From: Crossaster papposus
Lineage: Eukaryota > Echinodermata > Asteroidea > Velatida > Solasteridae
Length of the DNA: 64,000 nt
Reading direction: 5' to 3'
NCBI GenBank assembly: GCA_037893245.1
Contig: JBAIAA010000349.1
Coordinates: forward strand, 186,001-250,000
Shown: positions 1-64,000 of the stretch, piece by piece
Layout of the letters: every line of letters starts with the position of its first letter
Numbering within the stretch: the stretch's first letter is position 1
Made by a program: the position numbers and the translations under genes
The notes under the pieces: model-generated
The model's database searches: none
What the model saw: only the letters and a program-made list of their open reading frames with translations
What the model was told of the DNA's origin: nothing

Positions 1-1867
1 GACATGTTAACACCAAAGTCATATTCACCTATTTCTTGACTAAACAGCAAAGATGTTTCAAAAGTTAGGGATCACAGTCTCCAGTCACTGGACTCTTCCA
101 ACTCCAACCTGCAAGAAATAGATGCTCAATTACTAGGGACCCATGTTAAAAATGTTGATAACACTAATTTTAGAAGTTTAGCGACCACACCTACTTTTAG
201 GTTTTTAACTAACTGCCTTAATGTTGTACCTCCAGTTAAGGAAAAAAAAACACTGTCTGTCCACCTTTCCTACTTTTTTGTGTACATCTTAACACCAACA
301 AATGTTCTAAGTGATATTTAATACAAGAGTCTTGTAACAAGACATACGTGTACTTGAGTATCTTACCTCTAAATCATAAGACGTAGCTGACCCAAGATCA
401 TTAGAACCAGGAAATGAGTGACAAAGGGATGCTATCTCCAGAAGTCATGAGTCGCCACAGAGTCCAGCACGCGGCCTGCGCAAGTAGCTTGCACCGAAAA
501 CCGCGAATGGCAAAACGCGCACCATTCAAGCGGCTCGGCTTTAGTAGTGCGCAAATGCTTACACGAATCGCTAGGAGCATCGCACTACTTTGATTCCTAA
601 TGCACACACAATGCTCCTCGGAAAACAAATCGAAAAAGCATGCACGCACGCACGCAGCAAACGCTTTGGTCCAAAGGTTGCGATTCTGGAGTGCAGCATT
701 GACGATGAAATTGCTGCACGTGCTAAATCGTTTGTTCGCTCTTTTGAGCAATTCACTCAACTGTGAACGTTAGACTCTAAATCGCAACTGCTTGCTTAAT
801 GCTTATACATGTACAATACACGCTCGACATGATTCGTATTTTCTATCGGATGTTGCTTACACATTCAACGAAATTCCAAAGAAAACCTTCATGTTCCATA
901 CAGCAGTGTTGTGTCGGATCTTAGTTCGCTGCAGCACTTTAAACACAACTTGCAGTTCGCATTGGTGTTCATCGCAATAAACAGCCGCGCCAGCAAAAGC
1001 ATATGCCGCAAGAATTTGACGCTGCCATTGTGGTTTCATGAACTGGGACAGCACCGCACTATGGCCCTAAAACTTGACAGACAAGCGCTCCATAATTCTC
1101 AATGAAAATGCAAGAGCTTGTATTACAAAGAAACAAGTAAACAAGTACTGCGGAAAAAAACTAACCTAACACTGTGCCACGCCTCTTAACTACATGTACA
1201 TCAGCGCCTATTCTGGGAGCATAAGCGCCTAATCAAATAAACACCACCATTATGCGCGGACAATACAATGTACACGTTTCTGCTTCCTCTAAAAAAAGGC
1301 AAAAATCTGCCTTCAAGTCTGATTTAAATGTGCACAAATATTTAAGTGACATTTCTGTGCAATACTCCTGCCTACTGTCCATGTTTTTAGTCCCGTTACT
1401 GTAGTGATTCAACAGAGTGAAAGTCAGTTCTACAGTGCCGGTATGATTGCAAGACAAAGAAGACGAGGGTAATGTGTAGAACATGTAACTTCTTTTGCTG
1501 ATAAAGTCTTGTGCCATACACTGCGATTTGAAGAATTAAATTACAGCGAATGACTTAACATATTACTGTCCATGAATTAGGTTGTAGAAAATGGCGATTG
1601 AGTATTTTCTGTTCCTGTTCTTAGAAGGTAAATCCAGATTTAGGTTATTCCACTTACAATCACCCAACTTGTTTGCGATTTTTAAAACCAGATTCCTTTT
1701 AGTTTTAGTAAAGTTTTGCTTTTTCGAGAACAATTAAGCAACAGCGCTAAATCCATTATTATCAACACAAATTTTCACACATCACAAGCAGTTAGGGTTT
1801 TTAAGGACAAAGAGCATGAGCATTGCTCAAAATATTAATTGATTTCGCTGAAAAAAGGGTAGGCCTA
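1..1867. other. No recognisable gene; CpG-richer patch 440-1110
   Basis: No recognised exon or repeat was found. The part from about 440 to 1110 is richer in CpG than its surroundings and carries several short open frames on both strands. One plus-strand frame from the ATG at 611 to the stop at 751 has a protein-like composition but matches no family I know and has no convincing splice context. The rest is AT-rich and unremarkable. Confidence 0.4.
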
Positions 1868-2540
1868 ATATTAGACCGAGTTACTGGACCCTAGTTTAGT
1901 TATCGCCTTTTTAACATTTGGATATCTGGCGATACTAGGGTCCGAAAAAGAACTCTGAACAACTGAAACAGTTAGGTTTTGCACATCATTCATCTCAAAC
2001 ATCCCAAAATCTTGCAAAACACTTTAATGCCTACTGCCTTCCCGACATGTCAAAAACGAACTATGGTGCTTCAATCTTTTAAGTGTACAGTTGTTATTGC
2101 AGTAGTTGGTGCATCTGCAGGTCTGCGCATGCGCGCGGCCGGGGAAATATATTTTATTTGTCCCGACCATGTACATGTATGCGTTTGTGTCCATACAGTT
2201 GCTCATTCCATCGCGAATTCCGTCATTTGAACAAGAAAATGGTAGCGTGATATTCAAAAGTGGTTGAATTTTACAGATTTGCCACCCCCCAAAAAATTAT
2301 CGCAAGTACCATTGTTGAACTTGAAGTCCCATTTAGTTCGACTTTGACATCTGGAGAAGGCAGTAGGTGCTGTAAAAGATATTTTTGTCAAGTGTTTTGT
2401 TTGATTTGGGGCAATTTTTTAGATGAATATGTCAAATTGTAAACCATTTCAGTTGTTTAGTGTTGTTCTTTCTCGGACCGGTAGTATCGTAAAAAAAAGT
2501 TTAAGTGATAAACTAGGGTCCAGTAACTCGGACTAGTATT
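1868..2540. mobile_element. Foldback/MITE-like element of about 670 bp
   Basis: An inverted repeat bounds this stretch: the left end near 1870 reads GACCGAGTTACTGGACCCTA and the right end near 2511-2535 carries its reverse complement with one small change. A further GGGTCC copy lies inside near 1935. There is no transposase-like frame, so this looks like a non-autonomous DNA element. No target duplication was identified. Confidence 0.6.
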
Positions 2541-4194
2541 AGTAATCATTTTCTACCCAAAAAATGTTTGCAACACAGGGTCCTGTAAATGTAATTAAAA
2601 CACAACCCCCCCCCCCCCCCCCCGCTTTAAAAGACACAGCTTTACAGATATGTGTGTGCATTTACATGTTTTGAACAGTGCCAATGCAACGTAAATGTTG
2701 TTTGGAGTTTACCTTGACCAGTTGTGATATGAAAATGGAGATTGTCAAATTGCGCTAAAAATTTAATTGTTCCGAGGCAAATTAGATGAAAAACTACAAG
2801 ATGTTAGCCGACTACGACTAGTACGACAAGGCCAGAAACAACTATAGTTTCATTTATTGCTATTTAAATATTTTTCCCAAGCGCATTTAATAGCTTTTGT
2901 TTGATTATACAGTCAGACATTTAGCCTAACTGAAAATGTTGAAATTGAACAATGTCGTTTTGTTGCGACGGCGTGGCGCCTAGTATTCAGCGCGGATGGC
3001 GCGGCGTCGGTCAGTGAAAAGCAAGTTAAAGTCGTCATAAACCGATTTATTTGCTCAAATACAGGCGTAAATATTGTCTCCACTGAAGGATGGTATTCCA
3101 GCGGTAGTTACAAACCTTTCCAACTTCCTCTGAGCAAAGCTTTTCCTGAAACTAAATTTCGAAGGCCGGCTGACTTGTCCTGGCGTCCCAAAAAGCGCAT
3201 GAAGAAAATGGCGTCTTTCTAATGTCATGTGAGACCTGGTACCCGACTCCTGTTTCTGTACAACCATGTAAATCACAAATCATATGGCTGGTACCCGACT
3301 ATATCCCATATTAATTTCTCCAAGCCATGCGCTTCCTTTAGTACGGGGGACTGCACTCCCAAATAAATCCGGGAAACAAATCCAGGGTGCCGATTTTCTG
3401 TACGTGCTTTTAGGGGTTATAAACGCGAAGCTGTTTAACCTCAAAATCCTAAAACATTTGCAAATTAAACATCAAAACAAAATTCAAATACATGTACCTG
3501 CTCACTTGACGATAGAAGCAAATATCACGAGTATCGAGCATTCTCATTTTCTACCTCCATGCTCAGTGGTACCATGGAGTGTCATTTGTGTATCAATAAT
3601 TTACAACAATGGCTGACCATAGGCTGACCATGGAGGTAGTATAGTAGGAAGGAAACTTCCTTTTTTAAATACTGCCTCACACTCACAATTTATTAACTTT
3701 AGTCTAGTGCGGGGGAGGGGCAAAAGAGTGCATTTCTGTTTTGGTGTTTTTATTGTGCAGAACCACCAAAAGTGGAAAAATTAGGGCAATGGGTCGAATT
3801 AGTATATAAAATCATGGTATAATTCTAGCAATTGTTACATTGACCACATTAATTGTTCCTTTCTCTATGCATTGACCCATGATTGACCATGCAGTGAAAC
3901 ACACTGACCTTTCAGAATTTTGTGTTCGTAGATCGGCTGTGTACAAAAAATGCTGTAGTCTGGTTGCCTGATAATTCGACCCTACTTCAGACTAAATAGA
4001 GCAATTTAAAAGACATCAGGGAATTATCCAATTAAGAAACCATACTCTAGCTGGCTTATTAATTGCACCCATTTACGGATATGTAACTGATTAGACTAAT
4101 GAACTAACTAAATTGAAAAAAATGGGGGCATTTAAAAATAGTCAGATTTTTCCAATTTTTGAAAATTGAGTTCCACTCTTTCATAGCACACCAG
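2541..4194. other. Intergenic; poly-C run and short foldback
   Basis: A poly-C run lies near 2606-2623. A short hairpin, CTACCTCCATG pairing with CATGGAGGTAG, spans about 3551-3636. A stretch near 3940-4060 resembles 34570-34680, so it is probably a dispersed repeat. No coding exon was recognised. Confidence 0.4.
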
Positions 4195-4443
4195 GGGCCA
4201 TATTTATGGAGCTCTTAAACATTTGCTTAGTACAAAACAAGTATTACTCAGTAAAAACAGTACTATCCAAAACTTCATGCGCTTTTAATGCCAAGCAAAA
4301 AAACCCAGCTGAATATATACCAGTCACAAATTACATACATCACCTAAAACTGTGGCTTCTAACCGTTTCTAACCGTTTCTAACGAGGAAGAGTTTTCCTG
4401 CTAAGCAAACTGATATGCTTAGCAGCTTTATTAAATTGGCCAC
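4195..4443. mobile_element. MITE family C copy (GCTAAGCA type)
   Basis: The ends are mutually inverted: GGGGCCATATTTATGGAGCT at the left and a version of AGCAGCTTTATTAAATTGGCC at the right, with TGCTTAGCA-like motifs inside both ends. Other copies in this window lie at 18296-18543, 57462-57560, 59598-59884, 59946-60195 and 63090-63246. Family C is probably a non-autonomous DNA element about 250 bp long. Confidence 0.6.
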
Positions 4444-6389
4444 AGTCGTGTAGTTTCATTTTTGATGTTGCACTAGGACTCCACTGAATTGTTAAATAAT
4501 TGTGCTACATGATAAAATACCAATACAATGTACACACAAAGTGTTACAAATGCAATTTCTTTATTTTCACCAATTCGCTCTATTATAATCTACCCATCTT
4601 TAAGTCCTATAATTAACTACCCATAATTAACCCCTGAATCATACTTAAAAAAAATAAATCATACTTATCAATGATAAGCAATAAACCAAATTTACCTGGC
4701 AGCAGACAAATAAAAAAATTAAGAGTTTATAAATCACTTTTACCCAAACGAGAACTAATAACATGTACACGGTGCTCATTATTTAATATACATAGTGATG
4801 TAAAACCTATCATAAAAAATATTTATGATATAAAAATTAGTGATCTTCATTTACTCATTACAATACATAGGCTTGTTGACAGTGCACCATCACATACATT
4901 ATAAAAATATCGAAGGAATATTTGATCTGCCACACAAGGGGAAAAGGCTTTCGGCCGAAAAATTATGAAAATTATGATATCTCAATGTATTCTGCTGCAT
5001 TTGAATTAAGGCAATTTTAGAGTATTATTTTGGACCCGATTTTGCTAGTATTATAAAATTAGTCATCGTGTGAATCGGAAGTTATGGCTGCATCCCAAAC
5101 CGTAGGGGCTATTGTCTAGGTGTTCACCCATGGACCTTATTCACCAGGAAGACAGGAAGCCATTTTGGTGGTGTTCCCTGACTCTAGACATGCTGACAAT
5201 AGCCATAGCAGTTTCGAACAAGGCCCAAGCTATATATCCGAGGGCTATATAACTCCCCATATCACTCAACCTGTACCAAATTCCAAACCGACGACACGCA
5301 CAGGTAAAATTTACATGCATGTGAAAATTGACAATCAATTTTAAAAAGGCACAGATTCCAATTAAAACCCCCCTAATTACCAAGATACAAGAATGAGCTA
5401 TATAAACTTCAAGGCATTTTAAACTTCAGTATTTCCTTGCAATGTCAAATACTGGATTCTGTATAAATGTTTTCATCTATATTATAGATAAATCGTAATT
5501 AGTGATTCCGATTAGTGCCAAATATATAAAATTGTTTACTTGATAATACAAGGATGAAATTGTAAAGAAAATGATAAGTAAAAGTGGATCGGTTGAAATA
5601 TTAATTCAGGCATGAAAAATTTCAATCTTTACACAAAGTTTACAGTTGTCTTTTTACAGTGTTTTTCAATCATCAATGGCAACAATGTGAAATGGAAACA
5701 AAAAAGAAAATCAGCTGATTCAAGAAAAGTTTGCAAACCTGTTAATTATATTCAAGCAATTTTCAACAGATTTCCCCCCAAAAAAGAAACACACACACAA
5801 AAACCTTGTGTGGACAATCCTTTGAATTTGTGTAGTTAAGAATCTTGGACTAAATTTCACCAAATTCTTTCAACCCACATTTGTGACTGTTGTCCTCTTC
5901 ATTTTTCCTGATTATTACCCTAGCTTACCCATTTTACCTCTAGAGCTCTTTTTCTAAAAGGAAGAAATCTTGTTTGGTCATCTTTTGTTTGCAAGTCCAC
6001 ACAGGGTTTGCAAGGTTGGTACACAATTATTATACCTACTCTGCAATACATACATGTATTCCTTAAAACAATAAATACAATTTGTGGACAGATATTTGTT
6101 CATTAGTTAATGTGACATTAATGCGACATTGTATACACAATTCGCACACTGCATTACGTACATGTACACAAAAAATACAATTTGCAAGGGGATATGCAAA
6201 TGTCTGACCAAGTAGTAATACATGTAGCACAAAATGTATGCGAGTGGATGTACACGTGAAATTACATGACTTTCACCTTTAAACAAATTGTTTCTTACAA
6301 TTACTTTCAATTAAAAAGGTAATAAACCATTTGCTTTTGTTGTAATTTTTTTTCAAAAATGGACGGGTTATAGGGTTAGATTTTCGGTA
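4444..6389. other. AT-rich intergenic DNA, no gene seen
   Basis: AT-rich sequence with scattered ACATGTACATGT-type microsatellite fragments. No exon, structured repeat or RNA gene was recognised. Confidence 0.4.
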
Positions 6390-6722
6390 AATATTGTGAC
6401 GCTGACCTGTTCAAAGTTTTGCGTGCATGCTGGAAATAAAACCAAAAAAAATGCTGTTCTTGTCTGGTTCCTTGACTTCCTTTAGACAAACCAGATTGAA
6501 ACAAAGTTTGTTTTGTTGTTCTTGTTGTCCGGCAATTTTTCGTAACAATTACAGGATATCTAGCGCAATCATTTTGCTGGTTGCCTAGAATAATTATTTA
6601 CTCTGAAATAAGTAAGACATTTCTTAATAATTTGGTAAAAAGAAATTCATTTCAAAGTGAACAAAGAAATTGACAAGGCGGGACGTAAACCTGCAATAGC
6701 AAATGGTGTATCCTACGCTTAA
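6390..6722 (+). mobile_element. MITE family A copy (partial, diverged)
   Basis: Shares with other family A copies the GACCTGTTCAAAGTTTT segment, the ATCTAGCGCAATCATTTTGC segment and the right end AAATGGTGTATCCTAC followed by TTAA. The left end is missing or too diverged. Confidence 0.55.
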
Positions 6723-7535
6723 GGGAAGTTTTTTGGGGTTGGCTTTCTGGAATGTCGCAGAAAATGGTATCAAAAATATACTTCTATTTCCCTGCCATTG
6801 TAGATTTTGTTCGGTATATCGATCGTTTGGAATAGCGATTTTCATCAGGTACAAACAAGGACTTTGAAAGACTGAAAAACGTGTGTGTGTGAAAACTTTT
6901 AGTCATGCGTTAGACAATATTGGTTTCCGATAAGATAAAGACGTCAGAACCAGCTCTTGAATGAGGACGGCCAAAAAGCGACCGACTTAGCTGCAATGAC
7001 TATAAGGCTAGTTAATATAAAGTGGAAAACATATCTGAGTAGAACATTCACATGTACAGCGAATGACATTTCTTTTTATCAAATAGATTGTCACATTCAT
7101 TACTTATACAATTTTACTGCATATATGCAGACCCACTTTAAGAATCGATACCGGTACATACTGTGCTTGTTTATCACACATTTAAAAATGCTAAAAGATT
7201 TAACTATAACTAAAACTACAACATGTGCAAAGAAAAATAAAATACAAGTGAAAACATTACCATTCTATCAATGCATGGAAGCTATGTTAGTATGTTACAT
7301 GTCCTGTGCCTAATAGCTATACCCAGCAAGATATGGGACCGAGAGACTCCCCCCTTAGTCCCCCATACCTATACACTCCCTAGACTATTGTTACCTAACC
7401 TAAAAACCTCAAAAGAAACCACAACATTTCGCAAGCACAATGACCACCACAAAGGAGGGGAGGTTCTCTCTGTCCCATATATCGCTTCATATGCTAATAG
7501 TAGGGCAAATAGGGGAAATATTTGGGGGAAGTATG
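6723..7535. other. Intergenic, nothing recognised
   Basis: AT-rich sequence. Open frames at 6957-7313 and 7271-7540 on the plus strand have no family resemblance and are rich in residues expected from AT-rich noncoding DNA. Confidence 0.35.
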
Positions 7536-7775
7536 TCTGAAATTTGGCACACAGTCAGAATCTGTCATGAGGAAGATATTTGGCTGTAGGGCCATCGCAT
7601 CTAGCTGTCTTTTTTAGAAATTAGTTAGAACAACAAACAATTTTCAAAATGTTCAACTAGGCTGCCATTGCTTGTTATTCTATCTATATTTCTTCAAAGA
7701 ACAAATCTGCAATGGCCCTATAGCCAAATATCTTTCTCATGACGTTCTCCGACTGTGTGCCAAATTCCATGTTCG
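7536..7775. mobile_element. Foldback MITE of about 240 bp
   Basis: Long inverted ends: the left arm carries AATTTGGCACACAGTC and, further in, AAGATATTTGGCTGTAGGGCC. The right arm carries GGCCCTATAGCCAAATATCTT and GACTGTGTGCCAAATT. A related end fragment occurs near 52767. No coding capacity. Confidence 0.65.
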
Positions 7776-7896
7776 TATCTTCAAAGGCACAATCATTAGA
7801 TTTCACCTATCTGCCGTAAACTGTAGTATGTGGATGGAAAAACTGGGTTAAAGCTATTTCCCTGGAAACACTTGATGTTAATGTGCGGGCACATTG

Positions 7897-8346
7897 GGTA
7901 GGGTAGAGTAGAGTTGGGTAGGGTGGAGTTGGGTAGGGTGGAGTTGGGTAGGGTGGAGTTGGGTAGGGTACGGTTGGGTAGGGTACAGTTGGGTAGGGTA
8001 CAGTTGGGTAGGGTGGAGTTGGGTAGGGTGGAGTTGGGTAGGGTGGAGTTGGTTTGGGGTAGGGTGGAGTTGGGTAGGGTACAGTTGGGTAGGGTGGAGT
8101 TGGGTAGGGTGGAGTTGGGTAGGGTGGAGTTGGGTAGGGTGGAGTTGGGTAGAGAAGAGTAGAGTTGGGTAGAGAAGAGTAGAGTTGGGTAGGATGGAGT
8201 TGGGTAGGGTACAGTTGGGTAGGATGGAGTTGGGTAGGGTACAGTTGGGTAGGATGGAGTTGGGTAGGGTACAGTTGGGTAGGATGGAGTTGGGTAAGGT
8301 ACAGTTGGGTAGGGTGGAGTGGAGTGGGGTAGGGTGAAGTGGGGTA
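7897..8346. repeat. 15-bp G-rich minisatellite
   Basis: About 30 tandem units of GGGTAGGGTGGAGTT, with variants GGGTAGGGTACAGTT and GGGTAGGATGGAGTT in blocks. Between about 8190 and 8305 the variants alternate regularly, giving a higher-order 30-bp period. The plus strand is strongly G-rich with frequent GGG runs. Open frames on both strands here (VELGR-type and TLPNS-type repeats) are products of the array, not genes. Confidence 0.9.
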
Positions 8347-8483
8347 TGTTTACTTGGTCCCATCGCAAAATTCTCACAGACAACTTGAAAGAACCATTTC
8401 AAACATAAATACTGATAAAACGCAGTAATTGCATGTCTGATTTCAGGGAAAGACTTTCTGTGCCTTTGGCCACAATACCTTCA

Positions 8484-11400
8484 TTAGCTAGAGTATTTAC
8501 CCACTGCCTGAATGCCCTTCAGGATTTGCAGCAGGTTTTCCAACCCGTACAAGCATCCTTTATTACTAGACTCGATGTCCATTATGCTGACCGGGTCCCG
8601 CTCCGAATTGGCAAAATCGATGATCCGGAGGTCCGTGAGTATACCCGGCTTGTTCGGCTTGTCCTCATCCCCTTCGTACATGAAGAGAAGGGACGTGCTT
8701 AGAAGGCTGAAGGTCGAAATCAAGGACACCGCCAGGATGAGCGCCTCCAATTTCTGAATGAAGGGCGGGAGAAGCTCCATCCTGACTTTGTCGCCGGCTG
8801 AGAAGTACTCCCCGAGCGCCTTCCGAAGGCCATCTTTGCCCATGCGGCGTCCGTCGTACTTGTTGCGGCATTTGTAACAGCCTTTGCTGGGCTGATACAC
8901 CTGTGTGAGAACAAAAAACGATTGCTCTGCAATTCGTTGTCTGAAGGTAATTCTGCAGGTAGTGGGTTCGAGTCCAGCCTGGGGTTGTGGTACGTGTGCC
9001 CTTGGGCAAGGCACTTTGTCACTCATTACTTCTCTACACCCAGGAGTAAATGGGTACCCGTGATGAAGGCAGAGATGGCTATTGTGGTTGATTTAGCTGC
9101 TTTGCGCCGAAATGGCAGCATATATAGAAGCTGCATAATCCTGAGGGAGCTGAGGTTGTATTTGGACTATTTCACTGGCCTAATGATCAGGGGTGATAAT
9201 AGCGATTTGATGTATTTGATGTATTTGAAAGCGTTATATAAGCACCTGTTATTGTAATTAGTAGGAAGGCCAAGTTTGTTTCTTGTACAATGTAATTTTG
9301 CCTCTAAAGATCTTGTTAAGATTGAAATATCAGGTCCTCCTAATATATTTGATCAACAAAACAGCTGCTCAACTTTTGGTTACTCTCTGAAACTAATTTA
9401 TACCTGCATTCCACAAAGGCGCAGGCCTAGTTTAGCTGTGGTGGTCGCCTCATCGCGATCAATGTGCAGCTGGCGTTTGGTCTCCGAGTGATTCTTGTGG
9501 TACGTCTTCGTCCCCAGCTTGACGTCAAGAATGCACGGCGAGCGAAACTTGGACGTCAGGTTCTCTAAAAGAATAAACTCTGAAGAGGGTTTCAACAGTT
9601 ACGGGAAAAATATGTGCCAATTGGGAAAATTGGTGTAGGATGCACACTTTGTTTACGCTTGGTAGATCAAGACTATAAATTGCCTAAAGCAAAATTGCGA
9701 CAGTGACAATTCGCGGCTACGCTTACCATACCAGCGTTGTTAACGGAATTGTGGCAATGGAAATAACGTAGTTGTGGCACGTAATTTTTAACTTCTATTT
9801 TAATTTGTAATTATTGTTCTTATTTTCCCTTCTGAACTTTAGTGCAATTATCGTAAATGTTTCCATTCCTCCATCTTGAAACCTTGATGTAACTCGCGAA
9901 TTCAAGTAGAGATAGTGCTCCGGGGCTACGCATTGGTTGGTCCAGTTGGATTAGCTAGCCAAATCATGCAGCGTTCGTTTTTGGCTATTGGCATGATACA
10001 ATTCCCACATATGTTTTCTTTCAAACTACCAAGTATTGTGTTTATTGGAAAGGGGTGTAATCATACATGCAGCTTACGTTTGGTTTAATTATTATAATGA
10101 TTCTCGGTCACATGGAAAGGACATCAATATTATATATTTTTAGATACCCTACCCAATAAATTAGAATAAATAGGAATTCAAGGAATCTGGAAATATCAAT
10201 ATCTTAAAATATCAAAAGGTCAACTTTACTCTGATTTCGTAGATGCAGGTTATAATATGGTCGACTCTAGTCGCCCAACTAAATTTGCTCTTATTTGTTT
10301 AAGGATACTATGGAGCTTGCTAGAGCCGAAGTCTTTGTGCATGCGGGCCATCTGCAGACGGTTCAGATGCACCCCCCAAGGATTGCCTTTCTCAAACTGT
10401 TGGCGAGTCGTTTTGCTCTCCGAGTGATCTTCAAATAAGTCCTCTTCACTTGAAAATTCTTTGCTGTCCGCCGATTCACTTCTGAAATGAAACACAAATA
10501 GGGTACGTGCATCGATTCGGAAACAAATAATCAAGTACCGGTACCCGACCATTGATGTCAGGAACCGATTCCAGATTATGGAATTGAATAGAATACACAT
10601 ATGGACTGGCAATGAGGTCACAAGAGCACGTCTATTCCCCCGAGGGACTGTGAGTGACCAGAAAGGGACCTATTTCCCGAGGCCGAGAGAAATAGATACT
10701 CCTTCTGGTCATCACTCACAGGCCCGAGGGGGGATAGACGTGCTCTAGTGACCGAATCATGCCAGTCCATATGTTTTATAACACACCTCGGTCCAAAATA
10801 TGAAATAATCGTGATCCGATCCAGACGCCGCCATTTTTCATATTAAGATGAGCCTGGCAAACCTCTTGAGGGCGCTGTAACCAGGCAAAAAATTAAGTCT
10901 ATTGCCCGCTTTAGGAACTATTTCCCGCAAATTCAGGGTGGCGCAAATCTCATGCACTAGCCTATATTAGTTAACCCCACGCGACCTTGCAAGGCCAATA
11001 ATGTCTGTCAGCAGCGAGCAAGGTCGGAAAAGCTTGGGCGTGCTTCCCGGTACCATTGGCCTGAACCTGCCTCGGATCAACCAGAATACAGAACTAGCAA
11101 GAAGCGTGTTATAATCGTTACTAGTGCTGGGGGAGTAGTAATTTTTCCCCACTCGAGTACTCGCAAAGAAATCACTCGCGACTAACAGAGAACAGAGAAG
11201 TAGTTGTCACATTCACAAGGGGTAAGATGACGGTCACACATGTGTTTATCATCATGTGTTTTCATTCAAAGCGTAACAGTAATTTCACAGTGACTTCTGC
11301 TGCAATTTGTTTTCCTTTATCGCTCAAGTTAGAATTGAAAATCAGTAAAAATCATATCGTAAAACCATCGCAATTGTCATTAGTATAGTAGTAGAGTCTG

Positions 11401-14400
11401 ACCACAACTTAATCGGTACTTGTCAACAATCATCGCTTGCTAACAATCACTACTCTTTAGTATTTATTGCTACTCTGGCTGGCACGAGTAATTGATTAGT
11501 TAAACAACTGCGAGTAGTGCTACGAGTAGAAAAAAATGATCACGAGTACGTGAGTACTCCAGTTACTCGCCCAGCACTAGTCGAAAACACTAGTCGTGGA
11601 GTGCCGTGGTCTCGTGGTCTGGAGCATTGAATTTGTAATCTGTATGTAAAGCTACAGGTTGTGGGTTCGAGTCCTGCCTGGGACTATGGTGCGTGTGCCC
11701 TTGGGCAAGGCACTTTGTCACTCATTGCTTCTCTCCACCCAGGAGTAAATGGGTACCTGTGAAGGCAGAGATGGTTATTGTGGTTGATTTAGCTGCTTTG
11801 CGCCGAAATGGCAGCATCGAGCTGTATACTCCCCAGGGAGCTGAGATGGTATTTGGAATGTTTCATGGTCCCAATGACCGGGGTAATAATAAATTGTAAA
11901 GCGCTTTGATACACCCACATTGTGAGAGTCTAAAGCGCTATATAAGAACTAGCATTATTATTATTATGTAACCAGCTTTACAAATTACACAGTAATTTCT
12001 CAGATGATCCAAGTGAAAGGTTTTGAATGTCATTTGTTGGGAACTTTCAAAATAAAACGAGGCTGCATGGGGGAAAAACAAATATTTCACATGACATGGA
12101 TGATGCTCGTGAAAGTTGTTCATCAGGAACGAGACCATTTCTGCAGCTTCTTGAGATCAGCGCATGTGGTCTCTACCTTCACATTCCCATTTATACTCCT
12201 GGATGGAGAGAGGCAATTGTAGTAAAATGTCTTGCCCAAGAACAAAGGGCACCATGTTCCCATCAGGGTTCATAACAAATAAAAAATTCCAAACTAACTG
12301 CTGTGTTGGACTTGTCCGTTGTTGCGGTGACAATTCGGAGCTTTTCTTGCTGTGTTCAGCTGCCGGGTCTAGTAACCTGGTGTGCCCATTGCTGGGGTAC
12401 ACTGAACCTGCGCTAGTCTGGTGCTGCGACCTGATTGGGTAAGCCCGGACGCTCAATGAGCCGCCATCTTCCTCTTGAACAGAAACATGGACGACACCTG
12501 ATTGGACAGAAAAAGTGAAACGGTTCAGATATGAAACTAGCCTATGGAGAAGAAGAAAAAAAATGAAAAAAAAATCAGAATTGGCATTATTTGGACACGT
12601 TTTTTACGTGTCCAAATTTATCAGGATTTGGGATGTTTATGGTTAACCAGTTCGCGCCAGGATTATTTTAACATCACCAAGCCGACACGCATAATTATTT
12701 TTAACGAAACGCGATATGAGGCGAGTTCAGGCCGATAGTACCAGGAAGCACACCTACGCATTTCCGGCCTTGCTCGCTGCCGACAGACATTTCCGGCCTT
12801 GCTCATGGCGTGTTTATGCGTCATCTGTTTTTAATCTGGGAAAACTTTGCATTTATTTACGTTATCCGGCGCGAACTAGTTAAGGAGGGTTGCTTCCCTT
12901 TAAATTAAACTTATTCCGACAATAAACGTGATCGGCAGTTGAAAACGAAAATTGTTTTTTCTTGCATTCTTTCTAGGCATCCATGATTGTACAAATTCGG
13001 ACAGGTCAGTTAATTGATATTTACTATAAAATACAACCCCACAAAATCCACCAAGTCCTGATAATTCAAGCAATTACCAATGGCGCATACAAAAATTCCT
13101 GAATATAAACTTGCAAAAAGACAGATTTCTGATTAAATAAAAAAGCTTCATCTCTGAACAGTCAGATTGTCAAATAAGCAAATAAAATCCAGTTCTCATT
13201 TTCAGATAAGTCTACGTACAAAGTACATGTACATGTACATGTATGTTTATGCTGGGCTAATTATACATGTTGGCCTGCATACTGATGTGAGAACTATTTA
13301 TTGTTTTAACTCGGCCTAATTGGATGTTTATCACTTCTGTTGAAACACAGTCATTCCATAAAGTTGGGACACAAAGTGTAATAATTCTAGTTACATGCCA
13401 TCTATCATGTCTATCGACTATATTTTTTTAAATATTTATTTATATTTGTCTTAATTAGATGTTGGACAAAATTGGACAGAATTGGTAAACAATTTTACCA
13501 TTAATTATTATATTTTTTTACTCCTCTGGTTTTTCCCATCCAATTTTCTTATACACCCCTTTTTTGTAAGGCTGTTGCCCACTCCTTTTTCTCACAACCC
13601 CCTTAGAAAAGTGTTGTATTGGAATATATAATACACTATTGATAGTAAATAAAAATCACCCGGTGAGTTTTCAAGCTGATCCAAAGGAAAAAACAGCACA
13701 AATAACAAAATGGTATGATGCATCTTTACAATACATTAGTGCAGTGTTGAAGCACAAGGATTGACCCTACCAAGGCCCAGGCTTTGGACCCTCAAGGCTT
13801 ACACATAATTGGGTACATGTCCCTATACACTAGCCTAATTCAAGCCCCATTGAAAACAGTGTAAAATCAACAACGTTCAGGACCAAGTTTCATGCAAACC
13901 GACATCACTGGGGTTTCTCAAACAACAATCAGATTATTGTCTTGGCCTTTATCTTTTTTTATTTCTATTCAATTTTTGGTGGGTTAGCCAATAACATTTT
14001 TTAATATTCACACCAAAAGAAACTCACCTCCCGAAAAGTGATATACTTCCCGAGCCTGCAAGCAGCCATTTTTCAAATGGCATCCCGGCCTCCACGTTCT
14101 AGGGCAATTAGGAGCCATTTTTCAACCGTAATTTTATCAAGTCAGCCCTTAGATTGAAGCTCAAAAACCATTTTATCAAATTTATCAAATTTCTACCCCA
14201 CAATTTTGTACGCACCAGAGACATCAAATTGGCTTGTTAACCTTAACCCTAACCACACGCAACTCAATGCACCAATTGGAAATGTCTGATGCATTTTGCT
14301 GCTGTGCATAAACTACAACAGTTTACCATCGGCTTGGACCCGCCTCGGATTGAGTTTCGTTAAAAATAATCCCGCGCCTCAGCTCAGTAATGTTAAAATA

Positions 14401-15261
14401 ATCTAGACACGAACTGGTTAACCAGTTCGCGCCCGAGGACGTATTCAGCAAAGTTTTCCCTAGACTTAAAACAGATGACGCATAAACACGTCACGAGCAA
14501 GGCCGGAAATGTATGTCAGCAGCGAGCAAGGCCGAAAATGTCTGTCACTGTGTCAGCAACGAGCAAGGTCGGAAATGCGTGGGCGTGCTTCCCGGTACCA
14601 TCGGCCTAAACCCGCCTCGGATCGAGTTTCGTTAAAAACAATTCGCGCCTCGGGTCGGTGATATTAAAATAATCCCGGCGCGAACTAGTTAAACAATGCC
14701 AGAGATGGACCTAGCTGCGTTTGGTGACCACAGTCTCAAAGCAGTTAGACCTTGAGATTTCTGACACGATTTCTCGGCGCTGAGCAGGGCCGTCACTTTG
14801 ACAAAATATGCAATCTGATGTGTGTGGAAAGGAACTCAAAGAATACCCGGACGGCGAGAGCGAAAAAACAAAAATAACATAAGAATAACTGCTCGACCCC
14901 GGTTGAAAACAAACGCTGTTTTTCGTGCTTTTCTCGGCATCCATGATTGTAAAACTTGGGAAAAGTCAGTTAAACGATATTTACTATGAAATACAACCCC
15001 CCAATTCTACCCATTCATGATAATTCAAGCAATTACCAATGGTGTATACTACCTTTAAATCGTAACTTTTAAAAATCTAGTTCGTCTACCTTTGAAACCT
15101 GGGGTGAATTTGGCCAGTTCCGGCGTAAGCGTCTCGTAGAATTGGAGCTCGGCCGGCGAGACAGGTTTACAGATGGTTGACTCGTCATACTTCATCATTC
15201 CCGTGTGGCCGCCGACCTGGTGCACAAAGGGCACGAGGGTCACACACTCGGGGCTCTCCAT
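8484..15261 (-). CDS. IP6K: Inositol hexakisphosphate kinase (IP6K), multi-exon, one middle exon unresolved
   Basis: IP6 kinases phosphorylate InsP6 to the inositol pyrophosphate 5-InsP7. Coding exons in transcript order are 15261-15090, 10481-10309, 9579-9404 and 8900-8484. Exon 1 starts at ATG 15261 in a good context (ACAATGG) and encodes the conserved N-terminal block (FVHQVGGHTGMMKYDE, then CKP and FTPGFKG). The 10481-10309 exon has an acidic stretch followed by NPWGVHLNRLQMARM. The 9579-9404 exon encodes FILLENLTSKF and the family signature PCILDVKLG. The last exon encodes the TSLLFMYEG and IIDFANS motifs and the YGLENL tail. The joins 10309/9579 (phase 1) and 9404/8900 (phase 0) are exact, with GT-AG borders. 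Exon 1 ends in phase 1, while the next confirmed exon needs two upstream bases, so at least one exon between 15089 and 10482 is missing. A phase-compatible candidate is 14814-14751, but its sequence is not recognisably conserved. Introns are full of MITEs and SINEs. Confidence 0.85.
8915..9258 (+). mobile_element. SINE with tRNA-like B-box (family E)
   Basis: Carries GTGGGTTCGAGTCCAGCC, a pol III B-box-like sequence. It shares a long body with 11600-11965, including CTTGGGCAAGGCACTTTGTC, CCAGGAGTAAATGGGTACC and TTTGCGCCGAAATGGCAGCA. It begins about 15 bp on the intron side of the acceptor of the last IP6K exon. Its sequence is a mobile copy, so the open frame across it is not coding. Confidence 0.75.
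9259..10308. other. IP6K exon 9404-9579 flanked by intron sequence
   Basis: Apart from the IP6K exon, 9285-9400 resembles the CTCTGAAGA...GATCGAAATATTAGG repeat of 34270-34410 and 37130-37260. From 9600 to 10300 I see only AT-rich intron sequence without recognised repeats. Confidence 0.45.
10500..10580. repeat. Short dispersed repeat (GTACCGGTACCCGA type)
   Basis: Contains GTACCGGTACCCGA and GGAACCGATTCCAGATTATG. Related copies occur at 35225-35300 and, inverted, at 51098-51175. All three lie within about 35 bp of an exon border: the IP6K exon acceptor at 10482, the RPP25-like last exon acceptor at 35196, and the METTL5 exon 1 donor at 51181. Confidence 0.6.
10596..10790. mobile_element. 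Foldback MITE ending in TGTTTTATAACA
   Basis: The arms pair: CATATGGACTGGCAATGA at the left with TCATGCCAGTCCATATG at the right, and inside them GAGCACGTCTATTCCCCCGA with its near complement. The distal motif TGTTTTATAAC recurs at the ends of similar hairpins at 28305-28465 and 60365-60530, suggesting one family with variable arms. Confidence 0.6.
10980..11090 (-). mobile_element. MITE family B fragment
   Basis: Matches the internal part of family B (CAGCAGCGAGCAAGG, then GCGTGCTTCCCGGTACC and GGCCTGAACC). Both ends are missing. Confidence 0.55.
11117..11580. mobile_element. hAT-type MITE with CTAGTGCTGGG ends
   Basis: Terminal inverted repeats begin ACTAGTGCTGGGGGAGTA at the left and end TACTCGCCCAGCACTAGT at the right. 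The subterminal regions are rich in CGAGTACT motifs. hAT non-autonomous elements often have CAGTGCTGGGC-like ends, which supports but does not prove the assignment. An inverted relative occupies about 35780-36199. Confidence 0.6.
11600..11965 (+). mobile_element. SINE with tRNA-like head (family E), longest copy
   Basis: The head reads GTGGTCTCGTGGTCTGGAGC, then the B-box GGTTCGAGTCC at 11665-11675. The body matches 8915-9258, and the 3' end is an ATT microsatellite. The tRNA-like cloverleaf is degenerate, so it is not called as a tRNA gene. Confidence 0.75.
12155..12260 (-). mobile_element. SINE family E fragment
   Basis: The reverse complement contains CTTGGGCAAGACATTTTACT, CTCTCTCCATCCAGGAGTA and AAATGGGAATGTGAAGGTAG, matching the family E body. 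The flanks up to about 12540 look like a further repeat but were not classified. Confidence 0.5.
12643..12883. mobile_element. MITE family B copy, near full length
   Basis: Begins TTAACCAGTTCGCGCC and ends GGCGCGAACTAGTTAA, about 235 bp. Inside are GGTTCAGGCCGATAGTACC, ATTTCCGGCCTTGCTCGCTG and TTATGCGTCATC. TTAA at both edges suggests a TTAA target site as in piggyBac-type elements, which is an inference. About a dozen copies occur in the window. Confidence 0.75.
12933..13093 (-). mobile_element. MITE family A fragment
   Basis: Matches one half of family A (GGCATCCATGATTGTA, GACAGGTCAGTTAA, TTCAAGCAATTACCAATGG). The distal half is absent. Confidence 0.6.
13094..14332. other. IP6K intron, nothing recognised
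   Basis: AT-rich intron sequence with an ACATGTACATGTACATG microsatellite near 13227-13242. No exon with IP6K similarity was found despite a directed search for the missing middle exon. Confidence 0.4.
14333..14692. mobile_element. Two abutting MITE family B copies
   Basis: A truncated copy (14333-14420) ends GAACTGGTTAA, and the same TTAA begins a second, full-length copy (to 14692, ending GGCGCGAACTAGTTAA). Sharing one TTAA implies that insertion occurred at the edge of an older copy. Confidence 0.7.
14751..14814 (-). other. Candidate missing IP6K exon (weak)
   Basis: This lies in the only non-repeat island between the family B copy and the family A copy. It has an AG acceptor at 14815-14816 and a GT donor at 14750-14749. 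Its 64 bases are open and would fit the phases of IP6K exon 1 and of exon 10481-10309. The encoded 20 residues show no clear family similarity and the donor (GTCTAA) is poor, so this is only a candidate. Confidence 0.2.
14865..15058 (-). mobile_element. MITE family A partial copy beside IP6K exon 1
   Basis: Carries AACTGCTCGACCCCGGTTGA, GGCATCCATGATTGTAAAAC and the terminal CCAATGGTGTATACTACC before TTTAAA. Its end is about 30 bp from the donor of IP6K coding exon 1. Confidence 0.7.
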
Positions 15262-15427
15262 TGTCACCTCGGGGCCGGGTCGGTTGGAGAGCTGGTCATT
15301 GGCGTTAAAATATGCGACCGGCGAAGCTGTATCTGCGACTTTTTTTAGCGTGACTGCTTCAGTAGTTTACACTGTAAATGCAAAATGAAATTTCACAAAT
15401 CAGAAAGTTTTTATCATTGCTCTCTAA

Positions 15428-16052
15428 AGCCGCGTTCGCATTGGACTTAATATTGTCAAAAGTTACCATACGTGGTTGTCAAAGTTCACGGCGGTAATTC
15501 TTCCGAGCGTCCGCACTTGGATTAAACGGCTCGCGGAAAGTACTAGGCCAGAGTAACATATCCTCTTAGAATCTAATGAGGGCACCCTACGTCTGAACTC
15601 CGACACCAGATGTGGTTTTGTAAAAATCGCGCGGTAAATTTACACGAATAGCAGAAAACGACAGAAATTCGGCTTAGAATTCGCTCGAAAGTATGCAAAA
15701 TTCAGTCAAGTCACATGGTGCAGTGCGCATTATATCATGTACATGTAGACAAGTACAAGTGATAAGCGCGCGAAACCGTAGAGGTCATGCATTGTGTGAC
15801 CTCTAGACGGAAATCATGTGACCAAAATGTAGGTTTTACATTACGTAGCTGTGTCCGCACTGGACTTTTCAGCGACGTAAAACATACAACATAACTCCTC
15901 CGCTAGAAGCTTGGGCCTGTAGATCTTACTGTTGCGGAGGGTAAAATGGGCAATTTGACAATGTTACCGCCTGTCCGCATTGGATTTAATTTGGTTAAGT
16001 TGAAAACAGTCTCCGTAGGTTTTACCCAAAAGAGTCTAATGCGAACGCAGCT
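15428..16052. mobile_element. Harbinger-like MITE with TAA flanks
   Basis: The left end AGCCGCGTTCGCATTGGAC and the right end GTCTAATGCGAACGCAGCT are inverted with two mismatches. Both are flanked by TAA (15425-15427 and 16053-16055). A 3-bp TWA duplication is typical of PIF/Harbinger elements. It lies about 165 bp upstream of the IP6K start codon. No transposase frame. Confidence 0.7.
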
Positions 16053-16970
16053 TAATACAGCCTATGGGTCGTGCACAGTTGTACGAGGGGTGCCCTTTAC
16101 CTAGCTTCCTATGGGTGGTGCAAATACAATTTTGCTGGTAGTACGCACTGCATTCCTCGTTCAGTTGACACTCGTATACCAGTGGAATTGCTTTGTCTGT
16201 TCGCCGACTCTCTTAAATAAACAGGCCTCGAAATAGTACTAGCCCGGCGTACAAAGTCTAGCGAAAACTGCTCCGGGCTACCCAGACCCACTTCCTTGGT
16301 TGCCCGGTGGGCTTGTGAAAAATTCAGTAACCTACCTGTAAAGGTTTAGATTAAAATACATGTTAAAATTTGATCAAAATAAACCAAGTATAAACTGTCT
16401 TTTGTTTGTGTTTTTCGGCATGATTATCGATAGCCTGGGAGCGCTCGATCCACGCGTGCATGCAGTGCACTGCGATCTCACGAACAGAGTAGACTGGTGG
16501 GCTTCAGTGAGATTAGTATAGTATAAACTACGGCGCAGGGTACCGCACATATGTGCACTATTCTCTTTCACATCAGCCTTTCTTACCATAACAGCCCACT
16601 GCGTAGCTGTAAAGTAAATGAGCGTTCTGCCGTGTCACTAGTAGTAGCGTCTGATACAGAGTCTGTTCAGAACAGCGCCCTCTGTGTACGTTACTACGGA
16701 TGTACATTGTAAGTACATGTACATGCGTGCGCTGAACGAATAGTTTTGTGCATTGTGCATACGGGCTAGCAAAAATGTAAACGGGCTAGTAAAATCTGCA
16801 GTTTGCTAGCCCGGTGGGCTACCCAGGAAAAAAAGTTAGCGCAAGGCCTGATAAACCATTTTTTTGCTGGTCAGCCGACCCGTGTTGGAAATAGATTTTA
16901 TACCACTTTTCTTAAAAGCCATTTTAAAGGATGCTTTAGACTTGATAAAAGCCTGCGGATAAAATTATTT
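16053..16970. other. Intron or upstream DNA of IP6K, no gene seen
   Basis: Contains several GGGCTAGC/GCTAGCCC motifs near 16240-16270 and 16763-16815, which may be another foldback pair (ACGGGCTAG). Not delimited. Confidence 0.35.
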
Positions 16971-17556
16971 TAAGGGTAGGATACACCGTTGGTAATTGGT
17001 TGAATTATCATGAATGTATATTTGGGGGGTTGTATCTTATAGAAAATATTGTTCAACTGACCTGTCCGAAGTTGTACAATCATGGATGCCGAGAAAAGCA
17101 TGAAACACAGCGTTTGTTTTCAACCGGCGACGGGCAGTTATTTTTATGTTATTTTTGTTTTTTCATGATCGCCGTCGCAATTTGTTCTTTATAACATTTT
17201 ATTTTTTTGAATAATTACAGGATATCTAGCGCGATCATTTTGCTGGAGGCCTAGAATCATTATTTACTTTCAAATAAGTAAGATATTTCTTAATAATTCA
17301 GTAGTAAATATTTTTGATACCTGCAAATGGTGTAAGATACACCATTTGCAGATGTCGAAAAAAAAATTACAACCGAATTATTAAGAAATATATTACTTAT
17401 TTTAAAGTAAATAATGAATCTAGGCATCCAGCAAAATGATTGCGCTAGATATCCAGGTTTTGTAAAAAAACCAAACGAATTGGTTGTAAAACTTTGAACA
17501 GGTCAGTTAAACGATATTTACTATAAAACAAACAATTACCAATGGTGTATCCTACC
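16971..17556. mobile_element. Two MITE family A copies, tail to tail
   Basis: A plus-strand copy from about 16971 meets a minus-strand copy ending at about 17556. At the junction the two right ends form a hairpin (17321-17352; CTGCAAATGGTGTA with TACACCATTTGCAG). Both copies carry the ATCTAGCGCGATCATTTTGC-type core. The second copy lacks part of its middle. Confidence 0.75.
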
Positions 17557-17750
17557 TAAAGCTTGTTACATGTACACAGAAACCTGCCAAACATTCAGGA
17601 CACTTTGTCAGCGTTAAAAAACACACCATTGGAATTGGAATTTGCTGATTCAGATTTACATTTCTACTACAATTGACCATTGACTGGTGATTCCCACTGG
17701 CATCATGTGGCCGGCCTTGGCCCTGTATGAATACAGGTGGGATGTGTAAG

Positions 17751-18233
17751 GCCAAATTAAAAAAAAAACATGTTTAGCGTCATGCTTTTTTTTTAAAGAA
17801 GGGAAGGAGGCCCTTTTTTCTTCTTTTTTTTCTTTTCAAAATGGCCGCTCGACACATCTTAATTTAAGTCATGCAGTAAACATGTAACACCCTATCTTCC
17901 AATTTAAAATTAAAACATGGTTCACCCACGATTAAAAATTAAAATTCATGTAGGTCGATCATGGAGGATTCCTCCATGGGTCGATCAAGCATGAAGGAAT
18001 AAGAGCAGTATGCACCGTACACGACTACACGTCACACCCTAGCCTTCTTATTAGAACAAAATATATTTCCAGAGCATGCACACAGTGATGCTAAAGTCTA
18101 AAATACGATCATAACATTTTATTATCTTTAACAAATGTTCAAAATTTGGATTTTTTTCAAAAAGAAAAAAGGAGGCGGCCCCCAAAAAGGAAGCGGGCGG
18201 TGACGCTAAACATGTTTTTTTGTTATTTGGCCT
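17751..18233. mobile_element. Foldback MITE (CATGTTTAGCGTCA ends)
   Basis: GGCCAAATTAAAAAA then CATGTTTAGCGTCATG at the left pairs with GGTGACGCTAAACATG and TTTGGCC at the right. The interior includes oligo-T/C tracts and a CATGGAGGATTCCTCCATGG palindrome near 17962-17981. Confidence 0.65.
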
Positions 18234-18295
18234 AAAGTAGGGATGTAAATACATGCATACATGTACTTGTTGTACAGTACAGATACTATTTGCAC

Positions 18296-18543
18296 AGGGG
18301 CCAATTTCATAGAGCTGCTAAGCACCAAAATATGCTTAGCATGAACATTTGTCCTTGGCAAAAACAAGGTTACAGACCAAATTTCCACATGATCTTTATT
18401 GTTTTTGATTGATAATCAGCTGTTTTGGGGGTTGGAATGAAAAAAACCTAGAATTTTGGCTGGTAACCTGTTTTTAATGAGCAAGACTTTTTGGTGCTAA
18501 GCAAATTTGTGTGCTTAGCAGCTCTATGAAGTTGGCCCCTGTG
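18296..18543. mobile_element. MITE family C, full copy
   Basis: The ends GGGGCCAATTTCATAGAGCT and AGCTCTATGAAGTTGGCCCC are nearly perfect inverted repeats, each followed inward by TGCTTAGCA/GCTAAGCA. This is the cleanest copy of the family in the window. Confidence 0.75.
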
Positions 18544-18721
18544 CATAGTATCTGTACAATGACATGTATAGTACATGTATACATTTGTACATGTAAATTG
18601 TACAAGTAATTCATGTACAGGATATAGAGTATGCACTCTTTGCAAACAAATGGTTTACAATACAATAGTTGCTGGCAGTGCCCCTATTTCATTGTAAGCA
18701 ACTCACTAAGGCATAAAAAAA

Positions 18722-19055
18722 AAAATGTTATGTTGGCGTAACAGGCCCCCAAAAATAGGGTAGGTAGGTCGGGATTTTTTTTAATTTTTTTTTAAATTTT
18801 TTTTCCTCCCAGCAATGAAAATGATATGTTTTATAATTGTTTCAGCCGGTAGTGATACACGATAGCATGTCCAGGTTCAATATACACAATCCACACACAC
18901 AACAATGAGAAGAGGTCAGAAATGGTTTCAAACGTATTTATAACTAGATTTATATAGATTTTAATCATTAAATTTCGTCCCTTGAAAAAAAACATATCCA
19001 GGGTCGGCCGTATTTTTAGGGTCGGTCGGGTTACGCCAACATAACATTTTTTTTT
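18722..19055. mobile_element. Foldback MITE (ATGTTATGTTGGCGTAAC ends)
   Basis: ATGTTATGTTGGCGTAAC near 18726 and GTTACGCCAACATAACAT near 19029-19046 are inverted repeats. Inside each arm sit GGTAGGTCGGG-like and GGGTCGGTCGGG-like segments. The interior is AT-rich with no coding capacity. Confidence 0.65.
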
Positions 19056-19496
19056 GTTATGCCTAACATAAACAATAAAATGTGATGCGTTCTGGCAAAA
19101 TTAGACAGAACTGGGTACAGGCTATAGAAAGGGGAAAATGCAAATTGGTTAATGGTACATGTAGTAATAATTTCCCAATTTTCAGATTAATTGATATTTG
19201 TAAATCAAAAGAATTAACAGTGTTTTTAAAGAAAAAAAAATGACATTTCATGTGCAAAACTTGAAACTTCAAAGGCCTTTTTCTAAATATTTTACTTTTG
19301 CGACATGTTGGTAAAATGTTAACAATAATTTGTCATTTTTGGCATTTATTTAATCACCCCAAATTACACAATTAGACAAAATCGGGTCCCGTCGCTGTCC
19401 GCTTGATTTGGGATCCCGGCTGGTACCCATGCCATATGTGAAGGCTGTCAGGCGCCGGTGTCCGAGTAAAATGCAGACATTTACAGATTTTTGCTC

Positions 19497-19731
19497 TAAC
19501 CAGTTCGCGCCGGGATTATTTTAACATCACCGAGCCGACACGCGGGATTATTTTTAACGAAACTCGATCCGAAGCAGGTTCAGGCCGCCAGTAGCGGGAA
19601 TCACACCCATGCATTTCCGGCCTTGCTCGCTGCTGACAGACATTTCTGGCCTTGCTCGTGGCATGTTCATAAGTTTTGAATCTGGGGAAACCTTTGCGTT
19701 TATATTCGTCATCCGGCGCGAACTGGTTATT
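19497..19731. mobile_element. MITE family B copy
   Basis: Starts CTAACCAGTTCGCGCCGGGA and ends CATCCGGCGCGAACTGGTTA, with the usual family B interior. It is full length with few changes. Confidence 0.75.
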
Positions 19732-19754
19732 AACAGGGGTCATAGTACTAATCA

Positions 19755-20056
19755 CCGACATCACGCACAGACGGCCGAGGAAAAAGCAAGAAAAACGGTT
19801 TTCGTTTTCTACCGGCAACTTAGGCAGTTGTTCATCATGTTCTTGTTTTTTCCGCTAATGGCTGTAATGCCATCCGGCGATTGTGGATTTTTGTTTATTT
19901 AATTTTTTTGGAACAATTATGAATTACACAATATCTAGCGCAATTATTTTGCTGGATAGAATCATTATTTACTTTCAAATAAGTAGGTAATTTCTTAATA
20001 TTTGGATAGAAAGATTTTTGTATATTTGCAATTAAATTGGGTATCCCACCTTTATG
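19755..20056 (+). mobile_element. MITE family A partial copy
   Basis: Contains the AAAAAGCAAGAAAAACGG segment, the ATATCTAGCGCAATTATTTTGC core and a diverged right end GGGTATCCCACCTTTA. The left end is missing. Confidence 0.6.
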
Positions 20057-20427
20057 TTCTCTGGTTGTTCACTGTTAAAGGTGTTTGTTTTTGTATATAT
20101 TTGTATGACTGTTTTTGTATGCGATGCACCCTGCGAAATAATCAAAAAAATGAATGAATGAATGAATGAATGACTGACCACGTCAATGATTGCCCATGAT
20201 ACTGTGACCACACTCGTCGTTGTCTGATCGTACATCGTACTCAGTCTCACCATAGAGCAAGGCTCTATGGTCTCACTGTTCATCATCTTTTCAACATTTT
20301 TGCAATGACCTTAATCAGAGATAATTGATATTAATGGGAAATGAGAAAAGTGGTATTAGGATGCAACATTCTTTCCTCGTTAGTCGTTAGCTTGTGTTAG
20401 TGTAGTGTTAAGGTAGTGTTTACTCAC

Positions 20428-20560
20428 CGATTTCGCTATCACCACTCCCACCAGATCTGCATGAATTTGGTTCGTATGTTGTGTGTGTACGTACGTCGGC
20501 CGCGCCGCGGAGTGTCGTACACGTACACAAAATTACGTCCTGCCTGCGCGTCCGTACTAC
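20428..20560 (-). promoter_or_regulatory. Candidate promoter and 5' noncoding exon (possibly IP6K)
   Basis: A CpG-rich patch (CGGCCGCGCCGCGG near 20498) carries a good minus-strand donor, GCGAAATCG followed by GTGAGTAA, at 20428/20427. A short upstream ATG frame closes before the donor. The next coding exon in this orientation is the IP6K start exon at 15261, so this could be its untranslated first exon. The link is inference only. Confidence 0.3.
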
Positions 20561-20791
20561 TGCCCTCAACGTCAATTTAACTTTTAATGTCAGGTGGTCA
20601 GGGTATTGTGTAATGTTTTTCCCTTGGGTACGGGATATACATTGTTGTTGTTGGTGTAAGTTAGGTTGGCACTTCCAGCATACTACGTGCTCTTTGTGCC
20701 ATCAACAAAAAATACAAACGGAGCCTGATAGAGAACGAACGGAAAAAACAAAAAAACAAGCGGATGCAATGTATACAAGCTGGGAGGAGGC
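20561..20791. other. Intergenic, nothing recognised
   Basis: No exon or repeat identified. Confidence 0.3.
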
Positions 20792-20948
20792 TGTGATTCA
20801 CCAAACACAATGCAACTTTTGAAGAATACCCTGCAGGGCCGGATCGTGTGCCAGCAATTTAAGTGCCCGGGCACTGCCGGGTGATTTGCAGAGTCCGCAA
20901 CACCCCCAGGGGGAAGACCAAGTTGCAAAGATGTCTGGTGAATCACTA
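20792..20948. mobile_element. Small foldback repeat
   Basis: GTGATTCACCAAACA with GCAACTTT at the left pairs with AAGTTGCAAAGATGTCTGGTGAATCAC-like sequence at the right. It lies directly beside the 3' end of the LINE. Confidence 0.5.
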
Positions 20949-21048
20949 CCTACCCCCCAATAGATAGGCAATAACTCAAACAATCCCAGAGATCAAAAGA
21001 AAAGACAGAAAAAATGTATGAAAGAAAGGGATCATAGGGAGCTGAAAA

Positions 21049-24000
21049 TTATATGTTGATATTACATTTTTGGATGAAATTAATTATTTCATGCACATTT
21101 AGATTTTCTCCTAATAATTTCTCTATGGTCATTTGAGCATTTGAAAGTCTAAGATTTTTTTGTAGATTGTCCCTTTGTTTTTGATATTTTTTGCACTTAA
21201 TGAGAAAGTGCCCGACATCGTCATATAGGTTACAGGTGTCACATTTTCCATCTGGATGTTTCCCCATCTTATAAAGAAAGCCATTTAAGTTTCTGCAAAC
21301 TCCAAGCCTCAGTCTGTGAAGAATGACTTCTTTCCATCGTGGAAGGTCCCAAGATTTGAAATGTAGCTTGGCCTTTTTTTGAACAATTTTAAAGTTAGAA
21401 GATTTAGTATCTGTCCAAGATTTTTCCCATTTTTCTTCAAGTTCAAGTTTGAGTGTATGTTTTATCTCTGTATCTGACAGAGGGATATTAACTTCAATTT
21501 TATTTTTACGAGTAGCCATTTTTGCTTGCTTGTCTGCTTCCTCATTCCCTTTAATTCCACAGTGTCCTGGGACCCATTCAAAGATGACCATATTGGCTTG
21601 ATGTTGAATATTCAGTAAAGTATGACGAATATCACAGACTATTTTATTATTTGGGATGGGTTCCGAGATGGCTTGAAGAGCACTTAAACAATCACTAAAA
21701 ATACATGTGTTAAGAGGTTTAACTTGTTCAACCCATTCTACTGCAAGGAGGATGGCAAAGAGCTCAGCAGTAAAAATGGAAGCTTCATTGTTGAGACGAA
21801 CATTTTTAGCATATTTAAGTTGAGGGATGACAAAGCCACATCCTGTTCTGTTTAATTTGGGGTTAAATGATCCATCGGTGTAAATCCGAAGATAGTTTGT
21901 CCACCTCGTGTTGATGATTTCAGTGGCAATATGATATTATTGTCAGTAATGTGAACAGTATTGGAGAGAATTTCTTTAGAAATAACAGGCGAGTTGTAAT
22001 GCCAAAACGGAAACGGGTTATGCAGAGGAAAGATGTTAATGGGGATTTGTTGGTATCTTCCTTCATAAGGTGTCCGATGATGAGTATTCGTCCATTTATT
22101 GACATAATATTGTTTTTGCCAATTATCTTCTTGAAGGATTTTATTTAGGTGTAAAAGGTGAGTTTTAAGTTTGATTCCATATAAATTACACATTAATTGA
22201 CGCCGTAATTGGAGAGGAGGGTCACCACATTCAATTTGGAGATTCATTAAAGATGTACCGCGAATAGCTCCTGTACAGATTTTAAGTGACTGATACTGGA
22301 TACTATCAAGTTTAATTTTAATGGAGGTGGCGGCTGAGTCAAAAGCTTCAGATCCGTATATTAGTGGTTTGATCAATGATTTGTAGAGCCGAAAAAGAGT
22401 TTTACAGTCAGCTCCCCAATCATTACCACTAATACATCTGAGGATGTTAAGTTTATTTTTACATTTTTTAATAATGGAATCTATATGATGTTTTCACGTA
22501 AGTTTGTGGTCAAAGATTATTCCTAAGAATTTGGCAGTTTTACTTAAATTAATATTAACCTTGTTTATGTCAAGTTTCATGTTAGTATTAAGTTTGTTAG
22601 AAAATAGAACCGCAATTGTTTTAGAGGTAGATATTTTAAAACCCCATTTGTCACACCAGCATTTAATAGCATTAAGGTTATATTGAATTTTCTTTTTTAG
22701 GAAGTTAATATTTCTATGGGATTTCCAGATAGCGATATCGTCTGCAAATTGGGATATCTTAGCACCAACAATATTATTGGGTAAATCATTAACAGCAATG
22801 TTAAAAAGAATAGGGCTGATAACACTTCCTTGAGGAACACCATTTTTAAGTTCTCGTGGATCAGAGAGAATACCATTTACATTAACTTGAATTTTCCTAT
22901 TTTTAAGAAAGTTATCAATCCATAAGGTGATTCTGCCATAAATACCTAAAGCTTGAAGTTTAATGATGATGCCTTTTCGCCAAAGCATATCGTAAGCCTT
23001 TTCAATATCTAAAAACACAGTAAGGGTACTTTCCTTGTTAACGAAGGCCTTGTTAATGGAGGACTCTAGTTGGATGATATGATCTTTAGTACTACGGCCC
23101 TTTCGAAAGCCACTCTGATGACAGTCTAATAGGTTATGATTTTCAAGGTACCATATTAATCTAGTATTGACCATTCGTTCCATAAGTTTACATAAAGTTG
23201 ATGTAAGAGCAATGGGCCTGTAAGATAATGGATCATCAGCTTTCTTCCCTGGTTTTAGTAAAGGGATAATAATAGCTTCTTTCCAACTACTAGGACACTG
23301 TGCGGAAATCCAAATTAAGTTAAAAATTGTGAGAAGATAGTTGCGAATTTTCACAGGAAACCTTTTGATAATATTGTTGCTGATTTTATCCTTCCCAGGA
23401 GTAGTACATTTACTCTTATCAATGGCCTTATTGAGTTCAGCTGTAGTGAATGGTTCATTGATAGCATTATCATTGTTGTTATTAATGAATATGTCTTTTT
23501 CGGCATCTTTTTTAATTTTCTGGAAATCATCATTATAATTGGAATCACTAGAAATATTTGAGAAACTTTCAGCAAGATAGTCAGCTTTTTGTTTGTCCGA
23601 AATTATGTTAATATCATTCTTTTTAAGAATGGGAATGTTACGGTTTGACTGGGATTTATTAATACGTTTGATTTTATTCCATATAGTTTTGGAAGGGGTG
23701 TGGCAGTTTATTTCGTTGCAAAAATTCTCCCAATCCTTCTTTTTGGCAGCCTTTATGGTTTTACGTGCAATAGCTTTGGCTCTTTTATAAGCTATTAAGT
23801 CGGCTGGGAGGGAGGTTTTCTGAAGGGTTTTCAAAAATTGCTTTTTTGCAGTCTTCATTCCACCAAGGAGTAGTACTTTTGTTAGTTTTGGAGGGGTTGG
23901 TCATTGGAATGGCGTGGTTTATAGCAGACGTTAATTGGTTAACAAAGGTGTTGTAAACCTCTTCAGTGTTGTCAGAGTGATCAGGTTCAGTGATTAATTC

Positions 24001-24765
24001 ATCACAGGCTTTCTCAAATTTAGCCCAGTCAGCTTTCTTAATAGACCAGCGAGGGACTTGATTAGTAGGGGTATTGTAACAGGAACGATCACAGTTAATC
24101 ATAATGGGATAGTGATCGCTGCCCCAAGTATTGTCAAGAACTTTCCAAGTACAATTTGCAGCTATTCCTGAAGTGGTAATAGTGATGTCAATACAAGACA
24201 CATTGCCATTGATAGGATTTATTCTAGTGCCATCACCATTATTAATACAAACTAGATTATGGTTAATCAAAAAGTTTCCAACAGTGTTGCCATTTTTGTC
24301 TATGTTAATGCTTCCCCAGAGGGGGTTGTGGCTATTGAAGTCACCACATATAATAAAAACTTTGTCAATTTTTTCCACAATCTCATTAATATGACAATCT
24401 TCGAGATTTAAACAAGGATTGTAAACATTAGCAATGTACCATTTTTTATTATTTTTGTCATAAATTTCCATAATTTGAAATTCGATAGGGTCTTGATGGT
24501 TGCAAATATAATTAACAGCAAGACCTTTTTTAGTCAAGATGGCAGTACCACCACCTTGTTTCTTGGAGTCATTATTTCTGTCGTTTCTGTATATATTGTA
24601 CCCGGGTAAATTAAAATTACGATTTGTTTTGAGCCATGTTTCTTGAATGCATATAATGTCTGGTTTATCAGTGAGGTCATTTATAGCATTCTTAAATTCA
24701 TTACCATGTGCAATAAGTGATTGTGCATTCCATTGAAGTATGAAAACCATGATGAGAAAATTCAT
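21049..24765 (-). pseudogene. LINE ORF2: endonuclease, reverse transcriptase, RNase H, broken
   Basis: Endonuclease frame 24765-23785 shows QWNAQSL, IICIQETWL, GDFNSHNPLWG and SDHYPI. The reverse transcriptase frame 23858-22494 shows YRPIALTSTLCKLMERMV, SGFRKGRST, FLDIEKAYD, GVPQGSVISPILF and the catalytic FADD. The C-terminal connection 22376-21852 continues in the same frame after one TGA at 22494-22496. RNase H lies in another frame from about 21900 to 21049, with the acidic residues visible in YTDGS, FTAEL, FSDCLSA and EEADKQAK. So there is one frame change between endonuclease and RT (about 23800-23860), one premature stop after the RT core, and one frame change near 21900. All catalytic motifs are preserved, so decay is recent. 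The ATG at 24765 overlaps the ORF1 stop (ATGA). Confidence 0.85.
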
Positions 24766-26330
24766 GTTGAGGTCTTACTGTTCCTGCCTTTGTTATTTTG
24801 ACTTGAGCTTCGAGTGGATGTACTTGCTGGTGGTCCCATTTGGGATTTGTCAGTTGGTTCCTGCTTCTTACTTTGAGATTGTTTTTGTGATTGGTTTCGC
24901 ATTTTTGTGGCATCAGGTGATTGTGATGGAACTCTGGTTTTTCTTTGTTGGTTAGTTTCTTTAGGTGAGGAAATTTCACTAGTCTGGGTAGTTGATAGTA
25001 TTTGTTTAACAAGTGATTTGACTGCTGCAGTTTTGTCATCTTTCTTCTTCATATTATCCAAGATTTGCATGGTTCCTAGTAGAAGATCTATGATTTGCTC
25101 AGGTTTGATGACCATAGAAGGTGCAGTTGGTTCCGTTTGTGTTCCTATTATTTTGTCCGTTTGAGTAGATGCGTCCACAGTTTGTGTATTCGTTGCTTGA
25201 GCGGTTCTTTTGTTACTGATTTGTACCGGTATGTGTTCAACTATTTTGCTTTGTGTAGGTACTGTGTTCGAATTTGTGACTGTTGACATGGTTGAGGGGG
25301 TTTGTACATCATCTGTTCTAGTTATAGTGAAGTTGGTTTTAACTGTTTTTGCAGCCTCAGCATATGATATTTTACAGTTTACTCTGATTCCTTGAATTTT
25401 CTTTTCATCTTTTATTGTGGCACATCCACCATATGCGGATGAGTGGTTACCACCGCATCTGCAGCATCGAACCTGGTCTCGTTGAGTACATGTTTCATAG
25501 TTGTCATTTCCACCACAGCGTACACATCGGGTTTTTGCGCGACATCTATTTGCAACGTGTCCCAGTCTCTGGCAATTAAAACAACGAATAACCGGGGGGA
25601 CATATGGTTTAACTTCAAATAGCTCGTATCCCAGCTGAAAGCGAGATGGTAAATTAGGCGTGTTGAAAGTTAAACACACAGAAAGACTATTTTCAATATG
25701 CCCATCTCTTTTACGTGTGAGTCTCTTAGCTTCGATAACCCCTGATTTTTTGCCATAGTCCAAGATGTCTTGTTCAGGGATGTCAGTTGGAAGGCCTGTT
25801 ATTACTCCTTTACTTTGGATTTCCGACTTTGCATATTATGTTTCTACAGACCATTTACCTAGATGGTTTATTGTTTTCAACTTTTGAGCCTGGGCAGAGT
25901 TGTGGCATTTGACAGTAATTCCCCCCTTGTTGTTTTTGGTGACATTTTTGATGAGATTGTGACCGACAGAGTTTAGAGCATTAGCAATCTTGATAGGGTT
26001 TATGCTGGCTAGTCTAACATCAGGTGAGGTTATGATAATCAAGGTTGGATTGCATTGGGGTGTGTCATTTATGTAGCGGCGCTTTGGTCGTCGATCAACT
26101 GGCATACCTGACTGGTCGGATTCGCTGGGTGATTCACTCTGACATTCACTAGCTTGTCTTTTTCTGTTACTGTTAGATTTTGAAGGTGGAGTGTCACTAT
26201 CCTGAGCTTGGCTTATTAGTCTTTCGATTGTAGATTGCGGTTTAGGATTTGGTCTGAAACCTTCTTGATTTTTCTGAGATATTGAGTCCCACCACATGTC
26301 ATCTTCACCTTGGTCATGTTCGTCGGCCAT
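24762..26330 (-). pseudogene. LINE ORF1 (gag-like, CCHC zinc knuckles), one nonsense codon
   Basis: Starts at ATG 26330 and ends at TGA 24764-24762. The frame is continuous apart from one TAA at 25838-25836. The N-terminal part is polar with an RRM-like segment before and after the stop (GLPTDIPEQDIL follows it). The C-terminal part has CFNCQRLGHVANRC (CX2CX4HX4C), then CVRCGGNDNYETC and CCRCGGNHSSAYGGC. The middle knuckle has Asp where His would be expected. The downstream tail is Q/S/K-rich. ORF1 proteins of this group bind element RNA. Confidence 0.8.
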
Positions 26331-26615
26331 ATTGGCCGTTCAGAATGGGTGTGAAACCCGTTAAGAAAAACGGGCACCCTAAACTGCTAGAGAAATGAAA
26401 GGAACTAGGTGTATAACAAATAAAGCCCTAAAATGTGAATGTTATTATGAAATAATGATCTCTGGGTTGTAAAAGTTAAAGCCGTACCTTTAGACAGTAC
26501 ACATAAGCATCCGCTGCAGTAGAGGAGAAAAACAACACGTCCGTTCTCTTCCAAAGCTCAGCCGAGAGTCCAAAAAACGGGGGAATATACATTACATTGC
26601 CTTGGTCATTTATTG

Positions 26616-28236
26616 CCCTAGACGGTGTCAGGTCAACTCGCCCCCTGACCGACTCGCCCCTTACCTACTCGCCCCTTTCCAACTCGCCCCCTGACCGACT
26701 CGCCCCCTGACCGACTCGCCCCTTACTAACTCGCCCCCTGACCGACTCGCCCCCTGGCCGACTCGCCTCCTGACCGACTCGCCCCCTGACCGACTCGCCC
26801 CCTGGTTTGATTTACATGTATTTTTAATTCTATAATTTGTATCATTTGCCCTCGTAGAACTTAACAACTGAAAAGACGATGTGGGTAAACTTTTTCCTTG
26901 ATTATTTTCTTGCATAGGCCCTAATCTCGATTATTTTTATCTAAGTTTTAGAAAATACCTTTTGATGTTCGTTTCGGTGGTGGAAATTAAAGACAAAGTA
27001 GTAGGCCTAAATCCTCGAAGCCAAAAAAGTTAAACTCATAACAATTTATTTATACATTTATATATTTAAAGAAAATTGGGGGGGGGGGGGGGGAATAATC
27101 ATGTTTGGTTCTTGTTTTTATGAGTTTTTTTCGGAGCGCGGGGGGACAAGTTGATCGCATAATTTGATGCGATTTTGTTTACTGCTTTCCAACCCAATAG
27201 GGCTTTTCAAGGAAGCTATATAGGGAATCTGTCAATCACTCCACCATTCAGTTCTTTGTTACGAAAACCAACGCTCTTACTGAGGGATTGAACTGGGTGT
27301 TACGACGCTCATCTACAAAACTGTCGGCTCCCTCTGATCAGTCCGCCAAACGTGGTGAAAGATGGTGAAAAACCCAGATCAAAAAGCTGACAGTGAATAC
27401 AATAAAGTCGCTAATTTGACCAATGAGGCCGGTTGCTACTTTTGGAGAAGGGGGGACTGTTTTTGGTATTTTGTATGTCCAATGGTGTTAAATGTGATTT
27501 TCACATTTTATAAGACGTTTGGTATGTCGTGTTAGACCTGAGAATATTCAGAACATAAAAAGCACGAACTTTTTAAAGACACATCCATAAACTGTTTTTA
27601 TGCATGCTTTAGGGTGGGTTTTTGCGGGGCACGCGAACGATTTGCGAAGGATGCGAATGCCAAAAAAATTGCAAAGTCAACATTCGTATTTTTAATTTTC
27701 CAAAAGTTTGCCAAACATGCGCGGGGGTTCGGAATCGTCGTCATTTATTGTTCGCGGGAGTCCAGTCTAGTCCATCACATTGTAGATTTCTCCTTAATTA
27801 TAATATTTGAATCATTTCTTTGTATGCCTAATGTAAATAAATTGTACACAACTTGAGGAAGAATATTATTAGAAAGTTGTCCGTTTCCATTGATTTCTTG
27901 GAAGTCGCATTCTTGCAGCCTATTTTTTGCTTCCTCTGATCAGTCCGCAAAATATCTAAGTTGAGAGTTCGTTTTTATTCCTCAAAATGACGAATTTTAT
28001 GGTAACGAATATACATGATGTACATCGATCGTACAAGGTCCATAAATCAAACGAGGGGGCGAGTCGGTCAGGGGGCGAGTCGGTCAGGAGGCGAGTCGGC
28101 CAGGGGGCGAGTCGGTCAGGGGGCGAGTTAGTAAGGGGCGAGTCGGTCAGGGGGCGAGTCGGTCAGGGGGCGAGTTGGTAAGGGGCGAGTAGGTAAGGGG
28201 CGAGTCGGTCAGGGGGCGAGTTGACCTACCCTAGAC
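26616..28236. mobile_element. Foldback (TU-like) transposon with tandem-repeat inverted ends
   Basis: Two inverted arms of 185 bp (26630-26814 and 28043-28227) match except at two positions. Each arm consists of 11 tandem 15-16-bp units, GACTCGCCCCCTGACC with variants such as GACTCGCCCCTTACC, and ends inward with GTTTGATTTA. The unit order is the same in both arms. CCCTAGAC occurs just outside both arms (26616-26623 and 28229-28236) and could be an 8-bp target duplication, though the left copy is 6 bp and the right copy 1 bp from the arm. Sea urchin TU elements and Drosophila FB elements share this design, as I recall: inverted ends made of short tandem repeats, with 8-9-bp duplications. The interior (26815-28042) has no transposase-like frame, so it is non-autonomous. 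Confidence 0.8.
26815..28042. other. Interior of the foldback element
   Basis: About 1.2 kb of unique, mostly AT-rich sequence with a poly-G run at about 27079-27093. The open frame 27614-27856 has no recognised similarity. No transposase, integrase or helicase motifs were seen. Confidence 0.5.
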
Positions 28237-28304
28237 CATGAAGGAATAAGAAGGAATTCCTCCATCCCCAGACCAGACCTCACTCGGTGCATTGCATAAG
28301 AACA

Positions 28305-28465
28305 CGAGAGACAATATTGAATGCTTCGAGTGGTGCAGTAAAACTACAGCCTTCCGAGGTTATCCATGGAGCAATCTGTAGATGCTCCATGGATCACCAA
28401 GGGAGGCTAGTTTTACTACACCAAGAGATAAGCATTCAATATTTGTTTTATAACACCTCACTCAC
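28305..28465. mobile_element. Foldback MITE ending in TGTTTTATAACA
   Basis: AATATTGAATGCTTC with CCTCCC/GGGAGG arms and an ATCCATGGAGCA/TGCTCCATGGAT hairpin near 28360-28394, then GCATTCAATATT and TGTTTTATAACA. Same distal motif as 10596-10790 and 60365-60530. Confidence 0.6.
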
Positions 28466-28847
28466 ATATTCTGCTTGGTTTTAATATTTTAACAACATCT
28501 AAATCTAAATACAGTTAAAATGAACGATTTCAATTTTCAAAATTGGTGGAAAATGTCTGCTCTTTTCTAAACAAGACAAAAGTAGAATCTTTGACAAAAT
28601 CAAGATAAAAGTTTGAAGTTCTGTAAGTTTTTTAGCAATAATTATTAATTAACTATTTCAAAGCCTTATTTGCAAGCCGCTCTAGCTCTAACAACACTTG
28701 TCAGTTTGCATCTCAGCTTGCATTTATAAGCAACACAACAATGTAAACATTCCTATTTACTACCTCTGTATTTAGATTTACTTATAATACTGTATGGAGT
28801 CTTGAAGAGTCTGCTTGCTATTGTCAACGGGCTCCACCCGATAGTTC
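28466..28847. other. Intergenic, nothing recognised
   Basis: AT-rich sequence without exons or identifiable repeats. Confidence 0.35.
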
Positions 28848-29168
28848 GAAGGTTCGATAGTCCGAAGGTTTATTGATCCAAAGGTTCGACAGTCCGAACA
28901 CACACCTTTCCCATAAGCGGGGGTTCATTAGTCCGAAAACGAAATACTGGTTCGGTAATCCGAACATTTGATGCGATTGTCCGAAGGTTCATTTAGTCTG
29001 AAGGTTCGAAAATCCGAAGGTTCGTTGGTCCGAGGGTTCGATAGTCTGAAATGAAAATGTTCAATAGTCCGAACTTCGGACGATTGAACATTTTCATTTC
29101 GGACTATTGAACCTAACGGAACGTTCAGTCATTATAATCCGAAGGCACACAAGGTTCGATAGTTTTTG
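28848..29168. repeat. Degenerate GGTTCGATAGTCCGAA array with palindrome
   Basis: Roughly 15-20 irregularly spaced units of TTCG(A/G)...TCCGAA such as GGTTCGATAGTCCGAA occur in one orientation, then a long perfect hairpin (about 29043-29108; GAAATGAAAATGTTCAATAG pairing with its complement around CGAACTTCG), then inverted units. The unit itself is close to palindromic. Confidence 0.7.
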
Positions 29169-29325
29169 ATGATTTCAGTTCACGGTATAGTTGTTTGTGC
29201 ATTCAATAAGTTGTCAAAATAAACCTGCCAAAAAAAAAGAGAGAAAAAAATACAAATCATGGTTTGAAATCTTCACAGTTTTTCGTATTCTCTGCCGCAC
29301 TAAAAACGTATCCCACAAGAGGGCG

Positions 29326-29577
29326 TGACCGTCCACGACGAAACGGCTGTAAAGTAGGCATCTTGACGTTTTGAGATATTTAGAGAAATAAAATCTACAA
29401 GAAATAGGCTGTAAAATGATGTATTACAAGACATAGTTGGTATTTATGGTAAGCTACAACAAGCAACACTCAAATGAAAATTCTTAGTTTGTTATTGTTT
29501 TTCACATAATTTTAATGGTCCTTTTCTCAAAATAAGCTCTGGCGACTTTACAGCCCTTTTGTCGTGGATGGTCACAA
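29326..29577. mobile_element. Foldback MITE (GTGACCGTCCACGACGAAAC ends)
   Basis: GTGACCGTCCACGAC...GGCTGTAAAGT at the left and ACTTTACAGCC...GTCGTGGATGGTCAC at the right are 31-bp inverted ends with a few mismatches. The 250-bp element lies downstream of the BAK-like gene. Confidence 0.7.
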
Positions 29578-29730
29578 TTATTTAATTGGGTTGAATTTGT
29601 AGAGGGGGCAACTAGGGTTAAGCAATGTTTTTAAAGGGGCACCGACTGGCAACTGATGTATTGTTCGTGCGAAATTTTAAATGGATTTTAAATGGATCGG
29701 CTGGGGCACGAACCACCGACGTTATTGAAG

Positions 29731-31865
29731 TCACGTTTTACCGTTCGATCTAGCTCGTCTTACAGCCAATACTGTTACTGCTCCGAAAGCTACAACTCCC
29801 AGCATAACGCGGTAGGATAACCAGGGTTCCTCCTTTGGTATGGCCGCTGGTGTAAACAGCTTCATCTACAACAGTAACAGACCAATACAAAATTAACCAG
29901 ACAGATGGGTTAAAACATGCCACAAGTAAAGACATTATTGCAAATATGGAGACTCTAATTGTGATGTTTTAGTTTCAGAGGCAGATGTAGTCTTGGTGCA
30001 AAACGTCCCTGTTTTGGATTTCCACAAATTTCGGCTAATAGAGGGCGCTATCACCCACGAACCGCTATCTGTGATAGCGGTTCGTGGGTGATATACACTG
30101 ACCTCAACACCTGGACGGATCATTGTCCATATTCTGCTGTGCTAACACTTGAAGTCGGCGCGAACTGGAAGTGCAACATGGCGTCACTGCTGTGAGCCAA
30201 TGAAATGTCCAGTTGTAGAGGTCAGTGGATTTACCAACCAACTGAACTCTACACCTGGACATTTCATTGGCTCACAGAGTGATTTTATGGGTCCGCCATG
30301 TTGCACTTCTCTGCATGCCGACTTCAAAATGAAACAATGGATGATCTGTCCATGTATAGAGGTCAGTGGTGATATAGCGGTTGGTGGAGTGGTAGCGCCC
30401 TCTATTAGCGGAAATTTGTGGAAATACAAAACAGGGACGTCTTGCACCAAGACTAAGGCAGATGCTATAGTTAACTACCCTCACCCATCCGCCATGTTGG
30501 TTGATCCAGACCAGCAGGTTGGCATCGATATAGTCGACAGTCCAGTGGACAACTTGGTCCACCAGTTGCGGCATCTCGTTCTGGACGCAGTGGACGGCAA
30601 AAACACCACTGAATGCCAGCAGGGAACAGATCCGGCCAAAGTTACACAGGACGCTGGCCTGATGAATACCTGCGGCATCCTGACCACTGTGGAAGATCTC
30701 ACGGACTGTCCTACCAAAACAAAAGCAATCCGACAAGCTAAAATAGTTCCAAACTCGATATCAGAATCGCAATTCCCCTCTTTTGAAAAAGAAAGAAATT
30801 CTCCCATGTTTGCCCAACGTTTTCAAAGACCAGCGAACTCGGTGAAAATTGAAAGAATATGGCGATTTTAAGGCTGTGTCCGTCCAGTTTCGCCGAGATC
30901 ATTCTGTTGCCAAATTAAATATTGGTCTTGCATAAACAAAGATGCAACTATACCAGAAAACAACATAAAATATTCATCCACCATTAATTGACAAAAATTG
31001 CTATACCTTCTAATTAGCCCAAATGTTTACCCTTAATTTACCGCGCGCCACAAAGGCGAGTTCTGTTTTTGATCGTCTCTTTTTTCCCAAACGAAAAAAT
31101 AAAAATAATAATAATAAAATTTTCAAAAATTGTCTGTGAAATTTGTTTGGTTGTGTTCCCTCTCCAAATACGAGTCATGAAAATTTACCGACAACCATCT
31201 ATAATACACCCCATAATAAAAAAAATTTAAACAAAATATAAAAACAAATTAAAAAATCAAAATCGATTCAGAGTTGAATCGTGATTTCTAGACCACTGTG
31301 GTCTCTGCAAGGTCGTTCCTGTTAACAACCTTACATTTCTATAAATTTAGTCTGTGTCCAATTAAAACCAGTTCGCGCCGGGATTATTTTAACATCCCCG
31401 AGCCGAGGGGCGGGATTACTTTTAACGAAACTCGATCCGAAGCGGGTTCAGGCCGATAGTGCCGGGAAGCACACCCACACATTTCCGGCCTTGCTCGCTG
31501 CTGACAGGCATTTCCGGCCTAGCCCGTGGCGTGTTTATGCGTCATCCGTTTTGAATCTGGGGAAAACTTTGCGTTTATATACGTCATCCGGCGCGAACTG
31601 GTTAAGACTGCCTTCAGTACCTGTGGAATGTCAATGATGCATTGTTAGGCGTGACGTGCAAACTGTCCATAATGGCAGTGCCATCAAAGATGTGCGTGTA
31701 TTGCGCCTCAATCTTGCTTGTCTCTCTTATCAGGGCTCTCCAAAAGGCTGTCAGAGAGTCGTTGTCTTTATGCTCCGGATTGTCGAACGGGCACCGTAGC
31801 CCCTCACTGTTTATTTTGCTGTACAGGTGGCACCTCACTACCCTATTCGAATTGATGTCCGTCAT
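29731..31865 (-). CDS. BAK1: BAK/BAX-type multi-domain Bcl-2 family protein, three exons
   Basis: Predicted pro-apoptotic effector that would act at the mitochondrial outer membrane. Exons are 31865-31621, 30710-30485 and 29865-29731. All borders are GT-AG, the phases agree, and the total is 606 nt or 201 residues, the usual size for BAK/BAX. Exon 1 (residues 1-81) aligns with the BAK N-terminal helix (NRVVRCHLYSKINSEG) and the helix-2/BH3 region. Exon 2 holds BH1 (NFGRICSLLAFSGVF, about 105-117) and BH2 (WINQHGGW, 150-157). Exon 3 is a tail anchor (YRVMLGVVAFGAVTVLAV, about 175-192) followed by RRAR. The tail and first helix look more like BAK than BAX; HWTVDYIDANLLVWI resembles BAX. The BH3 core is unusual: where BAK has L-A-I-I-G-D-D-I, this protein has L-I-R-E-T-S-K-I (45-52), so the near-invariant Gly-Asp is lost. 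Start ATG 31865 was chosen because no upstream in-frame ATG was seen. Confidence 0.85.
29988..30455. mobile_element. MULE-like nested-palindrome MITE in BAK-like intron 2
   Basis: The ends TAGTCTTGGTGCAAAACG and its complement CGT-CTTGCACCAAGACTA are inverted. The 9-bp sequence AGGCAGATG flanks both sides exactly (29979-29987 and 30456-30464). A 9-bp target duplication fits Mutator-like elements. Inside is a second hairpin (30152-30325) with long arms containing GAGCCAATGAAATGTCCAG and a local palindrome near 30052-30092 (ATCACCCACGAACCGCTATC). The long plus-strand open frame 30149-30871 is a by-product of these arms and of the antisense of exon 2. Confidence 0.75.
30872..31361. other. BAK-like intron 1, AT-rich
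   Basis: No exon, structured repeat or RNA gene recognised. Confidence 0.35.
31362..31605. mobile_element. MITE family B copy beside BAK-like exon 1
   Basis: Reads AACCAGTTCGCGCCGGGA at the left and GGCGCGAACTGGTTAA at the right, with a full family B interior. It ends about 15 bp from the exon 1 donor at 31620. Confidence 0.75.
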
Positions 31866-31921
31866 CGTGTTTCCCTTTTTTCCCACACTGTTGATTTAAG
31901 TGTAGACTTCTTACTTTCTTA

Positions 31922-32406
31922 TGCTGCTCTCACACTGTGGCGAAATATTCTTGCGAACATGAATATTTGAATTTCGCGTTGAATTCGCCCAAAATTGCGA
32001 TTGGATAGTGAATATTTTCATCTCGATCACCCGTCGGTCGTCCCTCGACCTCTCCTTAAATATCTTACGAATATATTACGAATGCTTACCAACGCTTGCC
32101 AATGCCTTACGACTAGCTAACGAACGTTGCCAATGCTTACGCACGCTTTACCAACGTTACTAATTACTAATGCTTACGAAAATCGACGGCGATCGAATGA
32201 CCATCTTCACAACATTCGCTGAAATTTAGGAAGCGCTTCCTAAATTGACCGATCTTCGTAAGGAGGTGGAGAATGACTTGTGAACGTTCCGAATTTGTTA
32301 CCAACGCTTACGAATACACGGCGAATGTTGCGAAGTTTGAGCGATTGTCAAATATTTCCATTCGTAAGCACATTGCTAGCATATTCGCCACAGTGTGAGA
32401 GCAGCA
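31922..32406. mobile_element. Harbinger-like MITE with TTA flanks upstream of the BAK-like gene
   Basis: Terminal inverted repeats of 23 bp are perfect (starting TGCTGCTCTCACACTGTGGC). TTA flanks both ends (31919-31921 and 32407-32409), as expected for PIF/Harbinger elements. The interior is made of TTACGAA/GCTTACCAA-like motifs. It begins 57 bp upstream of the BAK-like start codon and therefore overlaps its presumed promoter or 5' UTR. Confidence 0.8.
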
Positions 32407-32576
32407 TTAACTTCCTACAGCACAAACATTATTCAGGGAATGTTTTATGATTTACTGACATTGTCGTGGTCGCATAATCTCACTGCTGTTTTAAACAGAC
32501 ATATCGTTTATTGGTAGTACCGTTACATGTACATACCAGCGTCATTTATTTTCAACGTTTGATAACATTTTTTTCA

Positions 32577-32952
32577 AAGATAGGATACTCCATTGGTAAT
32601 TGCTTGAATTATCAGAAATGGGTGGATTTGGGGGTTGTATTTTGTAGTAAATATCGGTTAACTGACCTGTCCGAAGGTTTACAATCGTGGATGCCGAGGA
32701 AAGCAAGAAAAACGGCGTTCGTTTTTAACCGGCGTCAGGCAGTAGTTCTTATGTTGTTCTTGTTTTTTTTGCGATCGTCGTCCGGCAATCGTAACAAATT
32801 TTTTTATAATTCAATTTTTCGGAATAATTACAGGATATCTAGCGCAATCCTTTAGCTGGATGCCTACAATTATTTAATTTGAAATAAGTCAGATATTTCC
32901 TAATACATTGTGTAATTCGGTAGTACAAATTGTCGATATATGGTGTTTTAAG
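32577..32952 (+). mobile_element. MITE family A copy
   Basis: Starts near GATAGGATACTCCATTGG and includes TTAACTGACCTGTCCGAAGG, GGATGCCGAGGAAAGC, GGATATCTAGCGCAATCC and a diverged right end ATGGTGTTTTAA. Confidence 0.7.
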
Positions 32953-33267
32953 CATTAGAATAGAGTATTCGTCATTACGGATCAAATTCGTCTTATGTCA
33001 ATCGATTTCAAACTAATGTTAAATAAATTCGTCCGTTGCTTGCTCGAGTCAAACTCAAACTAGACTATAATTTATTGAAATAAAAGACGAATTGGATCCC
33101 TTAATGTGCCTTTCGGCAACAACGTTAAGACGAATTAGATCTGCGAGGGTGAATATTTCCAAAACAATGTTTAAATTCAGTGACCAAAACTAGAAACTGA
33201 ATTGTAAATAACAAAAGTTTCGGACCAAATTTAGTATAAAAGTAAGTAATAAGTTAAAAATAAAAAT
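32953..33267. other. Intergenic, nothing recognised
   Basis: Contains several GACGAATT-like words but no clear repeat or exon. Confidence 0.3.
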
Positions 33268-33643
33268 AAAGGTGTATATACACCATTTGCATATATCGAA
33301 AATATTTACTACCGAATTATTAGGAAATATCTTACTCATTTGAAAGTAAATAATGATTCTAGGCATCCAGCAAAATTATTGCGCTAGATATCCTGTAATT
33401 ATTCCGAAAAATTGAATTTTATAATGAAAAATTCGCGATCGCCGCGAAAAAACAAAGATAACATAAGAATAACTGCTCCACGCCGGTTGAAAAAAACCCG
33501 CTGTTTTTCGTGCTTTTCTCGGCGTCCATGATTGTAAAACTTTGGACAGCTCAGTTAAACGATGTTTACTGTAAAATACAACCCTCAAAATCTACTCATT
33601 CATGATAATTCAAGTAATTACCAATGGTGTATCCTACCTTTAA
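33268..33643 (-). mobile_element. MITE family A copy, near full length
   Basis: Begins AAAGGTGTATATACACCATT and ends CAATGGTGTATCCTACC before TTTAAA, with the complete family A interior (CCAGCAAAATTATTGCGC, GGCGTCCATGATTGTAAAAC). Confidence 0.75.
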
Positions 33644-34687
33644 AGCAAATTACCAGATATTCGCCAGTAGTAACTCGCAGCCAAAGCACAACAAGTTGTA
33701 ATGGACGAGCCCTCAAAAACACACCACCCGTACGCAGTAAATTGTCTCGACCGTGGAGTATCACATAAATCATATAGTCAACATTAACCAACAATTCTGA
33801 CTCGTACAGCATAACCTTTTATTCTAGACGAGATAGATTACACACACAAAAATCCGGTTGCGCTTTCCCTATATACATTTGTTTGTTCGGGGGATTTCCT
33901 CAACATTTACCTGTGGTTTCGATGCAGCAGTTTTAGCATATTATTATAACAACAGATAAAAGTCGCTCACGATTTTAGTCATTTTCTAAAATTTTATTTA
34001 CTTTTCCTTTTATAGATGAAGGTTGAATCAATGAACAACAAATGTTTCTGATATGTGGCAACTCAACTAAACGGTGGTCACCGTCATTCCCTAAAAAATA
34101 TACACAATCTAAAACTGGAATAATCCCTATTTATTCATTTCTTTATTGGACTCGGAGAAAAATAATACATTGGCCTCTTGTTTAGTTTTTAAAAATTATG
34201 ATATATTTTTTTCACCACAATTTTGAAATGCAATGTCTATTCAAATGTTGATGACTTGTCTCTTTTTGTCTCTGAAGTATAGATCCTTGTTAAGATCGAA
34301 ATATTAGGCCCTCTTAACTTATTTGATTTGTATATGTCAGGTCATTCCAGCCAGTAAGCAGTTTACAGCAGTTTTAATCTTATACCGTAAAGTTTCAGCC
34401 AACCTTATCGACTCAAGTAAATTGAAAAGTAATGCCTTTTTGAATACTTAAAAGCTTTTTCTGTAAATTTCCGAAATGGATGGATTTGGGGGGTTTAGTC
34501 TTGTATAACAAATAGTGTTACAATGACTTGATTTAAGATTTGTGTTCGTAGATGCTAGAAAAATTAAGAAAAACAACCGTGTTCCTGTAGTCTGGTTCCC
34601 TGACCCTACTTCAGATAAAACAGCAATTGATAAACATTAAGGAATTTGAGAAGTGTGAGTTTGAGAAACCATAAGTAGAGGATTTAC
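33644..34687. other. Intergenic; Penelope-like and family A-related fragments
   Basis: 34270-34410 carries the CTCTGAAG...AAGATCGAAATATTAGG repeat shared with 37130-37260. 34480-34680 resembles a diverged family A-like element shared with 3940-4060. The rest is AT-rich and unassigned. Confidence 0.4.
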
Positions 34688-34862
34688 TTGTGGCAAAATC
34701 TAGATCGGAAATCTGGATCGGAAATCTGGATCGGAAATCTGGATCGGAAATCTGGATCGGAAATCTGGATCGGAAATCTGGATCGGAAATCTGGATCGGA
34801 AATCTGAATCGGAAATCTGAATCGGAAATCTGGATCGGAAATCTGGATCGGAAATCTGGAAA
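34688..34862. repeat. 13-bp minisatellite (GGATCGGAAATCT)
   Basis: About 13 tandem units of GGATCGGAAATCT with few changes (GAATCGGAAATCT in two). It ends about 85 bp downstream of the RPP25-like stop codon, so it lies in or just beyond the 3' UTR. The repetitive open frames in it are artefacts. Confidence 0.85.
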
Positions 34863-34945
34863 GCCTTCAACACCCTTTGCCGAAAATTCACACCAACTGG
34901 ATCTCTTTCCTCCTCGTTCCTTCCAAGTTAGACACACTTCACTTT

Positions 34946-37900
34946 TCACTTGGCGTCTTTCTTAGTAAGCTTAACTTTCGCTTTCTGTTTCTTTTGGCTT
35001 TTCTTAACGGAGGCTTTTCCTTCTCGGTTCCCCGGGGTGGCTCTCGAATCTCCCGTCGCTGAGCTAGACTGATGAGCAGTTCTCTTTGCCTCTCTGGAGT
35101 TTTGAGGGTTCGTTCTTTTCCTTGGCTGAGTTTTTTTCGTGTCCTTCTTGGCGGAATCTGTCCACAGATTGCAGAATGAGCCCGGAGCTTGATACCTGTT
35201 CAAATATGCGATTAATACACTTGCATAAAGCTCTTTTCTGAACCGGGTACTCGAGTACCCGATCGTTGATTTTAGGAACCGATTCCAGATTATGGAATCG
35301 AGTACCTGTGGCCAGTGTTGTATTCGAGTCCCTGCAAGTCCTTTCGCAAGTCCTTTCGCAAGTCCTGTCGCAAGTCCTGTCGCAAGTCCTGTCGCAAGTC
35401 CTGTCACAAGTCCAGTCACAAGTCCAGTCACAAGTCCAGTCACAAGTCCAGTCACAAGTCCAGTCACAAGTCCTGTCACAAGTCCTGTCACAAGTCCTGT
35501 CACAAGTCCTGTCACAAGTCCTGTCACAAGTCCTGTCACAAGTCCTGTCACAAGTCCTGTCACAAGTCCTGTCACAAGTCCTGTCACAAGTCCTGTCACA
35601 AGTCCTGTCACAAGTCCTGTCACAAGTCCTGTCACAAGTCCTGTCACAAGTCCTGTCACAAGTCCTGTCACAAGTCCTGTCACAAGTCCTTTCACAAGTC
35701 CTTTCACAAGTCCTTTCACAAGTCCTGTCACAAGTCCTGTCACAAGTCCTTTCACAGTCCTTTCAATGGTTTTTCGATATGATTTTGCTTAATTTTCAGT
35801 TCTAACTTGAGTGATAAAGGAAACCAAATTGCAGCAGAAGTCGCTGTGAAATAGCACCGTTATGCTTTGAATGAAAACACATGGTGATAAACATGTGTGT
35901 GACCGTCATTTCACCCCTTGTGAAAAATGTGGCATCTACTCGCGAGTACACACAACCGCGCATATGGAGACTTGTGGGAAAGACCTTTGTTACCCTCTTT
36001 TGTTTTCCTTTGTCCTATTGTAATATTTAACGCTATGGCGTTTCCACTCTGGGGTAAATAGATTTCTAAAGACTTTCGCTCTGGGGTAAATTTATCCTAT
36101 TGTCCTATTGTGTTACCTTCCCCATAGGGCTGCGTGTATACGAGTAATTTATTTGCGAGTACTCGAGTGGAACAACTCAATTCTTGCCCAGCACTACTGC
36201 AGAGCCTTGCCTTGCATCTTACCCTGGTTCACTAATGTCCAGTGGTTCCTTTGACAGTAGTAGCGCAATGGCCGGAATGTCTCTGGTCACTTTGAGTCTA
36301 GGCAGAAACAGAGAAACTAGTTTGGAAAATTGAATGGAAGTCAATGTAAACTATCGTTATATTTTTCAAGGCACTTAAAAATGCACAATTGACAAATGGT
36401 CTATTGCCCCTTTAAAGGGATTGTATACGTTTGGTAATTGGAACCCATTGTTTGTTTCAATCCTATATAGTTATAGATATATACCATATAACTAACCTGT
36501 AAAATTTCATTTCAAAGAGTGGTAGCGATTTAGAGATATTGCCGAAAATCTGGAGCGGTTATGTCCACGCAAAAAGAATAATCTGCATTGGAATACACAA
36601 TCTGAGAAACGTCACTGCAGTAACGCTTCTCAAATTCAAATTTTTGGGGATTGAAAAGTGATATCTTTTTCCATAACCGCAGTACTTCGAAGTGAAAAGT
36701 TTCTAAAAATGCATTATACTATCCGAAGGTGCTGTACTTCTTACCAAGTAAATTTTTATTGCCATTAATGTTTGGAGTAATTACCAAACGTATACGATCC
36801 CTTTAAGGTCAGCTTCATACATACATGTACGTTCACTTTCAGTTATTTATTTCCACAGAAAAACATTAAGGGGAAATTACTTTACAAAACAAAACACCAA
36901 ATGATTTTAAAATGCCTTACTAGACTGTTGGTCAAATGACAGTCTCAAGCATCCTGTACAATTTATGGCACCTGTGTGCTGTCATTTTTTAAGAAATCAC
37001 CCTTTAATCACTCAGCCTAATCCTCCTGTTGTTGTTTGTTCCATTGTAATCTGTGCTTTTTCTTTTGTGTTTCTTCTGCATCCATGATGTGCATCATGCT
37101 GTATGTTGCCCTATATATGTTTGTTTCTTGTACACAGCCATTTAGTCTCTGAAGAAGATCTTGTCAAGATCGAAATATTAGGCCCTCTTAACTTATTTGA
37201 TTTGTATATTTCAGGTCATTCCAGCCAGTAAGCAGTTTGCAGCAGTATTAATCTTATTCATTTTTTAAGAAAAGTGGTAATTTAATATCAGTTTCCAATG
37301 CTGTTTACAATATTTGTGACCTGCTCACACGAAAACGGCGTAAAGTCCGCTATGCTATATTGAGTTATGATTGAAAATAGCCGATTTGACAGTGGGGAAT
37401 CGGGGTGGTTGGTTTGTTGGTTTTTTTTGGGGGGGGGGCGGTTTAGCATGATACACTTCCCACATTTTTTCTTCCGATTTGCATAGATTGTCCGTATGTC
37501 TCTGTGTTCTTGTTGTTTTTGATTAACACTGTCACTCTTGCATTGTCCCGTGTCGTGCCACTGTTCCCCGTTTCTTTGTCTTTGTACGCTTTGTAATTGT
37601 TGTATAAAGGCATTTCTACACAAGCTGTGACTTTTTGAAAATGCCTTCTTGCTTTCTGTGTTTATATTCTTTTTAATTTATTGTTTAGTTTATTTTTTAG
37701 TTTAGTTTATTTTTTAGTTTATTTATTTATTTATTTTTTTTTTTTATTTTTTTTTTAGTTTATGTAATTTTACATGTACATGTATTTTCATTCTACTTAA
37801 ATTCAATTAATTTTATTATTTACGTATAAAGTTCATTTATGTTCTGGTTAATTAGTTCATGTAATACTATTGTATCTAATCTGGTAAAAACATGGGACAT

Positions 37901-40900
37901 TGAAATCAAATTAAAAAAAGCAAATTGATTTTCGCTCTACATGTATGTCGTTTATTGTAGATAGTGCGAACGAATGTTCATAGTGTTGAAACAAAACGCA
38001 TTGTGTACACGTATGCAATAAAAACAAGGAACTGAATTATGTAAAAGTAACAATGAGTTTATCTTCTAGTTTCAGTTGAGAGTCCCACACTTAGAACATG
38101 ATTTGTTTTTTCAGGGAAGTACCTAGATAGTTTCATATCGACTATCGTGTAAATGAATAACGAATGAGAATGTGGTGTTTAAAGGTAGTATACACCATTG
38201 GTAATTGCTTGTATTATCATGAATGGGTGGATTCGGGGAGGTGGATTCGGGGAGGTGGATTCGGGGAGGTGGATTCGGGGAGGTGGATTTGGGGAGGTGG
38301 ATTTGGGGAGGTGGATTTTAGTGTAAATATCATTTACCTGACCTTTCCAAAGTTTTACAATCATGGATGCTGAGAAAAGCAAGGGAAACGGCATTGGTTT
38401 TCAACCGGCGTCGGGCAGTTATTCTTATGTTATTATGATTTGAGTTTTTCCGGATCGCCGCAAATTTTGTTTTATAAAATTCAATTTTTCGGAATAATTA
38501 CAGGACAATGGATATCTAGCGCAATCATTTTGCTGGATGCGTAGAATAATTATTTACTTTCAAATGAGTAAGATATTTCTTAATAATTCGGTAGTAAATA
38601 TTTTCGATATCTGCAAATGGTGTATCCTATCTTTAATAGTAAACGGTTGTCACTACTGAACCTATTCATCAAAATTATTATTAACCCTAATTCCCTATAC
38701 CCTATTTTTCTTACACATAACCTGAATCCTGCCAAATCCTTCAAATGTTATTACAAATTTAAAAAAAAATAAAAAAAAATTATTAACTGACTACTATGAG
38801 CATGCAGTCCGTTTCCTTTGTGGATTATTTAAAAACAAAAGGTTTTCCAAATTCAGACAGGATATTGATAAATCGGTACTTCTACATATCACTACAATTT
38901 GTAGTTTTGCTAAAGTCGAACACACGGAGTACTTTTACTTGAAATACAAGTGAATCAGTAGCTATAAACAATTTAAAGGTAGGATACACCATTTGCACAC
39001 CAACATTTTACGACCGAATTATTAAGAAATATCTTACTTATCTGAAAGTACATAATGATTGTAGGCATCCAGCAAAATTATTGCGCTAGATATCCTGTAA
39101 TTGTTCCGGAAAATTGAATTTTATAAAAAAAAAATCACGATCGCCAGACGACGAAAAAAAAACCCCCAAAAACAACAACATAAGAACCACTGCCTGACGC
39201 CGGTTAAAAGAGAACGCCGTTTTTTCTTATATAAACGCAAAGTTTTCCCCAAATTCAAAACGGATGACGCATAAACACGCCAAGTTCAAGTTCGGGATTG
39301 TCTGTCAGCAGCGAGCAAGGCCAGAAATGCGTGGGTGTGCTTCCCGGCACTATCGGCCTGAACCCGCTTCGGATCGAGTTTCATTAAAAATAATCCCGCC
39401 TCTCGGCTCGGTGATGTTAAAATAATCCTGGCACGAACTGGTTAAAGGTAGGATACACCATTGGTGATTAGCGCTATTGGTGATTGCTTGAATTAGCAGG
39501 AATGGGTGGATGTAAAGGTAGGATACACCATTGGTAATTGCTTGGATTATCGTGAATGTAAAGGTAGTTTATGGCAGTGGTTCTTATGTTGTTTTCTTAT
39601 GTTGTCTTATGTTGTTTTCGTGATCGCCGCCCGGCGATCATGATTTCTTTTAAATAAAATTGTATTTTTCTGAACACTTATAGGATATCTAACGCAATCA
39701 TTTTGCTGGATGCCTACAATCATTATTACTTTCAATTAGGTAAGATATTTCCTAATAATTCGGTAGTAAACATTTTCGATATCTGCAAATGGTGTATCCT
39801 ACCTTTAACATGGTGTGCCTGTGTGACACTTGATACGTCAAAACATATTTTTCTACATCCTTGTAATTTTATCTACATAGCTCCATTTTATGGTCAATAA
39901 TATGCGGAAATTTGTACAATAAATCTTGCAACATGACTTTTTCTTCTTTGTTTAATACAGGGCAGGGCGTCCCCGTTACATTGAAATCCTAAATTTGTCA
40001 GGAAATGTCAATTTTTTAAATGGTAGAAATATTTCCTTTTAATTTGTCATAATTTTATTTAAAAGAGAGATTCTGCTCAAATCCTGTTTTCAGGAAAATC
40101 AATCGTCATCTGGCATCCATCCGCCTCTGTAAACCGAATTTGATTGCAACACAAATCGATTGAATTACAAATGTATTTCTGCCCCGATTTCGATCGTCAT
40201 GTGATCTGGCCACCACAAAATGGGTGGAAAGTCGCAAAATAACAAAATTGACATTAGGCTACATACAAAAAATTGATTGTTTCTCATCAGCGGCCGGGCC
40301 AATTTTTCGTGCCGGGTGGATATTTTTTTATATTTTATAAACAAAATATAAATGTACCGGACGCTCGTAAATTCCGAGATTTTTATTTAATTTTGTATAT
40401 GCTGTAAAAACACGCTGTTGAAAGCAATAACAGTTAAAACTCACGCGGGCCAAGTGAATGTTTTTAGTGGCCATACATGTTCCAGCAGAAGCAAGCCGGA
40501 AAAATCTAAATCGACGGCGGACAGGAGATCCGTCGGAGAAGCCGAGTATAATAGTAGTGAGAACGGTGTCTGTGGGCCTCTTTCATTAAAAAAAACCTGG
40601 GGTGCTCAAAATTATATGGGAAAATAAATTGACTTAACTATATTTTTGTGTTTCTACCAACATTATTTGAGCTTTTATTCTATATGAAATGTGTGCATTG
40701 GTCAGTTTTGGAAAGTAAATCAACGAAAACAATTTGTAATTTAGATAAAGAATGCAATGTCCCAACGAAGTTTTTGTCAACTAGCGCTTTCACCCCCGCA
40801 CGCGGTGGCGCCCATACTATAACTGGGCGCTGGAAAACACCTGACGAGCTTCATAGATTTCTGTGTAGAAAAACGCACGGCATTCTGGGTAGCGTACATG

Positions 40901-43900
40901 CTCTGCCGCGCAGCTGAGCCACGGAAGTAGTAACCTACGTTCGCAGGTCGCAACAAAAATTATCCAATCAGAGCTAAATGCACATCAGCGCGCTTACCAC
41001 CAACGCTCGGTTCATCAACATGTACATATGTACATGTATGTATATGCGGTAGGCACGAACGAAACCAGCGCGCCTGTAGTTGTTTAGTCAGATACCGGTT
41101 TCAAAGATTCGGCGACATTTATTTTCTATAAAATATAAAATGCCCTGACGGACCATTTTTTCAAAAAGGTTCTGATGAGAAACAATTCATTTTTTTATGT
41201 AGCCTTATTAAATTTCTAAAATGAGGAAGTCCAAAGCTTTCAAATGATGTATTGTGTGTTGCTGTAGCTTATTCCTAGCCGCTGCTATACTCCTTTGAAA
41301 TTGCTGAAAACATACTTCTTTGTTTTGAAAAAACAAACCGTGCCAACTATACTATCACTCACACTTTAGAGTTTTAATTGAGCTATACATTTTTGGGATA
41401 TACATAAAGTATGTAATAAAGAAGGATGTTTTGTATGTAAAAACGTTAACAACTCTAAACCGACCTCCCACTTGAAAAATTGATGTTCGGCCAATAACTC
41501 ATTTTAGCCATGTGCGACTTTCCACCCATTTCGTGGTGCCCGGTCACAAATAACCTGCTCTACAAACATACAAATTTACCTGTCCAGTCCCTCCTCCTTC
41601 GGGTTCCAAAACTCTGCGATTCTGTTAAGATGACAAAGAGATTGAGCTTAATTATCCTGCAGTCATTAAAGCATGACTTTATCAAGTTTGCATAAATACA
41701 CGTTTTGCCGGAATTCAAAACGAATGATGGATAAACACGCCATAAGCAAGGCCCGAAAATTTCTGTCAGCGACCGGCACTGCAGCGGGCGAAACCGGAAA
41801 TATTGGCCTGTACTGCCCACAGATTCCGGCCTCAACCCAGCTCGAATCGAAGTTCGTGAAAAACAATCTTGAACTGGTTAAAGAGTATTTTAGAGGCACT
41901 TAACCAGTTCAGGCGCGGGATTATTTTTAATGAAACTCGAACTGAGACGGGTTCAGGCCGATGGTACCGGGAAGCACACCCACGCATTCTCGGTCTTGCT
42001 CGCTGCTGACGGACATTTCCAGCCTTGCTCGTGACGTGTTTATGCGTCATCCGTTTTGAATTTGGGGACAACTTTGTGTGTATATACGTCGTCCGACGCG
42101 AACTGGTTAACAATCTATCCATTCAAATACTTCGTTTGGGAAAAGAAAAGTACAGAGACTTAACAGACAGGACAGTTTCTGGCTGTGGTAGTTACACTGA
42201 CTATACGGGTGGCATGGGTGGCTTGTGTGTAAAAGCGCTTGCCTCTCACCAATGTGGCCCGGGTTCGTTTCCCGGCCCGGACCATATGTGAGTAGAGTTG
42301 TGCGTTGGTTCTCTCCTGTGCCACGAGGGTTTTTCTCCAGGTCATCCGGTTTTCCTCCCTCCTGAAAAATCAAACACTTTCGATCTCAGGCTGTGCTCCG
42401 TAGTCATATACGAGTCGATGTGGCCGGCTGCCATAGGCGCCTTTACGTGCCAGCGACTCGACCACGTTGTAGCCGCGTTCTTCGCAATTCAGCACACCAG
42501 CTGCGAGTAAGGATGATTAGCCTCCCCAGTTATTATTATTATTATTATTATAAAGCCAATTTTTAACCACCTCTTGTGGTAGATCTTAGAGACTTGATGT
42601 AGGGTCTTCATGTTCCGCTTGACAATCTCAACGCAGGTGATGGTCTTGCTGATGGCCGACCCAGAACCAGTGAAGATGATGTGTTTAGTATCTTCAACCT
42701 ATAAATTTTTTTTTAGAAATGTGATGAAAATATTACATACTTAACTAACATAGCAAGTCAAAAATGTGACCCGCTACGGCAAAACCAGTCGCATGTCGCA
42801 TGACCTAATTACACAGTACAATGCAAAAATGTGTTAGAAACCTCTATCTGTTCGATTTTGAGTTTATCATAAAAAACTAATAACAATTTGATATACGTGT
42901 TTTATCAAGATTTGAGTATTTTCATATTTTATCAATATGGCCGCCAAAATGGCCGCCAAAGGAACACTATAGGACATTATTTAATATTGGGAACATAAAA
43001 ATTCATTGACTAGACACATTAAGGATAAAAAAAAAGTAGGTTAGAAATTATCCACACAGTACATGGGAACCCTACCTTCCTTCTAGACTAATTAGACCAT
43101 GGTTGCTATGCAGTTTTAAGTGGAAAACCTCTGAAAATGAACAACAAACTTTAATTGCGATTTTCTCAAAACTGCGTATTTGCGATTGAGCATCTACAAT
43201 TTGCTCTAACTCGGTCAATTTTCATCCGAATTCCATGAAATATGCATCATATTGAAAGGAATTTTGTGCAGATTTGCCTCATACTAAAAACTTCAATTGT
43301 CAAATTTTGGACATGTGACTGGTTTTGCCATGGTGGGTCACAAATAGGTTTCCGCGTATTCTAGACAGGGATCGCCTGCCTGAGGAGAAGGCCAGACAGC
43401 GCATAGACTCGCAGCTCAGTAATCAGCAGCGTGTGGATCATTCCAATGTTGTCTTCTGCACTTTTTGGCAACCAGAGGTCACTCAGAAACAGGTACAGCT
43501 CGATTTAACCAGTTCGCTCCGGAGGACGTATATACCCGAAAAGTTTTCCCCAGATTTAAAACAGATGACGCATAAACACGTCACGAGCAAGGCCGGATAT
43601 GTCTCTCAGCAGCGAGCAAGGTCCGGAATGCGTGGGTGTGCTTCCCGGTACTATCGGCCTGAACCCGCCTCAGATCCAGTTTCGTTAAAATTGTTAAAAT
43701 AATCCCGGCGCGAACTCGTTAAACCACATTTACCTTAATTTTTTTCAAGGCAAAGCCGAGAAGGTTGCGCACTTTGCTGCCGTCCTTGACCCTCATGATT
43801 GTGACCCCAGCAAGGTCAAGACCGAGACCGGAGAACAGCTTGTCTTCCCGATCCTCCGGTATCTCCATTGTCTCCTCTTCCTCCAACTGGAACTGTTGCA

Positions 43901-44332
43901 TCGCTATGCAGCCCTCGTTAACAACGGTTTTGTCACGTTCGTAGTGATCCACTGCAAGGGGATTGAAACGAAGTACTCGAGTTGTAACGAGTCGCTTATT
44001 TCAAGTAGAGTCATTTTAACCAGTTCGCGCCCAAGGACGTATATACACGCAAAGTTTCCCCAGATTCAAAACGAATGATGCATAAACAAACTATTGTCAC
44101 GAGCAAGGCTGGAAATGTCCGTTAGCAGCGAGCAAAGCCGGAAATGCATGGGTGTGCTTCCCGGTACCATCAGCCTGAACCCGCCTCGTGTTGAGTTTCT
44201 TAAAAATAATCCCGCACCTCAGCTCAGTGATGTTAAAATAATCCCGGCGCGAACTGGTTAAGTAATCGAGTCGAGTCGAGTCATTTGGTCAAGACGTTGA
44301 ATGGAGTCTAGTGATCGTAAACATTTTTTTAA

Positions 44333-44381
<49 letters not shown>

Positions 44382-44566
44382 CTTGAGTATTGTTAGCATT
44401 CACTCGACGGAGTCATTTGCCTGCACTGCAGTGACTCAAATCGAGTCATTTAATTCAATAATTGTTGCCGAACAACCCATAATTAACGTTAGATAGGTCT
44501 TCTTCAAAAACCTTTATTGATCCTCCACTTTATACATAACCAGGTGGAATTTTAATGCTTACTCAT
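34946..44566 (-). CDS. RPP25L: RNase P/MRP subunit p25-like protein (Alba family), six exons
   Basis: Rpp25-family proteins form a heterodimer with Rpp20 and bind the P3 RNA domain of RNase P/MRP, acting in tRNA and rRNA processing. Coding exons are 44566-44563, 43951-43734, 42698-42571, 41621-41580, 36297-36223 and 35195-34946, 717 nt in all (238 residues). Every junction is GT-AG and in phase. The first coding exon contributes only ATG plus one base; the second begins with TG, giving MMDHYERDK, close to the MEHYR start of vertebrate RPP25L. The Alba core reads MRVKDGSKVRNLLGFAL, then HIIFTGSGSAISKTITCVE and LHQVSKIYHKR. A 42-nt exon encodes IAEFWNPKEEGLD. The 36297-36223 exon encodes VTRDIPAIALLLSKEPLD, and the last exon begins YQAPGS. 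The C-terminus is a long Lys/Gln/Ser-rich tail, longer than in human paralogues. The exon 1 assignment is inference from a strong donor. Confidence 0.88.
35313..36199. mobile_element. hAT-type MITE relative carrying a 12-bp satellite
   Basis: From about 35760 to 36199 this is the reverse complement of the MITE at 11117-11580 (shared words include AACTTGAG, GATAAAGGAAA, ATGAAAACACATG and CGAGTAC), ending CCCAGCACTA. The other end seems to be CAGTGTTGTATTCGAG at 35313, directly followed by the 12-bp array. It ends about 23 bp from the donor of the RPP25-like exon 36297-36223. No target duplication was found, so the left boundary is tentative. Confidence 0.5.
35330..35757. repeat. 12-bp minisatellite (CAAGTCCTGTCA), about 36 units
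   Basis: Units occur in blocks: CAAGTCCTTTCG, CAAGTCCTGTCG, CAAGTCCAGTCA, a long run of identical CAAGTCCTGTCA, then mixed CAAGTCCTTTCA. Because 12 is a multiple of 3 and the unit lacks stops, most frames stay open, producing long artefactual frames on both strands (for example 34946-35755). Only the first part of that minus-strand frame from 35195 down is real coding sequence. Confidence 0.9.
36409..36808. mobile_element. MITE family D copy (TTAA-flanked)
   Basis: The left end TTAAAGGGATTGTATACG and the right end CGTATACGATCCCTTTAA are inverted with one mismatch. TTAA is at both edges and the element is 400 bp. A second copy lies at 61999-62379 in the other orientation. Confidence 0.75.
36809..38178. 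other. RPP25-like intron 4, AT-rich, with one repeat
   Basis: 37130-37260 is the CTCTGAAGAAGATCTTGTCA...CGAAATATTAGG repeat. A GGGGGGGGGG run lies near 37430 and a T-rich tract at 37690-37760. No exon recognised. Confidence 0.4.
38179..38636 (+). mobile_element. MITE family A copy with internal minisatellite
   Basis: TTAAAGGTAGTATACACCATT at the left and GGTGTATCCTATCTTTAA at the right, with the complete family A interior. The usual single GGGTGGATTTGGGG segment is expanded to about seven 14-bp tandem units (38222-38320). Confidence 0.8.
38222..38320. repeat. 14-bp tandem array born inside a MITE
   Basis: Units GGTGGATTCGGGGA (four or five copies), then GGTGGATTTGGGGA. Single-copy versions of this segment are visible in other family A copies (for example near 32620 and 61145), so the ancestral state is known. 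Confidence 0.85.
38971..39808. mobile_element. A-B-A MITE compound
   Basis: A minus-strand family A copy (38973-39224) is cut by a family B copy (39225-39445) whose terminal TTAA is also the first TTAA of another family A copy (39442-39808). The last copy has a duplicated left end (GGTAGGATACACCATTGG occurs twice) and an internal deletion. Confidence 0.7.
39809..41579. other. RPP25-like intron 3, partly CpG-rich
   Basis: 40480-40600 and 40780-41100 are CpG-rich compared with the surroundings and contain plus-strand open frames of 69-89 residues without known similarity. A promoter for an unseen plus-strand transcript is possible but unsupported. The rest is AT-rich. Confidence 0.35.
41694..42110. 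mobile_element. Two MITE family B copies in opposite orientation
   Basis: A truncated copy (41694-41881, ending GAACTGGTTAA) and a full copy (41900-42110, TTAACCAGTTCAGGCGCG to GCGCGAACTGGTTAA-like end) are separated by 18 bp. Confidence 0.7.
42195..42552 (+). mobile_element. SINE with tRNA-like head (family F)
   Basis: GGTGGCTTGTGTGTAAAAGC resembles an A-box and GGGTTCGTTTCCC a B-box. The body contains GGTTTTTCTCCAGGTCATCC and GTTTTCCTCCCTCCT, and the 3' end is an ATT microsatellite. Related to 48130-48422. It ends 19 bp from the RPP25-like exon border at 42571. Confidence 0.7.
42768..43345. mobile_element. MITE with TGTGACCC ends, about 580 bp
   Basis: TGTGACCCGCTACGGCAAAA then CCAGTCGCATGTC at the left pairs with GACATGTGACTGG and TTTTGCCATGGTGGGTCACA at the right. 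No coding capacity. It lies in RPP25-like intron 2, between exons 43951-43734 and 42698-42571. Confidence 0.75.
43505..43722. mobile_element. MITE family B copy beside an RPP25-like donor
   Basis: TTAACCAGTTCGCTCCGG to GGCGCGAACTCGTTAA. Its right end is 11 bp from the donor of exon 43951-43734, so part of the 5' splice site neighbourhood is adjacent to the transposon. Confidence 0.75.
44016..44261. mobile_element. MITE family B copy inserted in a CGAGT-type repeat
   Basis: TTAACCAGTTCGCGCCCAAG to GGCGCGAACTGGTTAA. The flanks on both sides carry TCGAGT/ACGAGTC motifs, so it appears to have inserted in another repeat. Confidence 0.7.
44332..44381. repeat. Poly-G tract of about 49 bases
   Basis: An uninterrupted G run on the plus strand. 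Its true length is uncertain, because such runs are error-prone in sequencing and assembly. Confidence 0.8.
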
Positions 44567-44687
44567 TGAAAGGTACAAAATAAGCCGCTAAAATACCACT
44601 TCTTCCGTCGTCGAATCCATCGCATGGACGCTGCCATCTTGAAAATGCCAATTTCTGAACATTGGTGGCGCGCTTTAACTTTAACAG

Positions 44688-45112
44688 GGGTGCGTTCCGC
44701 GAACGTTGCCAACGTTGGCCAACGTTAGCGTTGTTCGCGTGAGTGGAACGCAATGTTCGCCAATTATGTTGGCCAACGTTAGCAAAAACGGCGAACGACA
44801 TTCCGAGCTGTTCGCTGTTGGCCAGTGACGTATTTTAATGATGGCGAAGCGGTTAGCAGACTTCTTTTCACGGTTTTTATTTACGTTTTATACTTTTCGT
44901 TATAAACGGTGGACTGTTTTGAGCATTCACAGGGATCTTTTAAGGAAAAATAACGAGTTGGAAAAAAGCAGCGAACCAAACGATGTCACTTTCACTGGGC
45001 GCCGCCATTTTGAAAACGTAGTTTTTAAAATATCGTTCCACTTCAACTAACGCCAACTCAAAACGTTGGCGAACGTTCGCGCAAACAGTTCGCGTAAGTG
45101 GAACGCACCCCA
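44688..45112. mobile_element. MITE with GGGGTGCGTTCC ends
   Basis: GGGGTGCGTTCC at the left and GGAACGCACCCC at the right. Subterminal parts are built of AACGTTGGC/GCGAACGTT motifs in alternating orientation. The open frame 44838-45050 is inside it and unrecognised. It lies just upstream of the RPP25-like first exon. Confidence 0.7.
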
Positions 45113-45659
45113 GGTGCGTTGTGTTTTTTTAGTAGGTACATTTTATTACCAAATTTTATACAACAAAGTTTTGTTGTAAATTGTTCCTGTGCGGGCGCAA
45201 GTCGGGAACATGGGAAATTAAAAAGAGAAATATATAACTGGCGCAGGTGGTGGAGTAAAACGGGTGTAATTCGGTACATTAATTGGGGGGATGTTGAAGC
45301 TGCACATCAATAGGGTTGAAGCTGCACATCAATAGGGCGGATGCCTTTCTGTTTGATCATGGAGGAATAAGAGCTCTTATTCCTCCATGGTTTGATTCAC
45401 CATAATTTTTTTTATACAATGTACATGAATATTACAATCATTCGCACTTTTGATTACTCACAACACAACAAAAGTTAATCTACAATGCTTTAGCCTGCAT
45501 ATTTTAATGCAATTTGAGGGAAATTAAATAAATGCTTAATAAATAAAGTCTTTTTTGGTCCCACAGAATAAATTTACTAAGTTTGATCAGAATGTTTCCT
45601 TCCTCCATGGTTTGATCATGGAGCTATAAAAAGTATAAACAAATAAAAACAGGACTGAA
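45113..45659. other. Intergenic, with a 32-bp perfect palindrome
   Basis: The palindrome at about 45358-45389 (arm CATGGAGGAATAAGAG and its complement) is described under findings. A short direct duplication, GTTGAAGCTGCACATCAATAG, occurs near 45292-45335. No gene seen. Confidence 0.5.
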
Positions 45660-46045
45660 ACGGAGTGTCGTGGCCGAGTGGTTAAGAGCGTGTGTTTTCT
45701 GTTCCACAGAGCGTGAGTTCGAATCCCGGCCGGGACACGTGTGTCCTTAAGCAAGGCAATTAAACCACTATTGCTTCGTCCTTCGGATGGGACGTAAAGT
45801 TGTAGGTCCCGTGTGTTGTATAATTTATAATGTGTGTATATATCTTTCCCATTATAACATTATAACATTGTATAATGCACGTAAAAGAACCCAGAACACT
45901 TATCGCTAAGAGAAGGGGTTTGCCCCGGTGTTCCTGGCTGACACAGCCTCTTTCTACGGGTTTCTTCTGGCTTACGAGCTACAGTGCCTTGAGCACTTTT
46001 GAAGGATCCTTGGTTTCATTACCAGAAAATAAATAATAATAATAA
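45660..46045 (+). mobile_element. SINE with Ser/Leu-tRNA-like head (family F)
   Basis: GTCGTGGCCGAGTGGTTAAG (A-box region) and GAGTTCGAATCCCGGCC (B-box) resemble a class II tRNA. They are followed by a body containing GCAAGGCAATTAAACCAC and CTTACGAGCTACAGTGCC and by an (AAT)n tail. No plausible intact cloverleaf with acceptor pairing was established, so it is called a SINE, not a tRNA. Confidence 0.75.
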
Positions 46046-47357
46046 TACATTCATCAGTTGACATATACATGTCAACATGTTCAAGTCTGTTACATACATG
46101 TGTAGCACATAATACTACCCAGAATGATTAATGACAATGAACATCAATTACACATACATTGATGCACACTGCAATTTCACTGCAATGACCAGAATACCAT
46201 GTCTTTAAATAAAAAAGTCTTAGAAAGTAAACAAATTCTCTCCCAAAGCTATTATTAGCGATTTCAACCCATAAAATTTGTACATAAGCTGCCAATCAAT
46301 GCCGAGGAATTTTGTCAAGTGCTAGAGTGAAGATGATAGGGAGGGACAGTGTCCAGTAAGCACAGACTCAACCCGAGAGCCAATCAAGACAACGAGAGTC
46401 TACCCAAGTTGTACAGCGGATGTTTCAAGACAGCTTGCCGTGTTGTTGGCATTGGCCCAATGGCATTTGACAACACTAGTACTGGACCACATCCTCGAAG
46501 GCCATCGATTGCCGGGAGGCAATGTGTGGAGTACCTGGAAGGTACCGGTGTTGCCAGTCAAGGGCAAAGATAACATCTGATAAGAGTATCTCTGTAGCTG
46601 TACATCTCCTTCCAAGCCAGAGACGGGATGCTACAACTAATACAGAGAGGTCGTAGCCACTTTTGCCAGGCAATGTGCAAACCGAGGACCTAGAGCAGCG
46701 AGAGGCCTGCTGATACTGGGCACTCACTGGATACACAAGAGTACATCTCTAGCCATTGTACAAACAACCTAGGTACGTGCCATTAAGCCGAAAACCTGAA
46801 CAAGACAAAAACCACGAGTGGCACTGGTGTCAGCACCATTAATATTGTCGTCTAGAAAATGAGTTCCAAAGTCATACCAGACACCGGTTAAAAGGTAACC
46901 ACTGATGAGTTTGTGCCCTAATTTGTATCTGCAGCATCAAGTCCAGAGAGACACTGATGGAGCAGGCGGTCACGCTATCTTTCAAGAGGCTTAGGCCGGA
47001 TCCGAATCTGGTGCGGTCTAGAGTCTAGATCTGCAGCCATTGCTTATATGTGGATACATGCAGACAATAGACGGAGCCGTAGCTCTGGAAGCCCGTTTCG
47101 AAAACAGCCTATATTTGTGCAGAATTAACATACAGGTTCTCGCCAATTTCCCAACCCTCGCACTCCCAATGACGAACGTCAGGATGCTTCACTCCTGTTC
47201 AGGCGGGTTTGTACAAATGCGCCTTTCTTGCAAAAAATTCATTTGTGTCACCCCTTTGTTGCAGTATGGATGGCAACACTACTGTAAGCTTAAATCTGGA
47301 AAAGTCCAAGACGGCACACATCATCTCTGTTGTCACCTAGGTAGAGCCTTTGCCTCG
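46046..47357. other. Downstream of METTL5, no gene recognised
   Basis: Mixed composition with several short open frames on both strands (46349-46573 plus, 46476-46736 minus). None resembles a known family. Part of this may be the METTL5 3' UTR. Confidence 0.35.
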
Positions 47358-51319
<3,962 letters not shown>

Positions 51320-52284
51320 CTGGAAGTAAAAGAAAAGAAAAAATTGATGATAAAGATATATATTTGTATCCGTTATATTGGAAGTAGACATTTAGCTGGC
51401 ACTGGCTAAACTTCAGTAAATGCTATGTAGCCATCCGGCTTGTACAGCGCCCTCTACATTATATATATAATATTAAATTAATACCACCATTGTTTGAGCA
51501 AAGGCGCATGTGGCACGCGCTGTGTTCGAGCCAACGATCGTAATGCGGATTGGATTAATGAATAGACCATTTTTCGCGGTCGGACACCTGGGAACCTCGT
51601 TTATCTTCCCATTGTTTATGCACTTAGCGCAAAGGGGAAAGTTTAACGCATGTTGTTATGGACGGCTCGCCCCTTCGTGACATCATGCCGACCACAAGAA
51701 TATTGCGAATAACAAAATATCACAAGAGGGCGCTGCTGCGCAAAGCATTTTTGATAAAATTATGGGGCAACCGACACCCTGCGCAATTCAGTAATCCAAT
51801 CGACCGCATTACGTGCCCCATGCGCCTACCCATATGTTATCCAAAATGCATAGCGCAGCAGCGCCCTCTAGTGATATTGTCTACCTTTCACGCATAGCCC
51901 ACGAACCGCCCGGGCGAGAAAAACGTGGAGCGGTTCGTGTATGATAGCGCCCTCTCGTGGGGAAGGTCTTCCACCAAGTCCAAGACTAGTCTGAGCAGAG
52001 TGCATGGCGCAAATCGGCTTTTTCCTACCTTTCCCATCGCGACTTCTGCTGAGCAAGTACTTCCTGTTTCACTCTTTATGCCGCTGTGTCATATCTTCCC
52101 CTCTGTAGTACTTACCGTGTTCCTTCTTATTCCTCCATGGTTATGTAGCCTCGCCCTCTAGAACCTACGGTTGCGGCGCTCATCCAAGTTATATTCGATA
52201 CAAGTCTAGGGCCGGGGAAACATCAAACATCAGCCTTAAGTCTACCACTTGGTGGCGCTGTCACAATGAACGTCGCTGGCATGA
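51320..52284. other. Upstream of METTL5 coding start, untranslated exon not located
   Basis: An acceptor at 51320 shows that METTL5 has an untranslated upstream exon. CpG-containing sequence at 51520-51970 includes CACGAACCGC...GCGGTTCGTG inverted motifs (51900-51940) like those at 30052-30092. No clear donor could be chosen. Confidence 0.35.
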
Positions 52285-52350
52285 CGTCATTAGCCTCTGT
52301 CATGACCTTTCTAAAAGGTCAACGCGCGGAAAATTGTCAAAATGGCGGCG
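52282..52350. promoter_or_regulatory. Promoter-like CRE and YY1-type sites
   Basis: A perfect CRE (TGACGTCA, 52282-52289) is followed by AAAATGGCGGCG (about 52340-52350), the usual YY1 initiator-type site, in CpG-rich sequence. It could be the METTL5 promoter (minus strand), but it overlaps one arm of an inverted repeat shared with 53434-53453. Confidence 0.35.
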
Positions 52351-53433
52351 CTTCACAACAGCAACACGTGTGTCGTCGATGTCAGAACTTTATGGCTTAC
52401 GACGGAGCTCTAAAGGCTGTGGCTATTTCGGAAGAATAAACCGTAGGCATAAGGCTGAATGTCATCCAAAACCGTAAAATTACGAAAGTGAAAGAAACAG
52501 CAACTGAAAAAATGGTCAGTTGGTGAAAGTGTTCTGCGCTATACGTACGTGCGTAGCTGTAGCTGTACTTCGACGTTTACATTCAACATTGTCTATAAAC
52601 AGTTAATGTTGGGCCGACTTTCCTCATGCAATATTGCCAAACTTCTTTGTTGAAACTGCAAATTCATTGTACCTTTACCATGTTAATGTTATTAATGCTT
52701 GCTATTTACCCTCCGTTAACAATTTAGGTGTAAACTATTAATCCGAAAAAAACAAAACGGTGGCGTCCAGAAATTTGGCACACAATCGACCGAGTGTTCC
52801 CTAAGTCGTGGCGCAATTGAATAATTCTTGGAAAATCCAAGTTTAATATTTACGAACTTCTTTTAATAGTAAATGTCATTTATGACCCATGTAAGGTTTC
52901 AGTCAATAAAAGAGATACTAGATTTCACAGGCGTCTACATTTAATGTGACAGTATTTAAAACTGGTTGGTTTTTAAATTAACATTGCAGGATCAGGAATG
53001 TTGAGGTTTAACGTATATATAGTAATTATGTGAACAAAGTGCTTGTGTGTAAATCCCCAAATTTATATTTGATGTAAAAATAAAAATTAAAAAAAATTAA
53101 AAAATATTGCTTGTATGAATTGGCCCCCAAATTTGTTTATTGTATGGCATTCAAATAAAGCTCAGTTCAGTGCCACTGAAAAAAACAATTGTTAAAATGT
53201 TGGGCCTAACCGGTTTTCTAAGGAGCATAAATACACGGCGGGTCTTTTCAAGTGCAGGAAAGCAAATCTAGTTTTATGATTCGCCATTTTTTATTAAGTA
53301 TTTCCCCGCAAATCACTAACTATCTGTTGTCTTTCCTCCATGGTATAGCTAATTACAATAGTCTTACGCGAGAGCTCGGAAGCCATATTGACAAATTTCC
53401 GCAAAACGCCCTCTTCGGTTGATTTTCGTCATT
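52351..53433. other. AT-rich segment between inverted repeats
   Basis: GTCATTAGCCTCTGTCATGA (52286-52305) recurs inverted at 53434-53453, with a second pair GGAAAATTGTCAAAATGGC / GCCATATTGACAAATTTCC inside. The whole may be a MITE-like element of about 1.2 kb. No coding exon. Confidence 0.4.
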
Positions 53434-53453
53434 TCATGACAGAGGCTAATGAC

Positions 53454-55069
53454 ACCCGAGTCCCAAAAATACCAAGACAAGGCTTTGCGAAAAATATTAT
53501 TCGCAACGATTTACGGACTACAAATTGTATGATCACGTCACTTCAGGAACTACATCGGCCACGCTATCAAAACCATAGAGCTATTAAAATTAAAAATCCA
53601 CTCTACACATGCAATCGTATGGGCCGACACAACAATCGTGTGCATTATTGAAAACATTATTTTTTATTCAGCCTTAATTTTACCATTTAAGTAGCCTGTA
53701 CCGAAAACACGGACATTATAATTATATACAATCATTAAAAGGCACGTTTAACATAAACAAAGCATAATAGATATCTTTTTTGGTATATACATGAATAATA
53801 CGCAATCTATGTACAACGAATATAGTCAACATTTGCTGAGGGGATGTGTGCAGAGTGCGTTTGTTTATGGTGTAAATGGAGGACACTCCTGGCGACACGA
53901 AGGTGAATTGGGGTTAGGGTTAGAATCGAGGACGACCTCGATTGAGATTCGTGTACAAAACCAATGAGAGCCGTCGGATAAATTAGAGTACAAACAATAG
54001 AAATTATCGAGAGGAACAAAAGAAACTCCTTGATTTACATCATAAACAAACGTTCATGTACTTTGTGTATGTATTTTGTAAGCTAATTAGTTCCAAGTTA
54101 TAAGACCGCACCAAACGGGGATTCTATACATGTACTTTTGTATTAAATATACCTGTCCATGATTAACGCTTTAGTTTCGCAAGTTCATGCATAATATAAG
54201 TGGTACAAACAAAATATATCTGACATTTCAACTTGAAAATTCAAAAACTAAAGTTTCTCAGATACATCATTTCCACATAATACTGATCATGAGGCAACAA
54301 TCCCGCGTGATTTACACCACATTGCGAGAAAGCACTTGCACACGTTAAAACGTTCTGGGAACGTTTTGGGAACGTTCCTAAAACGTAATGTGTTTACGCC
54401 TACAAAATAATACACCAGGCAAACAAAGCATATCGTTCATTATTTAAAAATATCAAACCAGAGCCCACACAATCAGTGACTATCACAGTTTTTATACGAT
54501 TATTAGCGTTAAAGCATCGTCGCTTAGGTTAAAATGGTTAATAAAAGTATGATTTCTCTATTTACAATAAATTACAGTAAAGAATAAACTGAGCTCTGTA
54601 TGAAGAATATTTCGATGTCAGTAACGGCGTGCTTTTATGTGGTACAATGACAGATTTTATACTGTTCGTTTAGAGGTAGGCCTACAATACAAGTCGCATC
54701 ATGTACGCGGTACACGCTATGTCCGGTTGTCCCTGGCAAGATGGCGGCCTTGAACAAATACAGCACACTGCTATTCAACTGGAAATATTGGACAACTTAG
54801 TTCAAACTAATCATTTTATATATGAAGTTGTAGCCTACTGCACACTTTCTTTATTAAGTGTATATTCGGGCTATGTGTTCGATTTTATAGGCAACAGCAC
54901 TGTACGTGTAAATCTAGTAACATTGTCAACAGCATTGTTGACTGATGTGGTGTGGGGTATAACATTTCCTTGCCCGATGGACGCAGTTAAAAATGTCATA
55001 TCTCAGTCATATAACAGCAGTCAACAATTGTTTCGTTATAGCCTGCCAATGGGTCAAAAATAATAAATA
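53454..55069. other. Intergenic, no gene recognised
   Basis: A plus-strand open frame (54701-55063) reads as 120 residues without known similarity. Its 3' third overlaps a hairpin-type repeat (GTTGACTGATGTGG ... CAACAATTGTTTCG) related to 60365-60530, so it is not called. The rest is AT-rich. Confidence 0.4.
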
Positions 55070-55240
55070 GTTGTAAGACAAGTAGTTTGCGGTAACACCA
55101 CAGTAATATACTCTTTAGTGAGATGTGTGGTTCTGAAAAGAACCGGAGAGAACTCAACGTTTCGGAGAGGATGCTCTGCCCGTCGTCAGGAGGCTGAGAA
55201 ATTACAACGGTGAAGTGGGGTTATATTGAGCCTGGATGCG
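55070..55240. repeat. Penelope-like repeat copy
   Basis: AAGTAGTTTGCGGTAACACC at the start and AACGTTTCGGAGAGGATGCT...CGTCGTCAGGAGG near the end, matching 47690-47885. Confidence 0.5.
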
Positions 55241-55289
55241 TTGTACTGACGAAACAAATTAATTCTTACAAAACCACTCGTCCAAAACA

Positions 55290-55460
55290 CAGCTGATAAT
55301 CTGCTATAGTTCGCTGCTCCCACTATAGTTTGTTATCGTAACAGTGTAGGTAAAAACTGTGTGGGTACCAATGATTAGCTGATCGTCTGCTAGTTCGCTG
55401 CTCCCACTATAATTTGTTATCGTAACAGTGTAGGTGAAAATTGTATAGATACCAATGATA
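55290..55460. repeat. Tandem duplication of about 85 bp
   Basis: AGTTCGCTGCTCCCACTATA and TTGTTATCGTAACAGTGTAG occur twice in the same order (about 55305 and 55390), with small differences. Probably a local duplication. Confidence 0.7.
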
Positions 55461-55716
55461 CAGCTGACACCACGGAGTTGCACACACGTGTTATTACGCT
55501 TGGGGAGTGTCATTCGTTTTATAAACCAGACACGAGATCGTCCTAGGCCAATCAAATTACAGTATTTAGGTACACGATAGTTATAACAAAACGTGTTCTC
55601 TCTGTTTCTGACCTCAACTGAAATATTCCCCATACAGAACAGTTGTTTTTATTTGTCTATTTACAAGTCAACTTTATACCAACAACCTGACTACACAATT
55701 CACAAAGCTCCAGGTT

Positions 55717-58700
55717 TTACGACTTGGCGTTTTTGGATTCCTGGAACTTAAAAAGCCACCAGGCCATGGGAAGATTTTGGCAGCCCATGAAGTTCGTCTT
55801 GACCTCGCGGGGAGTAAAGAACGGTAGCGTCTCGCAAGGCGCGCCGAAGATGGTGCTGTTGGCCGCGTTGAAGCCGCCCTCCGCCATGGACGGGATGGAC
55901 GACAGGGTATCCGTGTATTCCTGTGTAGAGGAGAATACATGAACCCGTAAGAAATGGAACAAATATAGTGCATCTTTACTGTATAAACGACACGAGATCT
56001 AAATGCAGACTCGTTCCTGCGTATAAAATCAAAGATTAATGGTGGAACTCATGAGTATAGCAGTTGTGACCAAGTACATACATGGCGCGGCCCACAACAA
56101 ACGGACTAGGGCGTACGTATCCATTAACCAAAGCCAAAACTCCAGAAAAATGATATACCAAAAAATCCCGATTATTTTGATCCAGTACTTTTAGCTCCAG
56201 ACCCTATCTTGGTTTCTTTTTGTTGAGATTTGAAGGTTTGCATGGCGAAACGGCAACAAGATAAGTAGTTTGCCGTAACACCACAGTCACTCTTTAGTGA
56301 GATGTATCAATACCAATTTGGCGTCGGTGCAGTTGTTTTATGCAGTCACATATAATTAGAATGGCTAGATACTAGTCGTTTCAAAGTACATATCAGAACA
56401 TGGCAAGATAACGACCAGAAAATGACAAGGTGGTTACAAAAACAAAATATCGACGGGATCAAAACGAAACACTGACAAGATGTAAACAAGATTGTGACGA
56501 GATTAAAACATGTCGATAAAGGGAATTCCTGTCAATAAAAACACTCAGGCAAAACAAGAATTTATCTGGTCAACACGACCAGGTTCTGTTTTCAGTGAAG
56601 AGTTCATTCACGTCTCCATAGGGTAAATATAGGGGCATACGCGCAAAGTCGTGAACCACATAACGATCGAGGATCGATATTGTGTTTTCCTTTATTCCTA
56701 TGTTATACCCAAACCCCATTGCCTAGCGCTTGCCCCGACGATCGAGGACCGAATTTTGCCATTCATACCGTCGACCGAGGGGCTTTGTTCCCTTTGTGCT
56801 CTTTTGTGTCTCGACCCTCGATCGTTATGTGGTGCAAGAGCACACATACATTCTCTCTAAAGTTATACAATGTAACAATTTCCAGCCTTTTTAAAAACTT
56901 GCCTCGAATATGGCATCCACGCACTGCGTGGTGTGGTTGGCCTGTATCCACTGCCACGTCAGCTCGTCGTTGTACGAGTACTCCGTGGCGCCGCTGCTGG
57001 CGAACACCACCACGTTACCGTGGTTCTCCGACGTGACGACGGAATCGGCCAGGAGGCCAGAGTAGCTCTGGTCGGCGATGACGTAGATGCGTTTAGCCCG
57101 GCAATCTTCCAGGTCCTCCAGGAGTTCCGCGATCGAGTAGGTTTCTGCTTCCGAGGCCTGAGAGAGGAGAGTTTAACACTTGTTTATCCCTCGAGAGCAA
57201 AATGTCACAAATACAAGTTGTTATTTGTTTTGAAATAATTTAGTATCTTGCCGCCCTTCTTTGGTTCCATACGTCAAAGTCTAGAGAGAGTCGAGTGCAC
57301 TTTCAAAGTATTTCATAACAAAACTGTGAAATGTTTCTCAGTCCCAGATTTATTTTTGAAACGACTGGCAATCGCTAAAAGTAAAAAAATATAGTGCACA
57401 AACAATGCCAAAGAAAGTAACTATACGTAAGTGTATGCAAACTAAAAGAAAAAGATACCAAGGAGTTTTGGCTGGTAACCTGTTTTTACCGAGAAAGACT
57501 TTTTGTTTGTGCTACTGAGCAAATGTTTGTGCTTAGCAGCCCCATGAAATTGGCCCCGGTTTATAATGGAGATCGGTGCTTACCACTCCATTGTTGTCCG
57601 TGTCCCACAATAGACTGGTTCCGTCGTTCGTGGTCGGGCTATTCAGGTAGACAACTAAGGTCTCCACGCAGTTTGGCACCCTGCACAACGTGCTGATGTG
57701 GTTTCTAATGGCGTCCTTTTGGGTTGCTGGGTAGGAGTTGCGGTTGCTATGCTCATCCTCTTCCACTAAAGAGAAAGAAGAATAAAACCCAAACATATTT
57801 TTAATCGAAGTCATTCTTTTTCTTTTTATTGAATAATATAGTTTGTATGTTAGATGAATATTAAACTACATTTGGAGAACAAAAGTGTAGTTTGTAAAAT
57901 CTTATTAGTTGGAGGTGGCATAAAATGAAGTTTTCTGTAGTGCAAAGATGGTTGTGCTTGTATATTCTCTATAGTTCAAGTATTTCGGAAAAGATTAAAG
58001 GGAAAGTATACCTTTTCACAACTATCAAAAAAGTTACCAACCAAATTGTTGCACAAAATCTTACTTGATGCAAAAATTATTGACAGCAATCTCCTTTTTT
58101 TTTTGCTTTAATTTAGTATGACAAACTTACGAAGAATATCGCCACTGTCGGCGAAGAAGGTCTTGATGTTGGGCCGTTTAAACCCGTGTTCTCGCAGCAT
58201 GGAGTACATGCCGCGGATGTTTTGTGCGTGTCGCTGTTGACTTGTCTGACGGTTCCAGCCGCCCGACACCAACACGGCCTGGTCGCATATCTCGTAGTAC
58301 TTGCACCTGGAGTTCACCTGACGAAAAAAAGAGCTGAAATGTTCGATCCTAATGTTGTTGGTCGTATTCGATCACTGGCAAAATATCCGGGTATTCTGTT
58401 TTAGCGGGGCAATCAATTACTCATGAATATTACTTCTAGTTTTTTTTTACTCCAAACCAAAGAAACAAAAACGCCTCAACGTTACTGTGTGTCTAGTAGT
58501 AGTAGCCTACAGCGCCACCAATTGACAATTGTCGTCTAACCGCAAAACGCTCTTTTCTCCCAACATTCCTGATCTAGATCCAGATCAATCTGAACATTTA
58601 ATAAAATCATCCCTGACCCATACGCTATCAACCCACCAAGTTTCTTTAATGTCCCTGCAGTAATTTTTCCGTAATCCTGCTAAACAACTAAACAAACAGA

Positions 58701-61700
58701 CAAACAAACAAACGCCGGCAAATGAACATTGGCGGAGGTACGTATTGATCGAACACACACTGCGCGCGCAACTGTATTTTATTAGTCTTGACGAGGGCGA
58801 TAACTACCGCTGCCTTGGATTGGCTACGTACACGGGGAGAGTGGGCCTGTGGGAGGAAGGGAATAAAATAAATATCCCAGTCTTGAACCAAGTCTATACA
58901 CTTACATGTTGGACAGGTATTTCACATCGGTACGTGTTGTGCGAGAGCTCGCACCGATTCGTGTAGTTGCCGACGTCTGTTCGGTACTGCGGACACGGCC
59001 CGAAAGATCCAACGTTGGAAAAGCACCGAAGTTGCTGCTCTTTATTCTGTAGTCAGTAAATGGAGAAGAAGAAAAAACAAAAATGTGACGGTGAGCAAAA
59101 TTGGCTTAAGTCTATTCTTGGAAGTTGAAGCGCCGTGCGTCACAAGAACACCGAGTTTAGTTTCCATATTCACGTAAAGAAACGCGCAATTAAAAGTGAA
59201 ACGCAAACAAGACTCAAATTGCAACACAGACATAATGAAAACATTTCCGACGCGGAAGTGTCGCCGACAACGCAAACTGCCTCGCAGACGATCGGCAAAG
59301 TTGAACCCGGTTCAACTCCGCGTATTGTCTGCGCAGTGCGTATAGTCTGAGTAAGCTTATAACGTCGATATGGAAATCAGGCTTTACTGAGATTATTCAT
59401 TGATAGAGTTTTTCAGTATATTTTAAAACTAAACATGTGCACAATGACATAATCAATGGTCAATCAGGACAACTAACGCGCACGTATACATCGCGCCAGG
59501 TGGTCACTCAATGCGCACGCCTTAAATTCAATCAGAATGGACGTTCGCGTATAACATCACGTCAGCAATAATGTATCCCGAATAACATTTCACCCGAAGC
59601 CAATTTCATAAAACTGCTAAGCACAAACAATATACAATTGTACATCACCTAAAAATTTGGTTTGTAACCCTGCTTTTGCCAATGAAGAATGTTCAGGCTA
59701 AGCAATTTTCAGAGGATGTACATTATTTTGTATATTGAACATGCATGTGGCTGCATTTTCAGCTGTTTTTACTTAGCATGAAAAACCCATACAGTTGTTG
59801 CTATAGTAACTTTGTTTGTGACTGAGCAAGACTCTGTGCTAAACAAAGTTGTTTGCTTAGCAGCTCTATGAAATTAGCCCCTGTCCTACTTCACCAAACT
59901 GGCTTATTGATGTATGTGTTGCTGCGTACGGATAGAACCAAATAGCCCAATTTCATGGAGCTGCTAAGCACACAAAAATGCTTAGCTCTAAAAAGTTGTA
60001 CTCAGTAAAAACAGGTTACCAGCCAAAACTCCATGTGTTTTACATGCTGGGAAAAAAACCCAGCTGAATAGCAGTCACAAACAATAAACATCACTGAACA
60101 TTTTGTAGCCCTGTTTTTGCCTAAGAAGAATTTTTATGCTAAGCAAACTGCTGTGCTTAGCAAGCTTTTGTGCAGGTCCATGAAATTAGTCCCAGGTGTG
60201 ATTCAAAGTTGTTTGTTTTTCCGGGAGCCGGAATCCAGTCGTAAAACAAATAACCAAAATAAACTAGGCTTGAATAAACCAAGCAAGACCAACAGGTATA
60301 TACAATCTATATATTTTTTATTCCCTGCTGTAATTTTGTTGTAAAAGCGAACGGATTTGGGGTTTAGTTAACAACTATTGACTGCTGTGATGTAGAATAT
60401 GAGGTGTTGAACACCCGAGGGACGCGTAGCATGCAAGGCGAAGTCGAGGGTACCATGCGTCGCCGAGGGTGTTCAAAAGTCAGACCCCACATCACAACAG
60501 TCAACAATTGTTTTGTTATACATGTACCTAGACCCCTCTGTCTTGGGTTCACGGCTTATGTGAGTTCATGGACAGCAGCCGTGTGACTACATCATGCACA
60601 CACTGATGTAGCACATAATCACACATGTGGTGGGATATTGCGTTGTTATCATAGAGCTATATTACATTACTAGAGCGCTAACTCCTCTAGTTAGTAGAAA
60701 TCAATCATTCAAAGTGATCCAGGTTTCTGGACTCAAATCAATCTGGAAATTTACTGGAACCATCTTTGAACCATAAGCTAATTTACCCACCAAATTTCGT
60801 TAAAATCCCTCCAGTGATATTTCATTGATGGTCGGCGCGGCCTGCCATCGTTTAAAATACAAAATGTCAGCCGCAACGAGTTCACATTATGCTCGAGACT
60901 TTGTTATTCACATACAGTCAAGACTTATATTTCATAATAATTTTTGACAGTTTCGTTTTTCAATGTTTGCAAGTTGCAGAGGCCTCACCCAAAGGAACGC
61001 GACTTTAGTCAAAATACGCCATTCCTGGGTAAGAATTATTTTGATCGTCATTGTTTTCGTTTGTATACGTACATGCAGTCGAAGCCGAAGGTGCTTTTAA
61101 AGGTAGGATACACAATTGGTAATTGCATGCTTGAATTGTCATGAATGGGTAGATTTGGAGGGTTGTATTTTATAGTAAATATCGTTTAACTGACCTGTCC
61201 GAATTTTTACAATCATGGATGCCGAGAAAAGCACAATAAACAGCGTTTGTTTTCAACCGGCGCCAAGCAGTTATTCTTATGTTATCTTTGTTTTTTCGCG
61301 CGGCGATCGCGAATTTTTCTTTATAATTTAAAAAAATAAAATAATTACAGGATATCTAGCGCAATCATTTTGCTGGATGCCTAGAATCATTATTTACTTT
61401 TAAATTCAAATGAGTAAGATATTTCTTTATAATTCGGTAGTAAATATTTTCGATATTTGCAAATGGTGTATCCCACCTTTAAACTAACCGAGGAGTTTTC
61501 TGCGAAAGTATATCTCGGAGTTTCAAAACAGACAGATAAAATGCATTATAATCAAGTTGCCTGGGGTTCTATAGGGAAAACAAACAAGCTCAGGGATAGC
61601 TTGTGTGTTATTACACAGCCCGGCAGATCGCCTTTGAAACCGCGCCGACCAGGCAATTTTACGAGCCCTTCAAAGAGACCGGTTGCATTTATTATTAACA

Positions 61701-62974
61701 TTGGCGAGTTCATCAACCGAACGAGCAGAAATTACCGCACGGGGATCGGGACCATATCGAAATGGTAATTTTAAACCCCCACGGGTGGTGGCGGTGTGTT
61801 ATCGTAGTACTTACTTAGCAATTATAATTATGCAAGTCGTATATATTTTATCCGGAAAAAAACCTGGTGTTTTGTTTTTTGGTTCCCAGGGGCCATGTAT
61901 ATTCACTTAGATTAAATGCTTGTCAATGGGGATCTCTCCGTATAGTTTTTTTTCCCGATTAACGGTCCTGTTGTTTCAAACATGAAGTTGTGTTTTAGTT
62001 TAAAGGTTTGGTTATTACTCAAAAAAATAATGGCAACTTGGTAAGAAGTACAGCAGCTTTGGATAGTATAATGCATTTTTAGAAACTGTTCACTTCGAAG
62101 TACTGCGGTTATGGAAAAAGATATCACTTTTTATCCCCAAAAATTTGAATCTGAGAAGCGTTACTGCAGTGACGTTTTTCAGACTGTGTATTCCAATGCA
62201 GATTATTCTTCCTGCGTGAGTGGACATAACCGCTCCAGATTTTCGGCAATATCTCAAAATCGCTACCACCTTTTGAAATGAAATTTGTACAGGTTAGTTT
62301 TTTATGGTACATATCTATAACTATATAGGATTGAAACAAACAGTGGGTTCCAATTACAAAACGTATACAATCCCTTTAAGTTGAACCTGGGATCTGTTTA
62401 TTTATCTTTCTGATAAAAAAACCAAGGATTCTTCAAAAGTCATGACTCATTCACTGCACGGGAATGAGTTGTTAATTTTTGAAAGTATTGGACAAATTGA
62501 CGAAATGTCTGAAAAATGCATGCATATCTTTAATGTCTTGTTCTGAGGTTTAAAAAGTCTGAATTCAGATTAAATTCTGAACAATCTCATGCCTGACTGC
62601 AGTTTTCAAAACTGAAAATAAAAACTCGTAGAAAGAAGACAACGAGAAGAAGTTACAGTTTTAGATGTGTGGGGGGGGGGGGGGGGGGGGGGGACACCAG
62701 AAGAATATCTTTAGGAAAACCCAAGGAATCAGACAGGGACTGAAAAAAAACATGCCACGGAGAGGAAATACTTCCGTTTCTGGAAATGTCTAAAGCGTTC
62801 CGAATACGTTCCGTTGGCATTCGGATGTTATCGGTAATAATATGTCGAGTGTTTTCGGGAGTAAAAATGATTGTAACCGTGTAAGGAGAACAAAAAGCCA
62901 GTTGATTTAGAAATATTTTGTTTGCATTAAATCCAAGCTCACAAATAGCAACTGGAAAAAAAATATATAAAAAA

Positions 62975-63013
<39 letters not shown>

Positions 63014-63392
63014 AAAAAAAAAAAAAAAAAAAATTGAGAAAGAAAAATTGAGAAAGAAACAAAATTGCTCAGTAAATCAGCTAAACCTCCATGTGCTTTC
63101 ATGCTAAACAAAAACGAGATGAATTTTATGCAGTCACAATAAACTGCATCTGAAATATTGGTTTGTAAATATCCATGTGTTTTTTTGCACGGAAGAATTT
63201 TTATGCTAAGCATTTTATTGGTTGCTTAGCAGCTTAGTGAAATTGGTATTTGATATCTATTTGTACTTACGCTGTCCTCTTCAAAATGGACTAGGGGGAG
63301 GAAGTTGATTTCACAGCGCCGTCTGCCGCTCTTGCGATGAAGCTTGTTACGGCATCTGCGTTTCTCTAAGATGTGGATACATTCCCCGTCAC
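55717..63392 (-). CDS. Cysteine-rich protein with a degenerate legumain-like (C13) fold, 5' end beyond window
   Basis: Six exons seen: 63392-63271, 59046-58906, 58317-58131, 57765-57584, 57157-56903 and 55920-55717 (stop TAA). All phases agree. Four of the five introns are GT-AG, and the one after exon 57157-56903 is GC-AG (GAG|GCAAGT). The first two exons encode Cys-rich sequence (CRNKLHRKSGRRRCEINF; CFSNVGSFGPCPQYRTD). The next four follow the order of peptidase family C13: QAVLVSGGWNRQTSQQRHAQ with MYSMLREHGF, KTFFADSGDI, CVETLVVYLNSP, SIAELLEDL, IYVIADQSYSGLL and VVVFASSGATEYSY. In legumain and GPI8 the corresponding strands end in a catalytic His (near TDHG) and Cys (EACES). Here these positions have no His and no Cys, so a non-enzymatic role is likely. 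NYT, NHT and NST are possible N-glycosylation sites. The family assignment comes from motif order and is tentative; no function is proposed. Confidence 0.7.
56652..56836. mobile_element. Small MITE (ACCACATAACGATCGAGG ends)
   Basis: ACCACATAACGATCGAGG at the left and CCTCGATCGTTATGTGGT at the right are perfect 18-bp inverted ends around about 150 bp. Two further GATCGAGGA/TCGACCGAGG words lie inside. It is in the GC-AG intron of the C13-like gene. Confidence 0.75.
57462..57560 (-). mobile_element. MITE family C fragment
   Basis: TTTGGCTGGTAACCTGTTTTTAC, GTGCTTAGCAGC and ATGAAATTGGCCCC match the right half of family C. It ends about 24 bp before the exon border at 57584. Confidence 0.6.
59598..60195. 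mobile_element. Two MITE family C copies
   Basis: Copies at 59598-59884 and 59946-60195 each have GCCAATTTCATAAAACTGCT-like or CCAATTTCATGGAGCTGCTA left ends and TGCTTAGCAGCTCTATGAAA or GTGCTTAGCAAGC right ends. Confidence 0.65.
60365..60530. mobile_element. Foldback MITE ending in TTGTTTTGTTATA
   Basis: GTTAACAACTATTGACTGCT with GTGATGT at the left pairs with ACATCACAACAGTCAACAATTG at the right. The inner part GAACACCCGAGGGACGCG pairs with CGCCGAGGGTGTTC. Related ends at 54930-55060. Confidence 0.65.
60531..61096. other. Intron of the C13-like gene, nothing recognised
   Basis: No exon or clear repeat between the foldback element and the family A copy. Confidence 0.3.
61097..61482 (+). mobile_element. 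MITE family A, best full-length copy
   Basis: TTAAAGGTAGGATACACAATT to AAATGGTGTATCCCACCTTTAA with TTAA at both edges (61097-61100 and 61479-61482). The interior has ACTGACCTGTCCGA, GGATGCCGAGAAAAGCAC, TTTTCAACCGGCGCC and GGATATCTAGCGCAATC. The terminal inverted repeat is AGGTAGGATACACCATT with changes. Confidence 0.8.
61483..61998. other. Intron of the C13-like gene, nothing recognised
   Basis: The plus-strand frame 61457-61768 starts inside the family A copy and has no similarity I recognise. Confidence 0.3.
61999..62379 (-). mobile_element. MITE family D copy
   Basis: Shares with 36409-36808 the words GAAGTACAGCAGC, ATAATGCATTTTTAGAAACT, AGTACTGCGGTTATGGAAAA, GACATAACCGCTCCAGATTT and the end AACGTATACAATCCCTTTAA. 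Confidence 0.75.
62380..63089. other. Intron with homopolymer tracts
   Basis: Poly-G near 62671-62692 and long A tracts at about 62980-63032. No exon or structured repeat. Confidence 0.4.
63090..63246 (-). mobile_element. MITE family C fragment beside an exon
   Basis: CATGCTAAACAAAAACGAG, TTTATGCTAAGCATTTTATTGG and GCTTAGCAGCTTAGTGAAATTGG. It ends about 24 bp from the exon donor at 63270. Confidence 0.6.
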
Positions 63393-63509
63393 CTGTCATA
63401 ATAAATTATTGATTAAAGAAAAAACAAACAAAAAATGACTAAAATATTCAGATCGGTGTCAGTATAAGGCAGATATGAGAATGTAAGGTTTGAAAGACTG
63501 TTGCATTGA

Positions 63510-64000
63510 TATTTGATATGCCCGACGCCGGTTGAAAACAAACGTCGGTTTTTTTTGCTTTTTTCCCCCCAACGTCCATGTTTGTAAAACCTCGGACAGC
63601 GAGTTAAAGATTGGATACACCACTTGCAGATATCAAAAGAATATTTATTACCGAATTATTAAGAAATATCTTACTCATTTAAAAGTAAATAATGATTCTA
63701 GGCATCCAGCAAAATGATTGCGATCTTGTAATTATTCCGATAAATTGAATTTTATAAAGACGGCGATCGCAAAAAAACAAAGATAAGAATAACTGCTCGA
63801 CGCCGATTGAAAACAAACGCTGTTTTTCGTGCTTTTCTCGGCATCTGCACGATTGTAAAACTTCGGACAGGTCAGTTAAACGATATTTACTATAAAATAA
63901 AACCCCCCAAATCTACCCATTCATGATAGTTCAAGCAATTAACAATGGTGTATCCTATCTTTAAACGGTATCTATTACAAAATACAACTCCAAAAATCCA
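63510..64000 (-). mobile_element. MITE family A fragments and a complete copy
   Basis: A fragment (63510-63605), a near-complete copy (63608-63965, GGATACACCACTTGCAGATA to CAATGGTGTATCCTATC plus TTTAAA) and the start of another (63966-64000, cut by the window edge). Confidence 0.7.

Follow-up and report, generated by a model that had tools for sequence, protein, structure and literature searches.

The window, the 64,000-nucleotide stretch of the Crossaster papposus genome that was analyzed, contains a 1605-bp element at positions 26624-28228. Perfect 8-bp target duplications (CCCTAGAC) adjoin it exactly at 26616-26623 and 28229-28236, as the flanking repeat noted in the initial annotation implied. 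The inverted arms (26630-26814 and 28043-28227) are 185 nt each and 99% complementary; they mismatch at two places, positions 49 and 175 when numbered from 26630. The longest exact word common to both arms is 125 nt, compared to 12 nt or fewer in 50 mononucleotide shuffles. The left end begins with a 12-bp terminal motif (GGTGTCAGGTCA, 26624-26635, plus strand) and continues into an array at 26636-26804 (plus strand) with the core ACTCG. Its units measure 15-16 bp; ten are complete, in the order ABCAADAEFA, and an eleventh is partial. The right array (28053-28221, minus strand), read inward, has the matching order ABGAADAEFA followed by its own partial unit. Thus, the earlier description of 185-bp arms with 11 units in the same order and two differences is confirmed, except that the eleventh unit is partial. 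The right terminal motif (28222-28228, minus strand) is cut to 7 bp and reads TAGGTCA in place of GATTGTAGGTCA; it lacks the outer five bases, CAATC, that adjoin the duplication in most other copies. Arms of this family take the form GGTGTCAGG..ACTCGCCCC, where ACTCGCCCC is the unit. Inverted terminal arms made mostly of short tandem units are a type-2 foldback feature.

The middle of the element (26805-28052) is non-coding, although the ten bases at either edge of it (26805-26814 and 28043-28052) are part of the inverted repeat. The longest stop-to-stop frame in the interior is 104 aa. Pfam profiles gave no match at E 0.1 to 8 interior frames, and Rfam gave no match reaching the gathering score across 26500-28400. 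Nothing recognized is encoded in the element, in agreement with the initial annotation, which saw no enzyme.

The window has other features. Frames of a non-LTR retrotransposon that match endonuclease, reverse transcriptase, and RNase H occupy 21049-26339 on the minus strand; a zinc-knuckle match falls just below the cut-off, and the foldback element follows immediately to the right of the retrotransposon's 5' side. At 28839-29113, GTCCGAAGGTTCG units of 16 bp form another minisatellite, next to a 39-bp inverted repeat, and this is possibly the remnant of another array-ended element. An inositol polyphosphate kinase match (Pfam IPK, 9.9e-22) at 8484-9092 on the minus strand is perhaps a host gene exon.

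The assembly searched has 1841 contigs with a total of 1,023,315,904 bases. First-look candidates in it numbered 925 for the arm query and 1370 for the interior query (26815-28042), and 40 candidates from each were scored. The exact 17-bp left terminus GGTGTCAGGTCAACTCG occurs 325 times in the genome and the right terminus GATTGTAGGTCAACTCG occurs 338 times, and the reversed control of each occurs 0 times. The family has two end types, GGTGTC.. on the left and GATTGT.. on the right. These counts contradict the case, raised at the outset, that the arms exist only here and in no other copy. In contig C1841, COX1 and COX2 translate with conserved residues (such as N in STNHKDIG) under mitochondrial table 9 (AAA = N, ATA = I, AGA = S, TGA = W) and not under tables 2, 4, or 5. 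Echinoderms and flatworms both use table 9; the likeness of the proteins and the position of COX2 shortly after COX1 make an echinoderm the most likely host. In the same assembly, contig C8 (>5.2 Mb) carries intron-less COX1 frames in the standard code, one of 682 aa, and is possibly a bacterial chromosome.

Target duplications were read at 26 places chosen by arm likeness, and 24 of these have perfect 8-bp duplications. L003 and L006 were left out of this count, the former as a duplicate of L002 and the latter as the same place as L009. The two exceptions are L007, whose stretch does not contain the right end, and L023, which has no duplication. Ten further copies were chosen by interior likeness from those absent from the arm list; 3 have perfect duplications, 2 have duplications that agree over the available bases, 1 (L033/L034) disagrees, and 4 are unreadable. 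An additional matching base lies to the left of the 8-bp duplication in 8 of 24 copies, and a target-site consensus sought across copies amounts to weak preferences only. The joined flanks of 24 copies were compared with the loci retrieved, and no match spanning an empty site was found. The arm search returned many other copies flanked by their own target duplications. The inverted tandem-unit arms, the 8-bp duplications, and the dispersed copies together bear out the claim of a foldback transposon.

Pairing of the 100 listed left termini (of 325) with 80 of the 100 listed right termini (of 338) gave 54 left-right pairs, 42 of which measure 939-1698 bp; 46 of the 100 left termini have no exact partner among the listed right termini. 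Ten loci of odd length or with odd ends were read by eye. Perfect 8-bp duplications flank seven of them (L049, L050, L051, L055, L058, L059, and L060) and are missing from L052, L056, and L057.

Several copies occur in unusual arrangements. A short foldback derivative directly adjoins a fuller copy in L002, L003, and L026, with a duplication between the two that has one mismatch in L002 and L003; the arrangement looks as if unequal exchange had occurred at one site. L051 and L058, on two contigs, have a common duplication (ATTAATTC), common private arm units, and agreement over the few available flanking bases, and each holds different extra sequence inside. They look like one insertion, represented as haplotypes or as a duplication. 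At C279:3444747-3547538, at least 8 right termini stand in pairs 7.7 kb apart that recur every 29-35 kb, and this series is apparently a larger tandem array carrying the end of the element.

A copy with a transposase gene between the same arms was sought among the long pairs. Eight of the 11 pairs longer than 1.8 kb, among the 54 formed, were read (L049, L050, L051, L052, L057, L058, L059, and L060). Parts of the family interior are present in them, and the extra sequence around these parts looks nested or rearranged. Seven L049 frames gave no transposase match in Pfam. The other seven long pairs have no listed frame >140 aa in a listing that partly leaves out array-unit frames, and an intron-split gene could still be present in them. 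No gene for a Mutator-like (MULE) transposase was found between exactly window-type arms in these 8 of 11 long pairs, which derive from 100 of the 325 left termini. A few of the partnerless left termini were followed (C35 and C1).

MULE genes are present elsewhere in the genome. A search with the PF10551 (MULE) profile gave at least 79 matches, with 150 of 225 candidates scored. Only one of the 79 places (L061, on C1) is no more than 15 kb away from any of the listed termini, and that terminus belongs to a separate sister element. L061 contains an open 633-aa frame with a PF10551 match over the cut-off (1.2e-12, 48.5 bits). The frame lies between inverted arrays of unit CAACTCGTACCTTCGT, the far one running past the retrieved stretch, and the L061-type element's own array units are ACTCGTACC. 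The frame also has a PHD match (PF00628, E 2.9e-4) that at 21.2 bits is below the cut-off of 24, and it does not lie between window-type arms. The first 1.3 kb of L061 (21-1275) holds the sister element, a non-coding foldback of the ACTCGGACCC family with the exact left terminus and the unit CAACTCGGACCCAAAC, and the MULE element lies 3 kb beyond it. The base following the left terminus is not C in 61 of the 325 occurrences and is mostly G, as in this GGACCC sister element.

Arrays were sought in the 901-bp downstream flanks of 20 other MULE matches, a non-random set in which 18 were taken for a hit shape like that of L061 and one side of each was read; 11 flanks have period-16 arrays, 2 have 21-bp arrays, and 7 have neither. 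The period-16 core is ACTCGTAC in 7 flanks and TTTCGTAC in 4. For comparison, 255,779 bp taken from 20 loci plus the window contain 3 arrays of this kind outside window-type elements, a rate at which about 0.2 would be expected in 18 kb versus the 11 observed. ACTCG is followed by TA in the MULE units versus CC in the units of the window family.

The termini of the MULE elements were compared with those of the window family, with element edges set by where the flanks diverge, not by duplications. Shuffle values refer to the better of the two termini and are uncorrected for that choice: the outer 17 bases of L061 and L063 (GCTTTCGAGTCAACTCG) agree with the left terminus at 13 of 17 positions (2e-5) and with the right terminus at 12, and those of L070-L072 (GAATGTCGGTCGTTTCG) agree with the right terminus at 12 of 17 (1.7e-4) and with the left at 8. 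Both alignments run in register. On the same uncorrected basis, the outer 11 bases alone give 7 matches for L061/L063 (0.015) and 9 for L070-L072 (0.0004). The L067 terminus differs from GAATGTCGGTCGTTTCG by one base, and L065 has CAGGTCAACTCG, which by eye is identical to the left terminus over 12 bases. The L074 terminus lacks the shared motif, and the sequences of L062, L069, L073, and L078 either stop short of the outer end or show no recognizable one. Thus, the window family has ends that resemble those of MULE-encoding elements, though not at all loci, and its 8-bp duplications fall within the MULE range of 8-10 bp. Of the autonomous partner predicted in the initial annotation, the pairs read gave no example with the same arms; what the genome does contain is MULE elements with related arms. 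A separate pair of TTCGTACCC-type 16-bp arrays, on opposite strands about 1.2 kb apart, occurs at L014 6087-7414 and may represent a non-coding element related to the MULE families of L070-L072.

The related 16-bp arrays and related termini at several MULE loci indicate an enzyme of the MULE kind, and these sequence comparisons make a MULE transposase the most likely enzyme to move the window family. The window element is best explained, with a probability that we put at about 0.8, as a recently inserted type-2 foldback element, a non-autonomous cut-and-paste DNA transposon that would be served by a MULE transposase in trans. The element is filed only as working like a MULE and not as a proven one. 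The transposase supplied in trans would bind the repeated units, pair the two ends, and insert the element by an 8-bp staggered cut. The many units per arm would raise binding avidity by multivalent binding, and unit number would shift through unequal pairing or slippage within the arrays.

The same kind of element could instead be moved by another superfamily that makes 8-bp duplications, such as hAT, a P/Galileo-like enzyme, or Merlin. Duplications of 8 bp are typical of hAT and are also made by Merlin families, and the foldback arms of Galileo, of the P superfamily, carry tandem repeats that are bound by its THAP domain. However, the unit core and some of the termini match arrays that flank MULE genes in the same genome; this counts only indirectly against the other superfamilies, which we consider improbable.

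The initial annotation took the near-identity of the two arms to mean a very young insertion or arms homogenized by gene conversion. Both arm differences were followed across the family. The first, in unit 3, is TTTCCA on the left and TTACC[AG] on the right. TTTCCA is present in 38 of 46 left arms versus 0 of 43 right arms; the 43 do not include the shortened right end of the window copy. TTACC[AG] occurs near the unit-3 place in 35 of the 43 right arms, and the other 8 have no marker. All 8 left arms without TTTCCA belong to the odd-length or odd-end loci, 7 of the 10 being represented, and 3 of these arms (L049, L055, and L059) have a TTACC[AG] unit there. The second difference, at the inner edge, is CTG on the left and CTC on the right. 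CTG is found in 24 of 24 left arms, and CTC is found in all right arms (n = 24) read that far except L005, which has CTG, and L016, which has a deletion. The arm distance within elements is 0.0499 versus 0.0495 between elements (22 of 24 elements; L021 and L026 were left out of the distance calculations).

Both differences are therefore family end markers, and two arms from the same element differ as much as arms from different elements, which points to inheritance of the arm likeness from the founder. On this comparison, arm likeness dates the founder of the family, which would have had nearly identical arms, and not the window insertion. The age of the insertion was judged from its interior. 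Across 1248 interior bases, the window copy has a single private substitution, where 22 copies range from 0 to 13, and its nearest relative, L002, is 0.3% away by substitutions, with 15 alignment columns differing when gaps are counted. By this measure the insertion looks young, so the youth proposed earlier stands and its deduction from arm likeness does not. Distances are 0.45% for left arms, 2.8% for right arms, and 3.8% for interiors, and better conservation of arms than interiors is not claimed from these values because this first sample was chosen by left-arm likeness and the ten interior-chosen copies were drawn from outside the arm list.

The expectation that such arrays change copy number quickly is borne out, as unit number varies among copies. 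Gain and loss of units are seen in the right arms of the arm-chosen set and in both arms of the ten interior-chosen copies. The interiors of L013 and L019 are 0.09% apart, yet their right arms differ in 4 of 10 units. L056 holds about 36 units. The left arm of L052 consists of 12 identical hybrid units.

A second alternative holds that the arms are near-identical because, within each copy, gene conversion from end to end keeps them alike. Exchange between arms does seem to occur, with signs limited to the copies selected for unusual length or termini. L055 has the left terminus at both ends, one of them on a right-arm body, within a duplication that is perfect by eye (AACCAAAC); with this duplication intact, two left termini appear compatible with transposition. 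In L056, the right terminus is joined to a left-arm body and there is no duplication. The left arm of L059 holds the right-arm marker, one unusual unit is present in both arms of L060, and L049, perhaps a further case, has TTACCG at unit 3 of its left arm. However, arms within an element are as distant as arms between elements, the end markers persist across the family, and the homogenization in L052 is confined to the left side, its right arm still having units in mixed order. The window copy retains both end markers, which contradicts conversion there. Gene conversion is thus very unlikely as the source of the arm likeness and is not supported as a deduction from it. The remaining alternative named in the initial annotation, an artefact in which one arm was assembled twice, found no support and is extremely unlikely, as the arms bear end-specific differences that recur across the family and 24 of 26 places show the same structure between duplications that differ from place to place. 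Inheritance from the founder accounts for the arms, and the many copies show that near-identical foldback arms need signal neither youth nor gene conversion, since each arm retains the markers of its own end.

A broader reading, which we advance tentatively and consider possible rather than probable, is that one MULE clade with a PHD-like finger drives several foldback families, sea urchin TU elements included, whose 16-bp arrays share a core and serve as an address code. The core would be ACTCG or TTTCG, two variable bases, and C, with the remainder of the unit specific to each family, and co-evolving transposases would read the array as an address. Non-coding users of this code would include the ACTCGGACCC sister family and the window family, which have an exact left terminus in common.

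Sea urchin TU elements reportedly combine an echinoderm host, an outer arm of 15-bp repeats, 8-bp duplications, and heterogeneous middles, and a resemblance of the window family to them is plausible by analogy. To our knowledge, echinoderm foldback elements have been known since 1983 and have no assigned transposase. The open-access literature searched contains no sea urchin foldback transposase by title or by the start of the abstract. MULE now becomes a concrete candidate enzyme for echinoderm foldback elements. A 1983 Nature reference on TU elements is listed in the bibliography of PMC4079207.

Structural parallels come from MULE systems. In the cited passages of PMC3169594, the Tm1 Mutator/Foldback elements of root-knot nematodes have distinct outer-end motifs followed by arrays in which the number of 13-15-bp units varies, duplications of 8-10 bp (mostly 9 bp), non-coding members, and a nested insert in one copy. 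Their transposase belongs to the Phantom (FLYWCH) subclass, and the arms of one element average 93.15% identity. The two distinct outer motifs, the variable unit arrays, the duplication range of 8-10 bp, the non-coding members, and nested inserts are shared with the window family. Tm1 as described there differs in its unit and terminal sequences, in its mostly 9-bp duplications, and in a Phantom (FLYWCH) transposase versus the weak PHD match in L061. The Aedes aegypti MULEs Muta1 and Muta5, as described in the cited part of PMC5225508, have TIRs of 145 and 151 bp with a terminal motif and 9 repeats at ~15-bp spacing, 8- or 9-bp duplications, and >300 and >200 derivatives, respectively. Muta1 derivatives vary in unit number, the element is termed a type-2 foldback, and its transposition was shown. 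The short terminal motif with ~15-bp repeats, the 8-bp duplications, and the many derivatives are like those of the window family. In contrast, the passages cited place the Muta1 and Muta5 transposase genes between the same arms, the sequences are different, and only 8-bp duplications were recognized in the window family.

Rehavkus, as outlined in the cited section of PMC6446971, has a MULE-related transposase with a PHD finger, a minisatellite, and 9-bp duplications and is found in arthropods and annelids. The combination of PHD, MULE, and arrays is like that of L061, where the PHD match is below the Pfam cut-off; the 9-bp duplications given for Rehavkus are unlike the 8-bp duplications in 24 of 26 copies of the window family. 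Galileo, in the cited portions of PMC3688188 and PMC3573991, has long arms with tandem units, and the DNA-binding domain of its transposase binds sites in the arm repeats. Long tandem-unit arms are the likeness to the window family, and a P-superfamily transposase versus a MULE candidate is the difference. The architecture is thus already known from Tm1 and Muta1/Muta5, and the window family is an additional type-2 foldback family.
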